From Arenibacter latericius DSM 15913 (GTDB lineage Bacteria; Bacteroidota; Bacteroidia; Flavobacteriales; Flavobacteriaceae): a stretch of 47,197 bases of DNA. The notes beneath the pieces were generated by a model. It saw nothing but the letters and a program-made list of their open reading frames with translations. It was not told the origin of the DNA and made no database searches. Below are positions 1-47,197 of this stretch, one piece after another (the stretch's first letter is position 1; the number at the start of each line of letters is the position of its first letter). The stretch covers positions 1 through 47,197 of the forward strand of contig NZ_AUKX01000040.1 in the NCBI RefSeq assembly GCF_000424985.1, read 5' to 3'. A program made the translations under genes and the position numbers.

Positions 1-128
1 AACCGAAAAAGCGTTAAACAATTAGACGAAGCGTAAGCGAAGTCAAATTTATAACCGAAAAAGCGTTAAACAATTAGACGAAGCGTAAGCGAAGTTAAAT
101 TTAAAACCGAAAAAGCGTTAATCAATTA
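1..128. repeat. 52-bp tandem direct repeat, about 2.5 copies
   Basis: Units begin at 1, 53 and 105, each starting AACCGAAAAAGCGTTAA. Copies one and two are nearly identical over 52 bp (a C/T change and an A/T-rich end difference); the third breaks off after about 24 bp, near 128. The units abut with no spacers, so this is not a CRISPR array. The array may continue to the left of the window. No reading frame is evident. Function unknown. Confidence 0.85.
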
Positions 129-170
129 GGTTGAGCGACAAACAATTAAATACATTTTTAATAAATATAG

Positions 171-198
171 AGCCCTACAACAATGTGGGGCTTTTTTT
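171..198 (+). terminator. Rho-independent terminator
   Basis: AGCCCTACA (171-179) pairs with TGTGGGGCT (184-192) through 9 bp including one G-U pair, with an ACAA loop, and runs into a T tract (192-198). It would end a + strand transcript entering from the left of the window, upstream of the flippase promoter. Confidence 0.8.
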
Positions 199-303
199 AT
201 GTCTATTACCCACTTAAGACCAACCACAACCACTATTTATCCAAACAGTTTAACCTATATAATAATAGCGATAAATGTTAATCCCTTCCCAAACGTATTT
301 AAC

Positions 304-311
304 TAACTTTG
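304..311 (+). promoter_or_regulatory. Bacteroidota -7 element for the flippase operon
   Basis: TAACTTTG matches the TAnnTTTG consensus of the Bacteroidota primary sigma factor exactly, 47 nt before the TTG start at 359. There is no clean TTG at the -33 spacing (the best is GTTA at 277-280), so the call rests on the -7 box and position. Confidence 0.55.
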
Positions 312-358
312 CACTCAATAATTAAATCTCTATTTTTAAAGCTAATTCATAGATTTCT

Positions 359-1819
359 TTGAGTCAAATAAAAAAACTTTTCAAACAGACCTTTATCTAT
401 GGCTTGGCAACGGTGTTGCCAAGAATGCTTTCTTTTCTTTTACTCCCGCTTTATACTGGAGTGTTAGAAACTGCAGGCTATGGAGAAATAAGTATTATTT
501 TCTCCTGGTTTGCTATTTTCAACGTTCTACTAGCATACGGCATGGAGACCGCCTTTTTTAGATTCTACAACAAGGTAGAAGACAGGAAGAAAGTGGTCAC
601 CACCTCTTTAATCTCTATTGGAGCCTCTACATTGGTATTCGTTATTATAGCACTCCTCTTCAAGGATTCCATAGCCCATCTCACCAATATAGAATCTAAA
701 TACATCCACTATGCTATCTATATTTTAGCTTTGGATGCTTTAGTCATTATCCCCTTTGCTTGGTTAAGGGCTAATGAACAACCAATGCGTTATGCCATAA
801 TTAAAATATTAAATGTTTCCGTAAACTTTGGACTCAACATATTTTTTCTAATTCTCCTACCAAAAATGGTAGCAGACAACCCCGATACCTTATTTTCTGG
901 ATTGCACAAACCCCACTTTGAGCTCTCCTATATTTTTATCTCCAATCTTATTGCCAGTGGCCTTACCCTATTATTAATGCTTAAGCTATATTTAAGAGGC
1001 CCTTTTGTTTTTGACAAGCAGTTATGGCGTAAAATGATAAAATATGCACTACCAGTGCTGATAGCAGGGATAGCATTTACCATTAATGAGGTGTTTGATA
1101 AAATATTACTATCCTACCTTTTACCTGAAAACATTGCGGAAAGCGAAATTGGAAAGTATTCCGCCTGCTACAAATTAGCCATGTTTATGACCTTATTTGC
1201 CACGGCTTTTAGAATAGGTATAGAACCTTTCTTTTTTAGTCACTCCACCTCCGAAAACCCACAGAAAGCCTACGCACAGATTACCAACTATTTTGTGATT
1301 TTAGGGAGTATTATTTTATTAGGAATAGTCGTTTTTGCCGATATATTAAAAGTCCTATTCGTGCGAAACAGTTCTTATTGGGAGGCTATGTCTGTTGTCC
1401 CTTTAATTGTACTAGCGGCTTTTTGCCTAGGAATCTATCACAACCTTTCTGTATGGTACAAAGTAACAGATAGAACTAGGTTTGGTGCATACATTTCAAT
1501 TGCAGGCGCTATTCTTACCATAATTATTAATCTTACTTTTATACCTGTTTATGGATATAAAGCATCAGCTGTAGCCACCTTAGTAGCTTATGCCACCATG
1601 ATGTTGTTATCTTATTATTTTGGAAAGAAATATTATCCGGTACCCTATAACCTAAGAAAGATCATTTTCTATTTAGGACTATCTATTATCTTCTCTATAT
1701 TATCGTTCTATGTGTTTGATAGAAATTTATTTATAGGAATTTTATTCTTAAGCATCTTTCTAGGAATAGTTTACAAACTTGAAAACGATTCACTAAAACA
1801 AATATTTTTAAAGAAATGA
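359..1819 (+). CDS. Polysaccharide/lipid-linked oligosaccharide flippase (MOP/Wzx type)
   Basis: A 486-residue, almost entirely hydrophobic protein with some 12-14 predicted membrane spans. It has the N-terminal pattern of Wzx/RfbX-type flippases (an amphipathic KKLFKQT start, then a first span ending in [14 protein letters not shown]). Members move undecaprenyl-linked glycans across the inner membrane. The start is TTG at 359; an in-frame TAG at 350-352 leaves no earlier start, and the first span follows directly. It overlaps the next gene, dut, by ATGA (1816-1819), so the two are translationally coupled. The neighbourhood (dut, TPR, DUF4292, EnvC-like) is one I recall as typical of Flavobacteriaceae. 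Substrate cannot be inferred; no glycosyltransferase cluster is adjacent. Confidence 0.88.
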
Positions 1820-2250
1820 CAATAAACATAATTAATAGATCCGAACACCCACTACCCCATTATGAAACTATAGCTTCTGCTGGAATGGACTTACGAGCAA
1901 ACCTCACGGAAGCGGTTACATTAAAACCCATGGAACGCACTATCATTAAAACCGGTCTCTTTATAGAACTCCCTATAGGGGTTGAGGCACAAGTAAGACC
2001 TAGAAGTGGATTGGCTGCAAAAAAGGGGGTTACTGTACTTAATGCACCCGGAACTATTGATGCAGACTACAGAGGGGAAATTGGCGTGATTCTTGTAAAT
2101 CTTTCTAACGAAACCTTTATCGTTGAAAATGGCGAGCGAATAGCACAATTAGTTATTGCTAAGCATGAAAGGGCAGAATGGAACCAAGTAGAGGTGCTTT
2201 CTGAAACCTCGCGTGGCGAAGGTGGATTTGGAAGTACAGGCATAAAATAA
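1816..2250 (+). CDS. dut: dUTP diphosphatase
   Basis: A 144-residue trimeric dUTPase. It hydrolyses dUTP to dUMP and pyrophosphate, keeping uracil out of DNA and feeding dTMP synthesis in the cytoplasm. All five family motifs are visible in order: AGMDLRA (about 22-28), RPRSGLA (about 61-67), the [13 protein letters not shown] segment with the catalytic Asp (about 79-91), ERIAQLVI (about 107-114) and the C-terminal glycine-rich arm [10 protein letters not shown] (about 132-141) that closes over the substrate. Length is normal for the family. The ATG overlaps the stop of the flippase gene. The 95 bp gap to the TPR gene holds no gene; some relatives carry a sugar nucleotidyltransferase there, which is absent here. 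Confidence 0.97.
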
Positions 2251-2345
2251 GCACAGGCTTACGCTTTTTAGCGAAAAGAATCCATTAAATTTGATTTAGA
2301 GGAATTATCGCTATCTCATTCTATTTTTAAAAAGCAATAGGTAAA

Positions 2346-3281
2346 ATGAACAAGATCGGTTACCTTTTTTATCTTGCCATAGGGTGCATATTAACACCTA
2401 TAAGCACCTATGCTCAAAAAGTGATTTTTGAGGAAGAAGAAAGCGCCGAACTTTCTCTGGAAGCATACTCAGATGAATTTCAAGAATTGTTTTTTGAGGC
2501 ATTAAAACAAAAAGGCATAGAAAACTACGACAGAGCTATCAACCTATTCTTAGAAGGTAAAACTTTAGGAACAAATAACGCCGTAATAGACTATGAACTT
2601 GCCAAAGCCTATTTAGCATCTAAAAATTATGTTCAGGCTCAGGAGTACGCCATTGCGGCATTAAACTCCAAACCAGAAGATTATTGGGTACTACAAACCG
2701 CCTACACCATAATGGCTAAGCAAGGTCTTATGTTAGACGATATAAAAAATAAGATACCCTTTACCAATGCCAAAATGCAAAAGAACATAGTCTTGATCTA
2801 TTATGAGCATCAAAACTATGAAGCCGCAAAAGAACTATTGTTGGAGATGAAATCATCGTCATTCACAAAGGAATATTCCTTAAAAATAGATGATCACCTT
2901 CGTATTAAAAAGGAGAAACCAGCAGAACTATTTGAAGAAGTAGAAAAGCAAGTGACCAAACAGAGCCCTATTGATAACTACCTAAATACGCTTTCAGCCC
3001 TATTAGACAAAAGCGATTATAAGGAACTTCAACTTAAGAGCATGGAAGCAATGGAAAACTTCCCTGCGCAACCTTATTTTTATTATACCTATGGTTTGGC
3101 ATTAAATATGCAGGGCAAACACAAGGAGGCCGTATCTATTTTAGAATCGGGAATTGATGTTATCATAGACGATAACGAAATATTAAATAAAATATATAAG
3201 GAATTAGCGGATGCCTATACCGCATTGGGAAATTCTTCCAAGGCAAATCTGTATCTTAGCAAAATAAAATCTGGCTCATAA
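2346..3281 (+). CDS. Exported tetratricopeptide-repeat protein
   Basis: A 311-residue protein with a signal peptide (hydrophobic core after MNKIGYLFYLAIG, likely cleavage after TYA at about residue 23). Helical TPR-type repeats follow, for example DRAINLFLEGKTLG...AVIDYELAKAYLA at about 60-90 and a C-terminal repeat with HKEAVSILESGID at about 260. TPRs mediate protein contacts; no catalytic motif is seen. It lies 4 bp upstream of the DUF4292 lipoprotein gene and in the same operon as the EnvC-like factor, so a periplasmic scaffold for envelope assembly is plausible, but that is inference from context. Confidence 0.85.
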   Translation: MNKIGYLFYLAIGCILTPISTYAQKVIFEEEESAELSLEAYSDEFQELFFEALKQKGIENYDRAINLFLEGKTLGTNNAVIDYELAKAYLASKNYVQAQEYAIAALNSKPEDYWVLQTAYTIMAKQGLMLDDIKNKIPFTNAKMQKNIVLIYYEHQNYEAAKELLLEMKSSSFTKEYSLKIDDHLRIKKEKPAELFEEVEKQVTKQSPIDNYLNTLSALLDKSDYKELQLKSMEAMENFPAQPYFYYTYGLALNMQGKHKEAVSILESGIDVIIDDNEILNKIYKELADAYTALGNSSKANLYLSKIKSGS

Positions 3282-3285
3282 CAAC

Positions 3286-4083
3286 ATGGGAAATTTAACA
3301 ATAAATATTAGAAATTGGACGGTTATCATAGTGATGGTATCCCTGTTCATTTCTTGTAAATCTACTAGCGTTGTAAAAGACGGGACTGTAGATGAAAACA
3401 TAAGTGCTAAATCGGTTATTAGAAACCACTATTACAGCAAACTTAGTTTTAAGACCCTTAGCGGTAGGATGAAAATAGATTATTCAGACGGAAGCTCCTC
3501 TCAGGGTGTTAGTGTAAGCTTTAGAATGGAAAAGGATAAGGCTATATGGCTAAGCGCCCCCTTAGGCATCGTAAAAGCCTATATTACCCCAGAAAGAGTA
3601 TCCTTTTACAACAAACTGGACAATGAGTATTTTGACGGTGATTTCTCCTATTTAAGTCAGCTTTTAGGAACCGATCTCGATTTTGACAAGGTGCAAAATT
3701 TACTCCTAGGTCAGGCTATTTTAGACCTTAGGGATGATAAATACACTGTGGATATCACAAACAATAACTATCAGCTTAAACCTAGAAAGTCAGGGGAGCT
3801 GTTTAAGACTCTCTTTCAAATAGAACCCTTAAACTATCGCATGGCTGCCCAACTATTGTCGCAACCTTTGAAAAATAGAATATTGGAGATCCAATACAAA
3901 AATTACCAAAAAGTTAGCAATTGGATCCTTCCCAATAAGATTGAGGTCCTAGCCAAATCTGGGAATAATTCCAACAGCATCCAATTAGAATATAGGAATA
4001 TGGAGTTTAATAAGCCTTTAAACTTCCCCTATAGCATACCAAATGGTTTTAAAGAAATTGCCTTAAAGGAATATGGGAATTAA
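3286..4083 (+). CDS. DUF4292-family lipoprotein
   Basis: A 265-residue predicted lipoprotein. A lipobox ends LFISC with the acylated Cys at about residue 24, followed by KSTSV, so an outer-membrane or periplasmic anchored location is expected. The body is mixed beta-rich, with the segment SAPLGIVKAYITPERVSFYN typical of the DUF4292 family of Bacteroidota, which resembles LolA/LolB-type lipid-carrying folds; that fold relation is from memory, not tested. The gene starts 4 bp after the TPR gene and its last 11 bp overlap the start of the EnvC-like gene. A role in envelope lipid or lipoprotein traffic is possible but unproven. Confidence 0.85.
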   Translation: MGNLTINIRNWTVIIVMVSLFISCKSTSVVKDGTVDENISAKSVIRNHYYSKLSFKTLSGRMKIDYSDGSSSQGVSVSFRMEKDKAIWLSAPLGIVKAYITPERVSFYNKLDNEYFDGDFSYLSQLLGTDLDFDKVQNLLLGQAILDLRDDKYTVDITNNNYQLKPRKSGELFKTLFQIEPLNYRMAAQLLSQPLKNRILEIQYKNYQKVSNWILPNKIEVLAKSGNNSNSIQLEYRNMEFNKPLNFPYSIPNGFKEIALKEYGN

Positions 4084-5317
4084 ACGATTATCTGTAGTAT
4101 ATATCCTGATTTTTATAAGCCTTCTTGGGGGTAAAGACCTATTTGCACAAACCAGTGAGCAAAAAGCTTTAGAAACCAAGAGAGAGGAATTAGAGAAGGA
4201 AATTAAGGAGATTAACCGTTTGCTTTTTGCCGAAAAGAAGGAAAAAGGGAATGTGTTAGACCAAATGGAGGCCATGAATCACAAGATTAATGTACGTCAA
4301 CAATTAATCCGTGTCACCAATCAGCAATCCAACCTTTTAAACAGGCAAATCAACACTAATATTAGAAATATTGGCAAGCTACGTGATGACCTAGCTCACC
4401 TTAAGGAAGAGTATGGCAATATGATCCTTAAATCTTATCAGAATAAATCACAACAAAGTCGACTAATGTTTCTATTGTCCTCAGAAGACTTTTATCAGGC
4501 GTTTAAGCGACTTCAATACATGAAGCAATACACCCAATACAGAAAGGAACAAGGGGAACAAATACAGCTTAAAACAGAAGAGCTCACTCAGTTAAACAAA
4601 GAGCTTTCCGCTCAACGAAAAGAAAAAGATAGATTGGTTGCGGAGAACACTGCAGTTAAAAATCAGTTATATAAAGAAATGCAGTCTCAAAAGGAATTAC
4701 TGAACACCATTAAGCGCAATGAAAGTAAGTATGCAACCCAAATTAGAAATAAACAGCAAGAAGCAAAACGTATTGACGCTCAGATAGAGCGATTAATCCG
4801 AAGTGCCATTGCCGCATCTAACAAAAGCACCAGCAAATCCTCAGATAAAAAAGCAACTAGCAGTAGTACTTTTGTACTAACTCCAGAAGCCACTATAGTA
4901 GCCAATAATTTTTCTGCTAATAAGGGAAAATTAATATGGCCAGTAGAAAAAGGCATAAAAAGGCAAGGCTTCGGAATCTATAAAGATGCCGTTTACCCCG
5001 GTATTAAACATCAAAGTAATGGGGTTATTATTGCTACGGACCCAGGCTCACAAGCCCGTTCTATTTTTGAAGGGGAAGTAATTGCAATTCTATCCGTACC
5101 TGGCGGTAATAAAGGAGTACAGATAAAGCACGGGAATTATATTAGCACCTATTATAACCTTTCTACGGTAAATGTAAAAAAGGGAGACAAAGTAAGTATA
5201 AAGTCAAGTCTAGGGGAAATCTATACTAGCAAAAGCAATGGTACTACCCAATTAAAATTCTACCTGTACCGTGATTCCCAAAAGTTAAATCCTGAAGAGT
5301 GGATTTATCGATTGTAA
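4073..5317 (+). CDS. envC: EnvC-like murein hydrolase activator (degenerate M23/LytM domain)
   Basis: A 414-residue exported protein: signal peptide to about residue 25 (cleavage after LFA), long coiled coil about 28-245 rich in Glu, Lys and Gln, a Ser/Lys linker (about 245-275), and a C-terminal LytM/M23 domain about 295-405. An active M23 peptidase has HxxxD and HxH zinc ligands. Here the first motif reads HQSNG (H at about 312, Asp replaced) and the second reads LKFYLY where LHFEI/HxH is expected. Only the central HGNY histidine (about 353) remains. This matches E. coli EnvC, which activates amidases at the division site instead of cutting peptidoglycan itself. The start overlaps the DUF4292 gene, and it is the last gene of the operon. 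Confidence 0.88.
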   Translation: MGIKRLSVVYILIFISLLGGKDLFAQTSEQKALETKREELEKEIKEINRLLFAEKKEKGNVLDQMEAMNHKINVRQQLIRVTNQQSNLLNRQINTNIRNIGKLRDDLAHLKEEYGNMILKSYQNKSQQSRLMFLLSSEDFYQAFKRLQYMKQYTQYRKEQGEQIQLKTEELTQLNKELSAQRKEKDRLVAENTAVKNQLYKEMQSQKELLNTIKRNESKYATQIRNKQQEAKRIDAQIERLIRSAIAASNKSTSKSSDKKATSSSTFVLTPEATIVANNFSANKGKLIWPVEKGIKRQGFGIYKDAVYPGIKHQSNGVIIATDPGSQARSIFEGEVIAILSVPGGNKGVQIKHGNYISTYYNLSTVNVKKGDKVSIKSSLGEIYTSKSNGTTQLKFYLYRDSQKLNPEEWIYRL

Positions 5318-5319
5318 GA

Positions 5320-5444
5320 CTATAGAAATTAATCAGAATAAGGCTTATAGAAAAAGATGTTTTTTAGTGAATTAAAAAGAATCGATGCACTGTTGACAAA
5401 TAAAAACTCCACTTTCTATAGAGGAGCATAACCTTCTTTTTAAT
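5320..5444. other. Intergenic inverted repeats between convergent genes
   Basis: Two AT-rich inverted repeats interlock: CTATAGAAA (5320-5328) with TTTCTATAG (5413-5421), and ATTAAAAAGAA (5371-5381) with TTCTTTTTAAT (5434-5444). The second could act as a weak bidirectional terminator with a 52-nt loop. Chance cannot be excluded at this base composition. Confidence 0.35.
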
Positions 5445-5469
5445 GATTGCAAAAAAATAGCATATAATC

Positions 5470-5982
5470 TTATTCCATAAAGAGGGCACGTAATTCCGTT
5501 GCCTCATTAGGTTTCATTTTTCCCGCTAACACTAAACTCAATTGTTTTCTGCGCAATGCAGCTGCATAACGTTCCTTTTCTAAGGGTGTTTCAGGGGATA
5601 ATTCTGGCACTTGAATGGGTTTACCACTATCATCTACCGCAACAAAGGTATATATTGCCTCATTTACCTTGGATCTCTCTCCACTAAACCGATCTTCCAT
5701 CCAAACGTCTATGTAAATCTCCATAGAGGTCTTAAACGCTCTAGAAACAGCCGCTTCAACTGTTACTACACTACCAACAGGTACCGCTTGGTTAAACGCC
5801 ACGTGGTTTACAGAGGCAGTAACAGTAATTCGCCTACTATGCCTTCTAGCTGCAATACTTGCAGCCCGATCCATACGAGCCAATAGCTCTCCTCCAAAAA
5901 GATTATTTAAGGGGTTTGTTTCACTAGGCAAGACCATATCGGTCATTAAGGTACGCGACTCACTAGGTGTCTTGGACTCCAT
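5470..5982 (-). CDS. Acyl-CoA thioesterase (hotdog fold)
   Basis: A protein of about 170 residues of the YciA/BFIT-like acyl-CoA hydrolase family, which cleaves acyl-CoA to free acid and CoA in the cytoplasm. The hallmark is NPLNNLFGGELLARMD, with the helix of the hotdog fold and the catalytic Asp, followed by a second strand block (VNHVAFNQAVPVGSVVTVEA). I place the start at the ATG of 5982 (MESKTPSES). The frame can be extended to a TTG at 6003, but that codon lies inside a perfect -7 promoter box (6001-6008), so it cannot be in the mRNA. The gene is convergent with the EnvC-like gene. Physiological substrate unknown. Confidence 0.9.
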   Translation of the reverse strand: MESKTPSESRTLMTDMVLPSETNPLNNLFGGELLARMDRAASIAARRHSRRITVTASVNHVAFNQAVPVGSVVTVEAAVSRAFKTSMEIYIDVWMEDRFSGERSKVNEAIYTFVAVDDSGKPIQVPELSPETPLEKERYAAALRRKQLSLVLAGKMKPNEATELRALFME

Positions 5983-6000
5983 AAAGAATGATTTTTTATC

Positions 6001-6008
6001 CAAAGGTA
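6001..6008 (-). promoter_or_regulatory. -7 promoter element of the thioesterase gene
   Basis: On the minus strand the sequence reads TACCTTTG, a perfect TAnnTTTG. Transcription would begin near 5995, giving a leader of about 13 nt before the ATG at 5982. This position decides the start codon, because it excludes the upstream TTG. Confidence 0.6.
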
Positions 6009-6043
6009 CATTGCAATTAAGAGGGTAAAAAATAGAAGTGTAA

Positions 6044-6991
6044 TTATTTAACTGAACGCATCCAAGCTTCGGAAGATTCAGACTTCTTTATTTTCCTCAA
6101 TTCTTGTAAAGCTTCTTCTGCATTATCATAGCTACCATAAGCTACCATGTGCAGGCCATAATCATTTTCTCCAATATAAAATGCATCGTAACCTTTTTCC
6201 TTTAACTGCCCCACCTTCTTATCTGCATTATCCTTAACTCTAAATGCACCTGCAATAATCTGATGCGATTCACTCTTTTTAGGAGAGCTTATATTAAGTG
6301 ATATTACAGGTAATTCTAAAGGCGCCGTATTAAAGAAAGTAGCTTCTTGTATATTCCTAGAAACCTGTTGTTGGGCTTCTTGCCTTACCAACTGTTGGGT
6401 ATTAATATTGTCATTGTATAAACGGTAACCAGTAAAGCTAGTTGCTACCGCCAATAATATAACTGCTGCATATTTAAAATAAGGCCTACTACTTCTTTCC
6501 TTGCGAGCCTCTGGAGTAATAGTAAATGGAATCTTATCTTCTAGCTCTAACACCTCTTCTTTTAACACTTCTCTAGTTACTGGAGAAGCAACAAAAGAGG
6601 AAAGTCCAAAGGAAGACGTTAGGTAATTCACTTCATTTGAAGGTTGAAACTGAGTTTTCCCCTCCTGATTACGCCAAAGCTCACCAAGATTGGGAAATGA
6701 GAGTCTTTCTCCTGCTTCCAAACGCAACTTCCACTGCTGAGCAACCCATGCAATTTTTTTCTGCATATCCTCATAAGACATCTTTTCAGCGTCAGCCATA
6801 TATGATACTAAAAGTCCATCATTAGAAGTAAGCTGCTCATTAAAGGAAATCGTTTTCCTCGGCGGCGTAAAGGTGTTGGTAGTTCCGTTAATAACCGCAG
6901 ACTCCATCTGGGTTAAAAATGCGCCAAATTCTGGCACCATAACACAATTATATCTATAAAGTAGCTCCGCTATATAATGTTCCGTTCTCAT
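6044..6991 (-). CDS. HU-CCDC81 and SPOR domain membrane protein
   Basis: A 315-residue protein. The N-terminal about 130 residues (MRTEHYIAELLYRYNCVMVPEFGAF...) match the paired HU-like CCDC81 domains found in Bacteroidota. One transmembrane segment lies at about 173-190 (YAAVILLAVATSFTGYRLY). A SPOR domain fills about 240-315 (HQIIAGAFRVKDNADKKVGQLK..., ending in the GSYDNAEEALQELRKIK repeat), which in other proteins binds denuded glycan strands at the division septum. Topology would be an HU-like part inside the cytoplasm and SPOR in the periplasm, suggesting a link between a cytosolic or DNA-associated partner and septal peptidoglycan. That function is inference. It is divergent from dprA. 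Confidence 0.87.
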   Translation of the reverse strand: MRTEHYIAELLYRYNCVMVPEFGAFLTQMESAVINGTTNTFTPPRKTISFNEQLTSNDGLLVSYMADAEKMSYEDMQKKIAWVAQQWKLRLEAGERLSFPNLGELWRNQEGKTQFQPSNEVNYLTSSFGLSSFVASPVTREVLKEEVLELEDKIPFTITPEARKERSSRPYFKYAAVILLAVATSFTGYRLYNDNINTQQLVRQEAQQQVSRNIQEATFFNTAPLELPVISLNISSPKKSESHQIIAGAFRVKDNADKKVGQLKEKGYDAFYIGENDYGLHMVAYGSYDNAEEALQELRKIKKSESSEAWMRSVK

Positions 6992-7095
6992 AATGACAAA
7001 GATTGCAAATATTCTACAAGTTAAAAACCCTCACACCATCTTTTTATTAACATAAAATTTTATGTATTTTGTGAACAACTAAGCGCCACCTATAA

Positions 7096-8199
7096 ATGTC
7101 TAAAGATGAAATAATTGCCTTATTACGATTACAAAGCGTTCCAAATATTGGTGATATCACCGCCAAGAAATTAATTGCCCATTGCGGTAGCCCTGAAGCT
7201 GTTTTTTCTAGAAAATTTAATTCCCTACTTAAAATAGATGGCATTGGCAGGCACACCATAAACGGATTATTAGACACAGAACACTTAGAAGCAGCACAAG
7301 AGGAATACCAATTTATCCAAGAAAACGACATTCAGCTATACTCTTTTACAGACCCTAATTACCCTGCCGCATTAAAACATTGTATAGACGGCCCAATTTT
7401 GCTTTTTGGTAGTGGCAAAATCGATTTAAACAACAGAAAGTTAATTAGTGTAGTGGGTACTAGAAACATTACCAGTTATGGCACTGCTTTCTGCGAAGAG
7501 TTTATAGAAGCGGTGGCGCCGCTAAACCCTATTATTGTAAGTGGTTTTGCCTACGGCGTAGATATCTGCGTACAAAAAGCAGCGGTAAAGAACGGCCTAC
7601 AAACCATAGGTTGTTTAGCTCATGGATTAAACCAGATTTACCCTAAGCTTCATGAACGATTTGTAGTAGATGTAGAAAAAAATGGCGGATTCTTAACCGA
7701 ATTTTGGAGCACATCACAACCCGAAAAAAAGAATTTTTTAAAGCGAAACAGAATAATTGCTGGAATGAGCGAAGCAACAATCGTAGTAGAATCAGCCGAA
7801 AAAGGAGGTAGTTTAGTTACTGCCGATATCGCAAACAGCTACAACAGGGATGTATTTGCGGTTCCAGGAAGAGTACAAGACCGATATAGCACGGGCTGCA
7901 ACAATCTCATTAAACAACAAAAGGCACAAATGATAACGTCAGCTGCCGACCTCATCTATATGCTAGGATGGGAATTAGAAGACAAACAACCTGCCCCAAT
8001 ACAAAAACAATTATTTGTAGAATTAGATGACACAGAACAAGACATCTATAATTACCTCCAGGTAGGGGGAAAGAAAATGCTAGACAACATTGCCCTAGAT
8101 TGCAATTTACCTATTTTTAGGGTATCCTCTACCTTACTAAATATGGAAATGAAGGGTGTGGTAAGACCTTTACCAGGCAAACTATTTGAAGCGATATAA
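7096..8199 (+). CDS. dprA: DNA-processing protein DprA
   Basis: A 367-residue DprA/Smf protein. It loads RecA onto incoming single-stranded DNA during natural transformation. Seen in order: an N-terminal helix-hairpin-helix-like region (about 1-65, RLQSVPNIGDITAKKLIAHCG), the Rossmann core with VVGTRNITSYG (about 118-128), VSGFAYGVDICVQKAAV, GCLAHGLNQIYP, the FLKRNRIIAGMS segment and GGSLVTADIA (about 238-247), then a C-terminal winged helix (about 310-367). Length is standard for Bacteroidota. A near-match -7 box (TATTTTG, one base short of the usual spacing) precedes it at about 7063. recA is encoded 5 kb away on the other strand. Confidence 0.96.
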   Translation: MSKDEIIALLRLQSVPNIGDITAKKLIAHCGSPEAVFSRKFNSLLKIDGIGRHTINGLLDTEHLEAAQEEYQFIQENDIQLYSFTDPNYPAALKHCIDGPILLFGSGKIDLNNRKLISVVGTRNITSYGTAFCEEFIEAVAPLNPIIVSGFAYGVDICVQKAAVKNGLQTIGCLAHGLNQIYPKLHERFVVDVEKNGGFLTEFWSTSQPEKKNFLKRNRIIAGMSEATIVVESAEKGGSLVTADIANSYNRDVFAVPGRVQDRYSTGCNNLIKQQKAQMITSAADLIYMLGWELEDKQPAPIQKQLFVELDDTEQDIYNYLQVGGKKMLDNIALDCNLPIFRVSSTLLNMEMKGVVRPLPGKLFEAI

Positions 8200-8402
8200 G
8201 AACACCTTCCTCAACATATTCGACTTAAAACACCACGCTCTAGCTTACATTTTAACCTATAAAACCTCAGAAATTCTAATTAGATTACCAACCAATTGAT
8301 ATGTTACACACTTTTATAAGCAAAAACAGGGTTAATTTTTAACCGAATATCGAAAAATATCACCAAACATCGACCACTACATACTAACCTTAAAGAATAA
8401 CT

Positions 8403-8438
8403 AACACTGCAAAAGACCAAGTGGTCTTTTACAGTGTT
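8403..8438. terminator. Bidirectional terminator hairpin between dprA and trpS
   Basis: AACACTG (8403-8409) pairs with CAGTGTT (8432-8438) and AAAAGACC (8411-8418) with GGTCTTTT (8423-8430), separated by one C/A mismatch, with an AAGT loop: 15 bp. It sits 10 bp past the trpS stop and about 200 bp after dprA. T tracts outside the stem are weak. Confidence 0.6.
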
Positions 8439-8448
8439 AACAACATTT

Positions 8449-9417
8449 TTAATACCCTACTTTAGTTCTAACGCGTTCTAAAACCTCATCGGCAACCACT
8501 CTCGCCTTTTCAGCTCCTATTTCTAGAGCCGAATCTAGTTCATCTAAGTGATTCATATAGTAATCGAACTTTTCACGAGCTTCTCCAAATCGGTCCAATA
8601 TAACTTCGTAAAGCGCCTGTTTAGCATGTCCGTACCCGTAATTCCCTCTAAGGTAATTTTCTCGCATTTCTGCCACTTGATCCTCAGACGCTAATATTTT
8701 ATAAAGAGCAAACACATTGTCGGTATCCGGATCTTTGGGATCTTCCATAGGCGTACTGTCTGTTTGGATTCCCATGATCTGCTTTCTCAATTTTTTATCC
8801 GATTGAAAAAGACTTATTAAATTCCCTTTACTTTTACTCATCTTGGCTCCGTCTGTTCCAGGAATATACATAGTCTCTTCCTGCACCTTTCCTGTTGGCA
8901 AAACAAAGGTCTCTCCAAGTTGAGCGTGGAATCTTGAAGCTACATCACGTGTCATTTCCAAATGCTGCATTTGGTCTTTCCCTACCGGCACTATTTCGGC
9001 ATCATACAGTAAAATATCTGCTGCCATTAACATAGGGTAATAGAATAAACCGGCATTAACATCATCTAACCTATCAGCCTTATCTTTAAAAGAATGCGCC
9101 AAAGTAAGACGTTGATATGGGAAGAAACAACTTAGGTACCAAGCCAATTCCGTTGTTTGCGGAATAGCACTCTGGCGATAAAACACCGTTTTATCTATAT
9201 CTAACCCAAAAGCAAGCCAAGTAGCAGCCACTGCATAAGTGTTGTTACGCAATTCTTCACCATTTTTAATCTGGGTAAGCGAGTGCATATCAGCAATAAA
9301 AAGAAAAGATTCGTTCTTAGGGTCGTTTGCCATATTTATGGCTGGGATAATTGCCCCAAGTATATTTCCCAAATGTGGGATTCCCGTACTTTGAATTCCT
9401 GTTAATATTCTTGCCAT
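8449..9417 (-). CDS. trpS: Tryptophan--tRNA ligase
   Basis: A 322-residue class I aminoacyl-tRNA synthetase that charges tRNA-Trp with ATP and tryptophan. The HIGH-like motif reads GIPHLGNILGA (about 12-22) and the KMSKS loop is intact in AKMSKSKGN (about 193-201). The signature GKDQMQHLEMTRDVA (about 148-162) contacts tryptophan and tRNA. Length is normal for the bacterial enzyme. Its promoter lies at 9439-9446. It is transcribed alone, convergent with dprA and divergent from the acyltransferase gene. Confidence 0.97.
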   Translation of the reverse strand: MARILTGIQSTGIPHLGNILGAIIPAINMANDPKNESFLFIADMHSLTQIKNGEELRNNTYAVAATWLAFGLDIDKTVFYRQSAIPQTTELAWYLSCFFPYQRLTLAHSFKDKADRLDDVNAGLFYYPMLMAADILLYDAEIVPVGKDQMQHLEMTRDVASRFHAQLGETFVLPTGKVQEETMYIPGTDGAKMSKSKGNLISLFQSDKKLRKQIMGIQTDSTPMEDPKDPDTDNVFALYKILASEDQVAEMRENYLRGNYGYGHAKQALYEVILDRFGEAREKFDYYMNHLDELDSALEIGAEKARVVADEVLERVRTKVGY

Positions 9418-9438
9418 GACATTATTTTCAAAAGACTA

Positions 9439-9446
9439 CAAAGGTA
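9439..9446 (-). promoter_or_regulatory. -7 promoter element of trpS
   Basis: The minus strand reads TACCTTTG, a perfect TAnnTTTG, 22 nt upstream of the trpS ATG (9417). It lies within the stretch that an overlong annotation of the divergent acyltransferase would call coding, which argues for the later start of that gene at 9491. Confidence 0.55.
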
Positions 9447-9490
9447 AAAGAAATACTAAAAAGGAACTTATAATTATTATTTTTGATTTT

Positions 9491-10240
9491 ATGATTTCAA
9501 TACTCAAGAAAATAGGCCATACACTATACCGTATATGGTTTTATATTTTAGTAGCATTACCTATTTTGCTAATGCTACCCTTACTGATCCTCTTTACCAT
9601 GTCCGAAAAAACTTACGCACAGTTTTTTTGGTTGGCTAGGAACATTTGGGCGAATTGTATCCTCTACGGCATGGGGTGCTTTCCCAAAATTAAGAGGGAG
9701 CAACAGTTAGTAAAAGGGGAAAGTTATATGTTAGTAGCCAACCACACTAGCATGCTAGATATTATGCTGATGTTAAAAGTAAGCAAAAACCCCTTTGTTT
9801 TTATTGGGAAAAAAGAGCTCGTTAAGATTCCACTTTTTGGCTTCTTCTACAAAAGGGTGTGCATCATGGTAGACCGCGAAAGCTCTAAGAGTAGAACAGC
9901 AGTCTACAGAAGAGCACAAAGGAGATTGAACCAAGGTTTAAGTATTTGTATTTTTCCAGAAGGCGGCGTACCAGAAGAAGAAATTGTATTAGACCATTTT
10001 AAGGACGGTGCTTTTAAAATGGCTATCGCCCATGGAATACCCATTGTCCCAATTACTTTTTGCGACAACAAAAAACGATTCTCTTTTACTTTTTTTAGCG
10101 GAAGTCCCGGAAGAATACGCGCAAGAGTTCATCGGTTTTTTAATACAGATCCATTAAGCGCAGAAGAGAAGAACGAATTAAAAGAAAAGGTAAGATCCGT
10201 AATCTTGAAAGAATTAGAAGCCAATTGCCGGGAACAATAA
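9491..10240 (+). CDS. 1-acyl-sn-glycerol-3-phosphate acyltransferase family protein
   Basis: A PlsC-type acyltransferase of about 249 residues, which adds the second acyl chain to lysophosphatidic acid at the inner membrane. Two hydrophobic stretches lie near the N-terminus (about 10-45). The catalytic NHxxxxD motif is NHTSMLDIML (about 85-94) and the phosphate-binding motif is FPEGGVPEEE (about 155-164), followed by PIVPITF. I choose the ATG at 9491 (MISILKKIG). The frame runs back to an ATG at 9416, but that overlaps the trpS start codon, crosses the trpS promoter and adds 25 residues of low-complexity sequence. Ornithine-lipid or other lysolipid specificity cannot be excluded. Confidence 0.88.
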   Translation: MISILKKIGHTLYRIWFYILVALPILLMLPLLILFTMSEKTYAQFFWLARNIWANCILYGMGCFPKIKREQQLVKGESYMLVANHTSMLDIMLMLKVSKNPFVFIGKKELVKIPLFGFFYKRVCIMVDRESSKSRTAVYRRAQRRLNQGLSICIFPEGGVPEEEIVLDHFKDGAFKMAIAHGIPIVPITFCDNKKRFSFTFFSGSPGRIRARVHRFFNTDPLSAEEKNELKEKVRSVILKELEANCREQ

Positions 10241-10282
10241 AATTTCACTTCCAGACCCACCCACAACTAAGACAAGCGGTTA

Positions 10283-11737
10283 TTAGAACTTAAAACTAAA
10301 ACCACTATACACCCCAACAGAGTAAGGGTTAAAACTCCCAGAAGTATCATTAAAGGTATTCAGCTGATATTTAAACACTGGCTCTACATTTAGCCTTAGA
10401 TTATCATTAAACTGATAATTAAGACCAAGTCCAATATTTGTACTAAAATTCACCGAATTAATATTATTAGCTTCTCCCAATTCTGTAGTCTGCCCGCTAG
10501 ATTGCAAAACCACCACGTTATCCGTCAGAAAAAGCGAACTTAATCCACCTATAAGGTTTACTCCAAATTTACTATCCAATACAGCATAATTTACTTCTAG
10601 GGGGACTTCTAAATACCCAATCTGCTGCCCCATTGTTCCCATACGAGTAGGGCTCTTCCCGGTAAAATCTAGAGCAACCTGCACATCAGAAGGGGGAAGT
10701 CCTAATGGCCTGCTAGTCTCTCTAAGAACAATAGACTGAGCGGTATTATTATAATTAATATTCTTTAACTGGGCCTGGGCAGGGGCTTGGAAAGATGAAG
10801 AGAAAGACACATCATTAGTATTATATCCAAAATCTACCTTATGAACTCCGGTTCGTATACTAACTTTCTTAGAAACCTCATAAGCCACATTAACCCCATA
10901 GCTTAGCGTAACATTCCCAGTTTTGGTATTGGAGGCCAAAATAGAATTTATAGGAGACCCTCCACCTATACCATTAAAATAAACAGGAGCCACACTTGGC
11001 CCAGCAGACCATTTCCCTCCTTTTGAAGTCGCAACTGCAATATCCTCTTCTCGTTTTTCTATCTCGTCGAAAATTGACTTTTTCTTAGGGTCTGTTTCCT
11101 CTAATGACGCCTCTGTATTTTCGACTAATTTATTTTCTCCTTTTTTGCTAAAAGTATCCCCATTTACCAACTGATGATCATCTGGGCTCTTATTTTCTTC
11201 TAATGCAGGACCACCCTCTAAAACAGGATTTATTATATCTTTTATTTCACTTCCACCATCAGCAACGCCTATAGCTTTAACCTTTTTGCTAACCTGATAC
11301 TTTAAATCAGCCTCTTCTTTATCCGAAACCGATGCAGTTGTAACAGCATTATCTTTTTGCTTGGCCCCCACATTTGCTACAGCATCAGTTTCAGGTTCTA
11401 CTTTTTCATCCTGCACGGTAGTTAAAGAGGGAGCCTCCTTAATGGATTCCTCTATAATAGAATGCTTTTCATTATTAACATCCTTTTCTACTCTATTTTC
11501 TACATCCGTAATAATTGGTTCTACACTAGTTGTATCTGAAAATGGATTAACTACCAAGAATAAAAAGGTCAAGACTGCCGCTACCCCACCAAGCTTCCAC
11601 CAGAGCGGTATAACCCTTCTAGACTTACCTTTCTTGTCCAAGGAAGCTTCTATGGAGCTCCAGACTTTACTGTCTGGAGTCTCCTGAAAGTCGGCCAACT
11701 TTTCTTGAAATAATTTATCTAATTTATTTTCACTCAT
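10283..11737 (-). CDS. Anti-sigma-like transmembrane protein with C-terminal outer-membrane beta-barrel
   Basis: A 484-residue protein of unusual layout. Residues 1-42 are charged and cytoplasmic-looking (DKLFQEKLADFQETPDSKVW, a pattern common at the N-terminus of Bacteroidota anti-sigma factors). One membrane span lies at about 46-64 (LWWKLGGVAAVLTFLFLVV). A low-complexity Glu/Lys/Val linker (about 70-235) follows, and then a segment like an OmpA/porin-type barrel (about 240-484) with alternating strands and a terminal aromatic (GVYSGFSFKF). It lies 38 bp after the ECF sigma gene on the same strand, which fits a sigma regulator. If both readings hold, one chain touches the cytoplasm and the outer membrane. 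Exact function unproven. Confidence 0.78.
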   Translation of the reverse strand: MSENKLDKLFQEKLADFQETPDSKVWSSIEASLDKKGKSRRVIPLWWKLGGVAAVLTFLFLVVNPFSDTTSVEPIITDVENRVEKDVNNEKHSIIEESIKEAPSLTTVQDEKVEPETDAVANVGAKQKDNAVTTASVSDKEEADLKYQVSKKVKAIGVADGGSEIKDIINPVLEGGPALEENKSPDDHQLVNGDTFSKKGENKLVENTEASLEETDPKKKSIFDEIEKREEDIAVATSKGGKWSAGPSVAPVYFNGIGGGSPINSILASNTKTGNVTLSYGVNVAYEVSKKVSIRTGVHKVDFGYNTNDVSFSSSFQAPAQAQLKNINYNNTAQSIVLRETSRPLGLPPSDVQVALDFTGKSPTRMGTMGQQIGYLEVPLEVNYAVLDSKFGVNLIGGLSSLFLTDNVVVLQSSGQTTELGEANNINSVNFSTNIGLGLNYQFNDNLRLNVEPVFKYQLNTFNDTSGSFNPYSVGVYSGFSFKF

Positions 11738-11775
11738 TTTTGTACACTTGGATAGCTAAAATTACTTGTTGTAGA

Positions 11776-12318
11776 TTACCCCTCTACCCCAACCTTAGCT
11801 TTGTTCGCTTCTAGTTTTTCTTTCAGTATTTTCCTGGCCCTAGCCAAATTAGATTTTGAGGTTCCTTCAGAGGTTCCTAGCATTTCACTGATCTCTTTAT
11901 GACTATACCCGTCTAATACATACAAATTAAAAGTTAGTCGATATTTATCAGGCAGTTCTTGGATATATCTCAATAACACTTGAAGGCTCACATCATCATA
12001 GACTGTTTCTTCTTCAACCTCCTCCTCAATATTCTCGGATACCAAGGACAAATTTTGTTGCTTCCTATATTTCTGCAATACTGTATTTATGGTAATCCGC
12101 TTCATCCACCCTTCAAAAGACCCATGATGCTTAAACTGATCAATCTTACTAAAAATTGTCATAAAGCTATCATGCAGGCTATCTTCGGCCTCCGTTTTAT
12201 TGCGTGAGTATTTGAGACAAATACCGAACAGTATACGGGAATAATCCTTGTATATCTGTTCTTGCGCTTGTCTACTCCCCTTTTTACAATTATTGATGAG
12301 CTCAATTAAATTACTCAA
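11776..12318 (-). CDS. ECF-type RNA polymerase sigma factor
   Basis: A 180-residue sigma-70 family protein with region 2 (about 22-90, including EAEDSLHDSFMTIFSKIDQF and GWMKRITINTVLQKYRK) and region 4 (about 115-170, LPDKYRLTFNLYVLDGYSHK then EISEMLGTSEGTSKSNLARA as the helix-turn-helix). Regions 1 and 3 are missing, as in ECF sigmas. It is preceded by a lipoprotein gene (22 bp gap) and followed by the membrane/barrel protein that probably controls it. Target promoters are unknown; autoregulation would be usual. Confidence 0.93.
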   Translation of the reverse strand: MSNLIELINNCKKGSRQAQEQIYKDYSRILFGICLKYSRNKTEAEDSLHDSFMTIFSKIDQFKHHGSFEGWMKRITINTVLQKYRKQQNLSLVSENIEEEVEEETVYDDVSLQVLLRYIQELPDKYRLTFNLYVLDGYSHKEISEMLGTSEGTSKSNLARARKILKEKLEANKAKVGVEG

Positions 12319-12339
12319 AATACAATGTGGGTTAAGCTA

Positions 12340-12783
12340 CTATTCCTTATTCTGGTCCGAGCTCTCCGAACCTACGGGGACTGTGAATTCTAAGTACTCT
12401 GAATCTCCATTCTCATCCTCCCCTGTCCAAAATTTAAACAAATAAGGTTGATTGTACAACACTTCAAATTTAAAAGATGTGGTTACCTCCTCCAACTTTT
12501 CTATACACTGAACATTATCATCTTCTATTACCGTACCTACAGCTACCACTTTACGGGTAGTAAGATCATCCTTAACCACATCAAAACCTTCAAAATAAGT
12601 ACAGTTATCTGGCCTTACATAAGTGACTTTTATCTTATAGATATTACCATATTCGAATGTTTCTGGCATTTCTACTGATTTAACTTCTAAGGCTTTAAAA
12701 TAGTAGTTAACACCATCATCATCCGAGCAGGATGTCAATACTGAAGATATAACTACAACCAGCAAAAAGAGTGTTCTTTTCAT
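12340..12783 (-). CDS. Small lipoprotein, first gene of the sigma-factor operon
   Basis: A 147-residue predicted lipoprotein: hydrophobic start (MKRTLFLLVVVISSV) and lipobox LTSC with Cys at about residue 19, followed by SDDDG, whose acidic residues are common in surface or outer-membrane lipoproteins of Bacteroidota. The rest is beta-rich, with two Cys (about 87 and 118 region: CTYFEGF and NVQCIEK). I do not recognise the family. It lies 22 bp upstream of the ECF sigma gene, so it may be part of the signal-sensing branch. No TAnnTTTG box is seen upstream. Confidence 0.8.
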   Translation of the reverse strand: MKRTLFLLVVVISSVLTSCSDDDGVNYYFKALEVKSVEMPETFEYGNIYKIKVTYVRPDNCTYFEGFDVVKDDLTTRKVVAVGTVIEDDNVQCIEKLEEVTTSFKFEVLYNQPYLFKFWTGEDENGDSEYLEFTVPVGSESSDQNKE

Positions 12784-12943
12784 GTCTTATTACATTTACT
12801 ATAAAAATTAATTAATGAAAACCTACAGTTATATTTTAGGACTAAAAACGAAGCTCTTAGTTTAATTTAACTTTTGGCTTAAAAGCAATTCCTTTTTATT
12901 AGTAGATGATATTTAAAACAAAGGTTGCGTGTAGGGTAAAAAA

Positions 12944-12966
12944 AAATCCCGAATAAATCGGGATTT
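12944..12966 (-). terminator. recA terminator
   Basis: AAATCCCGA (12944-12952) pairs perfectly with TCGGGATTT (12958-12966) around an ATAAA loop. On the minus strand the stem is followed by a run of U from the A tract at 12938-12946. It lies 12 bp past the recA stop. Confidence 0.85.
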
Positions 12967-12977
12967 ACTATTTGTAT

Positions 12978-13985
12978 TTATGATTTCACTGTTTTGATGG
13001 CTTCTAATATCTTACCTTCAAGCTCTTCCAGTAACTCTGGATTGTCTAGCAGCAGCTTTTTAACGGCATCTCTACCTTGCCCCAATTTGGTATCACCATA
13101 ACTAAACCAGGATCCACTCTTCTTAACGATTTCAAACTCAACTCCTAAATCGATTATTTCTCCAACTTTAGAAATGCCTTCGCCATACATAATATCAAAC
13201 TCGGCAGTTTTAAATGGTGGTGCTACTTTATTCTTTACCACTTTAACTCTCGTCTTATTTCCTTGCACCTCACCATCGGTATCTTTAATTTGCGTAGACC
13301 TTCTAATATCTAAACGTACCGAAGCATAAAACTTAAGGGCATTTCCACCGGTAGTAGTTTCGGGGTTACCAAACATTACTCCAATTTTCTCCCTTAGCTG
13401 GTTAATAAAAATAACGGTACAATTGGTCTTACTAATAGATCCTGTTAACTTTCTTAGAGCCTGTGACATTAAACGTGCATGAAGTCCCATTTTAGAATCT
13501 CCCATCTCACCTTCTATCTCACTCTTAGGTGTCAATGCCGCAACGGAGTCGACCACCACAATATCAATAGCACCAGATCTAATTAGGTTATCGGCAATTT
13601 CTAAAGCTTGCTCTCCATGGTCTGGTTGAGAAATAATTAAATTGTCTATATCAACTCCCAGTTTCTGCGCATAAAAACGGTCAAACGCATGCTCCGCATC
13701 AATAAAGGCTGCAATTCCGCCATTCCTTTGTGCTTCTGCCATAGCATGAAGAGTAAGAGTGGTCTTACCAGAAGATTCCGGCCCGTATATTTCAATAACT
13801 CTTCCTCGCGGATATCCGCCCACACCAAGTGCAACATCTAATCCTAAAGAACCGGAAGATATAACTTCAACATCTTGTGCTACGCTATCCCCCATCTTCA
13901 TTACGGCACCTTTACCGTACGTTTTATCTAATTTATCTAGGGTAAGTTTTAATGCTTTTAATTTTGCTTCTTTTTCAGAACTCAT
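12978..13985 (-). CDS. recA: Recombinase RecA
   Basis: A 335-residue RecA, the ATP-dependent strand-exchange protein of homologous recombination. Walker A is [10 protein letters not shown] (about 67-76), Walker B is in [14 protein letters not shown] (about 140), loop L1 follows, and the [20 protein letters not shown] region (about 193-212) carries the L2/DNA-binding segment. The C-terminus is short, as in Bacteroidota. I choose the ATG at 13985 (MSSEKEAK), the start usual in flavobacterial RecA; another ATG two codons upstream (13991) is possible. I see no LexA-type palindrome upstream. Confidence 0.98.
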
Positions 13986-14119
13986 TTTCATATCGTATTA
14001 AGGATGCTAAAATACCATTTCTTTTTGCATAAAACCATCTAAAACGAGGATTTTCTATGTCGCGTTTTTTAGCAAAATAGTCAGCACAGACTTTTCTCCA
14101 CTAAGCGCTACGCATTTCG

Positions 14120-14349
14120 CAAAAGGTTGTAATATAGACCATTCCCTTAAAAACTTTTATTTTTTTTAAAATCTACGCAACCTTTTTTAAAGTATACCAT
14201 CTAAACAATAACTAACTCAAATTAGATTACTTATTGTTTTTGGTAGAACAATAAGGGTTGTGGGTCAATACTGAATTTTAAGTCTATGAAAAAGAGTATT
14301 GGTATTGACCAAAATTAAGGGGTCTTGAAGTTTCGAGCCCCTTTTTTTT
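14120..14349 (+). ncRNA. Candidate structured non-coding RNA with its own terminator
   Basis: Between recA and trhO lies a dense set of complementary segments. AGACC plus CCTTAA (14136-14150, with a 4-nt bulge) pairs with TTAAGGGGTCT (14315-14325), closing a domain of 190 nt. Inside, a long hairpin (14178-14260) is built from CAACCTTT/AAGGGTTG, TACCA/TGGTA and AAACAATAA/TTATTGTTT. Next comes GGTCAATAC (14263-14271) with GTATTGACC (14302-14310). AAAAGGTTG (14121-14129) can compete with the hairpin base by pairing with 14178-14186. The segment ends in an intrinsic terminator with eight T. Because trhO has its own -7 box after that terminator, this looks like a separate transcript. A 6S-like RNA or a riboregulator are both possible. 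No clear promoter was found, and the 5' end is a guess. Confidence 0.45.
14317..14349 (+). terminator. Rho-independent terminator upstream of trhO
   Basis: AAGGGG then CTTGA (14317-14328, T14323 bulged) pairs with TCGAGCCCCTT (14333-14343) around an AGTT loop. It runs into eight T (14342-14349). The T tract gives + orientation. Its left arm can alternatively pair with 14136-14150. Confidence 0.8.
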
Positions 14350-14416
14350 GTACCCTTAATACTGCTTCTACTCCTTAAAAACTCCCTAATAATTTTCAAA
14401 CCCGCATTGGATATAG

Positions 14417-14424
14417 TAAATTTG
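14417..14424 (+). promoter_or_regulatory. -7 promoter element of trhO
   Basis: TAAATTTG is a perfect TAnnTTTG, 40 nt before the trhO ATG and 67 nt past the terminator. A TTTT (14393-14396) lies at the -33 spacing of 20 nt instead of TTTG. Confidence 0.6.
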
Positions 14425-14464
14425 CACCTTTAATAACTACTTTAACTTAAAATATTAGTATAGC

Positions 14465-15496
14465 ATGCAACTGTACAATACCTTAAGTGCAAAGGAAAGA
14501 GCGGCTCTTATAGAAGAGGCTGGTCAAGAACGCTTGACAATTTCTTTCTACAAATATGCACACATTGGCAACCCGTCAATTTTTCGAAATCATTTATTTA
14601 TCCATTGGAACGAATTAGATGTTCTAGGCCGTATTTACGTTGCCCATGAAGGAATTAATGCCCAACTATCTATTCCGGCAGAAAATTTTGCGGCTTTCAA
14701 ATCCCATCTAGACAGTATTGTATTCCTAGAGAACGTACGTCTAAATATCGCCATTGAACAAGACAACCTATCGTTTTTAAAACTGAAAGTAAAGGTTAGA
14801 AAGAAAATATTGGCAGATGGTTTAAACGATGCCACTTTTGACGTTACCAATAAGGGCGTTCATGTAAACGCAGAAACCTTCAATAAACTTATTGAGGACC
14901 CAGATACCATTCTGGTAGATATGCGTAACCATTACGAAAGTGAAATTGGACATTTTAAAAATGCTTTAACTCCAGATGTAGATACTTTCAGAGATTCATT
15001 AGATATAATTGAGAAAGATTTAGTCGACCATAAGGAAGATAAAAAGCTAGTAATGTATTGCACCGGAGGGATTCGATGTGAAAAAGCAAGCGCCTATTAC
15101 AAACACAAAGGTTTTAAACAGGTCTATCAGCTAGAAGGAGGCATAATAGAATACACCCGACAAGTAAACGATAACAACTTGGAAAACAAGTTTTTAGGGA
15201 AGAATTTTGTTTTCGACCACAGACGTGGGGAACGTATTACAGACCATGTTATCGCTAATTGTCATCAATGTGGAAACCCATGTGATGTACATGTGAATTG
15301 TGCCAATGAAGCCTGTCACCTCCTATTTATCCAGTGCGATTCTTGCGCAGAAAAAATGGATCAATGCTGTTCCAATGAGTGTAAAGAGATAAACGCCCTA
15401 CCTTACGAAGAGCAAAAAAAACTAAGACGAGGAAAGGTTGTCAGCAATAAAATCTTCAAAAAAGGAAGATCAGAGGTACTCGCCTATAAGAAGTAG
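14465..15496 (+). CDS. trhO: tRNA uridine(34) hydroxylase, rhodanese family
   Basis: A 343-residue member of the YceA/TrhO (UPF0176) family, which hydroxylates uridine 34 of certain tRNAs to 5-hydroxyuridine using oxygen. The N-terminal ferredoxin-like domain (about 25-120) is followed by a rhodanese domain (about 140-240) whose active-site loop is CTGGIRCEKA (Cys at about 199). A C-terminal Cys-rich tail (about 265-310) has repeated CxxC pairs such as CHQCGNPCD and CDSCAEKM that could bind zinc. Bacteroidota members are usually of this length. It has its own promoter at 14417. Confidence 0.93.
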   Translation: MQLYNTLSAKERAALIEEAGQERLTISFYKYAHIGNPSIFRNHLFIHWNELDVLGRIYVAHEGINAQLSIPAENFAAFKSHLDSIVFLENVRLNIAIEQDNLSFLKLKVKVRKKILADGLNDATFDVTNKGVHVNAETFNKLIEDPDTILVDMRNHYESEIGHFKNALTPDVDTFRDSLDIIEKDLVDHKEDKKLVMYCTGGIRCEKASAYYKHKGFKQVYQLEGGIIEYTRQVNDNNLENKFLGKNFVFDHRRGERITDHVIANCHQCGNPCDVHVNCANEACHLLFIQCDSCAEKMDQCCSNECKEINALPYEEQKKLRRGKVVSNKIFKKGRSEVLAYKK

Positions 15497-15548
15497 GTAC
15501 TATTTGCATCATGACACGCTGTTTCTTTTCATCGCTTAAAAAAAACAC

Positions 15549-15556
15549 TATCTTTA
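15549..15556 (+). promoter_or_regulatory. Probable -7 element of the ricT-gldH-PBP operon
   Basis: TATCTTTA matches TAnnTTTG except for the last base and is followed by C, as in many flavobacterial promoters. Transcription would start near 15563 and give a 64-nt leader containing the hairpin at 15582-15612. Confidence 0.4.
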
Positions 15557-15581
15557 CGGTTGATAAAAATTATGAACCTTT

Positions 15582-15612
15582 TTCGGCGAAAACAACACAT
15601 GTTTTCGCCGAA
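15582..15612 (+). promoter_or_regulatory. Perfect 12-bp inverted repeat in the ricT leader
   Basis: TTCGGCGAAAAC (15582-15593) and GTTTTCGCCGAA (15601-15612) are exact complements around a 7-nt loop (AACACAT). The repeat ends 14 nt before the ricT ATG. It has no T tract, so it is not a simple terminator. It could be a protein-binding operator, or an mRNA hairpin that controls stability or translation. Confidence 0.65.
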
Positions 15613-15626
15613 CCAACATATTAATT

Positions 15627-16796
15627 ATGGGTTGTAGCAGTTGTTCAACCGGTAAGGACGGACAGCCAAAAGGATGCAAGAACAATGGGACTTGTGGCAC
15701 TGATGGCTGTAATAAATTGACGGTATTTGATTGGCTTTCCAACATGTCGCTTCCAAATGGGCAAAAACCATTTGATTGCGTGGAAGTCCGCTTTAAAAAT
15801 AGTAGAAAAGAATTCTTTAGAAATTCCAAAAACCTTTCACTTTCCATCGGAGACGTGGTAGCCACACAGGCCACTTCTGGTCATGATGTAGGCATGGTTA
15901 CCCTTACCGGAGAATTGGTACGGGTACAGATGAAAAAGAAGAAAGAGGATTACAATAACCCTCAACTTCCCGTTATTTACCGAAAGGCCTCACAGAAGGA
16001 TATTGATAAATGGCAGAAATGCAGGGACCGGGAAGAGGAAATAAAAAAGAGAGCTCGGGAAATTGCCATTATACTAAAACTCCAAATGAAAATTTCCGAT
16101 GTGGAATTTCAAGGAGATGGCTCTAAAGCTACCTTTTATTATACCGCGGAAGACAGAGTAGATTTTAGGCAGTTGATAAAGGATATGGCCAAGGCTTTTG
16201 GGATCCGTATAGAGATGAGACAGATTGGATACAGGCAAGAGGCGCAACGTTTAGGAGGAATTGGGTCTTGCGGCAGGGAGCTATGCTGCTCTACCTGGTT
16301 AACAGATTTCAGATCTGTTAGCACCTCTGCAGCACGTTACCAGCAACTTTCCCTAAATCCGCAAAAACTAGCCGGCCAATGCGGAAAATTAAAGTGCTGC
16401 CTTAATTACGAATTAGACGTATACCTAGACGCCTTAAAAGATTTTCCTAGTCAGGACACCAAGCTTTTTACCACAAAAGGAATGGCCTTTTGTCAAAAAA
16501 TAGATATTTTTAAAGGATCCCTATGGTTTTCTTATAAAGATCAACCTGCTAATTGGCATGAACTTACCAAAGAACAGGTAATAAATATCCAAGAAAAGAA
16601 TAAGAAAAAGGAAAAGGTAGCTAGCTTAGAGGAATATGCTGTAGAAAATGTAGAAGAGCTAGAAAAGGTGTTCGAAAATGCAGTAGGACAAGATAGTCTT
16701 ACCCGCTTTGACACTCCAAAAAGGACAAGGAACAAAAAAAGGAGCAAGAAAAGAAGAAAACCAGCTCCCAAAAAAAGACCTTCCAAGAATGCTTAG
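15627..16796 (+). CDS. ricT: RicT/PSP1-domain protein (YaaT-like)
   Basis: A 389-residue PSP1-domain protein. In Bacillus, RicT/YaaT is part of the Ric complex that carries Fe-S clusters and helps RNase Y mature mRNAs. Visible features are a Cys-rich N-terminus (MGCSSCSTGK...CKNNGTCGTDGCNKL, residues 1-31), the PSP1 core (about 40-270) with GSCGRELCCSTWL (about 210-222) and GQCGKLKCCLNYE (about 250-262), and a strongly basic Lys/Arg tail (about 365-389) that could bind RNA. The N-terminal Cys cluster is an extension relative to the Bacillus protein. Its last codons overlap the gldH start by 8 bp. Partners RicA and RicF are not encoded here, so the role in Bacteroidota is inferred. Confidence 0.88.
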   Translation: MGCSSCSTGKDGQPKGCKNNGTCGTDGCNKLTVFDWLSNMSLPNGQKPFDCVEVRFKNSRKEFFRNSKNLSLSIGDVVATQATSGHDVGMVTLTGELVRVQMKKKKEDYNNPQLPVIYRKASQKDIDKWQKCRDREEEIKKRAREIAIILKLQMKISDVEFQGDGSKATFYYTAEDRVDFRQLIKDMAKAFGIRIEMRQIGYRQEAQRLGGIGSCGRELCCSTWLTDFRSVSTSAARYQQLSLNPQKLAGQCGKLKCCLNYELDVYLDALKDFPSQDTKLFTTKGMAFCQKIDIFKGSLWFSYKDQPANWHELTKEQVINIQEKNKKKEKVASLEEYAVENVEELEKVFENAVGQDSLTRFDTPKRTRNKKRSKKRRKPAPKKRPSKNA

Positions 16797-17274
16797 GGGG
16801 TTAGCGTCACTTTTACTAGTAGTCTTAATCGCATCCTGTGATGGACAAACGATTAGCTCTGGTTATACCTCTACCAATAATGGGGTGTGGCACAAGGACA
16901 GTATTATGCAGTTTCAATTCAGCGGTGTAGATACGATACAACCCTATAATATTTTCATCAATATTAGAAACGACCAAACCTATCCCTACAGCAATCTGTT
17001 TCTAATTGCCGAATTAAATACCCCTAACGGAGATTTAGTAAGAGACACTTTGGAGTATGAGATGGCTCTCCCAAATGGCGAATGGTTAGGGAGTGGCAAT
17101 GGCAGTTTAAAAGAAAATAAATTGTGGTATAAGGAAAAAATCATTTTTCCATCTTCTGGAGTATATACCTTAAAGGTATCACACGCAATGCGAAAAAATG
17201 GCCAAGTAGAAGGCATCGCAGATTTGGAAGGCATTACCAATGTTGGATATCAAATAGAAAAAATTAATCCATAG
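16789..17274 (+). CDS. gldH: Gliding motility lipoprotein GldH
   Basis: A lipoprotein of about 161 residues matching GldH, which is required for gliding in Flavobacterium johnsoniae and restricted to Bacteroidota. The ATG at 16789 gives MLRGLASLLLVVLIASC: a signal peptide with lipobox LIASC, Cys at about residue 17. An ATG further upstream in frame at 16708 would add 27 basic residues inside ricT and bury the signal peptide, so I reject it. Conserved stretches include YPYSNLFLIAEL and a DTLEYEMALPNGEWLGSG block. It overlaps ricT by 8 bp and is 4 bp from the PBP gene, so the three are cotranscribed. The other gld genes lie outside this window. Confidence 0.92.
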   Translation: MLRGLASLLLVVLIASCDGQTISSGYTSTNNGVWHKDSIMQFQFSGVDTIQPYNIFINIRNDQTYPYSNLFLIAELNTPNGDLVRDTLEYEMALPNGEWLGSGNGSLKENKLWYKEKIIFPSSGVYTLKVSHAMRKNGQVEGIADLEGITNVGYQIEKINP

Positions 17275-17278
17275 GCCC

Positions 17279-19621
17279 ATGGCGACCGCAAAAAAAACAA
17301 CAAAAAAGAAAAAAAATAGCTTTACAAAATTCATCATATGGTTTTGGATTTTGTTTATAACCGGAATCCTTTCCGTAGTTCTAATATTCCTATTGACGGC
17401 TTGGGGTGTTTTTGGACCTATGCCGGAATATGAAAGATTAGAAAACCCACAAACCAACTTAGCCAGCGAAATAATTTCTTCCGATGGCGAAACTTTAGGG
17501 AAGTTTTACCTAGATGACAACAGAACGGATGTTAGTTTTGAAGATTTACCTGAAAACTTAGTCAAAGCCTTAATAGCAACCGAAGATGCACGCTACTATG
17601 AGCACTCCGGTATAGATGCACGAGGTACTGTAAGAGCTTTTGCATTTTTAGGGAAAAGAGGTGGGGCAAGTACCATATCACAACAATTGGCTAGACAGCT
17701 ATTTGTTGGAGTACGTTCTAAAAACCTAATAGAAACTATTACTCAAAAATTAAAAGAATGGGTACTGGCAACTAGATTAGAACGTAGCTATACCAAAGAA
17801 GAGATCATTACCATGTATTTAAACATTTATGATTTCACTAATAATGCGGACGGAATTAGATCAGCGGCCAGAATTTATTTTGGTAAAGAGCCCAAGAATC
17901 TTAAAACGGAGGAATCAGCAGTATTAGTTGGGATGCTGAAGAACTCCTCACTATACAATCCCTTAAGAAGGGAAGAATTGGTCTTAAACCGAAGGAATAC
18001 CGTATTAGGACAAATGGCCAAATACGATTTTATCACGGAAAAGGAGAAAGATTCACTGCAGGCCCTAAAAATGAATATTAATTTTAACCCAGAATCTCAC
18101 AGGGAGGGAATAGCGACCTATTTTAGAATGTACCTCCAAGGGTTTATGCGTAAGTGGATAGAAAAAAATCCAAAACCTGCCATAAAAGGAGAACGCGATA
18201 AGTGGAATATCTATTTAGACGGATTAAAAATATATACCACCATAGATTCCCGCATGCAGAAAAATGCAGAAGATGCAGTTTCTGCGCACATGAAACGCTT
18301 GCAAGCCGAGTTTTTTCATCAAAACACACCAGATAGGAATAAGACAGCTCCCTTTATTGAAGAATTTCCAGGCGAAATTGATCGTATTATGGAGCGTGGC
18401 ATGAAAAATTCCGATCGTTGGCGAAATATGAAAGCCAACGGTAAATCTGAAAAAGAAATAAGAGCGTCTTTTAATAAGCCAACTGAAATGACTGTCTTTG
18501 ATTGGAATAGTGAGACTCAAGACAAAGACACTATAATGACCCCAATGGATTCCATCCGTTATTACAAGTCTTTCCTAAGGGCTGCAATGATGTCTATGGA
18601 GCCACAGACAGGTCACGTAAAAGCATGGGTAGGCGGACTCAATTACAAACATTTTCAGTATGATAATGTTTACCAAGGCGCTAGACAGGTTGGTTCTACA
18701 TTTAAGCCTTTTGTATATGCCGCTGCAATAGACCAATTAAGGTTATCGCCTTGTGACGGACTATATGACAACCAATACTGTATTGAAGCCAATAAACACG
18801 GTAACCCAGAACCTTGGTGCCCTAAAAATGCAAATGGCAAGTATTCAGGGAATTTAATTACGCTAAAAAATGCCTTGGCTAATTCTGTAAATACTATCAC
18901 TGCTCAGTTGATAGACAGAGTAGGACCTGAAGCCGTAATTGAAATTACTAAAAACTTGGGCATTACAGGGAATATACCTGCTGTCCCTTCCATTGCCTTA
19001 GGAAGTGCAGATCTAAACGTATATGAGATGGTAGGCGCATACGGCACCTTTGCCAACCAAGGAGTTTATGTTAAACCAGTGATGGTAACAAGGATTGAAG
19101 ACAAAAATGGTACCGTTTTGTTTGAATATGTACCAGAAACCAAAGATGTACTTAGTAAGGATGTAGCTTACGCTATGGTAGACTTAATGTCTGGTGTTAC
19201 CCAAGGAGGATCTGGGACAAGACTTAGAACTACGGGTGCTGAAAAATGGAATAAGGTATATCAAGAAATTATCACAGGTTATCCATATCAATTTACCAAT
19301 CCTATTGCTGGTAAAACAGGAACTACACAGAACCAAAGTGATGGATGGTTTATGGGAATGGTTCCTAATCTAGTGACTGGAGTTTGGGTAGGAGGAGAAG
19401 ATAGAGCAACCCACTTTAGGTCCCTTACATACGGGCAGGGGGCATCTATGGCACTTCCTATTTGGGGAATGTATATGAAGAAGAATTACCAAAACAAGGA
19501 ATTGGGTGTTTCAGACGGAGAATTTGAAAAGCCAGAGGAACTATCCATCAATGTAGATTGTAGCAAGCTTATCGAAGAAAAGGAGAATGATATAGATATA
19601 GAAGACGATTTGGATTTCTAA
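17279..19621 (+). CDS. Class A penicillin-binding protein (PBP1A type)
   Basis: A 780-residue bifunctional peptidoglycan synthase. Basic cytoplasmic tail (1-18), one membrane anchor (about 19-42), then the GT51 transglycosylase domain (about 70-250) with the catalytic-Glu motif EDARYYEHSGID (about 102-113), GGASTISQQLARQLF (about 125-139) and KEEIITMYLN. The transpeptidase domain (about 430-740) has SxxK as GSTFKPF (about 470), SxN as SVN (about 538) and KTGT as GKTGTTQNQ (about 679). It polymerises lipid II and crosslinks stem peptides in the periplasm. An acidic C-terminal tail ends the protein. It is the last gene of the ricT-gldH operon, followed by a terminator. Confidence 0.96.
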   Translation: MATAKKTTKKKKNSFTKFIIWFWILFITGILSVVLIFLLTAWGVFGPMPEYERLENPQTNLASEIISSDGETLGKFYLDDNRTDVSFEDLPENLVKALIATEDARYYEHSGIDARGTVRAFAFLGKRGGASTISQQLARQLFVGVRSKNLIETITQKLKEWVLATRLERSYTKEEIITMYLNIYDFTNNADGIRSAARIYFGKEPKNLKTEESAVLVGMLKNSSLYNPLRREELVLNRRNTVLGQMAKYDFITEKEKDSLQALKMNINFNPESHREGIATYFRMYLQGFMRKWIEKNPKPAIKGERDKWNIYLDGLKIYTTIDSRMQKNAEDAVSAHMKRLQAEFFHQNTPDRNKTAPFIEEFPGEIDRIMERGMKNSDRWRNMKANGKSEKEIRASFNKPTEMTVFDWNSETQDKDTIMTPMDSIRYYKSFLRAAMMSMEPQTGHVKAWVGGLNYKHFQYDNVYQGARQVGSTFKPFVYAAAIDQLRLSPCDGLYDNQYCIEANKHGNPEPWCPKNANGKYSGNLITLKNALANSVNTITAQLIDRVGPEAVIEITKNLGITGNIPAVPSIALGSADLNVYEMVGAYGTFANQGVYVKPVMVTRIEDKNGTVLFEYVPETKDVLSKDVAYAMVDLMSGVTQGGSGTRLRTTGAEKWNKVYQEIITGYPYQFTNPIAGKTGTTQNQSDGWFMGMVPNLVTGVWVGGEDRATHFRSLTYGQGASMALPIWGMYMKKNYQNKELGVSDGEFEKPEELSINVDCSKLIEEKENDIDIEDDLDF

Positions 19622-19640
19622 GGTTATCCTATTTTAATAA

Positions 19641-19679
19641 AAAATGCCCTTGCTTTTTACTAAAAGTTAAGGGCATTTT
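19641..19679 (+). terminator. Terminator after the PBP gene
   Basis: AAAATGCCCTT (19641-19651) pairs perfectly with AAGGGCATTTT (19669-19679), loop of 17 nt, followed by T. It separates the ricT-gldH-PBP operon from scoA. Confidence 0.85.
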
Positions 19680-19745
19680 TCGTTTAAATCCGTATTTTAG
19701 AGGAGATCAAGGACTCTTAAGAAGCTAATAATAAAATTATAACGA

Positions 19746-20447
19746 ATGATACTGAAAACAGTTGCTAATGTAGAGGAAGCATTAAAGGGCGTCCATAACG
19801 GGATGACACTGATGCTGGGCGGATTTGGGTTATGTGGTATCCCAGAAAACACCATAACGGAATTAGTGAAAATGGGAGTAAAAGACCTCACTTGTATATC
19901 CAACAATGCGGGAGTAGACGATTTTGGTTTGGGACTACTCTTACATAAAAAGCAAATTAAAAAAATGATTTCCTCCTATGTAGGAGAGAACGATGAGTTT
20001 GAACGACAAATGCTTAATGGGGAATTAGAGGTAGAATTAACCCCACAAGGAACCCTAGCAGAAAAATGTAGGGCTGCACAAGCAGGTTTCCCCGCCTTTT
20101 ATACTCCTGCGGGCTATGGCACCGAAGTGGCCGATGGAAAAGAAACCAGGGAGTTTAATGGAAAGATGTACGTGCTAGAGGAAGCCTTTAAAGCCGATTT
20201 TGCTTTTGTAAAAGCTTGGAAAGGCGATGAAGCAGGGAACCTTATTTTTAAGGGAACGGCACGTAATTTCAACCCCGTTATGTGTGGAGCAGCAAAAATT
20301 ACGGTAGCAGAAGTAGAAGAACTAGTCCCCGCAGGGGAATTAGACCCGAATCAGGTTCATGTGCCAGGAATCTTTGTACAACGTATTTTTAAAGGTTCTA
20401 ACTATGAGAAGAGAATAGAACAGCTGACGGTGCGGAAGCGAGATTAA
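19746..20447 (+). CDS. scoA: 3-oxoacid CoA-transferase subunit A
   Basis: The 233-residue alpha subunit of a class I CoA-transferase, most like succinyl-CoA:3-ketoacid (acetoacetate) CoA-transferase. The CoA-binding glycine loop is [11 protein letters not shown] (about 19-29), and GGFGxxG plus the [12 protein letters not shown] segment are standard for subunit A. With subunit B it moves CoA between succinyl-CoA and acetoacetate or a related acid in the cytoplasm. The two subunits are normally adjacent with little spacing; here a four-helix-bundle gene separates them by 456 bp. The last codons abut the left inverted repeat of that insert (20442-20461). Confidence 0.93.
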
Positions 20448-20895
20448 TCAATTTGGAAATTAGCTAATATGTTAATTTGAAAATGAATTGATATTAAATC
20501 ACTAAACTATGAGAAAGGATAAGGAAAATGTAATCGTTAAGAAAACCTTTGATTTCTCTCTCGAAATTATAGCGTATTCCGAACAGTTAAGAACCTTAAA
20601 GAAATACGAAATGGCATCCCAATTATTCCGAAGCGGAACATCAATTGGTGCCAATACTTGGGAGGCTCAAAATGGTGAAAGTAAAGCAGACTTTATCCAT
20701 AAATTTAAGCTTGCGGCTAAGGAAGCGGACGAGACTTCCTATTGGATTGAGCTTTGCAAAGCTTCTAAACATTATCCAAATCCTAAACTCATTCTTTTTT
20801 CAGAATTAAACTCAATTATTCTCATCATTTCAAAAATAATAGGCACAACCAAACGAAGTACATTGCCAAATTAAAAAATTACCAAATTTTCAAAT
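20442..20895. repeat. Inverted repeats flanking the four-helix-bundle gene
   Basis: AATTTGGAAATT (20450-20461) is complementary to AATTACCAAATT (20877-20888) at 11 of 12 positions, and a four-base GATT arm lies outside the left copy. A second pair, ATTTGAAAA (20475-20483) and TTTTCAAAT (20887-20895), is perfect. Together they bracket the inserted gene. The AT-rich content raises the chance of coincidence, but the exact bracketing is what an IVS-like cassette would show. Confidence 0.5.
20509..20874 (+). CDS. Four-helix-bundle protein (23S rRNA intervening-sequence family)
   Basis: A 121-residue protein of the S23/IVP family, first known from ORFs in intervening sequences of 23S rRNA and homologous to the Avd accessory protein of diversity-generating retroelements. 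Four amphipathic helices are visible: about 8-30, 33-60 with the diagnostic QLFRSGTSIGANTWEAQNGE, 62-87 (KADFIHKFKLAAKEADETSY) and 95-112. Only the family's fold is known; no enzyme motif exists and the molecular function is unclear. It sits between scoA and scoB on the same strand, flanked by imperfect inverted repeats, in an operon that is contiguous in most bacteria. That suggests insertion as a cassette. Confidence 0.92.
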   Translation: MRKDKENVIVKKTFDFSLEIIAYSEQLRTLKKYEMASQLFRSGTSIGANTWEAQNGESKADFIHKFKLAAKEADETSYWIELCKASKHYPNPKLILFSELNSIILIISKIIGTTKRSTLPN

Positions 20896-20903
20896 CAAGA
20901 ATT

Positions 20904-21557
20904 ATGTTGGACAAAAACGGAATTGCAAAGCGAATAGCACAAGAGATAAAAGACGGATATTATGTTAACCTAGGAATTGGTATCCCCACCTTGGTGGCCA
21001 ATTTTGTTCGAGATGATATTAGCGTAGAGTTCCAAAGCGAAAATGGCGTATTAGGAATGGGGCCTTTTCCATTTGAAGGGGAAGAGGATCCCGATATCAT
21101 TAATGCGGGTAAACAGACCATTACCACCCTTCCAGGAGCCTCATTCTTTGATTCGGCTACTAGTTTTGGAATGATTAGAGGGAAACATGTAGACCTAACT
21201 ATTTTAGGTGCTATGGAAGTGGCTGAAAACGGAGATATCGCCAATTGGAAAATTCCTGGTAAAATGGTTAAAGGAATGGGCGGAGCAATGGACCTAGTAG
21301 CCTCTGCAGAGAACATTATTGTAGCTATGATGCATACCAACCGTCAAGGGGAATCAAAATTACTTAAAAAATGCAGTCTCCCACTTACAGGTGTTAGATG
21401 CGTTAAAAAAATAGTAACCAACTTAGCGGTATTAGAGGTAGTCTCCGAAGGGTTTAAACTATTAGAAAGAGCTCCAGGAGTAAGCGTGGAAGAAATTAAG
21501 AAAGCAACCGAAGGGAATTTGATTGTTGAAGGAACTATTCCAGAGATGAAAATTTAA
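20904..21557 (+). CDS. scoB: 3-oxoacid CoA-transferase subunit B
   Basis: The 217-residue beta subunit. The active-site glutamate lies in SENGVLGMGP (about 48-57), where a covalent glutamyl-CoA intermediate forms. GIPTLVANFV (about 26-35) and LTILGAMEVAENGDIANW (about 98-115) are typical of subunit B. It starts 29 bp after the four-helix-bundle gene, so its mRNA must read through that insert unless a promoter lies within it; none with a TAnnTTTG box is visible. Confidence 0.94.
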   Translation: MLDKNGIAKRIAQEIKDGYYVNLGIGIPTLVANFVRDDISVEFQSENGVLGMGPFPFEGEEDPDIINAGKQTITTLPGASFFDSATSFGMIRGKHVDLTILGAMEVAENGDIANWKIPGKMVKGMGGAMDLVASAENIIVAMMHTNRQGESKLLKKCSLPLTGVRCVKKIVTNLAVLEVVSEGFKLLERAPGVSVEEIKKATEGNLIVEGTIPEMKI

Positions 21558-21719
21558 CATTTACTAGTTATCCTTTGTTCTTCAATCACTTAATAGTAAT
21601 ATTCACAACAACTATTGAACAATTCACAACAAATTATTATACAATTCGCAATGATGTATTATATTAGGTCCACAATAAAAATTAAACCCCAATTTTCACT
21701 GATATAAATACTTTTTACT

Positions 21720-21827
21720 ATGGATTCCCAAATAAATCATGCCCCTACTCAAGAAAAAATTCAAGTCTATTATAACGACTTCTACCATGGATTCATAAGA
21801 TTGACTAAGAAATTATTTATGTTGTAA
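21720..21827 (+). CDS. Possible 35-residue small protein
   Basis: An ATG at 21720 opens a short frame (MDSQINHAPTQEKIQVYYND... to KKLFML) that ends at TAA 21825-21827, 18 bp before a strong terminator hairpin. It is enriched in aromatic and charged residues, unlike random intergenic frames. I recognise no family; it could be a real small gene or a gene-start remnant. No promoter box is seen in the 160 bp before it. The preceding region (21558-21719) holds only AT-rich sequence with a near-duplicated ATTCACAACAA. Confidence 0.25.
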   Translation: MDSQINHAPTQEKIQVYYNDFYHGFIRLTKKLFML

Positions 21828-21845
21828 ACCATAGATTTACAATAC

Positions 21846-21881
21846 AAAAGAGCGCAGTGTAAACCACATTGCGCTCTTTTT
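21846..21881 (+). terminator. Strong Rho-independent terminator
   Basis: AAAAGAGCGCAGTGT (21846-21860) pairs with ACATTGCGCTCTTTT (21866-21880) with one G-U pair and a short AAACC loop, then T. It lies past the possible small gene and scoB, and just before the acetyltransferase gene. Confidence 0.85.
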
Positions 21882-21929
21882 ATTTTAAACCTTATCCCAA
21901 AACACTATTTTTAAAATAAAAGTAGGCAA

Positions 21930-22445
21930 ATGGAGATACATGTAAAACCTTGCTCAATAGACGACCTAGATGCGTTAATCAGCATCGGGAAGCAAACTTT
22001 CACCGAAGCGTTTAAAGATCAAAATAATCCTGACGATTTTAACCATTACTTAGCAACCGCATTTAGCAGTGAAATAATTTTAAAAGAGTTAGAAGATCCT
22101 AACTCTTCTTATTATTTTGTATTTAAGAATACCATAAAAGTGGGATATTTTAAGGTGAACCAAGCAACATCTCAAACAGATATTAAGGATGATTCTTCCC
22201 TAGAATTAGAACGAATCTATGTGTTAAAAGAATTTCAGGGTAAAGGTATAGGAGGTTGGATTTTGAATTGGGCACTTAAAAAAGCTCGATCTCTAAATAA
22301 AAAGTACCTCTGGCTCGGGGTTTGGGAATACAATGAAAAAGCCATTAATTTCTACAAACAATACGGTTTTGTAAAATTTGGCACCCACCCCTACTATATC
22401 GGCAAGGATAAGCAAACGGATTGGTTAATGAGATACAATCTATAA
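21930..22445 (+). CDS. GNAT-family N-acetyltransferase
   Basis: A 171-residue protein with the GNAT acetyl-CoA fold. Motif A, with the pyrophosphate-binding loop, reads ERIYVLKEFQGKGIGGWILN (about 91-110). The preceding strand carries the core beta-4, and NEKAINFYKQYGFVKFG (about 134-150) is motif B. Substrate is not deducible; relatives acetylate polyamines, antibiotics or protein N-termini. It is a single gene between a terminator and a 226-bp gap with nothing recognisable. Start is ATG at 21930; no -7 box was found. Confidence 0.9.
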   Translation: MEIHVKPCSIDDLDALISIGKQTFTEAFKDQNNPDDFNHYLATAFSSEIILKELEDPNSSYYFVFKNTIKVGYFKVNQATSQTDIKDDSSLELERIYVLKEFQGKGIGGWILNWALKKARSLNKKYLWLGVWEYNEKAINFYKQYGFVKFGTHPYYIGKDKQTDWLMRYNL

Positions 22446-22671
22446 CATCATTAAACTTTAGCTAGGGCTAACACCGCAACTCTCCACATTTACGTTTTAT
22501 CCACTCCTAGGATTCACAAATATTCCATAAGGTATAATTTGCAATTAACCCCCTTATATTCAGCGTTTTACACCTTTTTATTTAACAGAGTTAAAAAGAA
22601 GTTAAACCTTTAGACAACTACTGAGTCCAACTAGCAATAAAGAATCGGTTATAAATTAAATAAAGTAAATC

Positions 22672-25419
22672 TTGAGGACTTTAGTATCAATTTTATTTCT
22701 ATTGGCAGTAAACTCTATTGCGGGCCAAAAATTCAATTTAGAAGGTGTTGTTCAAAATAAGGAGGAAGGAGCCTTAGAAGGAGCCACTGTATTTGTTCAA
22801 AATCCGAACGACTCTATAACAATGGCCTATGCTATTACCAATAAAGATGGAGCATTTTCTATAAGGGTTAATGCCGAAAAGGAGAACAAATTGCTTTTTA
22901 AAGTAGCTCATTTGGGGTATACCCCTTTTAGCAAGCAAATCATTGTCCCAGAGGACGATAAGCTGGTTTTAGATGATATTATTGTAGAGGAACAAGTGGA
23001 GGAATTAACCGAGGTGTTCTTACTTGGGGAAGCACCGCCAGTATTGATGAAAAAAGATACTATAGAATATAATGCCGATAGTTTTAAAACCCTACCCAAT
23101 GATAAGGTAGAAGACTTATTGAAAAAACTTCCGGGAATAGAAATAGATATGGATGGCGGCATTACTCATAATGGAATAGAGGTAGAGGCAGTGAATGTAG
23201 ATGGTATGCGTTTCTTCGGGGAAAAGAAAGGGAATATTGCCATAAAAAATCTACCGAGTTTAGTAGTAGATAAGGTTCAGGTAACGGATTATAAGACCGA
23301 CTTACAGAAATTTACGGGAGAAGAGTCAGATTCTGGAACCAAAGAGCTTAACCTAAAGATTAAAAAAGGGAAAAATAAGGGTTATTTCGGGGATGTTGCC
23401 GGAGGATATGGGACAGATAAAAAATATCAGGCCAATGCCAACCTATTTCAACTTATTGACGGGAAACAACTAGGGGTTATTGCTGGAAGCAATAATATTA
23501 ATATGTCCAATGGCTTTAATAGCTTACCGGATACGGATACTAGTAATGGATATTTAGAATCTAATTTTGTAGGAGCTAATTTCACTAAGGGAAAATGGAA
23601 CGAAACACAGGTAAATAGCAATTATAGGTATAGTAATCAAAGTAGAGAAACAGAACAAAAAACCATACGGGATAATTTTTTACCAGATTTAAATTACACC
23701 ACTTATTCAGAAAGAAATGGCAGTAACGATTCCGATAGTCATAATGCTAATCTGGATTTAAAATTTTTATTGGATTCTAAAAATAAATCCTCTCGCAACA
23801 GGGTACAAATTGCCAATAAGACAGATTTTACCATGACCAATTCAGATTCCTTTAATCAAGAGACCACACAATCCAAAGAAAGTAATGGCGATTTGGTAAG
23901 TGATTACACTTCAGCGAATCAAAATATTTCTGATCAATACAGCATTAGCAATAAATTTAGCGTAACTCCTAGGATAGGGAATAATCGTGATTTCTTTCAT
24001 ATTGGTGTAAATACCAGCATCAGCAAAAACCAATCTAGCGGGAAAAAATATTCCGAAAATATCTTACATCAGAAAAATACCACCAATATACAGGACCAAA
24101 TAAGTGAAACAGATAACTTAAGCACCAATATTGGATTGAACGCAAACTGGAATAAAGAACTATTTACAGGCTTTAGAATAATTCCTAGATATTCTGTCCA
24201 AATAGGAAACAATAGCAATGAAAGGTTTGTGTATGATTTTAATGCCGATGAAGATACTTATGAGGAGTTTAATCAACAGTTGAGTACGCAAAATAACTAT
24301 TTAACTACCACTATAAGACCTGCCTTAAGCCTTAGATATAATTATAAAGGATTTCGTTTTGATGCATCGGGTAACTACACCAATACCTACAGAAAATATG
24401 TAGATAAGATTATTGAGGCGCGTAATTTTAAAACTGATTTTAATTTTATGACGTACTCTGCTAGAATTAGGTATAGGGACGACAACGGCTACAAAAACAT
24501 CAACCTTAACTATGATCAAAATGTAGATTTACCATCTATAAGTCAGCTACAACCTGTCCCAGATGTAAATAATCAATTACATATTCGCACCGGAAACCCC
24601 TTTTTAAAACCTGCGATAAACCATAATTTCCGTTTTCAGTATCAAAATAATCTAGCCTTTAACAACATTAATATTACTGGAGATGCAGGGGCTAGTTTTG
24701 TAAAGGATAAAATAATCAATAGTACAATTACTAATGAAGACCTCATAAAACACACCACCTATACCAATATCCAAGGGGATTACTCTTTTAGCGGTAATAC
24801 GGCGATCACCAAAACCTATTTTAGTCAGAATAGCAATATAAATATTAACCTTAGGTTGCACGGAAGTTTTAGGAACAACCTCTCATTGCAAAACAATGTA
24901 AAGTTTACCGCTCAATCGTCTGTACTTAGACCTTCCCTATCTTTCCGATACGCCTATGACAAGATATTGGATTTTAACGCCTCCTACAGCTATGGATTAA
25001 ACAAAACTATTTACGATACCGATATTTATGATAACAACGCCTATTTTGTACAAAACCTTCGGTTAAACACATCTGTTTATTTCTTTAAGGATGCATTTTT
25101 CACTAATAAGGTTTCCTACCGCTATAATAGCAGAGTAGGTGATGCCTTTGACGGGGATGCGGTTTTTTGGAATGCTGGAATAGGAATGCAGCTCTTAGAC
25201 GGAAACGGCACTCTAACTTTAGTAGGCTATGATATCTTAGGAAAAAACAACGGATACGTAAGAACCGTATCAGAGGCCTTTATTCAAGATTCTGAAAGCA
25301 AAATTTTAGAACAATATTTTATGCTAACCTTTAGCTATAAATTTGGGCGAATTGCTGGACAAAGAATGGATATGAGCCGTAGTCCAAGAGGATCACAAAT
25401 GAGACGAATAAGATCATAA
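22672..25419 (+). CDS. TonB-dependent-receptor-like outer membrane beta-barrel protein
   Basis: A 915-residue outer-membrane protein. The signal peptide is residues 1-19 (cleavage after SIAG). A carboxypeptidase-regulatory-like domain (about 24-105, GVVQNKEEGALEGATVFVQN) and a plug-like segment (about 125-210, with VEDLLKKLPGIEIDMDGGI) follow. The rest is a large barrel (about 240-900) rich in alternating Asn/Tyr/Ser strands, like the OMP_b-brl_3 family. The start is TTG at 22672; an in-frame TAA at 22666-22668 leaves no room for an earlier start. No SusD partner is adjacent, so a glycan-uptake role is not supported. Cargo unknown. A weak box TATAATTTG (about 22533-22541) has one base too many between TA and TTTG. 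Confidence 0.88.
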   Translation: MRTLVSILFLLAVNSIAGQKFNLEGVVQNKEEGALEGATVFVQNPNDSITMAYAITNKDGAFSIRVNAEKENKLLFKVAHLGYTPFSKQIIVPEDDKLVLDDIIVEEQVEELTEVFLLGEAPPVLMKKDTIEYNADSFKTLPNDKVEDLLKKLPGIEIDMDGGITHNGIEVEAVNVDGMRFFGEKKGNIAIKNLPSLVVDKVQVTDYKTDLQKFTGEESDSGTKELNLKIKKGKNKGYFGDVAGGYGTDKKYQANANLFQLIDGKQLGVIAGSNNINMSNGFNSLPDTDTSNGYLESNFVGANFTKGKWNETQVNSNYRYSNQSRETEQKTIRDNFLPDLNYTTYSERNGSNDSDSHNANLDLKFLLDSKNKSSRNRVQIANKTDFTMTNSDSFNQETTQSKESNGDLVSDYTSANQNISDQYSISNKFSVTPRIGNNRDFFHIGVNTSISKNQSSGKKYSENILHQKNTTNIQDQISETDNLSTNIGLNANWNKELFTGFRIIPRYSVQIGNNSNERFVYDFNADEDTYEEFNQQLSTQNNYLTTTIRPALSLRYNYKGFRFDASGNYTNTYRKYVDKIIEARNFKTDFNFMTYSARIRYRDDNGYKNINLNYDQNVDLPSISQLQPVPDVNNQLHIRTGNPFLKPAINHNFRFQYQNNLAFNNINITGDAGASFVKDKIINSTITNEDLIKHTTYTNIQGDYSFSGNTAITKTYFSQNSNININLRLHGSFRNNLSLQNNVKFTAQSSVLRPSLSFRYAYDKILDFNASYSYGLNKTIYDTDIYDNNAYFVQNLRLNTSVYFFKDAFFTNKVSYRYNSRVGDAFDGDAVFWNAGIGMQLLDGNGTLTLVGYDILGKNNGYVRTVSEAFIQDSESKILEQYFMLTFSYKFGRIAGQRMDMSRSPRGSQMRRIRS

Positions 25420-25867
25420 TCCTTATGTACCGAACTATATCCTGATTAGGCTAGTACCGCTACCCTACTGTTATACTGGTGTATAAGATGAAAATCAGGA
25501 ATGTGGTAGTGCATTTTAGCATTTATGACCTAGTTAGAATTTTCACACGCTTTCCAACACCTATTCCATTATTGCATAGGTTATTGTAAAGCAAAGTTGA
25601 AAAGATTATTATTTCTTTCAATGGTTGTAAGACTAGACCTAGGATTAGTAGTCATTCTATGTTCACTTAGCGGTCTTTCGGTATATATCTCATCTGCGAC
25701 TGTACTACTAGACTGTGGTAACGTAATTCCCTGTTTCGTTCCCAAATAGCCCGTTGATATAGTAATACGTCGAATAGTTCACATAAAATACCGACCACAT
25801 CTTGCTAACTGTAGGCTTTTAACTAACTTGGTTAACGTGTTAGTACCCATATCATCATATTCTTAGA
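25420..25867. other. Intergenic gap of 448 bp without a recognisable gene
   Basis: I see no reading frame, tRNA or protein-family remnant here. One interrupted palindrome, ACTAAC (25822-25827) with GTTAGT (25839-25844) around a GTTAAC core, lies 23 bp before the ATG of the next gene and could be an operator. The sequence is less AT-rich than other gaps in this window. Confidence 0.5.
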
Positions 25868-26533
25868 ATGAAGAACATAGCAATAGTAGGAGCCGCCAAA
25901 CATGGAGAAGTTATTTTAGGCTCTTTAGAGAAGTGTGAAGAATATAAGATTTTAGGCTTTATAGATGCAACTAAGGAAAAGGATACAACACACTATGGCT
26001 ATAAAGTATTAGGAAGCGAATTAGACCTTCCTAAACTAATAAAGGAACACCACCTAGACGGCGGCATTTTAGCCATTGAGAACAATTGGTTGCGAATGAA
26101 AATGGCTGAAAAATTAAACTCTATCGTTCCTAATTTCAAATTTATTACAATAATACATAGCAGTGCTATAATAGGAAGAAACGTAAAAATTGGAAAGGGC
26201 AGCATAATAATGCCCGGCGTAATCATAAACGCAAACTCCACCATTGGAAAATTTTGTCACGTTAATGCTAATTCCTCAATTGGGCACGACAGTACCATGA
26301 AGGACTTTTCTAGTATTGCTTCTGGAGTATGCACAGGAGGAAATCTTGAACTAGGGACATATTCGAGCATTTTACTCGGTGCAAAGCTCATTGAAAACAT
26401 CACCATTGGAGAACATAGTATTGTTGGTGCTGGTTCATTAGTGGTTAAAAATATAAGTAGCCTATCGGTTGCTTATGGCTCACCCGCAATAGTTGTAGAA
26501 GACAGGAAATTAGGGAAGTTATCTAAGAAATGA
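25868..26533 (+). CDS. NeuD/PglD-type sugar O-acyltransferase
   Basis: A 221-residue transferase of the left-handed beta-helix class. An N-terminal Rossmann-like PglD_N domain (1-90, starting MKNIAIVGAAKHGEVI) precedes hexapeptide repeats (about 100-205) such as IIGRNVKIGKGSIIMPGVII and ITIGEHSIVGAGSLVV. Such enzymes acetylate amino or hydroxyl groups on nucleotide sugars using acetyl-CoA. The neighbouring ATP-grasp gene lies 67 bp downstream on the same strand, and the two may form an operon for a glycoconjugate modification. No other sugar genes are near, so the target is unknown. Confidence 0.85.
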   Translation: MKNIAIVGAAKHGEVILGSLEKCEEYKILGFIDATKEKDTTHYGYKVLGSELDLPKLIKEHHLDGGILAIENNWLRMKMAEKLNSIVPNFKFITIIHSSAIIGRNVKIGKGSIIMPGVIINANSTIGKFCHVNANSSIGHDSTMKDFSSIASGVCTGGNLELGTYSSILLGAKLIENITIGEHSIVGAGSLVVKNISSLSVAYGSPAIVVEDRKLGKLSKK

Positions 26534-26600
26534 ATAAAGGGCAGCCTAAAAATAGTTAGCTACCTAAAATAGGCTTCGGATACGATAAATTACTATCTAT

Positions 26601-27638
26601 ATGCATTTTGATAATCCAGAGCGGATCAAAGTATTTTTAAAGGATCCTAATAAGAAAAACTATCTCAAAATCTTTAAAGAAGTACTCGTTCTTTGGGTAA
26701 CAAAAAAGGAGGTGCCTATGTATTATTTTAAGCATCTTTATAAAAAGGAAATTAGAAATTATAGGGATTACTTAGGCACAAAAGAAGCTGCGAAAATTAG
26801 AGAGGGTAAAAAATTACATCAAGTAGAATTTACCTCCATTTTAAGCAATAAACTTAATTTCTCGCTTTACTGCGAAAGAACCAATATATGTAGCCCTAAA
26901 CTTATAGGCCATAACCTTGGAAATCACTTCTTTTGGGATGGCAATATGAGCCAGATAAATAACATTTCAGATCTTATCACCTTCTATGAGGCTATTTTTG
27001 AAGCCACCCAATTAGACACCCTTTTCATTAGACCTCTTTCCCAATATGGAGGAAAAGGCATCTTTTTATTGAAGCGAAATAATATTAAAAATAAGCTACA
27101 GTCTCAATATCAAAACCTGATTAATGGGAATTATCTGTATAATGAAGTTATAACACAGCATCCGCAGTTAACTGCCATTCATAGCAACTCTATAAACTCC
27201 CTTAGAATTTTAACCTATATCCATAATGGGGAAGTAAATATAATTTCATCTATTTTTCGGGTAGGTACGGGAGGGGCGGTGGTAGACAATACTTCTTCTG
27301 GCGGTTTATTTATAGGGATAGACCACAAAACAGGAACGTTACAAAATAAAGGATTTAGAAATCTAGAGTTTGGAGGAGCAGTCCTTACCAAGCATCCGGA
27401 TACCAATATTGAATTCCTAGGATTTAAGATTCCCTACTACGAAGAAGCTTGTGAACTTGTTAAAAAAGCCACTACTGCCATTCCAAACCGACTTATTGGG
27501 TGGGATGTAGCCATTACTCCAACAGGACCAACAATTATTGAAGGAAACGAGCATCCAGACTTGTATGCAGCTGATCTTGCCTATGGGGGACTATTAAATA
27601 ATGAGCAAATAAGAAGAATAAAAGCTTATTTAAAATAG
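26601..27638 (+). CDS. Sugar-transfer-associated ATP-grasp protein
   Basis: A 345-residue protein of the ATPgrasp_ST family, found with polysaccharide and surface-glycan genes in Bacteroidota and Proteobacteria. Visible pieces are the nucleotide-binding loop SQYGGKGIFLLK (about 149-160), the central SLRILTYIHNGE strand (about 201-212), a Gly-rich loop with VGTGGAVVDN (about 221-230), and the metal-ligand block GWDVAITPTGPTIIEGNEHP (about 301-320). ATP-grasp enzymes form carboxylate-amine or similar bonds by way of an acyl-phosphate. It probably works with the NeuD-like protein; the product is not known. Confidence 0.86.
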   Translation: MHFDNPERIKVFLKDPNKKNYLKIFKEVLVLWVTKKEVPMYYFKHLYKKEIRNYRDYLGTKEAAKIREGKKLHQVEFTSILSNKLNFSLYCERTNICSPKLIGHNLGNHFFWDGNMSQINNISDLITFYEAIFEATQLDTLFIRPLSQYGGKGIFLLKRNNIKNKLQSQYQNLINGNYLYNEVITQHPQLTAIHSNSINSLRILTYIHNGEVNIISSIFRVGTGGAVVDNTSSGGLFIGIDHKTGTLQNKGFRNLEFGGAVLTKHPDTNIEFLGFKIPYYEEACELVKKATTAIPNRLIGWDVAITPTGPTIIEGNEHPDLYAADLAYGGLLNNEQIRRIKAYLK

Positions 27639-27662
27639 GCCAAATAATGAGGTAGGAATAAA

Positions 27663-27697
27663 AAATCCTAAGCTCCAATAAATGGTGCTTAGGATTT
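27663..27697. terminator. Bidirectional terminator between the ATP-grasp gene and sdhB
   Basis: AAATCCTAAGC (27663-27673) pairs perfectly with GCTTAGGATTT (27687-27697), with A and T at the outer ends. It sits in the gap between two convergent genes. Confidence 0.8.
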
Positions 27698-27723
27698 AGA
27701 ATTATCTTAATGATAAAGTGGTC

Positions 27724-28470
27724 TTACCCCTTTACATTAGCTTTAAAAAACTCACTATTTAAACGCGCTATATTTTCTAAGGAGATTCCTTTAGGACATT
27801 CTACTTCACAAGCACCTGTATTGGTACAGTTTCCAAACCCTTCCAAGTCCATTTGGGCCACCATATTCTTAACACGATCTACAGCTTCCACCTGTCCTTG
27901 TGGCAATAACGCATATTGCGAAACCTTAGCCCCTACAAACAACATAGCTGAAGCATTTTTACAACTAGCAACACAGGCACCACAACCAATACAGGTAGCA
28001 GAATCCATAGCCATATCTGCAGCGTGTTTATCAATTGGAATGGAGTTCGCATCCTGCGTATTTCCAGAAGTATTCACTGATATATAACCTCCCGCCTGTT
28101 GAATTCTTTCAAACGAACTACGATCTACCATCAAATCCTTAATAACTGGAAATGCCTTAGCCCTAAACGGCTCAATGGTAATAGTGTCGCCATCCTTAAA
28201 AGAACGCATGTGCAATTGGCAGGTAGTAATTCCTTTATCAGGACCATGGGGTTCTCCATTAATATGCATAGAGCACATCCCACAGATACCTTCTCTACAG
28301 TCGTGATCAAAGGCAACCGGCTCTCCTCCTTCATTGATGATCTGCTCATTTAAAACATCCATCATCTCCAAGAAAGACATGTTTTCCGATATATCCGACA
28401 CCTGGTAATCTACCATTTTACCCTTGTCTTGAGATCCGTTTTGTCTCCAAATTTTTAATGTAAGATTCAT
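27724..28470 (-). CDS. sdhB: Succinate dehydrogenase iron-sulfur subunit
   Basis: A 248-residue Fe-S subunit that passes electrons from the flavin to the quinone site. The 2Fe-2S ligands are in [20 protein letters not shown] (about 59-78) followed by TTC. The 4Fe-4S set is [12 protein letters not shown] (about 146-157), and the 3Fe-4S set is in [14 protein letters not shown] (about 203-216). Last gene of the sdhCAB operon. A 67-bp gap before it holds three AGTATTG heptamers. Confidence 0.96.
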
Positions 28471-28476
28471 ATTTTA

Positions 28477-28497
28477 AGTATTGAGTATTGAGTATTG
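28477..28497. repeat. Three tandem AGTATTG heptamers
   Basis: Exact 7-bp repeats at 28477-28483, 28484-28490 and 28491-28497, in the sdhA-sdhB gap. The same heptamer, partly varied, recurs after sufT at 46786-46813. Confidence 0.8.
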
Positions 28498-28537
28498 AAT
28501 TTTGAGATTTTAATCCCGTCTAATAGATCAATACTAC

Positions 28538-30553
28538 TTATTTATAACTCCTTTGCTTCAATTCTATATCGTTAAACTCCAATTGTTCTTTATGTAGAAC
28601 GGCATCTGAAGGCTCTCCTTTGTACTCCCAAGCAGCAACAAATGCAAATTCGGCATCGTTACGCTTAGCTTCTCCTTTTTGCTCTCCATCTAGCTCTACA
28701 GATTCTTCTCTAAAATGCCCTCCACAAGACTCCTCTCGCATTAGAGCATCCTTGGCAAATAACTCTCCTAATTCTAGGAAATCGGCCACACGACCCGCTT
28801 TCTCTAACTCTGGGTTCATTTCATCTGCCTTTCCAGGAACTTTTACATCTCTGTAGAATGCTTCACGAATAGCTTTAATTTCTTTTATAGCCTCTTTTAA
28901 ATCCGCAGCGTTTCTAGACATTCCACATTTATCCCACATTACCTTACCTAATTTCTTGTGGAAATAATCTACAGAATGGCTTCCTTTATTATTGATGAAT
29001 GCGTTAATTTGGTCAGTAACCGCTTTTTCTGCTTCGTCAAATTCTGGGGTATTCGTAGGTATTTTTCCGGTCCTAATTTCATTGGACAGGTAATCGCCAA
29101 TAGTATAAGGCAAAATAAAATATCCATCTGCCAAGCCCTGCATAAGTGCAGAAGCTCCTAATCGGTTAGCCCCGTGATCAGAGAAGTTAGCCTCCCCAAT
29201 ACAGTACAGTCCTTCCACTGTAGTCATTAGGTTATAATCTACCCAAACTCCGCCCATGGTATAGTGCGTAGCTGGATAAATCATCATTGGTGTTTTATAT
29301 GGATTTTCATCCACAATTTTCTCATACATCTGGAAAAGGTTACCGTATTTGGCTTTTATAATTTCCTCTCCTAATTCTATGATTTTTTCTTTACTAGCAT
29401 TGGTTAACCCATGAAGCTTTGCCTGCTCTGTCCCATAACGCTGAATAGCCGATTTAAAATCCAAATAAACCGCTTCTCCTGTTGCGTTAACACCATAACC
29501 AGCATCACATCTTTCTTTGGCAGCCCTAGAAGCCACATCACGAGGCACCAAGTTACCAAAGGCAGGATATCTCCTCTCTAGGTAATAATCTCTTTCCTCC
29601 TCGCTTAGGTCGGTAGGTTTTTTCTTTCCTTCCCTAATTGCCAACACATCTTCCATTTTCTTTGGCACCCAGATTCTACCATCATTACGAAGGGATTCTG
29701 ACATCAAAGTTAATTTAGATTGGTAATCTCCCGAGCGCGGAATACAGGTAGGGTGAATTTGAGTATAACAAGGGTTAGCAAAAAATGCTCCTTTTTTATG
29801 TACTTTCCAAGCTGCAGTTGCATTAGAGCCCATAGCATTGGTAGAAAGGAAATAAACATTTCCGTATCCTCCTGTTGCAATTACTACGGCATGTGCAGAG
29901 TGGCGTTCTATTTCTCCAGTAACTAAGTTACGGGCAATAATTCCTCTTGCCTTACCATCTATCTTTACCACATCCAACATTTCATGTCGGTTGTGCATTT
30001 CTATCTTTCCACGTGCAATCTGCCTGTTCATAGCAGAATAAGCACCTAGTAATAACTGTTGCCCTGTTTGTCCTTTAGCGTAAAAGGTACGAGATACTAG
30101 TACTCCACCAAAAGAACGGTTATCTAACAGCCCACCATAATCACGTGCAAAAGGTACCCCCTGAGCCACACATTGATCTATGATATTACCCGAGACCTCT
30201 GCTAAGCGGTATACGTTAGCTTCACGTGATCTATAATCTCCTCCTTTAATAGTATCGTAAAATAAGCGGTAGGTAGAATCCCCATCACCTTGGTAATTTT
30301 TTGCCGCATTGATACCTCCTTGAGCCGCAATAGAGTGCGCTCTACGTGGAGAATCTTGGTAGCAAAATGCCTTTACATTATAACCCAGCTCCGCTAAAGT
30401 AGCCGCAGCAGAACCTCCAGCAAGTCCGGTTCCTACCACAATAATATCTATAGAGCGTTTGTTAGCAGGATTAACTAAGTTAATCTTATCCTTATAGGTC
30501 GTCCATTTATCTTTTAATGGCCCTTTTGGTACTTTAGAATCCAATATAGACAT
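28538..30553 (-). CDS. sdhA: Succinate dehydrogenase/fumarate reductase flavoprotein subunit
   Basis: A 671-residue flavoprotein that oxidises succinate to fumarate. FAD binding starts with [20 protein letters not shown] (about 39-58), and the covalent-FAD region is [18 protein letters not shown] (about 70-87). Length and the C-terminal segment match the Bacteroidota/B. subtilis-type enzyme that pairs with a single cytochrome b558. Second gene of sdhCAB, 17 bp from sdhC. Confidence 0.97.
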
Positions 30554-30570
30554 AGCTATGTAGTATTATA

Positions 30571-31248
30571 TTAATGGTTGAAATGGTGAAAAAGAGCAAT
30601 AAAAATAAATCCTAATGGGATGATTATCGCATAAGCTTTTCCAAACCCTTTTAATCCTCTTGTGTATTTATTATTAGCACCTACAGATTGAAATGCAGAA
30701 CTAAACCCATGCAATAAGTGAAGGGAAAGAAAAATAAACCCTACACAGTAAAGTGCCACTCTCCAAAGGGGAGCAAATTTATGGGTAAGTTCTTCATAAT
30801 ACCGATATCCTTCTCCATCTGCGAGTAATCCCGACATATCTCCTTGTATAAACTTAGTATTGATTTCTGGAAACCAGAAATCAATAAAGTGTATTACTAG
30901 AAATATTAAAATAAATCCACCGCTCCAGATCATGTTTCTGCTCATCCAGGTAGAATTAGCAGCTCCATTATACTGGGCATACTTCACCGCTCTCGCATTC
31001 CTATTCCTAATTTCTAGGATAAAGCCCATAACAAAGTGAAAAACAACCCCAAAAAGTAAAATAGGCTGCAATCCAAATTGCACCAAAGGGTTGGTACCCA
31101 TAAAATGGGAAATTTCATTAAATGCATCCGGACTAAACACGGATAGAATGTTAATGGCAAAATGCTGAACGATAAAAATCATCAAGAAAAAGGCTGAAAG
31201 TGCCATGGCATACTTTCTGCCAATTGAAGAGTTAAAAAATCCACTCAT
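30571..31248 (-). CDS. sdhC: Succinate dehydrogenase cytochrome b558 subunit
   Basis: A 225-residue integral membrane subunit with five hydrophobic spans that anchors SdhAB and carries two b hemes to reduce menaquinone. Candidate heme histidines sit within spans: FIVQHFAIN (about 28), FGVVFHFVMG (about 67), FLVIHFIDFW (about 120) and LHLLHGFSS (about 177-180). First gene of the operon, with a strong promoter upstream at 31269-31300. Confidence 0.94.
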   Translation of the reverse strand: MSGFFNSSIGRKYAMALSAFFLMIFIVQHFAINILSVFSPDAFNEISHFMGTNPLVQFGLQPILLFGVVFHFVMGFILEIRNRNARAVKYAQYNGAANSTWMSRNMIWSGGFILIFLVIHFIDFWFPEINTKFIQGDMSGLLADGEGYRYYEELTHKFAPLWRVALYCVGFIFLSLHLLHGFSSAFQSVGANNKYTRGLKGFGKAYAIIIPLGFIFIALFHHFNH

Positions 31249-31268
31249 TATGTTAATTGTTTTGAATA

Positions 31269-31300
31269 CAAATCTACTCTAGAATGCAGTTATTAACAAA
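31269..31300 (-). promoter_or_regulatory. sdhCAB promoter
   Basis: On the minus strand: TTTG (31300-31297), a 20-nt spacer, then TAGATTTG (31276-31269). Both boxes fit the Bacteroidota consensus exactly, with the expected spacing. Transcription should start near 31263, 15 nt before the sdhC ATG. Confidence 0.75.
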
Positions 31301-31509
31301 CTTTGTTTAGTTTATGTCGCATATTTAGAACCAATTTAAAGAACTTCCCCGTATAAAGTCTACCTAGTTATAAAAATCTCCCTCATTAAAATAGGGCAAT
31401 TTCCTTAAAATAAAGTAGGAACCTCAGCAACCAAAACCCGATAAACTCAACAAATTCAACATCTTAATGCAACTCCACCTACCAGAATAGCATTCTATGA
31501 TTTATTTTT

Positions 31510-33243
31510 CTACTTCCTTTTTAATTCAGATACAAAGCTATCCCTCTGCAGTTCAATAATAGAACGTGCACTTAAAATAGCTTTTTCTACAATTGCAGTA
31601 TTCCCTGGATTAGCCATATCCTTAGCTGATTCAATAGCTTTGATATACCAATCTGCCCATGCCATTATAATCTGCTGTTCATCCTCTGAAGAAGCTCCTT
31701 CTCTTACAGCGCTTTCACTTAATAAATATTCTGCTGCCAAACGATTGGTAGCAGCCTTATTTATCAAATCAATTATTGCCGTGGCTGTATAGCTATCCCC
31801 GTTCACCAAGGTAAGGGCACTAGCTAATGCTGCAGTACTCACATTTTTTAAGGTTTCTTGAGACACCTTGTCCATGGTATCATTATCGGTATGGTAAAAT
31901 TGGTCAGTGAAGTGCCAAAGCAATAAACCTGGTATATCGGCTCTTAAAAAGGGCATATGATCACTACCCCCTTCATACGGATTGGTTTTCACCACCCAAT
32001 TAGCAAACTTCCCTTGCTTTTTAAAGTTATGAATTATAAAATCGTTTAAGTAATGAGGTTTCATATCCTTTAAACTTAACACTCTCCCGCCCCATTCAGA
32101 ATGTTTATCTTCACCTCGTGTCCAAATGGCACTGGGATCGGGCATTTTTTCAATAAGGAAGGTACCTCCTGTTTTATCGGTATTCTCCCCTACCATATCT
32201 AGACTAATACCCCATTTAATATTTTTAGCCCTTGCTTCATCTTCCGCAACATAACGGTTGGTAGATATTATTTCATCACCCCAAAGAAAAGTAATACTTC
32301 TATAAGCCTCAATAGATTCGGAAGCTATGAGTTTCGCTGTTGTGATAGCCATTTCTAATTGCGCTCCCACCCCCGATGCATTGTCATTGGCACCTGGCTC
32401 CTGCACATGGGCGCTAAAAACGAGTCGCTCTTCTGGCGTTTCGGAACCCCTAACATCTGCGACCAAGGTTAGCTCTTCTGAAGGATACAACTTAGTAGCT
32501 ACATTCACCTTTGCCCTAACGCTTCCCTTATCCATTGCTGCTTTTAATTCTTCTTTAGCCTCATAAGATAACGCTATAGCCCATTTATTATTTGGATGAT
32601 ATGCTAGACTACGAAACTGAATGGAAGTGGTATTTATCTCTGGCTTTAAATAACCAGGGTTGTTATAGCTAAACATCCCTAAGGCACCTTTATTTAGCAC
32701 CCCTTCCTTATAAATTTCTGAAGCACGATTGGCATCGGTATATATAATCTTACCATTTACCGAGACCTTATTTAACGCCTCTAAGTCCTTTATATATACT
32801 ACCTCTCCTACAACACCATTACTTGATGTTGAAGCAGAATTTAAATAAACCATATTGCGATTGGTGGCCTGACTCAGTAATGGTGAAGAACTCCCAACTA
32901 GACTAACTTCTGCATTCAAAGGCTCCCAAGTAGGGTGCGGCAAGGACCTCTTTTCTATCCTATAAGTAAATCGGTCTAAAACAGTAGCTTGCTCTTCTTT
33001 TACATAGCCAGCCGCTTCCAACTCCGAAGCAACCTTAAAGATACTCTTATTAAACCCCTCGTTGCCTACAACTCTCCAGTATTGAGATACAAAAGCTGTA
33101 GTTTCATACGCCTTTTCCCCTGTGATATGCTCTCTAAAAATTTTGAAATAATCATCAGTTGTGACAGCTGATTTTTTTTCTTGAGACCAGCCTATAATCA
33201 CCATCGAGAAAAAGAAAAACATCAAATTTTTAGTCATGTCCAT
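31510..33243 (-). CDS. M28-family exported zinc peptidase
   Basis: A 577-residue exported peptidase: signal peptide (about 1-20, ending IIGWSQ), an inserted PA-like domain (about 130-240), then an M28 zinc domain. Two-zinc ligands are visible: HVQEPGANDNASG (His and Asp, about 277-289), the catalytic-base region WGDEIIST (Glu about 321), SLDMVGE (Asp about 350) and WHFTDQFYHTDND (final His about 450). M28 enzymes here are aminopeptidases or carboxypeptidases acting outside the cytoplasm. Between sdhC and this gene is a 261-bp gap with no gene apart from the sdh promoter. Confidence 0.9.
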   Translation of the reverse strand: MDMTKNLMFFFFSMVIIGWSQEKKSAVTTDDYFKIFREHITGEKAYETTAFVSQYWRVVGNEGFNKSIFKVASELEAAGYVKEEQATVLDRFTYRIEKRSLPHPTWEPLNAEVSLVGSSSPLLSQATNRNMVYLNSASTSSNGVVGEVVYIKDLEALNKVSVNGKIIYTDANRASEIYKEGVLNKGALGMFSYNNPGYLKPEINTTSIQFRSLAYHPNNKWAIALSYEAKEELKAAMDKGSVRAKVNVATKLYPSEELTLVADVRGSETPEERLVFSAHVQEPGANDNASGVGAQLEMAITTAKLIASESIEAYRSITFLWGDEIISTNRYVAEDEARAKNIKWGISLDMVGENTDKTGGTFLIEKMPDPSAIWTRGEDKHSEWGGRVLSLKDMKPHYLNDFIIHNFKKQGKFANWVVKTNPYEGGSDHMPFLRADIPGLLLWHFTDQFYHTDNDTMDKVSQETLKNVSTAALASALTLVNGDSYTATAIIDLINKAATNRLAAEYLLSESAVREGASSEDEQQIIMAWADWYIKAIESAKDMANPGNTAIVEKAILSARSIIELQRDSFVSELKRK

Positions 33244-33398
33244 ATTTATATTTACGAGGAAGAAATCTACTTTTAAGTGCTATTAATTGCACATTATAAT
33301 TAATCTGCGAAGATAGGCTATTTTGATATTTTACAGAATGGAAGACTTTGCTTTTAAAATGATTTACGGCTTAATGGCATTAAGCATATCCTATTTCT

Positions 33399-33406
33399 TA
33401 AATTTG
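33399..33406 (+). promoter_or_regulatory. -7 promoter element of pepP
   Basis: TAAATTTG, a perfect TAnnTTTG followed by C, 125 nt before the pepP ATG. The leader would be long (about 115 nt). The -33 region has only a weak match. Confidence 0.45.
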
Positions 33407-33530
33407 CATACAATATTAAAAACTGGTGCATACCGGAAGCCACTGTTCTATAGGTGAAAAATGTTAATCACACCGTTTCACCACTAAACACACCACTGGC
33501 AAGAGGCCATGCCCAAAAAAAACATAACTG

Positions 33531-34829
33531 ATGAAGTACGAGCAAATACCACAGCAATTATTTGTAAAAAATCGCAAGAAATTTATGGCTCAAATGAAGC
33601 CAAAAAGTATTGCGGTATTCAATTCTAATGATATTTACCCCATAGGTGCAGACAGCACGCTACCCTTTGAGCAAGATAGAGATCTTTTTTACCTAAGTGG
33701 TGCCGATCAGGAAGAAACCATACTGTTACTTTTTCCTGATTCCCATGACAAAAAACACAGAGAAGTATTGTTTGTAAGAGAAACCAATGCTCATATTGCA
33801 GTTTGGGAAGGCGAAAAGCTCACTAAAGAAAAAGCAACAGAAGTTTCAGGGATTGAAACCATTTACTGGCTTACAGATTTTGATAAGATATTTTTTGATC
33901 TTATGACCGAAGCAGAAACGGTTTACTTTAATACCAACGAGCACTACAGACAAGCAGTAGAAACCCAAACTAGGGAAGACCGCTTTATAGCAAAATGCAA
34001 GCAAGATTACCCAGCTCACAACTGGGCAAAGAGCAGCCCAATTCTTCAGGAAATACGCGGAATTAAAGAGCCTGAAGAAATAGATATTTTGCAAACAGCC
34101 TGTAATATCACCGAAAAAGGCTTTAGACGTTTATTACCGTTTGTTAAGCCTGGAGTTTGGGAATATGAAATTGAGGCGGAACTCTTACATGAGTTCATTA
34201 GAAACCGATCTAAAGGGTTTGCTTATACGCCTATTATTGCTTCTGGAAATAATGCTAATGTATTGCACTATGTAGAAAATAATAGGCAATGCCATGATGG
34301 CGATATGCTTTTAATGGATACCGCTGCGGAATATGCCAACTACTCTAGCGACCTTACCCGAACCATCCCAGTAAATGGCAAGTTCACAAAAAGACAGAAG
34401 GAAGTATATGAAGCGGTACTTAGGGTAAAAAACGAAGCTACAGCCATGTTAGTCCCAGGAACCATGTGGGCAGAATTCCATAAAGAAGTAGGTCAGCTGA
34501 TGACCTCCGAACTTCTAGGCTTAGGATTGTTAGATAAGGCCGATGTACAAAACGAAGATAAGGATTGGCCAGCCTATAAAAAGTACTTTATGCACGGCAC
34601 TAGCCATCATATAGGACTTAACACCCACGATTACGGCGCATTAAAAACTCCTATGAAAGCAAATATGGTATTTACCGTTGAGCCAGGAATTTATATCCCA
34701 GAAGAAAAAATGGGAATTAGATTAGAAGATGATGTTGTTATCCAGGAAACTGGAGCACCATTTAACTTAATGGCCAATATCCCTATTGAGGTAGATGAAA
34801 TAGAGGAATTGATGAATGCCAAAGCATAA
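33531..34829 (+). CDS. pepP: Xaa-Pro aminopeptidase
   Basis: A 432-residue M24B metalloprotease removing N-terminal residues before proline. An N-terminal aminopeptidase-P domain (about 1-150) precedes the pita-bread domain. The metal ligands are seen: Asp in LLMDTAAEYANYSSDLTRTI (two Asp, about 261-276), His in GTSHHIGLNTHDYG (about 359-372), Glu in TVEPGIYIP (about 385) and Glu in IRLEDDVVI (about 401). Cytoplasmic, no signal peptide. Followed by a shared terminator with brnQ. Confidence 0.95.
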   Translation: MKYEQIPQQLFVKNRKKFMAQMKPKSIAVFNSNDIYPIGADSTLPFEQDRDLFYLSGADQEETILLLFPDSHDKKHREVLFVRETNAHIAVWEGEKLTKEKATEVSGIETIYWLTDFDKIFFDLMTEAETVYFNTNEHYRQAVETQTREDRFIAKCKQDYPAHNWAKSSPILQEIRGIKEPEEIDILQTACNITEKGFRRLLPFVKPGVWEYEIEAELLHEFIRNRSKGFAYTPIIASGNNANVLHYVENNRQCHDGDMLLMDTAAEYANYSSDLTRTIPVNGKFTKRQKEVYEAVLRVKNEATAMLVPGTMWAEFHKEVGQLMTSELLGLGLLDKADVQNEDKDWPAYKKYFMHGTSHHIGLNTHDYGALKTPMKANMVFTVEPGIYIPEEKMGIRLEDDVVIQETGAPFNLMANIPIEVDEIEELMNAKA

Positions 34830-34855
34830 GCATCATCCTTATTTTAATAATTAAT

Positions 34856-34883
34856 AAAGAGCTGGCATTATCCAGCTCTTTTT
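34856..34883. terminator. Bidirectional terminator between pepP and brnQ
   Basis: AAAGAGCTGG (34856-34865) pairs perfectly with CCAGCTCTTT (34872-34881), loop CATTAT, A-rich before and T-rich after. It serves both convergent genes. Confidence 0.85.
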
Positions 34884-34908
34884 ATTTGCAATAATTTTTC
34901 GGTAAAAC

Positions 34909-36195
34909 TTAAGAGTCTTTGTTAAGCATAGACGAATTTTCCGTAATGTTAGCAATCACAAATGTCACTACTGATGGCAGTACCCATCCTAATTGATAAC
35001 TACTAAGAGGTATCCACTCAAAAATCTCTTTATTAAAAGACCAAAACTCCAAACTCCCTAAGAAATCAGGAATACTAAACAAAGCAGTTGTCAACACAAC
35101 TACTTTAAAAACTTTAGGGGAAGCCAAGCGATCTGGCACCACATTTAAGAGTATCAGCACAATAGTCAACGGATAGATAAACATAAGAGCAGGCAAGGCC
35201 ACCACTATAATATAAGCCACATTAAATTGACCAATTAAAACCCCAAGCACACTACCCACTATTGCTGTGTACAGATAGGCGTTCTTAAATTTAGCATAGC
35301 GTTCTTTAATAAAATCCGCAGTACCCGTAACAATTCCCACCGCAGTAGTAAAGCACGCTAAACTCACCAAGATACTTAGAAAAACGTTAGCGGTATCTCC
35401 TAGTGTTAATCTACTTATTCCTGTTAAAAGCTCTGTTCTGCTAATCGTAGAATCAAAGTTAGATTGATTTAAAGCTCCTGTAATTATTAAACCTGCATAA
35501 ATTAGAAAGAGGGCGAGTCCTGCCAACCAGCCCGATTTGCGGATTAGCCCCTTTTTGGCTTCATAAGGTGCTTTAGTCTTAAGATTAACAGAAACTATAA
35601 TTACACCACCAACTACTACAGCTCCAATAGCATCAAAGGTTTGATACCCCTCTAATACACCTACACTAAACGGATTCTCTATAGTTGCATCTCCAAAATT
35701 TAAGTTTAGATCAAAGATGGTAATTCCGATAATAGCCAATAGAATGATAATTATGGTGGGGGTAAGAATTTTACCTAAAATATCTAACAGACTAGATCTA
35801 TTTATTACAAAAATAAATACTAGGGCGAAGTATATAATACTGGTGGTGAGAGACGAGATATTAAAAAATGGCTGAACGGCAATTTCATGGGTTACAGAAG
35901 CCGTACGCGGCGAAGGAAGACTAATTGCTATCGCATATATAGATAGGGAATATATTAGGCTAAAGGCAGGAGAAACCTTTTTCCCAAAATCGAAAATAGT
36001 TCCTTGCAATTTCGCGTGAGCCAAGATTCCAAAGACAGGCACTAAAACGGCCGAGGTAGCAAAACCCAAAGTGACTAACCACCACATTTCCCCTGTTTTA
36101 AAACCTAATAACGGCGGTAAAATTAGGTTACCGGCTCCAAAAAAAAGGGAGAACATCGCAAATGTTGTAATCAAAGTTTCTTTAGTCTTAAGCAT
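34909..36195 (-). CDS. brnQ: Branched-chain amino acid cation symporter (LIVCS, BrnQ)
   Basis: A protein of about 428 residues with 12 hydrophobic spans, matching the LIVCS family that imports Leu, Ile and Val with sodium or protons. The family's opening FAMFSLFFGAGNLILPPLLG is intact near the N-terminus. I choose the ATG at 36195 (MLKTKETL). The frame extends back to an ATG at 36249, but the extra 18 residues are not family-like, and a near -7 box on the minus strand (TATCTTTC, 36219-36212) lies in that extension. Single-gene unit. Confidence 0.9.
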   Translation of the reverse strand: MLKTKETLITTFAMFSLFFGAGNLILPPLLGFKTGEMWWLVTLGFATSAVLVPVFGILAHAKLQGTIFDFGKKVSPAFSLIYSLSIYAIAISLPSPRTASVTHEIAVQPFFNISSLTTSIIYFALVFIFVINRSSLLDILGKILTPTIIIILLAIIGITIFDLNLNFGDATIENPFSVGVLEGYQTFDAIGAVVVGGVIIVSVNLKTKAPYEAKKGLIRKSGWLAGLALFLIYAGLIITGALNQSNFDSTISRTELLTGISRLTLGDTANVFLSILVSLACFTTAVGIVTGTADFIKERYAKFKNAYLYTAIVGSVLGVLIGQFNVAYIIVVALPALMFIYPLTIVLILLNVVPDRLASPKVFKVVVLTTALFSIPDFLGSLEFWSFNKEIFEWIPLSSYQLGWVLPSVVTFVIANITENSSMLNKDS

Positions 36196-36465
36196 GCCTA
36201 CAAATTTCGGCGAAAGATAGGATAAAAACCACTTAGTATAAAACCCCAATTAAGCCCTTAAAACACGTCAATCATCGAAAAACGGAATGTTTGACCAAAA
36301 AAATCCAATAAAAAACTTATGCAACTCAATAATTCGCAAATGTTTGCGTTAATTAAATGTTATGTATTTTAGTAACAATAAAAACCAACAACCAAAACAT
36401 TAATATTTTTCGCATGTAAGGTTCCCCAATTAGGACTACTACAATGCGCTCTAAAATCCTAAATT

Positions 36466-36717
36466 ATGAAAGAAACAATCAACAAATACGGCAACAGACT
36501 TAGCGCAATTTTCTGCAGTATATTTGGACATCATTTTGGAGTTACCAAAGAAATAACATCACATATTAAAGAGTACAAGTGTGTTCACTGCAACAAAGAG
36601 GTAACAACGGACGCCAGCGGAAACCTCTCAGAACTAACGCCAGAATTACAGGACATCAACAATACACTAGAGCACATCTACCAAAAAAGACATAACTCTA
36701 ACCAACAAGTTGCTTAA
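36466..36717 (+). CDS. Small zinc-ribbon-like protein
   Basis: An 83-residue protein of the Bacteroidota. A Cys pair in the second half (CVHC, about 44-47) and CSIFGHHF (about 17-24) form a likely zinc site with Cys/His ligands. The core KEYKCVHCNKEVTTD resembles the short DUF1660-like ribbon proteins I recall from flavobacterial genomes. It has no signal peptide and its function is not known. Stands alone, with no promoter box detected. Confidence 0.7.
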   Translation: MKETINKYGNRLSAIFCSIFGHHFGVTKEITSHIKEYKCVHCNKEVTTDASGNLSELTPELQDINNTLEHIYQKRHNSNQQVA

Positions 36718-36772
36718 ATCCGCTAGCTAAAGTTGAAACGACAACCGTTTTCTGCGTGGGTAAATAACATTG

Positions 36773-36858
36773 TTCCTGAAAATTGAATAAGTAACGATTA
36801 TTTATATCTGTTGTTAACCCCACGACAGTAAAATGGAGTTGCCTTCAATTTTCGGGAA
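36773..36858. other. Long inverted repeat after the zinc-ribbon gene
   Basis: TTCCTGAAAATTGAA (36773-36787) and TTCAATTTTCGGGAA (36844-36858) pair across 15 positions with one G-U. The 56 nt between also hold GTGGG and CCCAC arms, so a branched RNA of about 86 nt can form. T follows the right arm, so it may act as a terminator for the + strand gene or for thiL. Confidence 0.5.
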
Positions 36859-36867
36859 TTTTTATTT

Positions 36868-37911
36868 TTAAGAAAACGAATTCCACCCTTGAGCGGTTAT
36901 CGGAATTTTTGTATCACCACGAGAAATTAGATTAGCCCCCTCATTTTCTTCCGTCATGTGTCCGATAATAGAAAAATGTGGGTTGCCTTTAATTTTAGGA
37001 TAGTCTTTTTGATCTATTGTGAATAATAGCTCATAGTCCTCTCCCCCACTTAAAGCCACCATAGTGCTATCTATATTAAACTCCTCACAGGCTGAAATTA
37101 CTGTTGGATCTAACGGAATTTTATCTTCAAACAAATTACAACCAACTCCACTTGCCTTACACAGATGTAGAATCTCCGAAGAAAGTCCGTCACTAATATC
37201 AATCATTGATGTAGGCTTTATTTCTAGTCCTTCCAATAGACCTTTGACATCTTTTCTTGACTCTGGTTTTAGCTGTCGCTCTATTATATAAGTATATGGT
37301 GATAGGTCTGGCTGATTATTAGGATTCACCTTAAAAACCTCTTTCTCCCTTTCTAACACTTGTAAACCGCAATATGCACCTCCCACATCTCCAGATACAA
37401 CTAGAAGATCATTTGGTTTAGCGCCACTTCTATAAACTATATCAGCCTCATTTGCCTCCCCAATAGCAGTTACACTAATTATCATTCCCTTAGTAGAAGA
37501 TGTAGTATCACCACCAATTAGGTCTACGTTATATATTTTTGCTGCCAAGGCCACTCCTGCATAAAACTCTTCCAATGCCTCTAATGGAAATCTATTAGAT
37601 ACCGCTATGGAGACGGTTATTTGCGTAGCTACGGCATTCATAGCATAGATATCCGATAAATTAACCATCACGGATTTATACCCTAGGTGTTTTAATGGCA
37701 TATAACTTAAATCGAAATGCACCCCCTCTACTAACATATCGGTAGATACCACTGCTTTCTTCTCGTTAAAGTTTAGCACAGCAGCATCATCCCCAATTCC
37801 TTTTAGGGTAGATTTATGGTTAATTTTAAAACTTTTAGTGAGGTGCTGGATTAGTCCAAACTCACCCAACTCTTCTAGGCTTGTCCTTTCTTGGTTCTTA
37901 TCTTCTAACAT
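36868..37911 (-). CDS. thiL: Thiamine-monophosphate kinase
   Basis: A 347-residue AIR-synthase-fold kinase that phosphorylates thiamine monophosphate to the active diphosphate. Motifs are GIGDDAAVL (about 40-48), STDMLVEGVHFDL (about 56-68), GGDTTSS (about 129-135), DISDGLSSE (about 233-241) and LSGGEDYELLF (about 292-302). A perfect -7 box on the minus strand (37923-37916) puts the transcription start at or within a few bases of the ATG, so the mRNA may be leaderless. No TPP riboswitch motif is visible. Confidence 0.96.
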   Translation of the reverse strand: MLEDKNQERTSLEELGEFGLIQHLTKSFKINHKSTLKGIGDDAAVLNFNEKKAVVSTDMLVEGVHFDLSYMPLKHLGYKSVMVNLSDIYAMNAVATQITVSIAVSNRFPLEALEEFYAGVALAAKIYNVDLIGGDTTSSTKGMIISVTAIGEANEADIVYRSGAKPNDLLVVSGDVGGAYCGLQVLEREKEVFKVNPNNQPDLSPYTYIIERQLKPESRKDVKGLLEGLEIKPTSMIDISDGLSSEILHLCKASGVGCNLFEDKIPLDPTVISACEEFNIDSTMVALSGGEDYELLFTIDQKDYPKIKGNPHFSIIGHMTEENEGANLISRGDTKIPITAQGWNSFS

Positions 37912-37915
37912 ACTG

Positions 37916-37923
37916 CAAAAGTA
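37916..37923 (-). promoter_or_regulatory. -7 promoter element of thiL
   Basis: TACTTTTG on the minus strand, a perfect TAnnTTTG, 4 bp before the ATG. The start site would fall around 37910-37911, suggesting a leaderless or near-leaderless mRNA. Confidence 0.5.
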
Positions 37924-38108
37924 AGGAGTAAATTTATTTATTAGACCTTTTGCACTAAATATTGAGCAGAAGGGTAATTATTTTCTATTTTGAATATGAT
38001 TAAGATTAATCAGCAATGAAGAAATTAGATATTATAAAGTAATAATTAATTGAGTCTATCAACCTCCAGAATGCAAATACCTATCATCGGGACATTCAAA
38101 TACAATAT

Positions 38109-38144
38109 AAAAACGCCAGCCCTTTAATAAAGACTGGCGTTTTT
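38109..38144 (-). terminator. Terminator after the oxidoreductase gene
   Basis: AAAAACGCCAG (38109-38119) pairs perfectly with CTGGCGTTTTT (38134-38144) around a 14-nt loop. It lies 24 bp past the stop of the oxidoreductase, which reads leftward on the minus strand. Confidence 0.8.
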
Positions 38145-38167
38145 GTATTTGAATCAAGATGTTATTC

Positions 38168-39625
38168 CTAACCTAAGGAATACCCATCTCTATAGGTTCT
38201 CTTCACATATTTGTTAGCGGCCTCAAAGTTACTCACCTTCATATTTTCCGCATCCCATAAGAGTCGCTTTCTACCATAGTACTGAGAACCACCACTCCAG
38301 AATCCTTTACTTTCTGCTTTAGGATCTACCTCAAAATAGGCTTTAAGCGCCAAGTTCCCAATAAGGATACTTTCTGTAAACGGACCCGCATAGTCAAAAG
38401 ATGAACTAGTTTCCGCATTTCCGTAACCCGCCATACAAGCATTTACCCACTGCAAGTAGTGCCCCTCAGGGACTCTTGCTATAGTTTCTTCAACTTCAAA
38501 CTGCTCGTTTAAGCTTAATGGAAGTAGCCTTGGATTAGCTCCATAACAATCTGCCATTAATTTTCCTTTGGTACCTATAAATAGTACACCACCATCCCAG
38601 TTACCCATTGGCTCATCATCTCCCATTTCTTCTGGGCGCTCTGGAAGCAATCCGCCATCCATCCAAGTAACTTTTACATTGCCTTTCCCATCGGTTCTTG
38701 GATAGCTAAGGTGTATTTTACTGGAGTTAGGGAAACTTTTTGGATAATCTGCAGTTTCAAACTTCCCTTTAAAGGAGTCAGACACGCTACACTCAACCTG
38801 ATTTGGATATAGAATAGGAAGGATCCTATAAACGGGATCCATAATATGGCAAGCCATATCTCCTAGAGCTCCTGTTCCAAAATCTGACCAACCTCTCCAA
38901 TCAAATGGAAGATAAGCATCGTTATAATCGCGCATTTCTGCAGTTCCTAACCATAGATCCCAATTAAGTCCTTTTGGTATTCTATCCTTTTTTGTTGGTG
39001 TCTGTAATGCCTGAGGCCAAATAGCCCTATTAGTCCAACACTCAACGGTGTGTACTTCACCAATAATTCCGGTGTCATAAATCTCCTTCATCTTACGCAC
39101 TCCATCTCCAGAACCACCTTGGTTACCCATCTGGGTGACCACCTTATATTTTTTAGCTGCTTCGGTAAGCATTCTCGCCTCCCAAATATCATGCGTCAAA
39201 GGTTTTTGAACGTACACATGCTTCCCCATTTGCATTGCCATATAAGCTTGTACCGCGTGATTATGATCTGGGGTAGATACTGAAACAGCATCTATATTGT
39301 TCTTTTCCTTCTCTAGCATCTCCCTAAAATCTGCATAGTACTTCGCTTTCGGGAAATTTTTCCTTGAATCTACAGCCTGCCTATCATCTACATCACATAA
39401 AGCCACAATATTCACATTGGGACTTTCGGCAAAAGAGGTAAGATCGCTCTTTCCTTTCCCGCCAACACCAATACCTGCAATGTTTAATTTATCACTAGGA
39501 GCAACAAAACCCGGGCCGCCTAATACGTGTCTCGGGACAATCATAAATCCTGCCGTTGCCAACCCGGCACCTTTGATAAAATCTCTTCGAGATTTATTAT
39601 TAAATGTGGTCTTTTTCTTGGACAT
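38168..39625 (-). CDS. Tat-exported Gfo/Idh/MocA-family oxidoreductase
   Basis: A 485-residue NAD(P)-dependent oxidoreductase with a twin-arginine signal (KSRRDFIKGAGLATAGFMIV, about 12-31), so it is sent folded to the periplasm. The nucleotide loop AGIGVGGKG follows (about 50-58). The usual EKP lysine motif reads VQKPLTHD (about 142-149), with Gln for Glu. Bacteroidota encode many such exported members, often next to sugar-degradation genes; here no such gene is adjacent. Substrate unknown. A perfect palindrome lies 167 bp upstream. Confidence 0.92.
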   Translation of the reverse strand: MSKKKTTFNNKSRRDFIKGAGLATAGFMIVPRHVLGGPGFVAPSDKLNIAGIGVGGKGKSDLTSFAESPNVNIVALCDVDDRQAVDSRKNFPKAKYYADFREMLEKEKNNIDAVSVSTPDHNHAVQAYMAMQMGKHVYVQKPLTHDIWEARMLTEAAKKYKVVTQMGNQGGSGDGVRKMKEIYDTGIIGEVHTVECWTNRAIWPQALQTPTKKDRIPKGLNWDLWLGTAEMRDYNDAYLPFDWRGWSDFGTGALGDMACHIMDPVYRILPILYPNQVECSVSDSFKGKFETADYPKSFPNSSKIHLSYPRTDGKGNVKVTWMDGGLLPERPEEMGDDEPMGNWDGGVLFIGTKGKLMADCYGANPRLLPLSLNEQFEVEETIARVPEGHYLQWVNACMAGYGNAETSSSFDYAGPFTESILIGNLALKAYFEVDPKAESKGFWSGGSQYYGRKRLLWDAENMKVSNFEAANKYVKRTYRDGYSLG

Positions 39626-40096
39626 AATTTTAGAAGAATTATTTTGGTTTTTAAAAATGCAGTTGAATTTAATGTAAATTTCTGTAATGACAAGGAGAAA
39701 GCAGGAATAAATTTTACTATGCTGAGCTCTCTCAACCTTTTTATGATACCCTTAAAAAAAAATGTTTTTTACATTAACTACCTATATCGTTAAAGTAGTA
39801 AATTACTACTTTTCAATTACATACTAAGACTTTCTGTTTTCTTAACATAATAAGATTTCACTAAGCTCTCTTCATACTACTAATTCGTAAAACCAATTGG
39901 ATTTCCCTCCATTTCTTTCACTAAAAAATGAATCAAGACGCCACGTTAGCACGCACTTCCAAACCATGTCTCCCAACATAAAATTCCCCATAGAAAGAAC
40001 TGATAGTCCTATAGGCTAGATTAATGTTGGAAAATATGGTAAAACACTTCTTATGTAGTATCTTTGTACCCTAATTTAGATTAAATCCAATTAACG
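39626..40096. other. Divergent intergenic region with operator-like palindromes
   Basis: This 471-bp gap between the divergent oxidoreductase and SUF operon holds no gene. AAAGTAGTAA (39792-39801), one A, then TTACTACTTT (39803-39812) is a perfect 10-bp palindrome, operator-like. A second, CCTATAGG (40008-40015) with partly symmetric flanks, lies about 44 bp before the SUF -7 box. Confidence 0.6.
40059..40066 (+). promoter_or_regulatory. -7 promoter element of the SUF operon
   Basis: TATCTTTG, a perfect TAnnTTTG, 31 nt before the ATG of the A-type carrier gene. The -33 site is weak (TTGG at 40027-40030 is too far), which fits an activator-dependent or regulated promoter. Confidence 0.6.
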
Positions 40097-40426
40097 ATGA
40101 TTAAAGTATCTGAATCGGCAAGAGAAAGGGTAATGGCCCTTATGAGTGAGGGAGGCTTTGATGCAAACACCGACTTCGTAAGAGTAGGTGTTAAAAGTGG
40201 TGGATGCAGCGGCTTATCTTATGAGCTTAATTTTGATAAAACAATAGGTGAAACCGATAAGATGTTTGAGGACAACTCTGTACGGATATTAGTAGACAAA
40301 AAGAGTTTCTTATATCTAGTAGGCACCGTATTGGAATACTCTGGCGGACTTAACGGCAAAGGTTTTGTCTTTAATAACCCCAACGCTCAAAGAACTTGTG
40401 GCTGTGGAGAAAGCTTCTCACTATAA
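40097..40426 (+). CDS. A-type Fe-S carrier (HesB/IscA family), SUF operon
   Basis: A 109-residue HesB/IscA/SufA protein. The three Cys ligands are present: GGCSGLSYEL (about 35-44) and CGCGESF (about 102-108). It takes a nascent cluster from SufBCD and delivers it to targets. It opens the operon; sufB starts 118 bp downstream, after a hairpin. SufA versus ErpA cannot be decided from sequence, so no symbol is given. Confidence 0.93.
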   Translation: MIKVSESARERVMALMSEGGFDANTDFVRVGVKSGGCSGLSYELNFDKTIGETDKMFEDNSVRILVDKKSFLYLVGTVLEYSGGLNGKGFVFNNPNAQRTCGCGESFSL

Positions 40427-40483
40427 CGCAACAGGAGAAAAAGTGATATTGTAACAATGAGCATTTGTTAAATTACTAAATGC

Positions 40484-40526
40484 GTTAAAAAGAGAAAGAG
40501 TAGCGTTTTAACTCTTCCTTTTTAAC
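40484..40526 (+). other. Hairpin in the carrier-sufB gap
   Basis: GTTAAAAAG (40484-40492) pairs with CTTTTTAAC (40518-40526) and AAGAGT (40496-40501) with ACTCTT (40511-40516): 15 bp with a small internal loop and 9-nt loop. It ends 18 bp before the sufB ATG. It could be a processing site or attenuator that sets carrier versus scaffold levels. Confidence 0.55.
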
Positions 40527-40543
40527 TCTTTAACTTATATGAA

Positions 40544-41989
40544 ATGGCATACACAGAAGAAGAATTAAAGAAAGAATTGGAAACCAAAGAGTACGAGTAT
40601 GGTTTCTATACGGATATTGAATCGGATACGTTTCCAGCCGGATTAAACGAAGAGATAGTGATTGCTATTTCTAAAAGGAAGGAAGAACCGGAATGGATGA
40701 CGCTATGGAGATTAGAATCGTTTAAGATCTGGAAGGAAATGGTTGAGCCAGAATGGCCGAACGTAAAATATGAAAAACCTGATTTTCAGGCTATCTCTTA
40801 CTATTCCGCACCTAACTCCAAACCAAAATACGACAGCTTAGATGAAGTAGATCCAGAATTACTGGACACTTTTAATAGGTTGGGAATTTCTTTAGATGAG
40901 CAAAAGAAATTGGCTGGAGTAGCCGTAGACATTGTGATGGACTCTGTTTCAGTAGCCACCACTTTTAAAAAGACTTTAGCGGAAAAAGGAATTATATTCT
41001 GCTCTATTTCGGAAGCGATTAGGGAGCATCCAGAATTAGTAAAAAAATATATAGGTAGTGTTGTTCCCCAAAAAGACAACTTTTATGCAGCCTTAAATTC
41101 GGCCGTATTCTCAGACGGATCCTTCTGCTACATCCCTAAAGGAGTACGTTGTCCTATGGAACTGTCTACTTATTTTAGAATTAACCAAGCAGGAACAGGT
41201 CAGTTCGAAAGAACATTGGTAATTGCAGATGAAGATAGTTACGTTAGTTATTTGGAAGGTTGTACCGCTCCTTCCCGAGATGAAAATCAATTACACGCAG
41301 CAGTAGTAGAACTAATAGCCTTAGACGGGGCAGAAATTAAATATTCTACCGTTCAAAACTGGTTCCCAGGAAACAAAGAAGGAAAAGGAGGCGTATATAA
41401 TTTTGTGACCAAAAGAGGTATTTGCGAAAAGAACGCTAAAATTTCTTGGACACAAGTAGAAACTGGATCAGCCGTTACCTGGAAATATCCTTCTTGTATA
41501 TTAAAAGGAGATAATTCTATTGGTGAATTTTATTCTGTTGCAGTGACTAATAATCACCAACAAGCAGATACTGGTACTAAAATGATCCACTTAGGGAAAA
41601 ACACAAAAAGTACCATTATCTCTAAAGGTATCTCTGCAGGAAAATCGCAAAATAGTTACCGAGGTTTAGTACAAGTGAGCAGCAGGGCCGAGAATGCTAG
41701 AAACTTCTCCCAATGTGATTCACTATTAATGGGGAACGATTGTGGCGCACATGCATTTCCATATATAGAAGTCAAGAACAAGTCAGCCATGATAGAACAT
41801 GAGGCAACCACAAGTAAAATTGGGGAAGACCAGATTTTCTATTGCAACCAAAGGGGAATAGACACGGAAAAAGCCATTGCACTTATTGTTAACGGGTTTA
41901 GCAAAGAGGTATTAAATAAATTGCCAATGGAATTTGCGGTGGAAGCTCAAAAATTATTAGAAATAAGCTTGGAGGGATCAGTAGGATAA
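40544..41989 (+). CDS. sufB: Fe-S cluster assembly protein SufB
   Basis: A 481-residue scaffold protein of the SufBC2D complex. Recognisable segments: [20 protein letters not shown] (about 179-198) and the beta-helix core with [20 protein letters not shown] (about 317-336). The C-terminal helices contact SufC. Typical length. SufB normally carries the nascent cluster with SufD. It is followed by a 75-bp gap and sufC. Confidence 0.97.
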
Positions 41990-42064
41990 ACCTCCGAAAT
42001 CCCTGATGGGGAAATAGTAATCTGGATTATTAAAATACACTACAACTAGAAAAATAGTTTTAAA

Positions 42065-42817
42065 ATGCTAAAAATAAAAAACTTACACGCCAATATAGAT
42101 GGCAAGGAAATATTAAACGGAATCGATCTAACCGTAAATGCAGGAGAAGTACATGCTATAATGGGACCAAACGGTTCTGGTAAAAGTACCTTGGCATCTG
42201 TAATTGCAGGAAAGGAAGATTTTGAAGTTACAGAAGGGGAAATAACAATGGATAATGAGAGCATAATAGAAGACTCCCCTGAAGAAAGAGCTCATAAAGG
42301 TATATTTCTCTCGTTTCAATATCCTGTAGAAATTCCTGGTGTATCGGTAACCAACTTTATTAAAACCTCCATAAACGAATCTAGAAAAGCACAAGGCTTG
42401 GAAGAAATGGGAGCAAAAGATATGTTGAAGTTACTTCGTGAAAAGTCTGAACTACTAGGTATAGATAGAAAATTCTTATCTCGTTCTCTTAATGAAGGTT
42501 TTTCTGGAGGAGAGAAGAAAAGAAACGAAATATTCCAAATGGCCATGTTAGAGCCTAAATTGGCTATTTTGGATGAAACGGATTCCGGTTTGGATATTGA
42601 TGCTCTTAGAGTGGTTGCCAATGGAGTAAACACCCTAAAGACAAAAGATAACGCTGTAATTTTGATTACTCACTACCAGCGTTTATTAGAGTATATAGTA
42701 CCTGATTATGTACACGTACTTCACAATGGAAAAATTGTAAAGTCGGGTACCAAAGAATTAGCACTAGAACTAGAAGAGAAAGGATACGATTGGCTAAAGC
42801 CAGAGTCGGTAGTATAG
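42065..42817 (+). CDS. sufC: Fe-S assembly ATPase SufC
   Basis: A 250-residue ABC-type ATPase without membrane spans. Walker A GPNGSGKSTLAS (about 34-45), signature SGGEKKRNEIFQM (about 143-155) and Walker B LAILDETDSGLDID (about 164-177) are complete. ATP hydrolysis drives shape changes in SufBCD during cluster assembly. The following 478 bp, before sufD, are unusually long for this operon and contain a decayed four-helix-bundle gene. Confidence 0.97.
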   Translation: MLKIKNLHANIDGKEILNGIDLTVNAGEVHAIMGPNGSGKSTLASVIAGKEDFEVTEGEITMDNESIIEDSPEERAHKGIFLSFQYPVEIPGVSVTNFIKTSINESRKAQGLEEMGAKDMLKLLREKSELLGIDRKFLSRSLNEGFSGGEKKRNEIFQMAMLEPKLAILDETDSGLDIDALRVVANGVNTLKTKDNAVILITHYQRLLEYIVPDYVHVLHNGKIVKSGTKELALELEEKGYDWLKPESVV

Positions 42818-42828
42818 TTTAGCCCTGT

Positions 42829-43291
42829 CTAACGTCACAAGTCCAAATGTAAAAGCCGATATATCGTAGTGCATCACTAAGTTGGGAATGTCAAACAAAA
42901 TCATTTGAAGAAACAAACGCTTGAAGAAAGCAAATCGATTTCAACAAAAAGATTTAGAAAATTAACCAACAAGGGTAAAACTGAAAAGGACATCGATTTA
43001 AAAGGCAAATCAGAAGAGCTTCCATTTCTATAAGCTCCAATATTGCAGAAGGATTTGAAAGAAAGACGGATGAAGAATTTATTTACTTCCTATACTAACT
43101 AGGAGATCTACTACAGAGGTAGGGTCACCGATATAGCAAGGATTGGATTTAGAATAGGTAGATAATAAGGAGTTTTTCATATTAAAGGAACAATTAGAAA
43201 ATATATCTAAAATATTAAATGGTTTTATAGTTCATATTAGTGCATAAACAAGAAACTGTATAACATTTGACATTTAGACATTACAACTTAG
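42829..43291. repeat. Inverted repeats flanking the decayed four-helix-bundle cassette
   Basis: GTCCAAATGTAAAA (42841-42854) and TTTGACATTTAGAC (43266-43279) are complementary at 12 of 14 positions. Extended to 26 positions (42829-42854 and 43266-43291) 18 match, sharing an outer CTAA/TTAG. They bracket the pseudogene just as the pair at scoA-scoB brackets its intact relative. Confidence 0.5.
42888..43247 (+). pseudogene. Decayed four-helix-bundle (IVS-family) gene between sufC and sufD
   Basis: Read across frames, this stretch spells a member of the same family as the intact gene at 20509. Pieces are FEETNA-stop-RKQIDFNKKI-stop (42904-42957), KLTNKGKTEKDIDLK (42959-43003), KRQIRRASISISSNIAEGFE (43000-43059, the family's signature, continuing to IYFLY at 43095), and then a third frame with RRSTTEV, and VDNKEFFILKEQLENISKIL ending at TAA 43245-43247. 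At least three frameshifts and four in-frame stops (42922, 42955, 43134, 43155) disable it. It is in the + strand, as the operon is. It is a different lineage from the scoA-scoB copy, judging by the signature region. Confidence 0.85.
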
Positions 43292-43295
43292 AAAA

Positions 43296-44612
43296 ATGGA
43301 TTTAAAAGAAAAATTAGTCTCCTCTTTTTTAGCGTTTGAAAACAATGTGGACGTGGAGCATTCTGTACACGATATACGCACCGAAGCAATAAAAAAGTTT
43401 GAAGAAAAAGGATTTCCATCCCGTAAAGAGGAGGAATGGAAATACACCTCATTGAATACGTTACAAAAAGTAGATTTCAGCATATTTCCCAAAACCGAAA
43501 GCGACCTAGACTATAAGGATGTTAAGCGGTATTTTATGCATGAAATTGACACCTATAAAATTGTATTTATCGATGGCATTTATAGCTCCTATTTATCGGA
43601 AACTACGCATGATGGAGTAGATGTTTGCCTAATGAGCTCTGCACTAACCAAGCCCATGTACAAGGCAGTCATTGATGTCTACTTCAATAAAATTGCTTCT
43701 AAGGACGACTCGTTAACCAACCTAAACACTGCGTTTAGCAAGGAAGGGGCTTATATCTATATCCCTAAAAACAAGACGCCTAAAAAACCTATAGAGATAC
43801 TTCATTTTACTACTGGTACAGAAGCGGCATTGATGTCACAACCACGTAACTTGATTATTGCGGAAGAGAATACGGAATTACAAATTATAGAGCGTCATCA
43901 AAGCCTTACCTCTAACGACGTCTTTACCAATGCAGTTACGGAAATTTTTGCTGGTAAAAATGCCATTATAGACTATTATAAAGTTCAGAATGACGCCCTT
44001 ACAGCATCTTTGGTAGACAACACCTACATAGATCAAAAAGATGGTAGTACTGTAGATGTACATACCTTTTCCTTTGGTGGTAAATTAACTAGAAACAACC
44101 TTAATTACTATCAAAACGGAGAGCGTGTAAACTCCACCCTAAGAGGCGTTACCATTATAGAAGGTAAGCAGCATGTGGATCATCATACCCTAGTACATCA
44201 TATAAAACCCAATAACGAAAGTTATCAAGATTATAAGGGAATTTATGATGAGAATGCTACCGCTGTCTTTAACGGAAAGATTATAGTAGATCAAATTGCA
44301 CAAAAGACTAACGCGTTTCAGCAGAACAACAATATCTTATTAAGTGATAAGGCCACTATTAACACTAAACCTCAGCTAGAGATATTTGCTGATGATGTGA
44401 AGTGCTCCCACGGATGTACTATTGGTCAGCTAGATGAGGAGGCATTATTTTACTTACAGTCTAGAGGTATTCCTAAAAAGGAAGCCAAAGCATTGTTAAT
44501 GTATGCTTTCGCCAACAACGTTTTGTCCACGGTTCGTATTCCAGAACTTAAGACTAGAATCAATAAAATCATCGCCAAAAAATTGGGGGTTAATATTGGC
44601 TTTGACCTATAA
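43296..44612 (+). CDS. sufD: Fe-S cluster assembly protein SufD
   Basis: A 438-residue partner of SufB, with the beta-helix body and the C-terminal conserved block DDVKCSHGCTIGQLDEEALFYL (about 365-386). SufD and SufB form a heterodimer on SufC dimers; SufD is thought to help iron acquisition. Typical length. It is separated from sufC by the decayed cassette and lies 39 bp before sufS. Confidence 0.96.
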   Translation: MDLKEKLVSSFLAFENNVDVEHSVHDIRTEAIKKFEEKGFPSRKEEEWKYTSLNTLQKVDFSIFPKTESDLDYKDVKRYFMHEIDTYKIVFIDGIYSSYLSETTHDGVDVCLMSSALTKPMYKAVIDVYFNKIASKDDSLTNLNTAFSKEGAYIYIPKNKTPKKPIEILHFTTGTEAALMSQPRNLIIAEENTELQIIERHQSLTSNDVFTNAVTEIFAGKNAIIDYYKVQNDALTASLVDNTYIDQKDGSTVDVHTFSFGGKLTRNNLNYYQNGERVNSTLRGVTIIEGKQHVDHHTLVHHIKPNNESYQDYKGIYDENATAVFNGKIIVDQIAQKTNAFQQNNNILLSDKATINTKPQLEIFADDVKCSHGCTIGQLDEEALFYLQSRGIPKKEAKALLMYAFANNVLSTVRIPELKTRINKIIAKKLGVNIGFDL

Positions 44613-44651
44613 AAAGGAAAATAGCATCCCCAAAGTCAGTTATTTACCGTT

Positions 44652-45878
44652 ATGATAAACACCATTTTGGATATACATACCATTCGTAAAGATTTCCCAA
44701 TTTTAAATAGGAAGGTCAATGGCGAAGCTTTAGTGTATTTGGACAATGCCGCCACCTCACAAACGCCTAAGATGGTTATAGATACCATTGTGGACTATTA
44801 CACTCGGTACAACTCCAACATACACAGAGGGGTACATCAGCTCTCCCAGGAAGCAACCGAAATGTATGAGGAGGCAAGACTTAAGATTCAAAAACATTTT
44901 AATGCAAGCCAAAGCCACGAAATTATTTTTACTCCAGGTACTACCTACGGTATTAATTTGGTGGCAAATGGTTTTACTACCTTATTAAATAAAGGTGACG
45001 AAATAATAGTATCTGCACTAGAACACCATTCCAATATTGTTCCATGGCAAATGTTATGTGAACGTACAGGGGCAGTGTTAAAAGTAATCCCTATGGATTT
45101 AGAGGGACAGTTGGTGATGGACGAATATCACAAACTACTAAATCCAAAAACTAAATTGGTGTTCTGTAACCATGTTTCTAATGCCTTAGGCACTATAAAC
45201 CCAATTGAAGAAATTATTACGGCAGCGCATAAAGTAGGTGCTGCAGTGTTGATAGATGGCGCACAGGCGGCCCCACATATTAAGGCAGATGTTCAGCAAT
45301 TAGATGTTGACTTTTATGTGGTATCTGGCCATAAGATGTGCGGCCCAACAGGGGTTGGTGTCCTTTACGGTAAGGAAGAGTGGTTAAGAAAATTACCTCC
45401 CTACCAAGGAGGTGGAGAAATGATTGCGGAAGTTACCTTTGAAAAAACAACTTATGCTGATCTTCCTCATAAATTTGAAGCCGGGACACCTAATATTTCT
45501 GGTGGGATAGCCTTTGGCGCCGCTTTGGATTATATGAACACTATTGGCTTTAATGCCATTGCACAATATGAAGACGAGCTATTAAAGTATGCAACGGAAC
45601 AACTCTTAACTATTGAAGACTTAAAGATTTACGGTACATCTACCGATAAGACTGCAGTTGTTTCTTTCAATATAGAAGGCATACACCCTTATGACATAGG
45701 AAGTATACTAGATAAACTTGGAGTAGCAGTTAGAACCGGACACCATTGCGCACAACCTATTATGGATTTCTATAAAATTCCAGGAACGGTCAGGGCCAGT
45801 TTTAGCTTTTACAATACAAAGGAGGAAATAGATATTTTGGTCGCTGGAGTAAAACGCGCCAAGGCGATGCTGATATAG
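44652..45878 (+). CDS. sufS: Cysteine desulfurase SufS
   Basis: A 408-residue PLP enzyme that removes sulfur from cysteine as a persulfide. The PLP lysine is in SGHKMCGPTGVGVLYG (about 225-240, Lys about 228). The active-site Cys lies in RTGHHCAQP (about 360-368). The N-terminal EHHSNIVPW (about 126-134) is standard for group II desulfurases, which need SufE for activity. Next gene is sufE. Confidence 0.97.
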   Translation: MINTILDIHTIRKDFPILNRKVNGEALVYLDNAATSQTPKMVIDTIVDYYTRYNSNIHRGVHQLSQEATEMYEEARLKIQKHFNASQSHEIIFTPGTTYGINLVANGFTTLLNKGDEIIVSALEHHSNIVPWQMLCERTGAVLKVIPMDLEGQLVMDEYHKLLNPKTKLVFCNHVSNALGTINPIEEIITAAHKVGAAVLIDGAQAAPHIKADVQQLDVDFYVVSGHKMCGPTGVGVLYGKEEWLRKLPPYQGGGEMIAEVTFEKTTYADLPHKFEAGTPNISGGIAFGAALDYMNTIGFNAIAQYEDELLKYATEQLLTIEDLKIYGTSTDKTAVVSFNIEGIHPYDIGSILDKLGVAVRTGHHCAQPIMDFYKIPGTVRASFSFYNTKEEIDILVAGVKRAKAMLI

Positions 45879-45891
45879 TACGCAATCCTAT

Positions 45892-45934
45892 ATTTACATC
45901 CGTTTGAATGTAAATGGTACTTGTTGTACTTTTG
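45892..45934 (+). promoter_or_regulatory. Internal sufE-sufT promoter with dyad over the -33 box
   Basis: TTTG (45903-45906), a 20-nt spacer, then TACTTTTG (45927-45934): both boxes perfect. ATTTACAT (45892-45899) and ATGTAAAT (45908-45915) are exact inverted repeats that bracket the -33 box, as an operator would. The start site would be near 45941, 30 nt before the sufE ATG. Confidence 0.7.
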
Positions 45935-45970
45935 TAATGAATTTCCATATTATTTGGACAAACACACAAT

Positions 45971-46393
45971 ATGAGTATAAAAGAGATACAGGAGGAGATA
46001 ATTGACGAGTTTTCCATGTTTGACGACTGGATGCAACGTTATGAATATATGATAGAGCTGGGCAAATCCCTTCCTTTGATAGACGAGCAGTACAAAACAG
46101 AGGAAAACATCATTAAAGGTTGCCAGAGCAAAGTCTGGGTTCATGCCGAACTTAATGATGATAAGTTAGTCTTTACTGCTGATAGCGACGCCATAATCAC
46201 CAAGGGTATCATTGCCATATTGATAAGAACTTTCAGCAATCAAAAACCAAGCGATATCATTGCTGCAGATACCGATTATATAGATCAAATCGGTCTAAAA
46301 GAGCATTTATCCCCAACACGGGCTAATGGCCTAGTAAGTATGATTAAGCAACTGAAAATGTACGCTATCGCTTACCAGACCCAATTAAATTAA
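45971..46393 (+). CDS. sufE: Sulfur acceptor SufE
   Basis: A 140-residue protein that takes sulfur from SufS and passes it to SufB. The acceptor Cys is in KGCQSKVWVHAEL (about 49-61), the family motif. Length is typical. It has its own promoter as well as read-through from the SUF operon. Confidence 0.95.
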   Translation: MSIKEIQEEIIDEFSMFDDWMQRYEYMIELGKSLPLIDEQYKTEENIIKGCQSKVWVHAELNDDKLVFTADSDAIITKGIIAILIRTFSNQKPSDIIAADTDYIDQIGLKEHLSPTRANGLVSMIKQLKMYAIAYQTQLN

Positions 46394-46449
46394 AAGGCAT
46401 CGCATTAAAAAGCGGCCTTAGTGGTTATTCACCATAAAATTTTAATACA

Positions 46450-46782
46450 ATGAGTACAGAAACACCCGCAATAGACACCCAAGAACTAGGCGAAAAAATA
46501 GTTCGAGTTATAAAGACCATATATGACCCAGAAATTCCTGTGGATATTTATGAGTTGGGACTAATCTATGATGTTCTTGTAAATGAGGAATACGAGGTTA
46601 AAATTCTAATGACCCTAACTTCTCCTAACTGTCCCGTAGCAGAGTCTATGCCAATGGAAGTAGAAGAAAAGGTAAAATCTATTGACGAGATAAAAGATGT
46701 AGAGGTAGAACTTACTTTTGATCCACCTTGGACTCAAGAACTAATGAGCGAGGAAGCGAAGTTAGAATTAGGAATGCTATAA
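46450..46782 (+). CDS. sufT: SufT-type DUF59/MIP18 protein
   Basis: A 110-residue MIP18/DUF59 protein. The family block is TIYDPEIPVDIYELGLIYDV (about 17-36), and SPNCPVAESMP (about 58-68) has the conserved Cys. SufT proteins help cluster transfer to apo-targets and are often last in SUF operons of Bacteroidota and Firmicutes. It closes the operon. Confidence 0.93.
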   Translation: MSTETPAIDTQELGEKIVRVIKTIYDPEIPVDIYELGLIYDVLVNEEYEVKILMTLTSPNCPVAESMPMEVEEKVKSIDEIKDVEVELTFDPPWTQELMSEEAKLELGML

Positions 46783-46785
46783 AGT

Positions 46786-46813
46786 AGTATTGAGTAGTGA
46801 GTATTAAGTAGTG
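46786..46813. repeat. Four tandem AGTATTG-like heptamers
   Basis: AGTATTG, AGTAGTG, AGTATTA, AGTAGTG in sequence, just past the sufT stop. The same heptamer unit is at 28477-28497, after sdhA. Confidence 0.75.
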
Positions 46814-46820
46814 AGACTCG

Positions 46821-47068
46821 CTCGGGCGATCCCGAGAACACGAAATTTAGCTAACTTAAGTTTTGGGTAGTTTTATGGTAAAGCTACTTCATTGGCGAAG
46901 CGAAACTCCTTATCCGCAGAGGACCGCGATGTAAATGCAACGATTTGCATATAAAGTGAGGGGCCAGATGGCGCGCCGGCCTTCGCTACGGCTGGCTCCT
47001 CTAAACCAAGGTACACCTTACCTTAGTTTATCAGCCCTGTTCGTTTCTTTTGGGCGAGCAAAAGAAAC
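46821..47068. repeat. Hairpin-rich, GC-enriched intergenic block
   Basis: Four inverted repeats lie within 250 bp: CTCGGG-CGAT-CCCGAG (46821-46836); ATGCAA-CGAT-TTGCAT (46935-46950), with the same CGAT loop; GAGGGGCCAG (46958-46967) with CTGGCTCCTC (46992-47001), one G-U; and GTTTCTTTTG (47043-47052) with CAAAAGAAAC (47059-47068), perfect. The GC content is higher than elsewhere in the window. No gene is seen through 47197 except short frames. This looks like a REP-type or other dispersed repeat, or a mobile-element remnant. Confidence 0.65.
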
Positions 47069-47197
47069 CGACGTAGGAGGTTCATGAATACCTTTAAAAA
47101 GGAAATAGAAGTCTATGAACTAAATGAAAGCAAGTAGGTTAGAGAAATTGATTAAAAGCACTTATGATTCAATTACAAAACTAACAACATAATGCAT

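Follow-up and report, generated by a model that had tools for sequence, protein, structure and literature searches.

The DNA analysed here (the window) is a stretch of 47,197 nucleotides from Arenibacter latericius DSM 15913 (contig NZ_AUKX01000040.1) in which scoA and scoB are separated by a small gene bracketed by inverted repeats. Is this insert a long-standing member of the operon, an RNA element comparable to the intervening sequences (IVS) of 23S rRNA, or a mobile cassette of another kind? A first-pass annotation, made from the sequence alone, favoured an IVS-like cassette that fills operon gaps without killing the host genes and that its repeats could fold out of the mRNA.

The insert between scoA and scoB

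The three genes share one direction on the + strand (Table 1) and the scoA-scoB gap measures 456 nt. The four-helix-bundle nature given to the middle gene is confirmed by profile matches to PF05635 (E 9.8e-20, 71.2 bits, cut-off 33.8) and to NCBIfam TIGR02436 (E 2.5e-23, 82.4 bits, cut-off 24). Its bracketing repeats, first described as 11/12 matches, are real but their length had been understated: the two arms (20451-20485 and 20861-20895) have 35 nt each with 80% complementarity, and a 13-nt core (20472-20484 and 20886-20898) reaches 92%. The 5' arm features four [AT]G in phase, reading inward with 8-nt spacing (a chain of four; the window gap is locus L031 of the survey below), while the more decayed 3' arm has just two consecutive [AT]G in phase. 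The window copy is best explained as an older member of its cassette family whose arms have partly decayed to four and two sites.

Table 1. Positions of the cassette, its host genes and the decayed second copy in the window.
Feature	Position	Strand	Remarks
scoA, 3-oxoacid CoA-transferase subunit A, left host gene	19746..20447	+	TIGR02429, E 1.9e-81
5' arm, units AATTTGGA AATTAGCT AATATGTT AATTTGAA	20450..20485	+	four in-phase [AT]G
four-helix-bundle / 23S_rRNA_IVP gene, 121 aa	20509..20874	+	PF05635 and TIGR02436 profile matches
3' arm, inverted partner of 5' arm, overlaps ORF end	20861..20895	-	80% complementary
scoB, 3-oxoacid CoA-transferase subunit B, right host gene	20904..21557	+	TIGR02428, E 1.4e-98
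second PF05635 copy, decayed, in the sufC-sufD gap	42913..43095	+	PF05635, 52.4 bits; 4 internal stops
possible arm remnant of the decayed suf copy	43262..43289	-	ATG about every 8 nt, by eye

The closest structure to the window protein is PDB 2rld (E 1.2e-19), with five chains. Six places in the genome match PF05635, five of them without stops, and another of these copies matches 2gsc (XCC0516), also with five chains. An AlphaFold single-sequence model of the window protein was set aside as poor (pLDDT 52.7). The family may be kin, as the first-pass annotation proposed, to Avd, the accessory protein of diversity-generating retroelements, a small four-helix-bundle pentamer. Nothing in the scoA-scoB gap encodes a nuclease, a transposase or a reverse transcriptase, and none of the ORFs read between 14 and 27 kb of the window stood out as a reverse transcriptase. 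The decayed copy that the first-pass annotation had seen among the suf genes is genuine; it is flanked by sufC (42065-42817) and sufD (43296-44612), both named from reading their translations. It lies 22 kb from the scoAB copy; in genome G007 a PF05635 match that is likewise broken (C16:60899) is located about 24 kb away from the scoAB copy there.

Gain, loss and exchange at the scoA-scoB site

Removal of the duplicates L125, L126, L133, L138 and L147 from 107 scoA-scoB pairs with both genes gave 102 distinct gaps; the scoB loci without scoA (L059, L183, L200) were left out. A PF05635 cassette fills 38 gaps (32 intact, 6 broken), always co-directional with the operon; another 38 gaps are empty, with at most 20 nt, and the remaining 26 have other content, namely 19 short inserts of 21-140 nt and 7 longer ones without a PF05635 gene. 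This map of empty and filled sites in relatives, proposed as a check in the first-pass annotation, speaks for the cassette, and the vertical conservation across the family that was said to contradict it is not observed, empty sites being present in Flavobacteriaceae outside Arenibacter. On a ScoA+ScoB protein tree of 98 rows (four with short ScoA pieces were dropped), a quick tree with many weak branches, filled and unfilled sites are separated by 17 changes, of which well-supported branches force 9. Two Aequorivita records have scoB DNA 91% identical, one with a TAATG stop-start overlap and the other with 507 nt at the junction. Arm remnants were recognised by eye in the gaps of Bizionia myxarmorum and Zobellia C3R17; the gap of Flagellimonas flava retains, also by eye, arms together with a fragment of the end of the gene.

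Within Arenibacter the site is occupied in 18/18 genomes (15 intact, 3 broken) by two cassette classes whose proteins are ~50% identical, class 1 in 10 genomes and class 2 in 8. The classes are scattered over the scoAB DNA tree (7 changes, 3 forced). Two closely related genomes, G012 (class 2) and G008 (class 1), whose scoB genes are 96% identical, share the outer end of the 3' arm, as if one cassette had replaced the other inside its arms. The class swapping could also reflect ordinary recombination of the scoAB region. Class-2 cassettes (L036, L048 and L035 versus L037 and L041) begin with the class-1-like unit AATTTGAAAATG, as if they had been inserted into older arms.

A gene-less insert of 83-99 nt is found in the gap of L137, L149, L163, L171, L174 and L180, from Winogradskyella, Lacinutrix, Algibacter and others; by eye it is a hairpin of the type GTCATTCCTGCG ... 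GCAGGAATGAC. Small hairpin inserts of several kinds can apparently settle in this gap. Flagellimonas amoyensis (L145) has a scoA-scoB insert of 470 nt, similar in size to the cassette and without a match to the PF05635 profile built here.

Cassettes at other sites

Of 296 Bacteroidota genomes sampled, 232 contain PF05635 matches, some of them at least 15, and 14 control genomes contain none. A relative of the class-1 cassette, 67% identical, lies between hisA and hisF (named from translations) in another genus of the family; its octamer arms score 10.5-19 against those of 14 class-1 loci, six of which reach at least 15. A second site, in genus g143 of the same family, carries the L277 cassette in some congeners, a different PF05635 cassette on the opposite strand in another (L353, profile E 2e-27), and in further congeners an arm-only hairpin or bare spacer, both seen by eye. 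Cassettes appear in operon gaps, disappear from them and replace one another there, and the filled and empty sites, the swaps within Arenibacter and the hisA-hisF relative support the earlier idea of a cassette that fills such gaps and spares the host genes.

Among 103 copies, 81 are co-directional with both neighbours, 14 are opposite to them, 6 are in convergent and 2 in divergent surroundings; these are raw counts, with neighbours called by the longest open frame.

Organisation of the arms

The arms were studied at 90 PF05635 loci, one per Bacteroidota genome (180 arms), 30 of them from the search output and 60 taken down the list, one per genome, with their arms unseen. Genomes G018, G302, G436 and that of the window were passed over, and high PF05635 scores are over-represented among the 90 loci. 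The two arms of a locus are complementary to each other with a mean score of 15.26, compared to 8.75 +- 0.20 when 5' and 3' arms are re-paired between the 90 loci (5000 permutations, highest 9.74). A score of 15 is reached at 44/90 loci versus 2/416 control genes, which have no PF05635 match within 400 nt (an earlier set of 573 ORFs included cassette neighbours); direct, rather than inverted, similarity of the arms attains it in 11%. An initial arm-pairing test over 39 protein clusters placed the arm match in the top 5% for just 17, probably because flanks started at the stop codon and part of the arms was missed; the window's cluster, with poorly placed flanks, was not outstanding (score 14 versus a mean of 13.6).

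The fixed part of the repeat unit is AG. A chain of at least four AG spaced by 7 or 8 nt is present in 108/180 arms, compared to 1.4 after shuffling. By period, 81 such chains are found at 7 nt, 28 at 8 and 17 at the harmonic 14, with at most one at any other period from 4 to 13. They read inward: the inward strand carries them at 54 of the 90 loci on each side, the outward strand at 8 and 7. Both sides have a chain at 43/90 loci, one side at 22 and neither at 25, while the control genes give 0, 4 and 412 of 416, respectively. Both arms share one period in 42 of the 43 loci with strong arrays. Of the 25 loci without a chain of four, some have a different core, while others may have decayed or be of another type. 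Plain autocorrelation over the whole flanks (82 loci) shows the 7- and 8-nt periods and their multiples as weak peaks only.

Conservation of the repeats had been set as a test in the first-pass annotation; their sequence differs between lineages and what is kept is the inverted-array architecture. The 7- or 8-nt periodicity, the usual number of five sites per arm and the arm-only copies in relatives, described below, go beyond that annotation.

Number of sites per arm

Exact AG chains in the 180 arms most often have five members (60 arms), followed by two (38), three (27), four (22) and six (19); chains of one (7 arms), seven (2) and nine or more (5) are rarer. No chain of five or more was found in shuffled arms. 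Five is the peak for both the 7-nt arrays (41 arms) and the 8-nt arrays (19 arms). The AG density is 0.083, so that by our own estimate a chance AG next to a five-site chain can account for many of the sixes. The very long runs of 5/180 arms, with 9-22 units, look like slippage.

Cassettes of the scoAB site use [AT]G instead of AG. Their 76 arms (38 cassettes) have four sites in phase at 8 nt in 16 cases and five in 8, where shuffles expect 1.7 fours and 0.1 fives; long runs are present in 2/76. At least one four-site scoAB chain (L032) falls within the end of scoA.

Arm sequence and protein lineage

Arms of different loci were compared with a match defined by a score of at least 15, using pairs without homologous neighbours (911 pairs with them were dropped) and leaving out the duplicates L093 and L095 and loci with short flanks. 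Arms match in 0.5-0.9% of pairs below 45% protein identity, in 2.8% at 45-55% and in 11% at 55-65% (n=355); the share climbs to 37% (n=38) for identities of 65-75% and to 82% (n=11) from 75% upwards. Five of these 11 top pairs belong to one cyanobacterial family. Without locus L209 the values are 39/351, 9/27 and 8/8 for the three upper classes, and with each locus used once the arms match in 9/17 pairs at 65% or more and in 1/15 at 50-55%. One pair crosses phyla: L331 of Bacteroidota and L244 of a Trichormus plasmid encode proteins 71% identical and have an arm score of 17.5, while L331 scores 11.5-14 against the arms of three sisters of L244. Arm sequence tends to follow the protein lineage at unrelated sites, and on these comparisons gene and arms behave as one evolutionary unit.

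Arm-only copies in genus g143

In genus g143 the arm of cassette L277 is also dispersed through the genome. Matches number 53 in G348, 44 in G418, 41 in G344, 34 in G203, 25 in G395 and 24 in G379, counts which include the cassette's own arms and in which one place often gives two matches; in G348 at least 24 separate places carry an arm alone. Arenibacter itself shows only a few additional matches to the arm of the scoAB cassette.

Sixty dispersed arms were taken from the best-E-value matches listed. Exact RAG chains at 8-nt spacing have five members in 50 of them, four in 6, three in 2, six in 1 and seven in 1; no RAG chain above three is found at spacings of 5, 6, 7, 9, 10 or 11. Grouping by shared flanks yields 30 groups, 26 with five sites, 3 with four and 1 with seven. 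The set is biased to good matches to a five-site query, so that shorter arrays may have escaped, but any longer ones would have shown up.

Neighbours were read for 40 places. Of 38 array places, 13 have an inverted partner within 220 nt and 25 have none (20 single, 5 with a direct neighbour). Of the 37 arrays for which both neighbours were called, 26 have co-directional neighbours, 10 have convergent ones and 1 has divergent ones. For partnerless arrays between co-directional genes, AG is on the sense strand in 6 and on the antisense strand in 13. The dispersed five-site arrays (L380-L439) are often bordered by T runs on one or both sides.

Plasmid loci in other phyla

A tblastn search of plasmids returned 29 records with PF05635 relatives, 23 of them cyanobacterial by name, and 16 loci were read (15 cyanobacterial and one from Azospirillum). 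Inverted heptamer arms were recognised by eye at 12 of the 16, including Azospirillum; in cyanobacteria 11/15 loci have them on both sides. The heptamers are GGGAGTA, GGTGACA, GGCAGAA, GGGTGTA, GGGAACA, GGGAAAA and CAGGAGT. The exceptions are L243, which has an octamer, L234, whose arms are direct and not inverted, and L235 and L237, which are indistinct. Cassettes are also housed in CRISPR-Cas operons of cyanobacterial plasmids, twice between cas6 and cas4 (L233, L234) and once between cas10 and cmr3 (L243).

Exact AG chains in 32 plasmid arms have four members in 10, three in 6, five in 6, two in 4, six in 2 and at least eight in 4. They peak at four and not at five, which slightly lowers the odds of the wider five-site-ring proposal given below.

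Proposed mode of action and alternative explanations

On balance we favour, as probable, a mobile cassette consisting of a gene and a pair of site arrays, whose protein product would form a pentameric ring that binds one array with one subunit per site. The figure of five for the ring comes from the chain counts of PDB entries 2gsc and 2rld, five each. The most frequent number of sites equals it in the 180 arms of the phylum sample and in the 60 dispersed arms, while the window arms have four and two sites and the plasmid arms peak at four. The gene and its two arms would be moved as one piece. A well-kept arm mostly presents five evenly spaced sites, AG or, in the window lineage, [AT]G, every 7 or 8 nt on the inward strand, and the array would probably be met by the ring as single-stranded nucleic acid wrapped around it, as in TRAP. 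The two inward-facing arrays would mark the cassette ends, the ring would mark or join both, and an enzyme supplied by the cell may then move or copy the cassette. The host operon would supply transcription for the cassette gene, which would explain why 81/103 copies are co-directional with both neighbours. In our own reading, the arms act at the DNA level or on either strand and the cassette needs the host transcript for expression.

An RNA element of the IVS type would have its arms pair in the transcript and RNase III cut the stem, with removal of the cassette or splitting of the scoAB message. The name of the protein family, taken from the 23S IVS, agrees with this, as do the co-directionality of all 38 distinct scoAB cassettes, the fold of the insert, better than that of 100/100 shuffles (z -2.73) and with the arms paired in the model, and the Coxiella burnetii IVS, described in the portion of PMC4990558 considered as having a 28-bp terminal stem cut by RNase III. 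A simple stem, however, has no need of a fixed AG spacing, and arm mismatches show no G-U excess, with 99 of GU type versus 137 of AC type at the 70 qualifying loci of the phylum and 208 versus 243 at all 149 loci; misaligned repeat registers could blur the test. Pairing in the sense transcript therefore does not seem to keep the arms alike, and this wobble test goes against selection for an RNA stem. Among the dispersed arms, 25 of the 38 arrays have no inverted partner within 220 nt, and the sense preference expected of RNA-level sites was not found (6 sense, 13 antisense). The folding-out from the mRNA suggested in the first-pass annotation is not supported by either count, and we hold an IVS-like RNA element to be unlikely. 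An improbable alternative of about the same rank is RNA autoregulation, where the ring would bind the 5' array in its own leader and control translation, the 3' arm would modulate this control, arm-only arrays would be regulatory sites for host genes and mobility would be incidental. It fits the position of the 5' array, which in the window shortly precedes the start codon and in the sample lies no more than 150 nt upstream of it, and the 81/103 cassettes co-directional with both neighbours, but not the 3' arrays, which are equally good on the other strand (inward chains of at least four at 54/90 loci on each side), nor the lack of sense-strand bias in dispersed arms.

Polymerase slippage would make of the arms ordinary short tandem repeats beside an unrelated gene. 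Near-perfect long runs exist in L044, L290, L278 and L234, and heptamer repeats have been attributed to slippage in a view quoted in the part of PMC4679880 consulted. Most strong arrays have varied units with a fixed AG phase and counts peaking at five; the two sides carry them in inverted orientation and they tend to track the protein lineage, so this origin is very improbable for the arms in general. Least credible of all is a vertically inherited host gene of the scoAB operon: occupation of the site in every Arenibacter genome is what it would predict, yet many relatives have empty sites, the protein tree requires repeated changes, well-supported ones included, classes are swapped within Arenibacter, 6/38 copies are broken and a relative resides in the his operon.

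Relation to known elements

The ring-and-array model of the mobile cassette has a precedent in form in TRAP, an 11-subunit ring that binds 11 triplet repeats about 5 nt apart and whose protein is unrelated to PF05635. By analogy, a ring-shaped oligomer would match the number of its AG-containing sites to that of its subunits; the PF05635 arrays differ in having five sites, at 7-8 nt, and in their location at both ends of a mobile cassette.

The 23S rRNA IVS resembles the cassette in placing a PF05635 protein between terminal inverted repeats and in size, 428 nt in Coxiella (in the part of PMC4990558 considered) versus 456 nt for the window gap. The window cassette differs from it by lying between the protein genes scoA and scoB of an operon and not in 23S rRNA, by periodic arms that are mostly five-site arrays, by the arm-only copies of one family and by the absence of a G-U signature, a comparison that relies on descriptions of IVS. 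The cassette may be filed more cautiously as a free-standing variant of IVS. If it is instead the general form, the rRNA IVS may be a special case.

To our knowledge, PF05635 proteins have no established job. Heterocystous cyanobacteria have heptanucleotide repeats known as STRR, and the tandem heptamers beside PF05635 genes on cyanobacterial plasmids are like them in form. Heptamer arrays between genes, as the PF05635 arms are, have been described as TAACTGA sets (PMC4679880) and as GGGAATC arrays in Xanthomonas, often in inverted pairs and numbering 70 in Xcc (PMC4692102). In the portions of these papers considered, the repeats are without an established protein partner; S1, Csp or Csr are proposed as binders in PMC4679880, and a term search of both found no mention of a four-helix-bundle protein. 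Unlike PF05635 arms, TAACTGA sets are not fixed at five: they comprise from two to six copies, and elsewhere as many as 43 (same portion of PMC4679880), and Nostoc is reported to have few inverted pairs and none of the studied repeats on plasmids (portion of PMC4692102 considered). Such copy numbers and the scarcity of inverted pairs in Nostoc limit the link to PF05635 arms. No paper linking PF05635 proteins with heptamer repeats was found in the open-access PMC literature. The kind is called new in the sense that no described element was found in which site arrays of counted length face inward on both sides of the gene for a ring protein.

The wider proposal, that PF05635 rings read five-site DNA or RNA arrays and that many heptamer and octamer repeats of Bacteroidota, cyanobacteria and others are ends or offspring of such cassettes, a new kind of mobile element, is tentative, and we place it somewhat below an even chance. 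Linking PF05635 proteins with heptamer repeats would give each a testable function. The cassette would offer a recognition system with a readable code, given the tendency of arm sequence to track protein lineage and, if the proposal is true, a mobile element with stoichiometry written into its terminal repeats.

The dispersed arms call to mind the REPIN/RAYT system, in which a gene is flanked by inverted short sequences that also recur across the genome, some alone and some as inverted pairs. The L277 family of g143 shares this layout, its inverted short repeats both flanking the gene and recurring elsewhere. The gene itself sets the two apart: RAYT is a Y1/HUH transposase, whereas the cassette gene encodes a small four-helix bundle with a match to PF05635 only. 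A Y1 transposase (PF01797, below E 1e-20) is encoded in 6/6 array-rich g143 genomes and in 4/11 of the others searched, a weak lead to a possible mobiliser.
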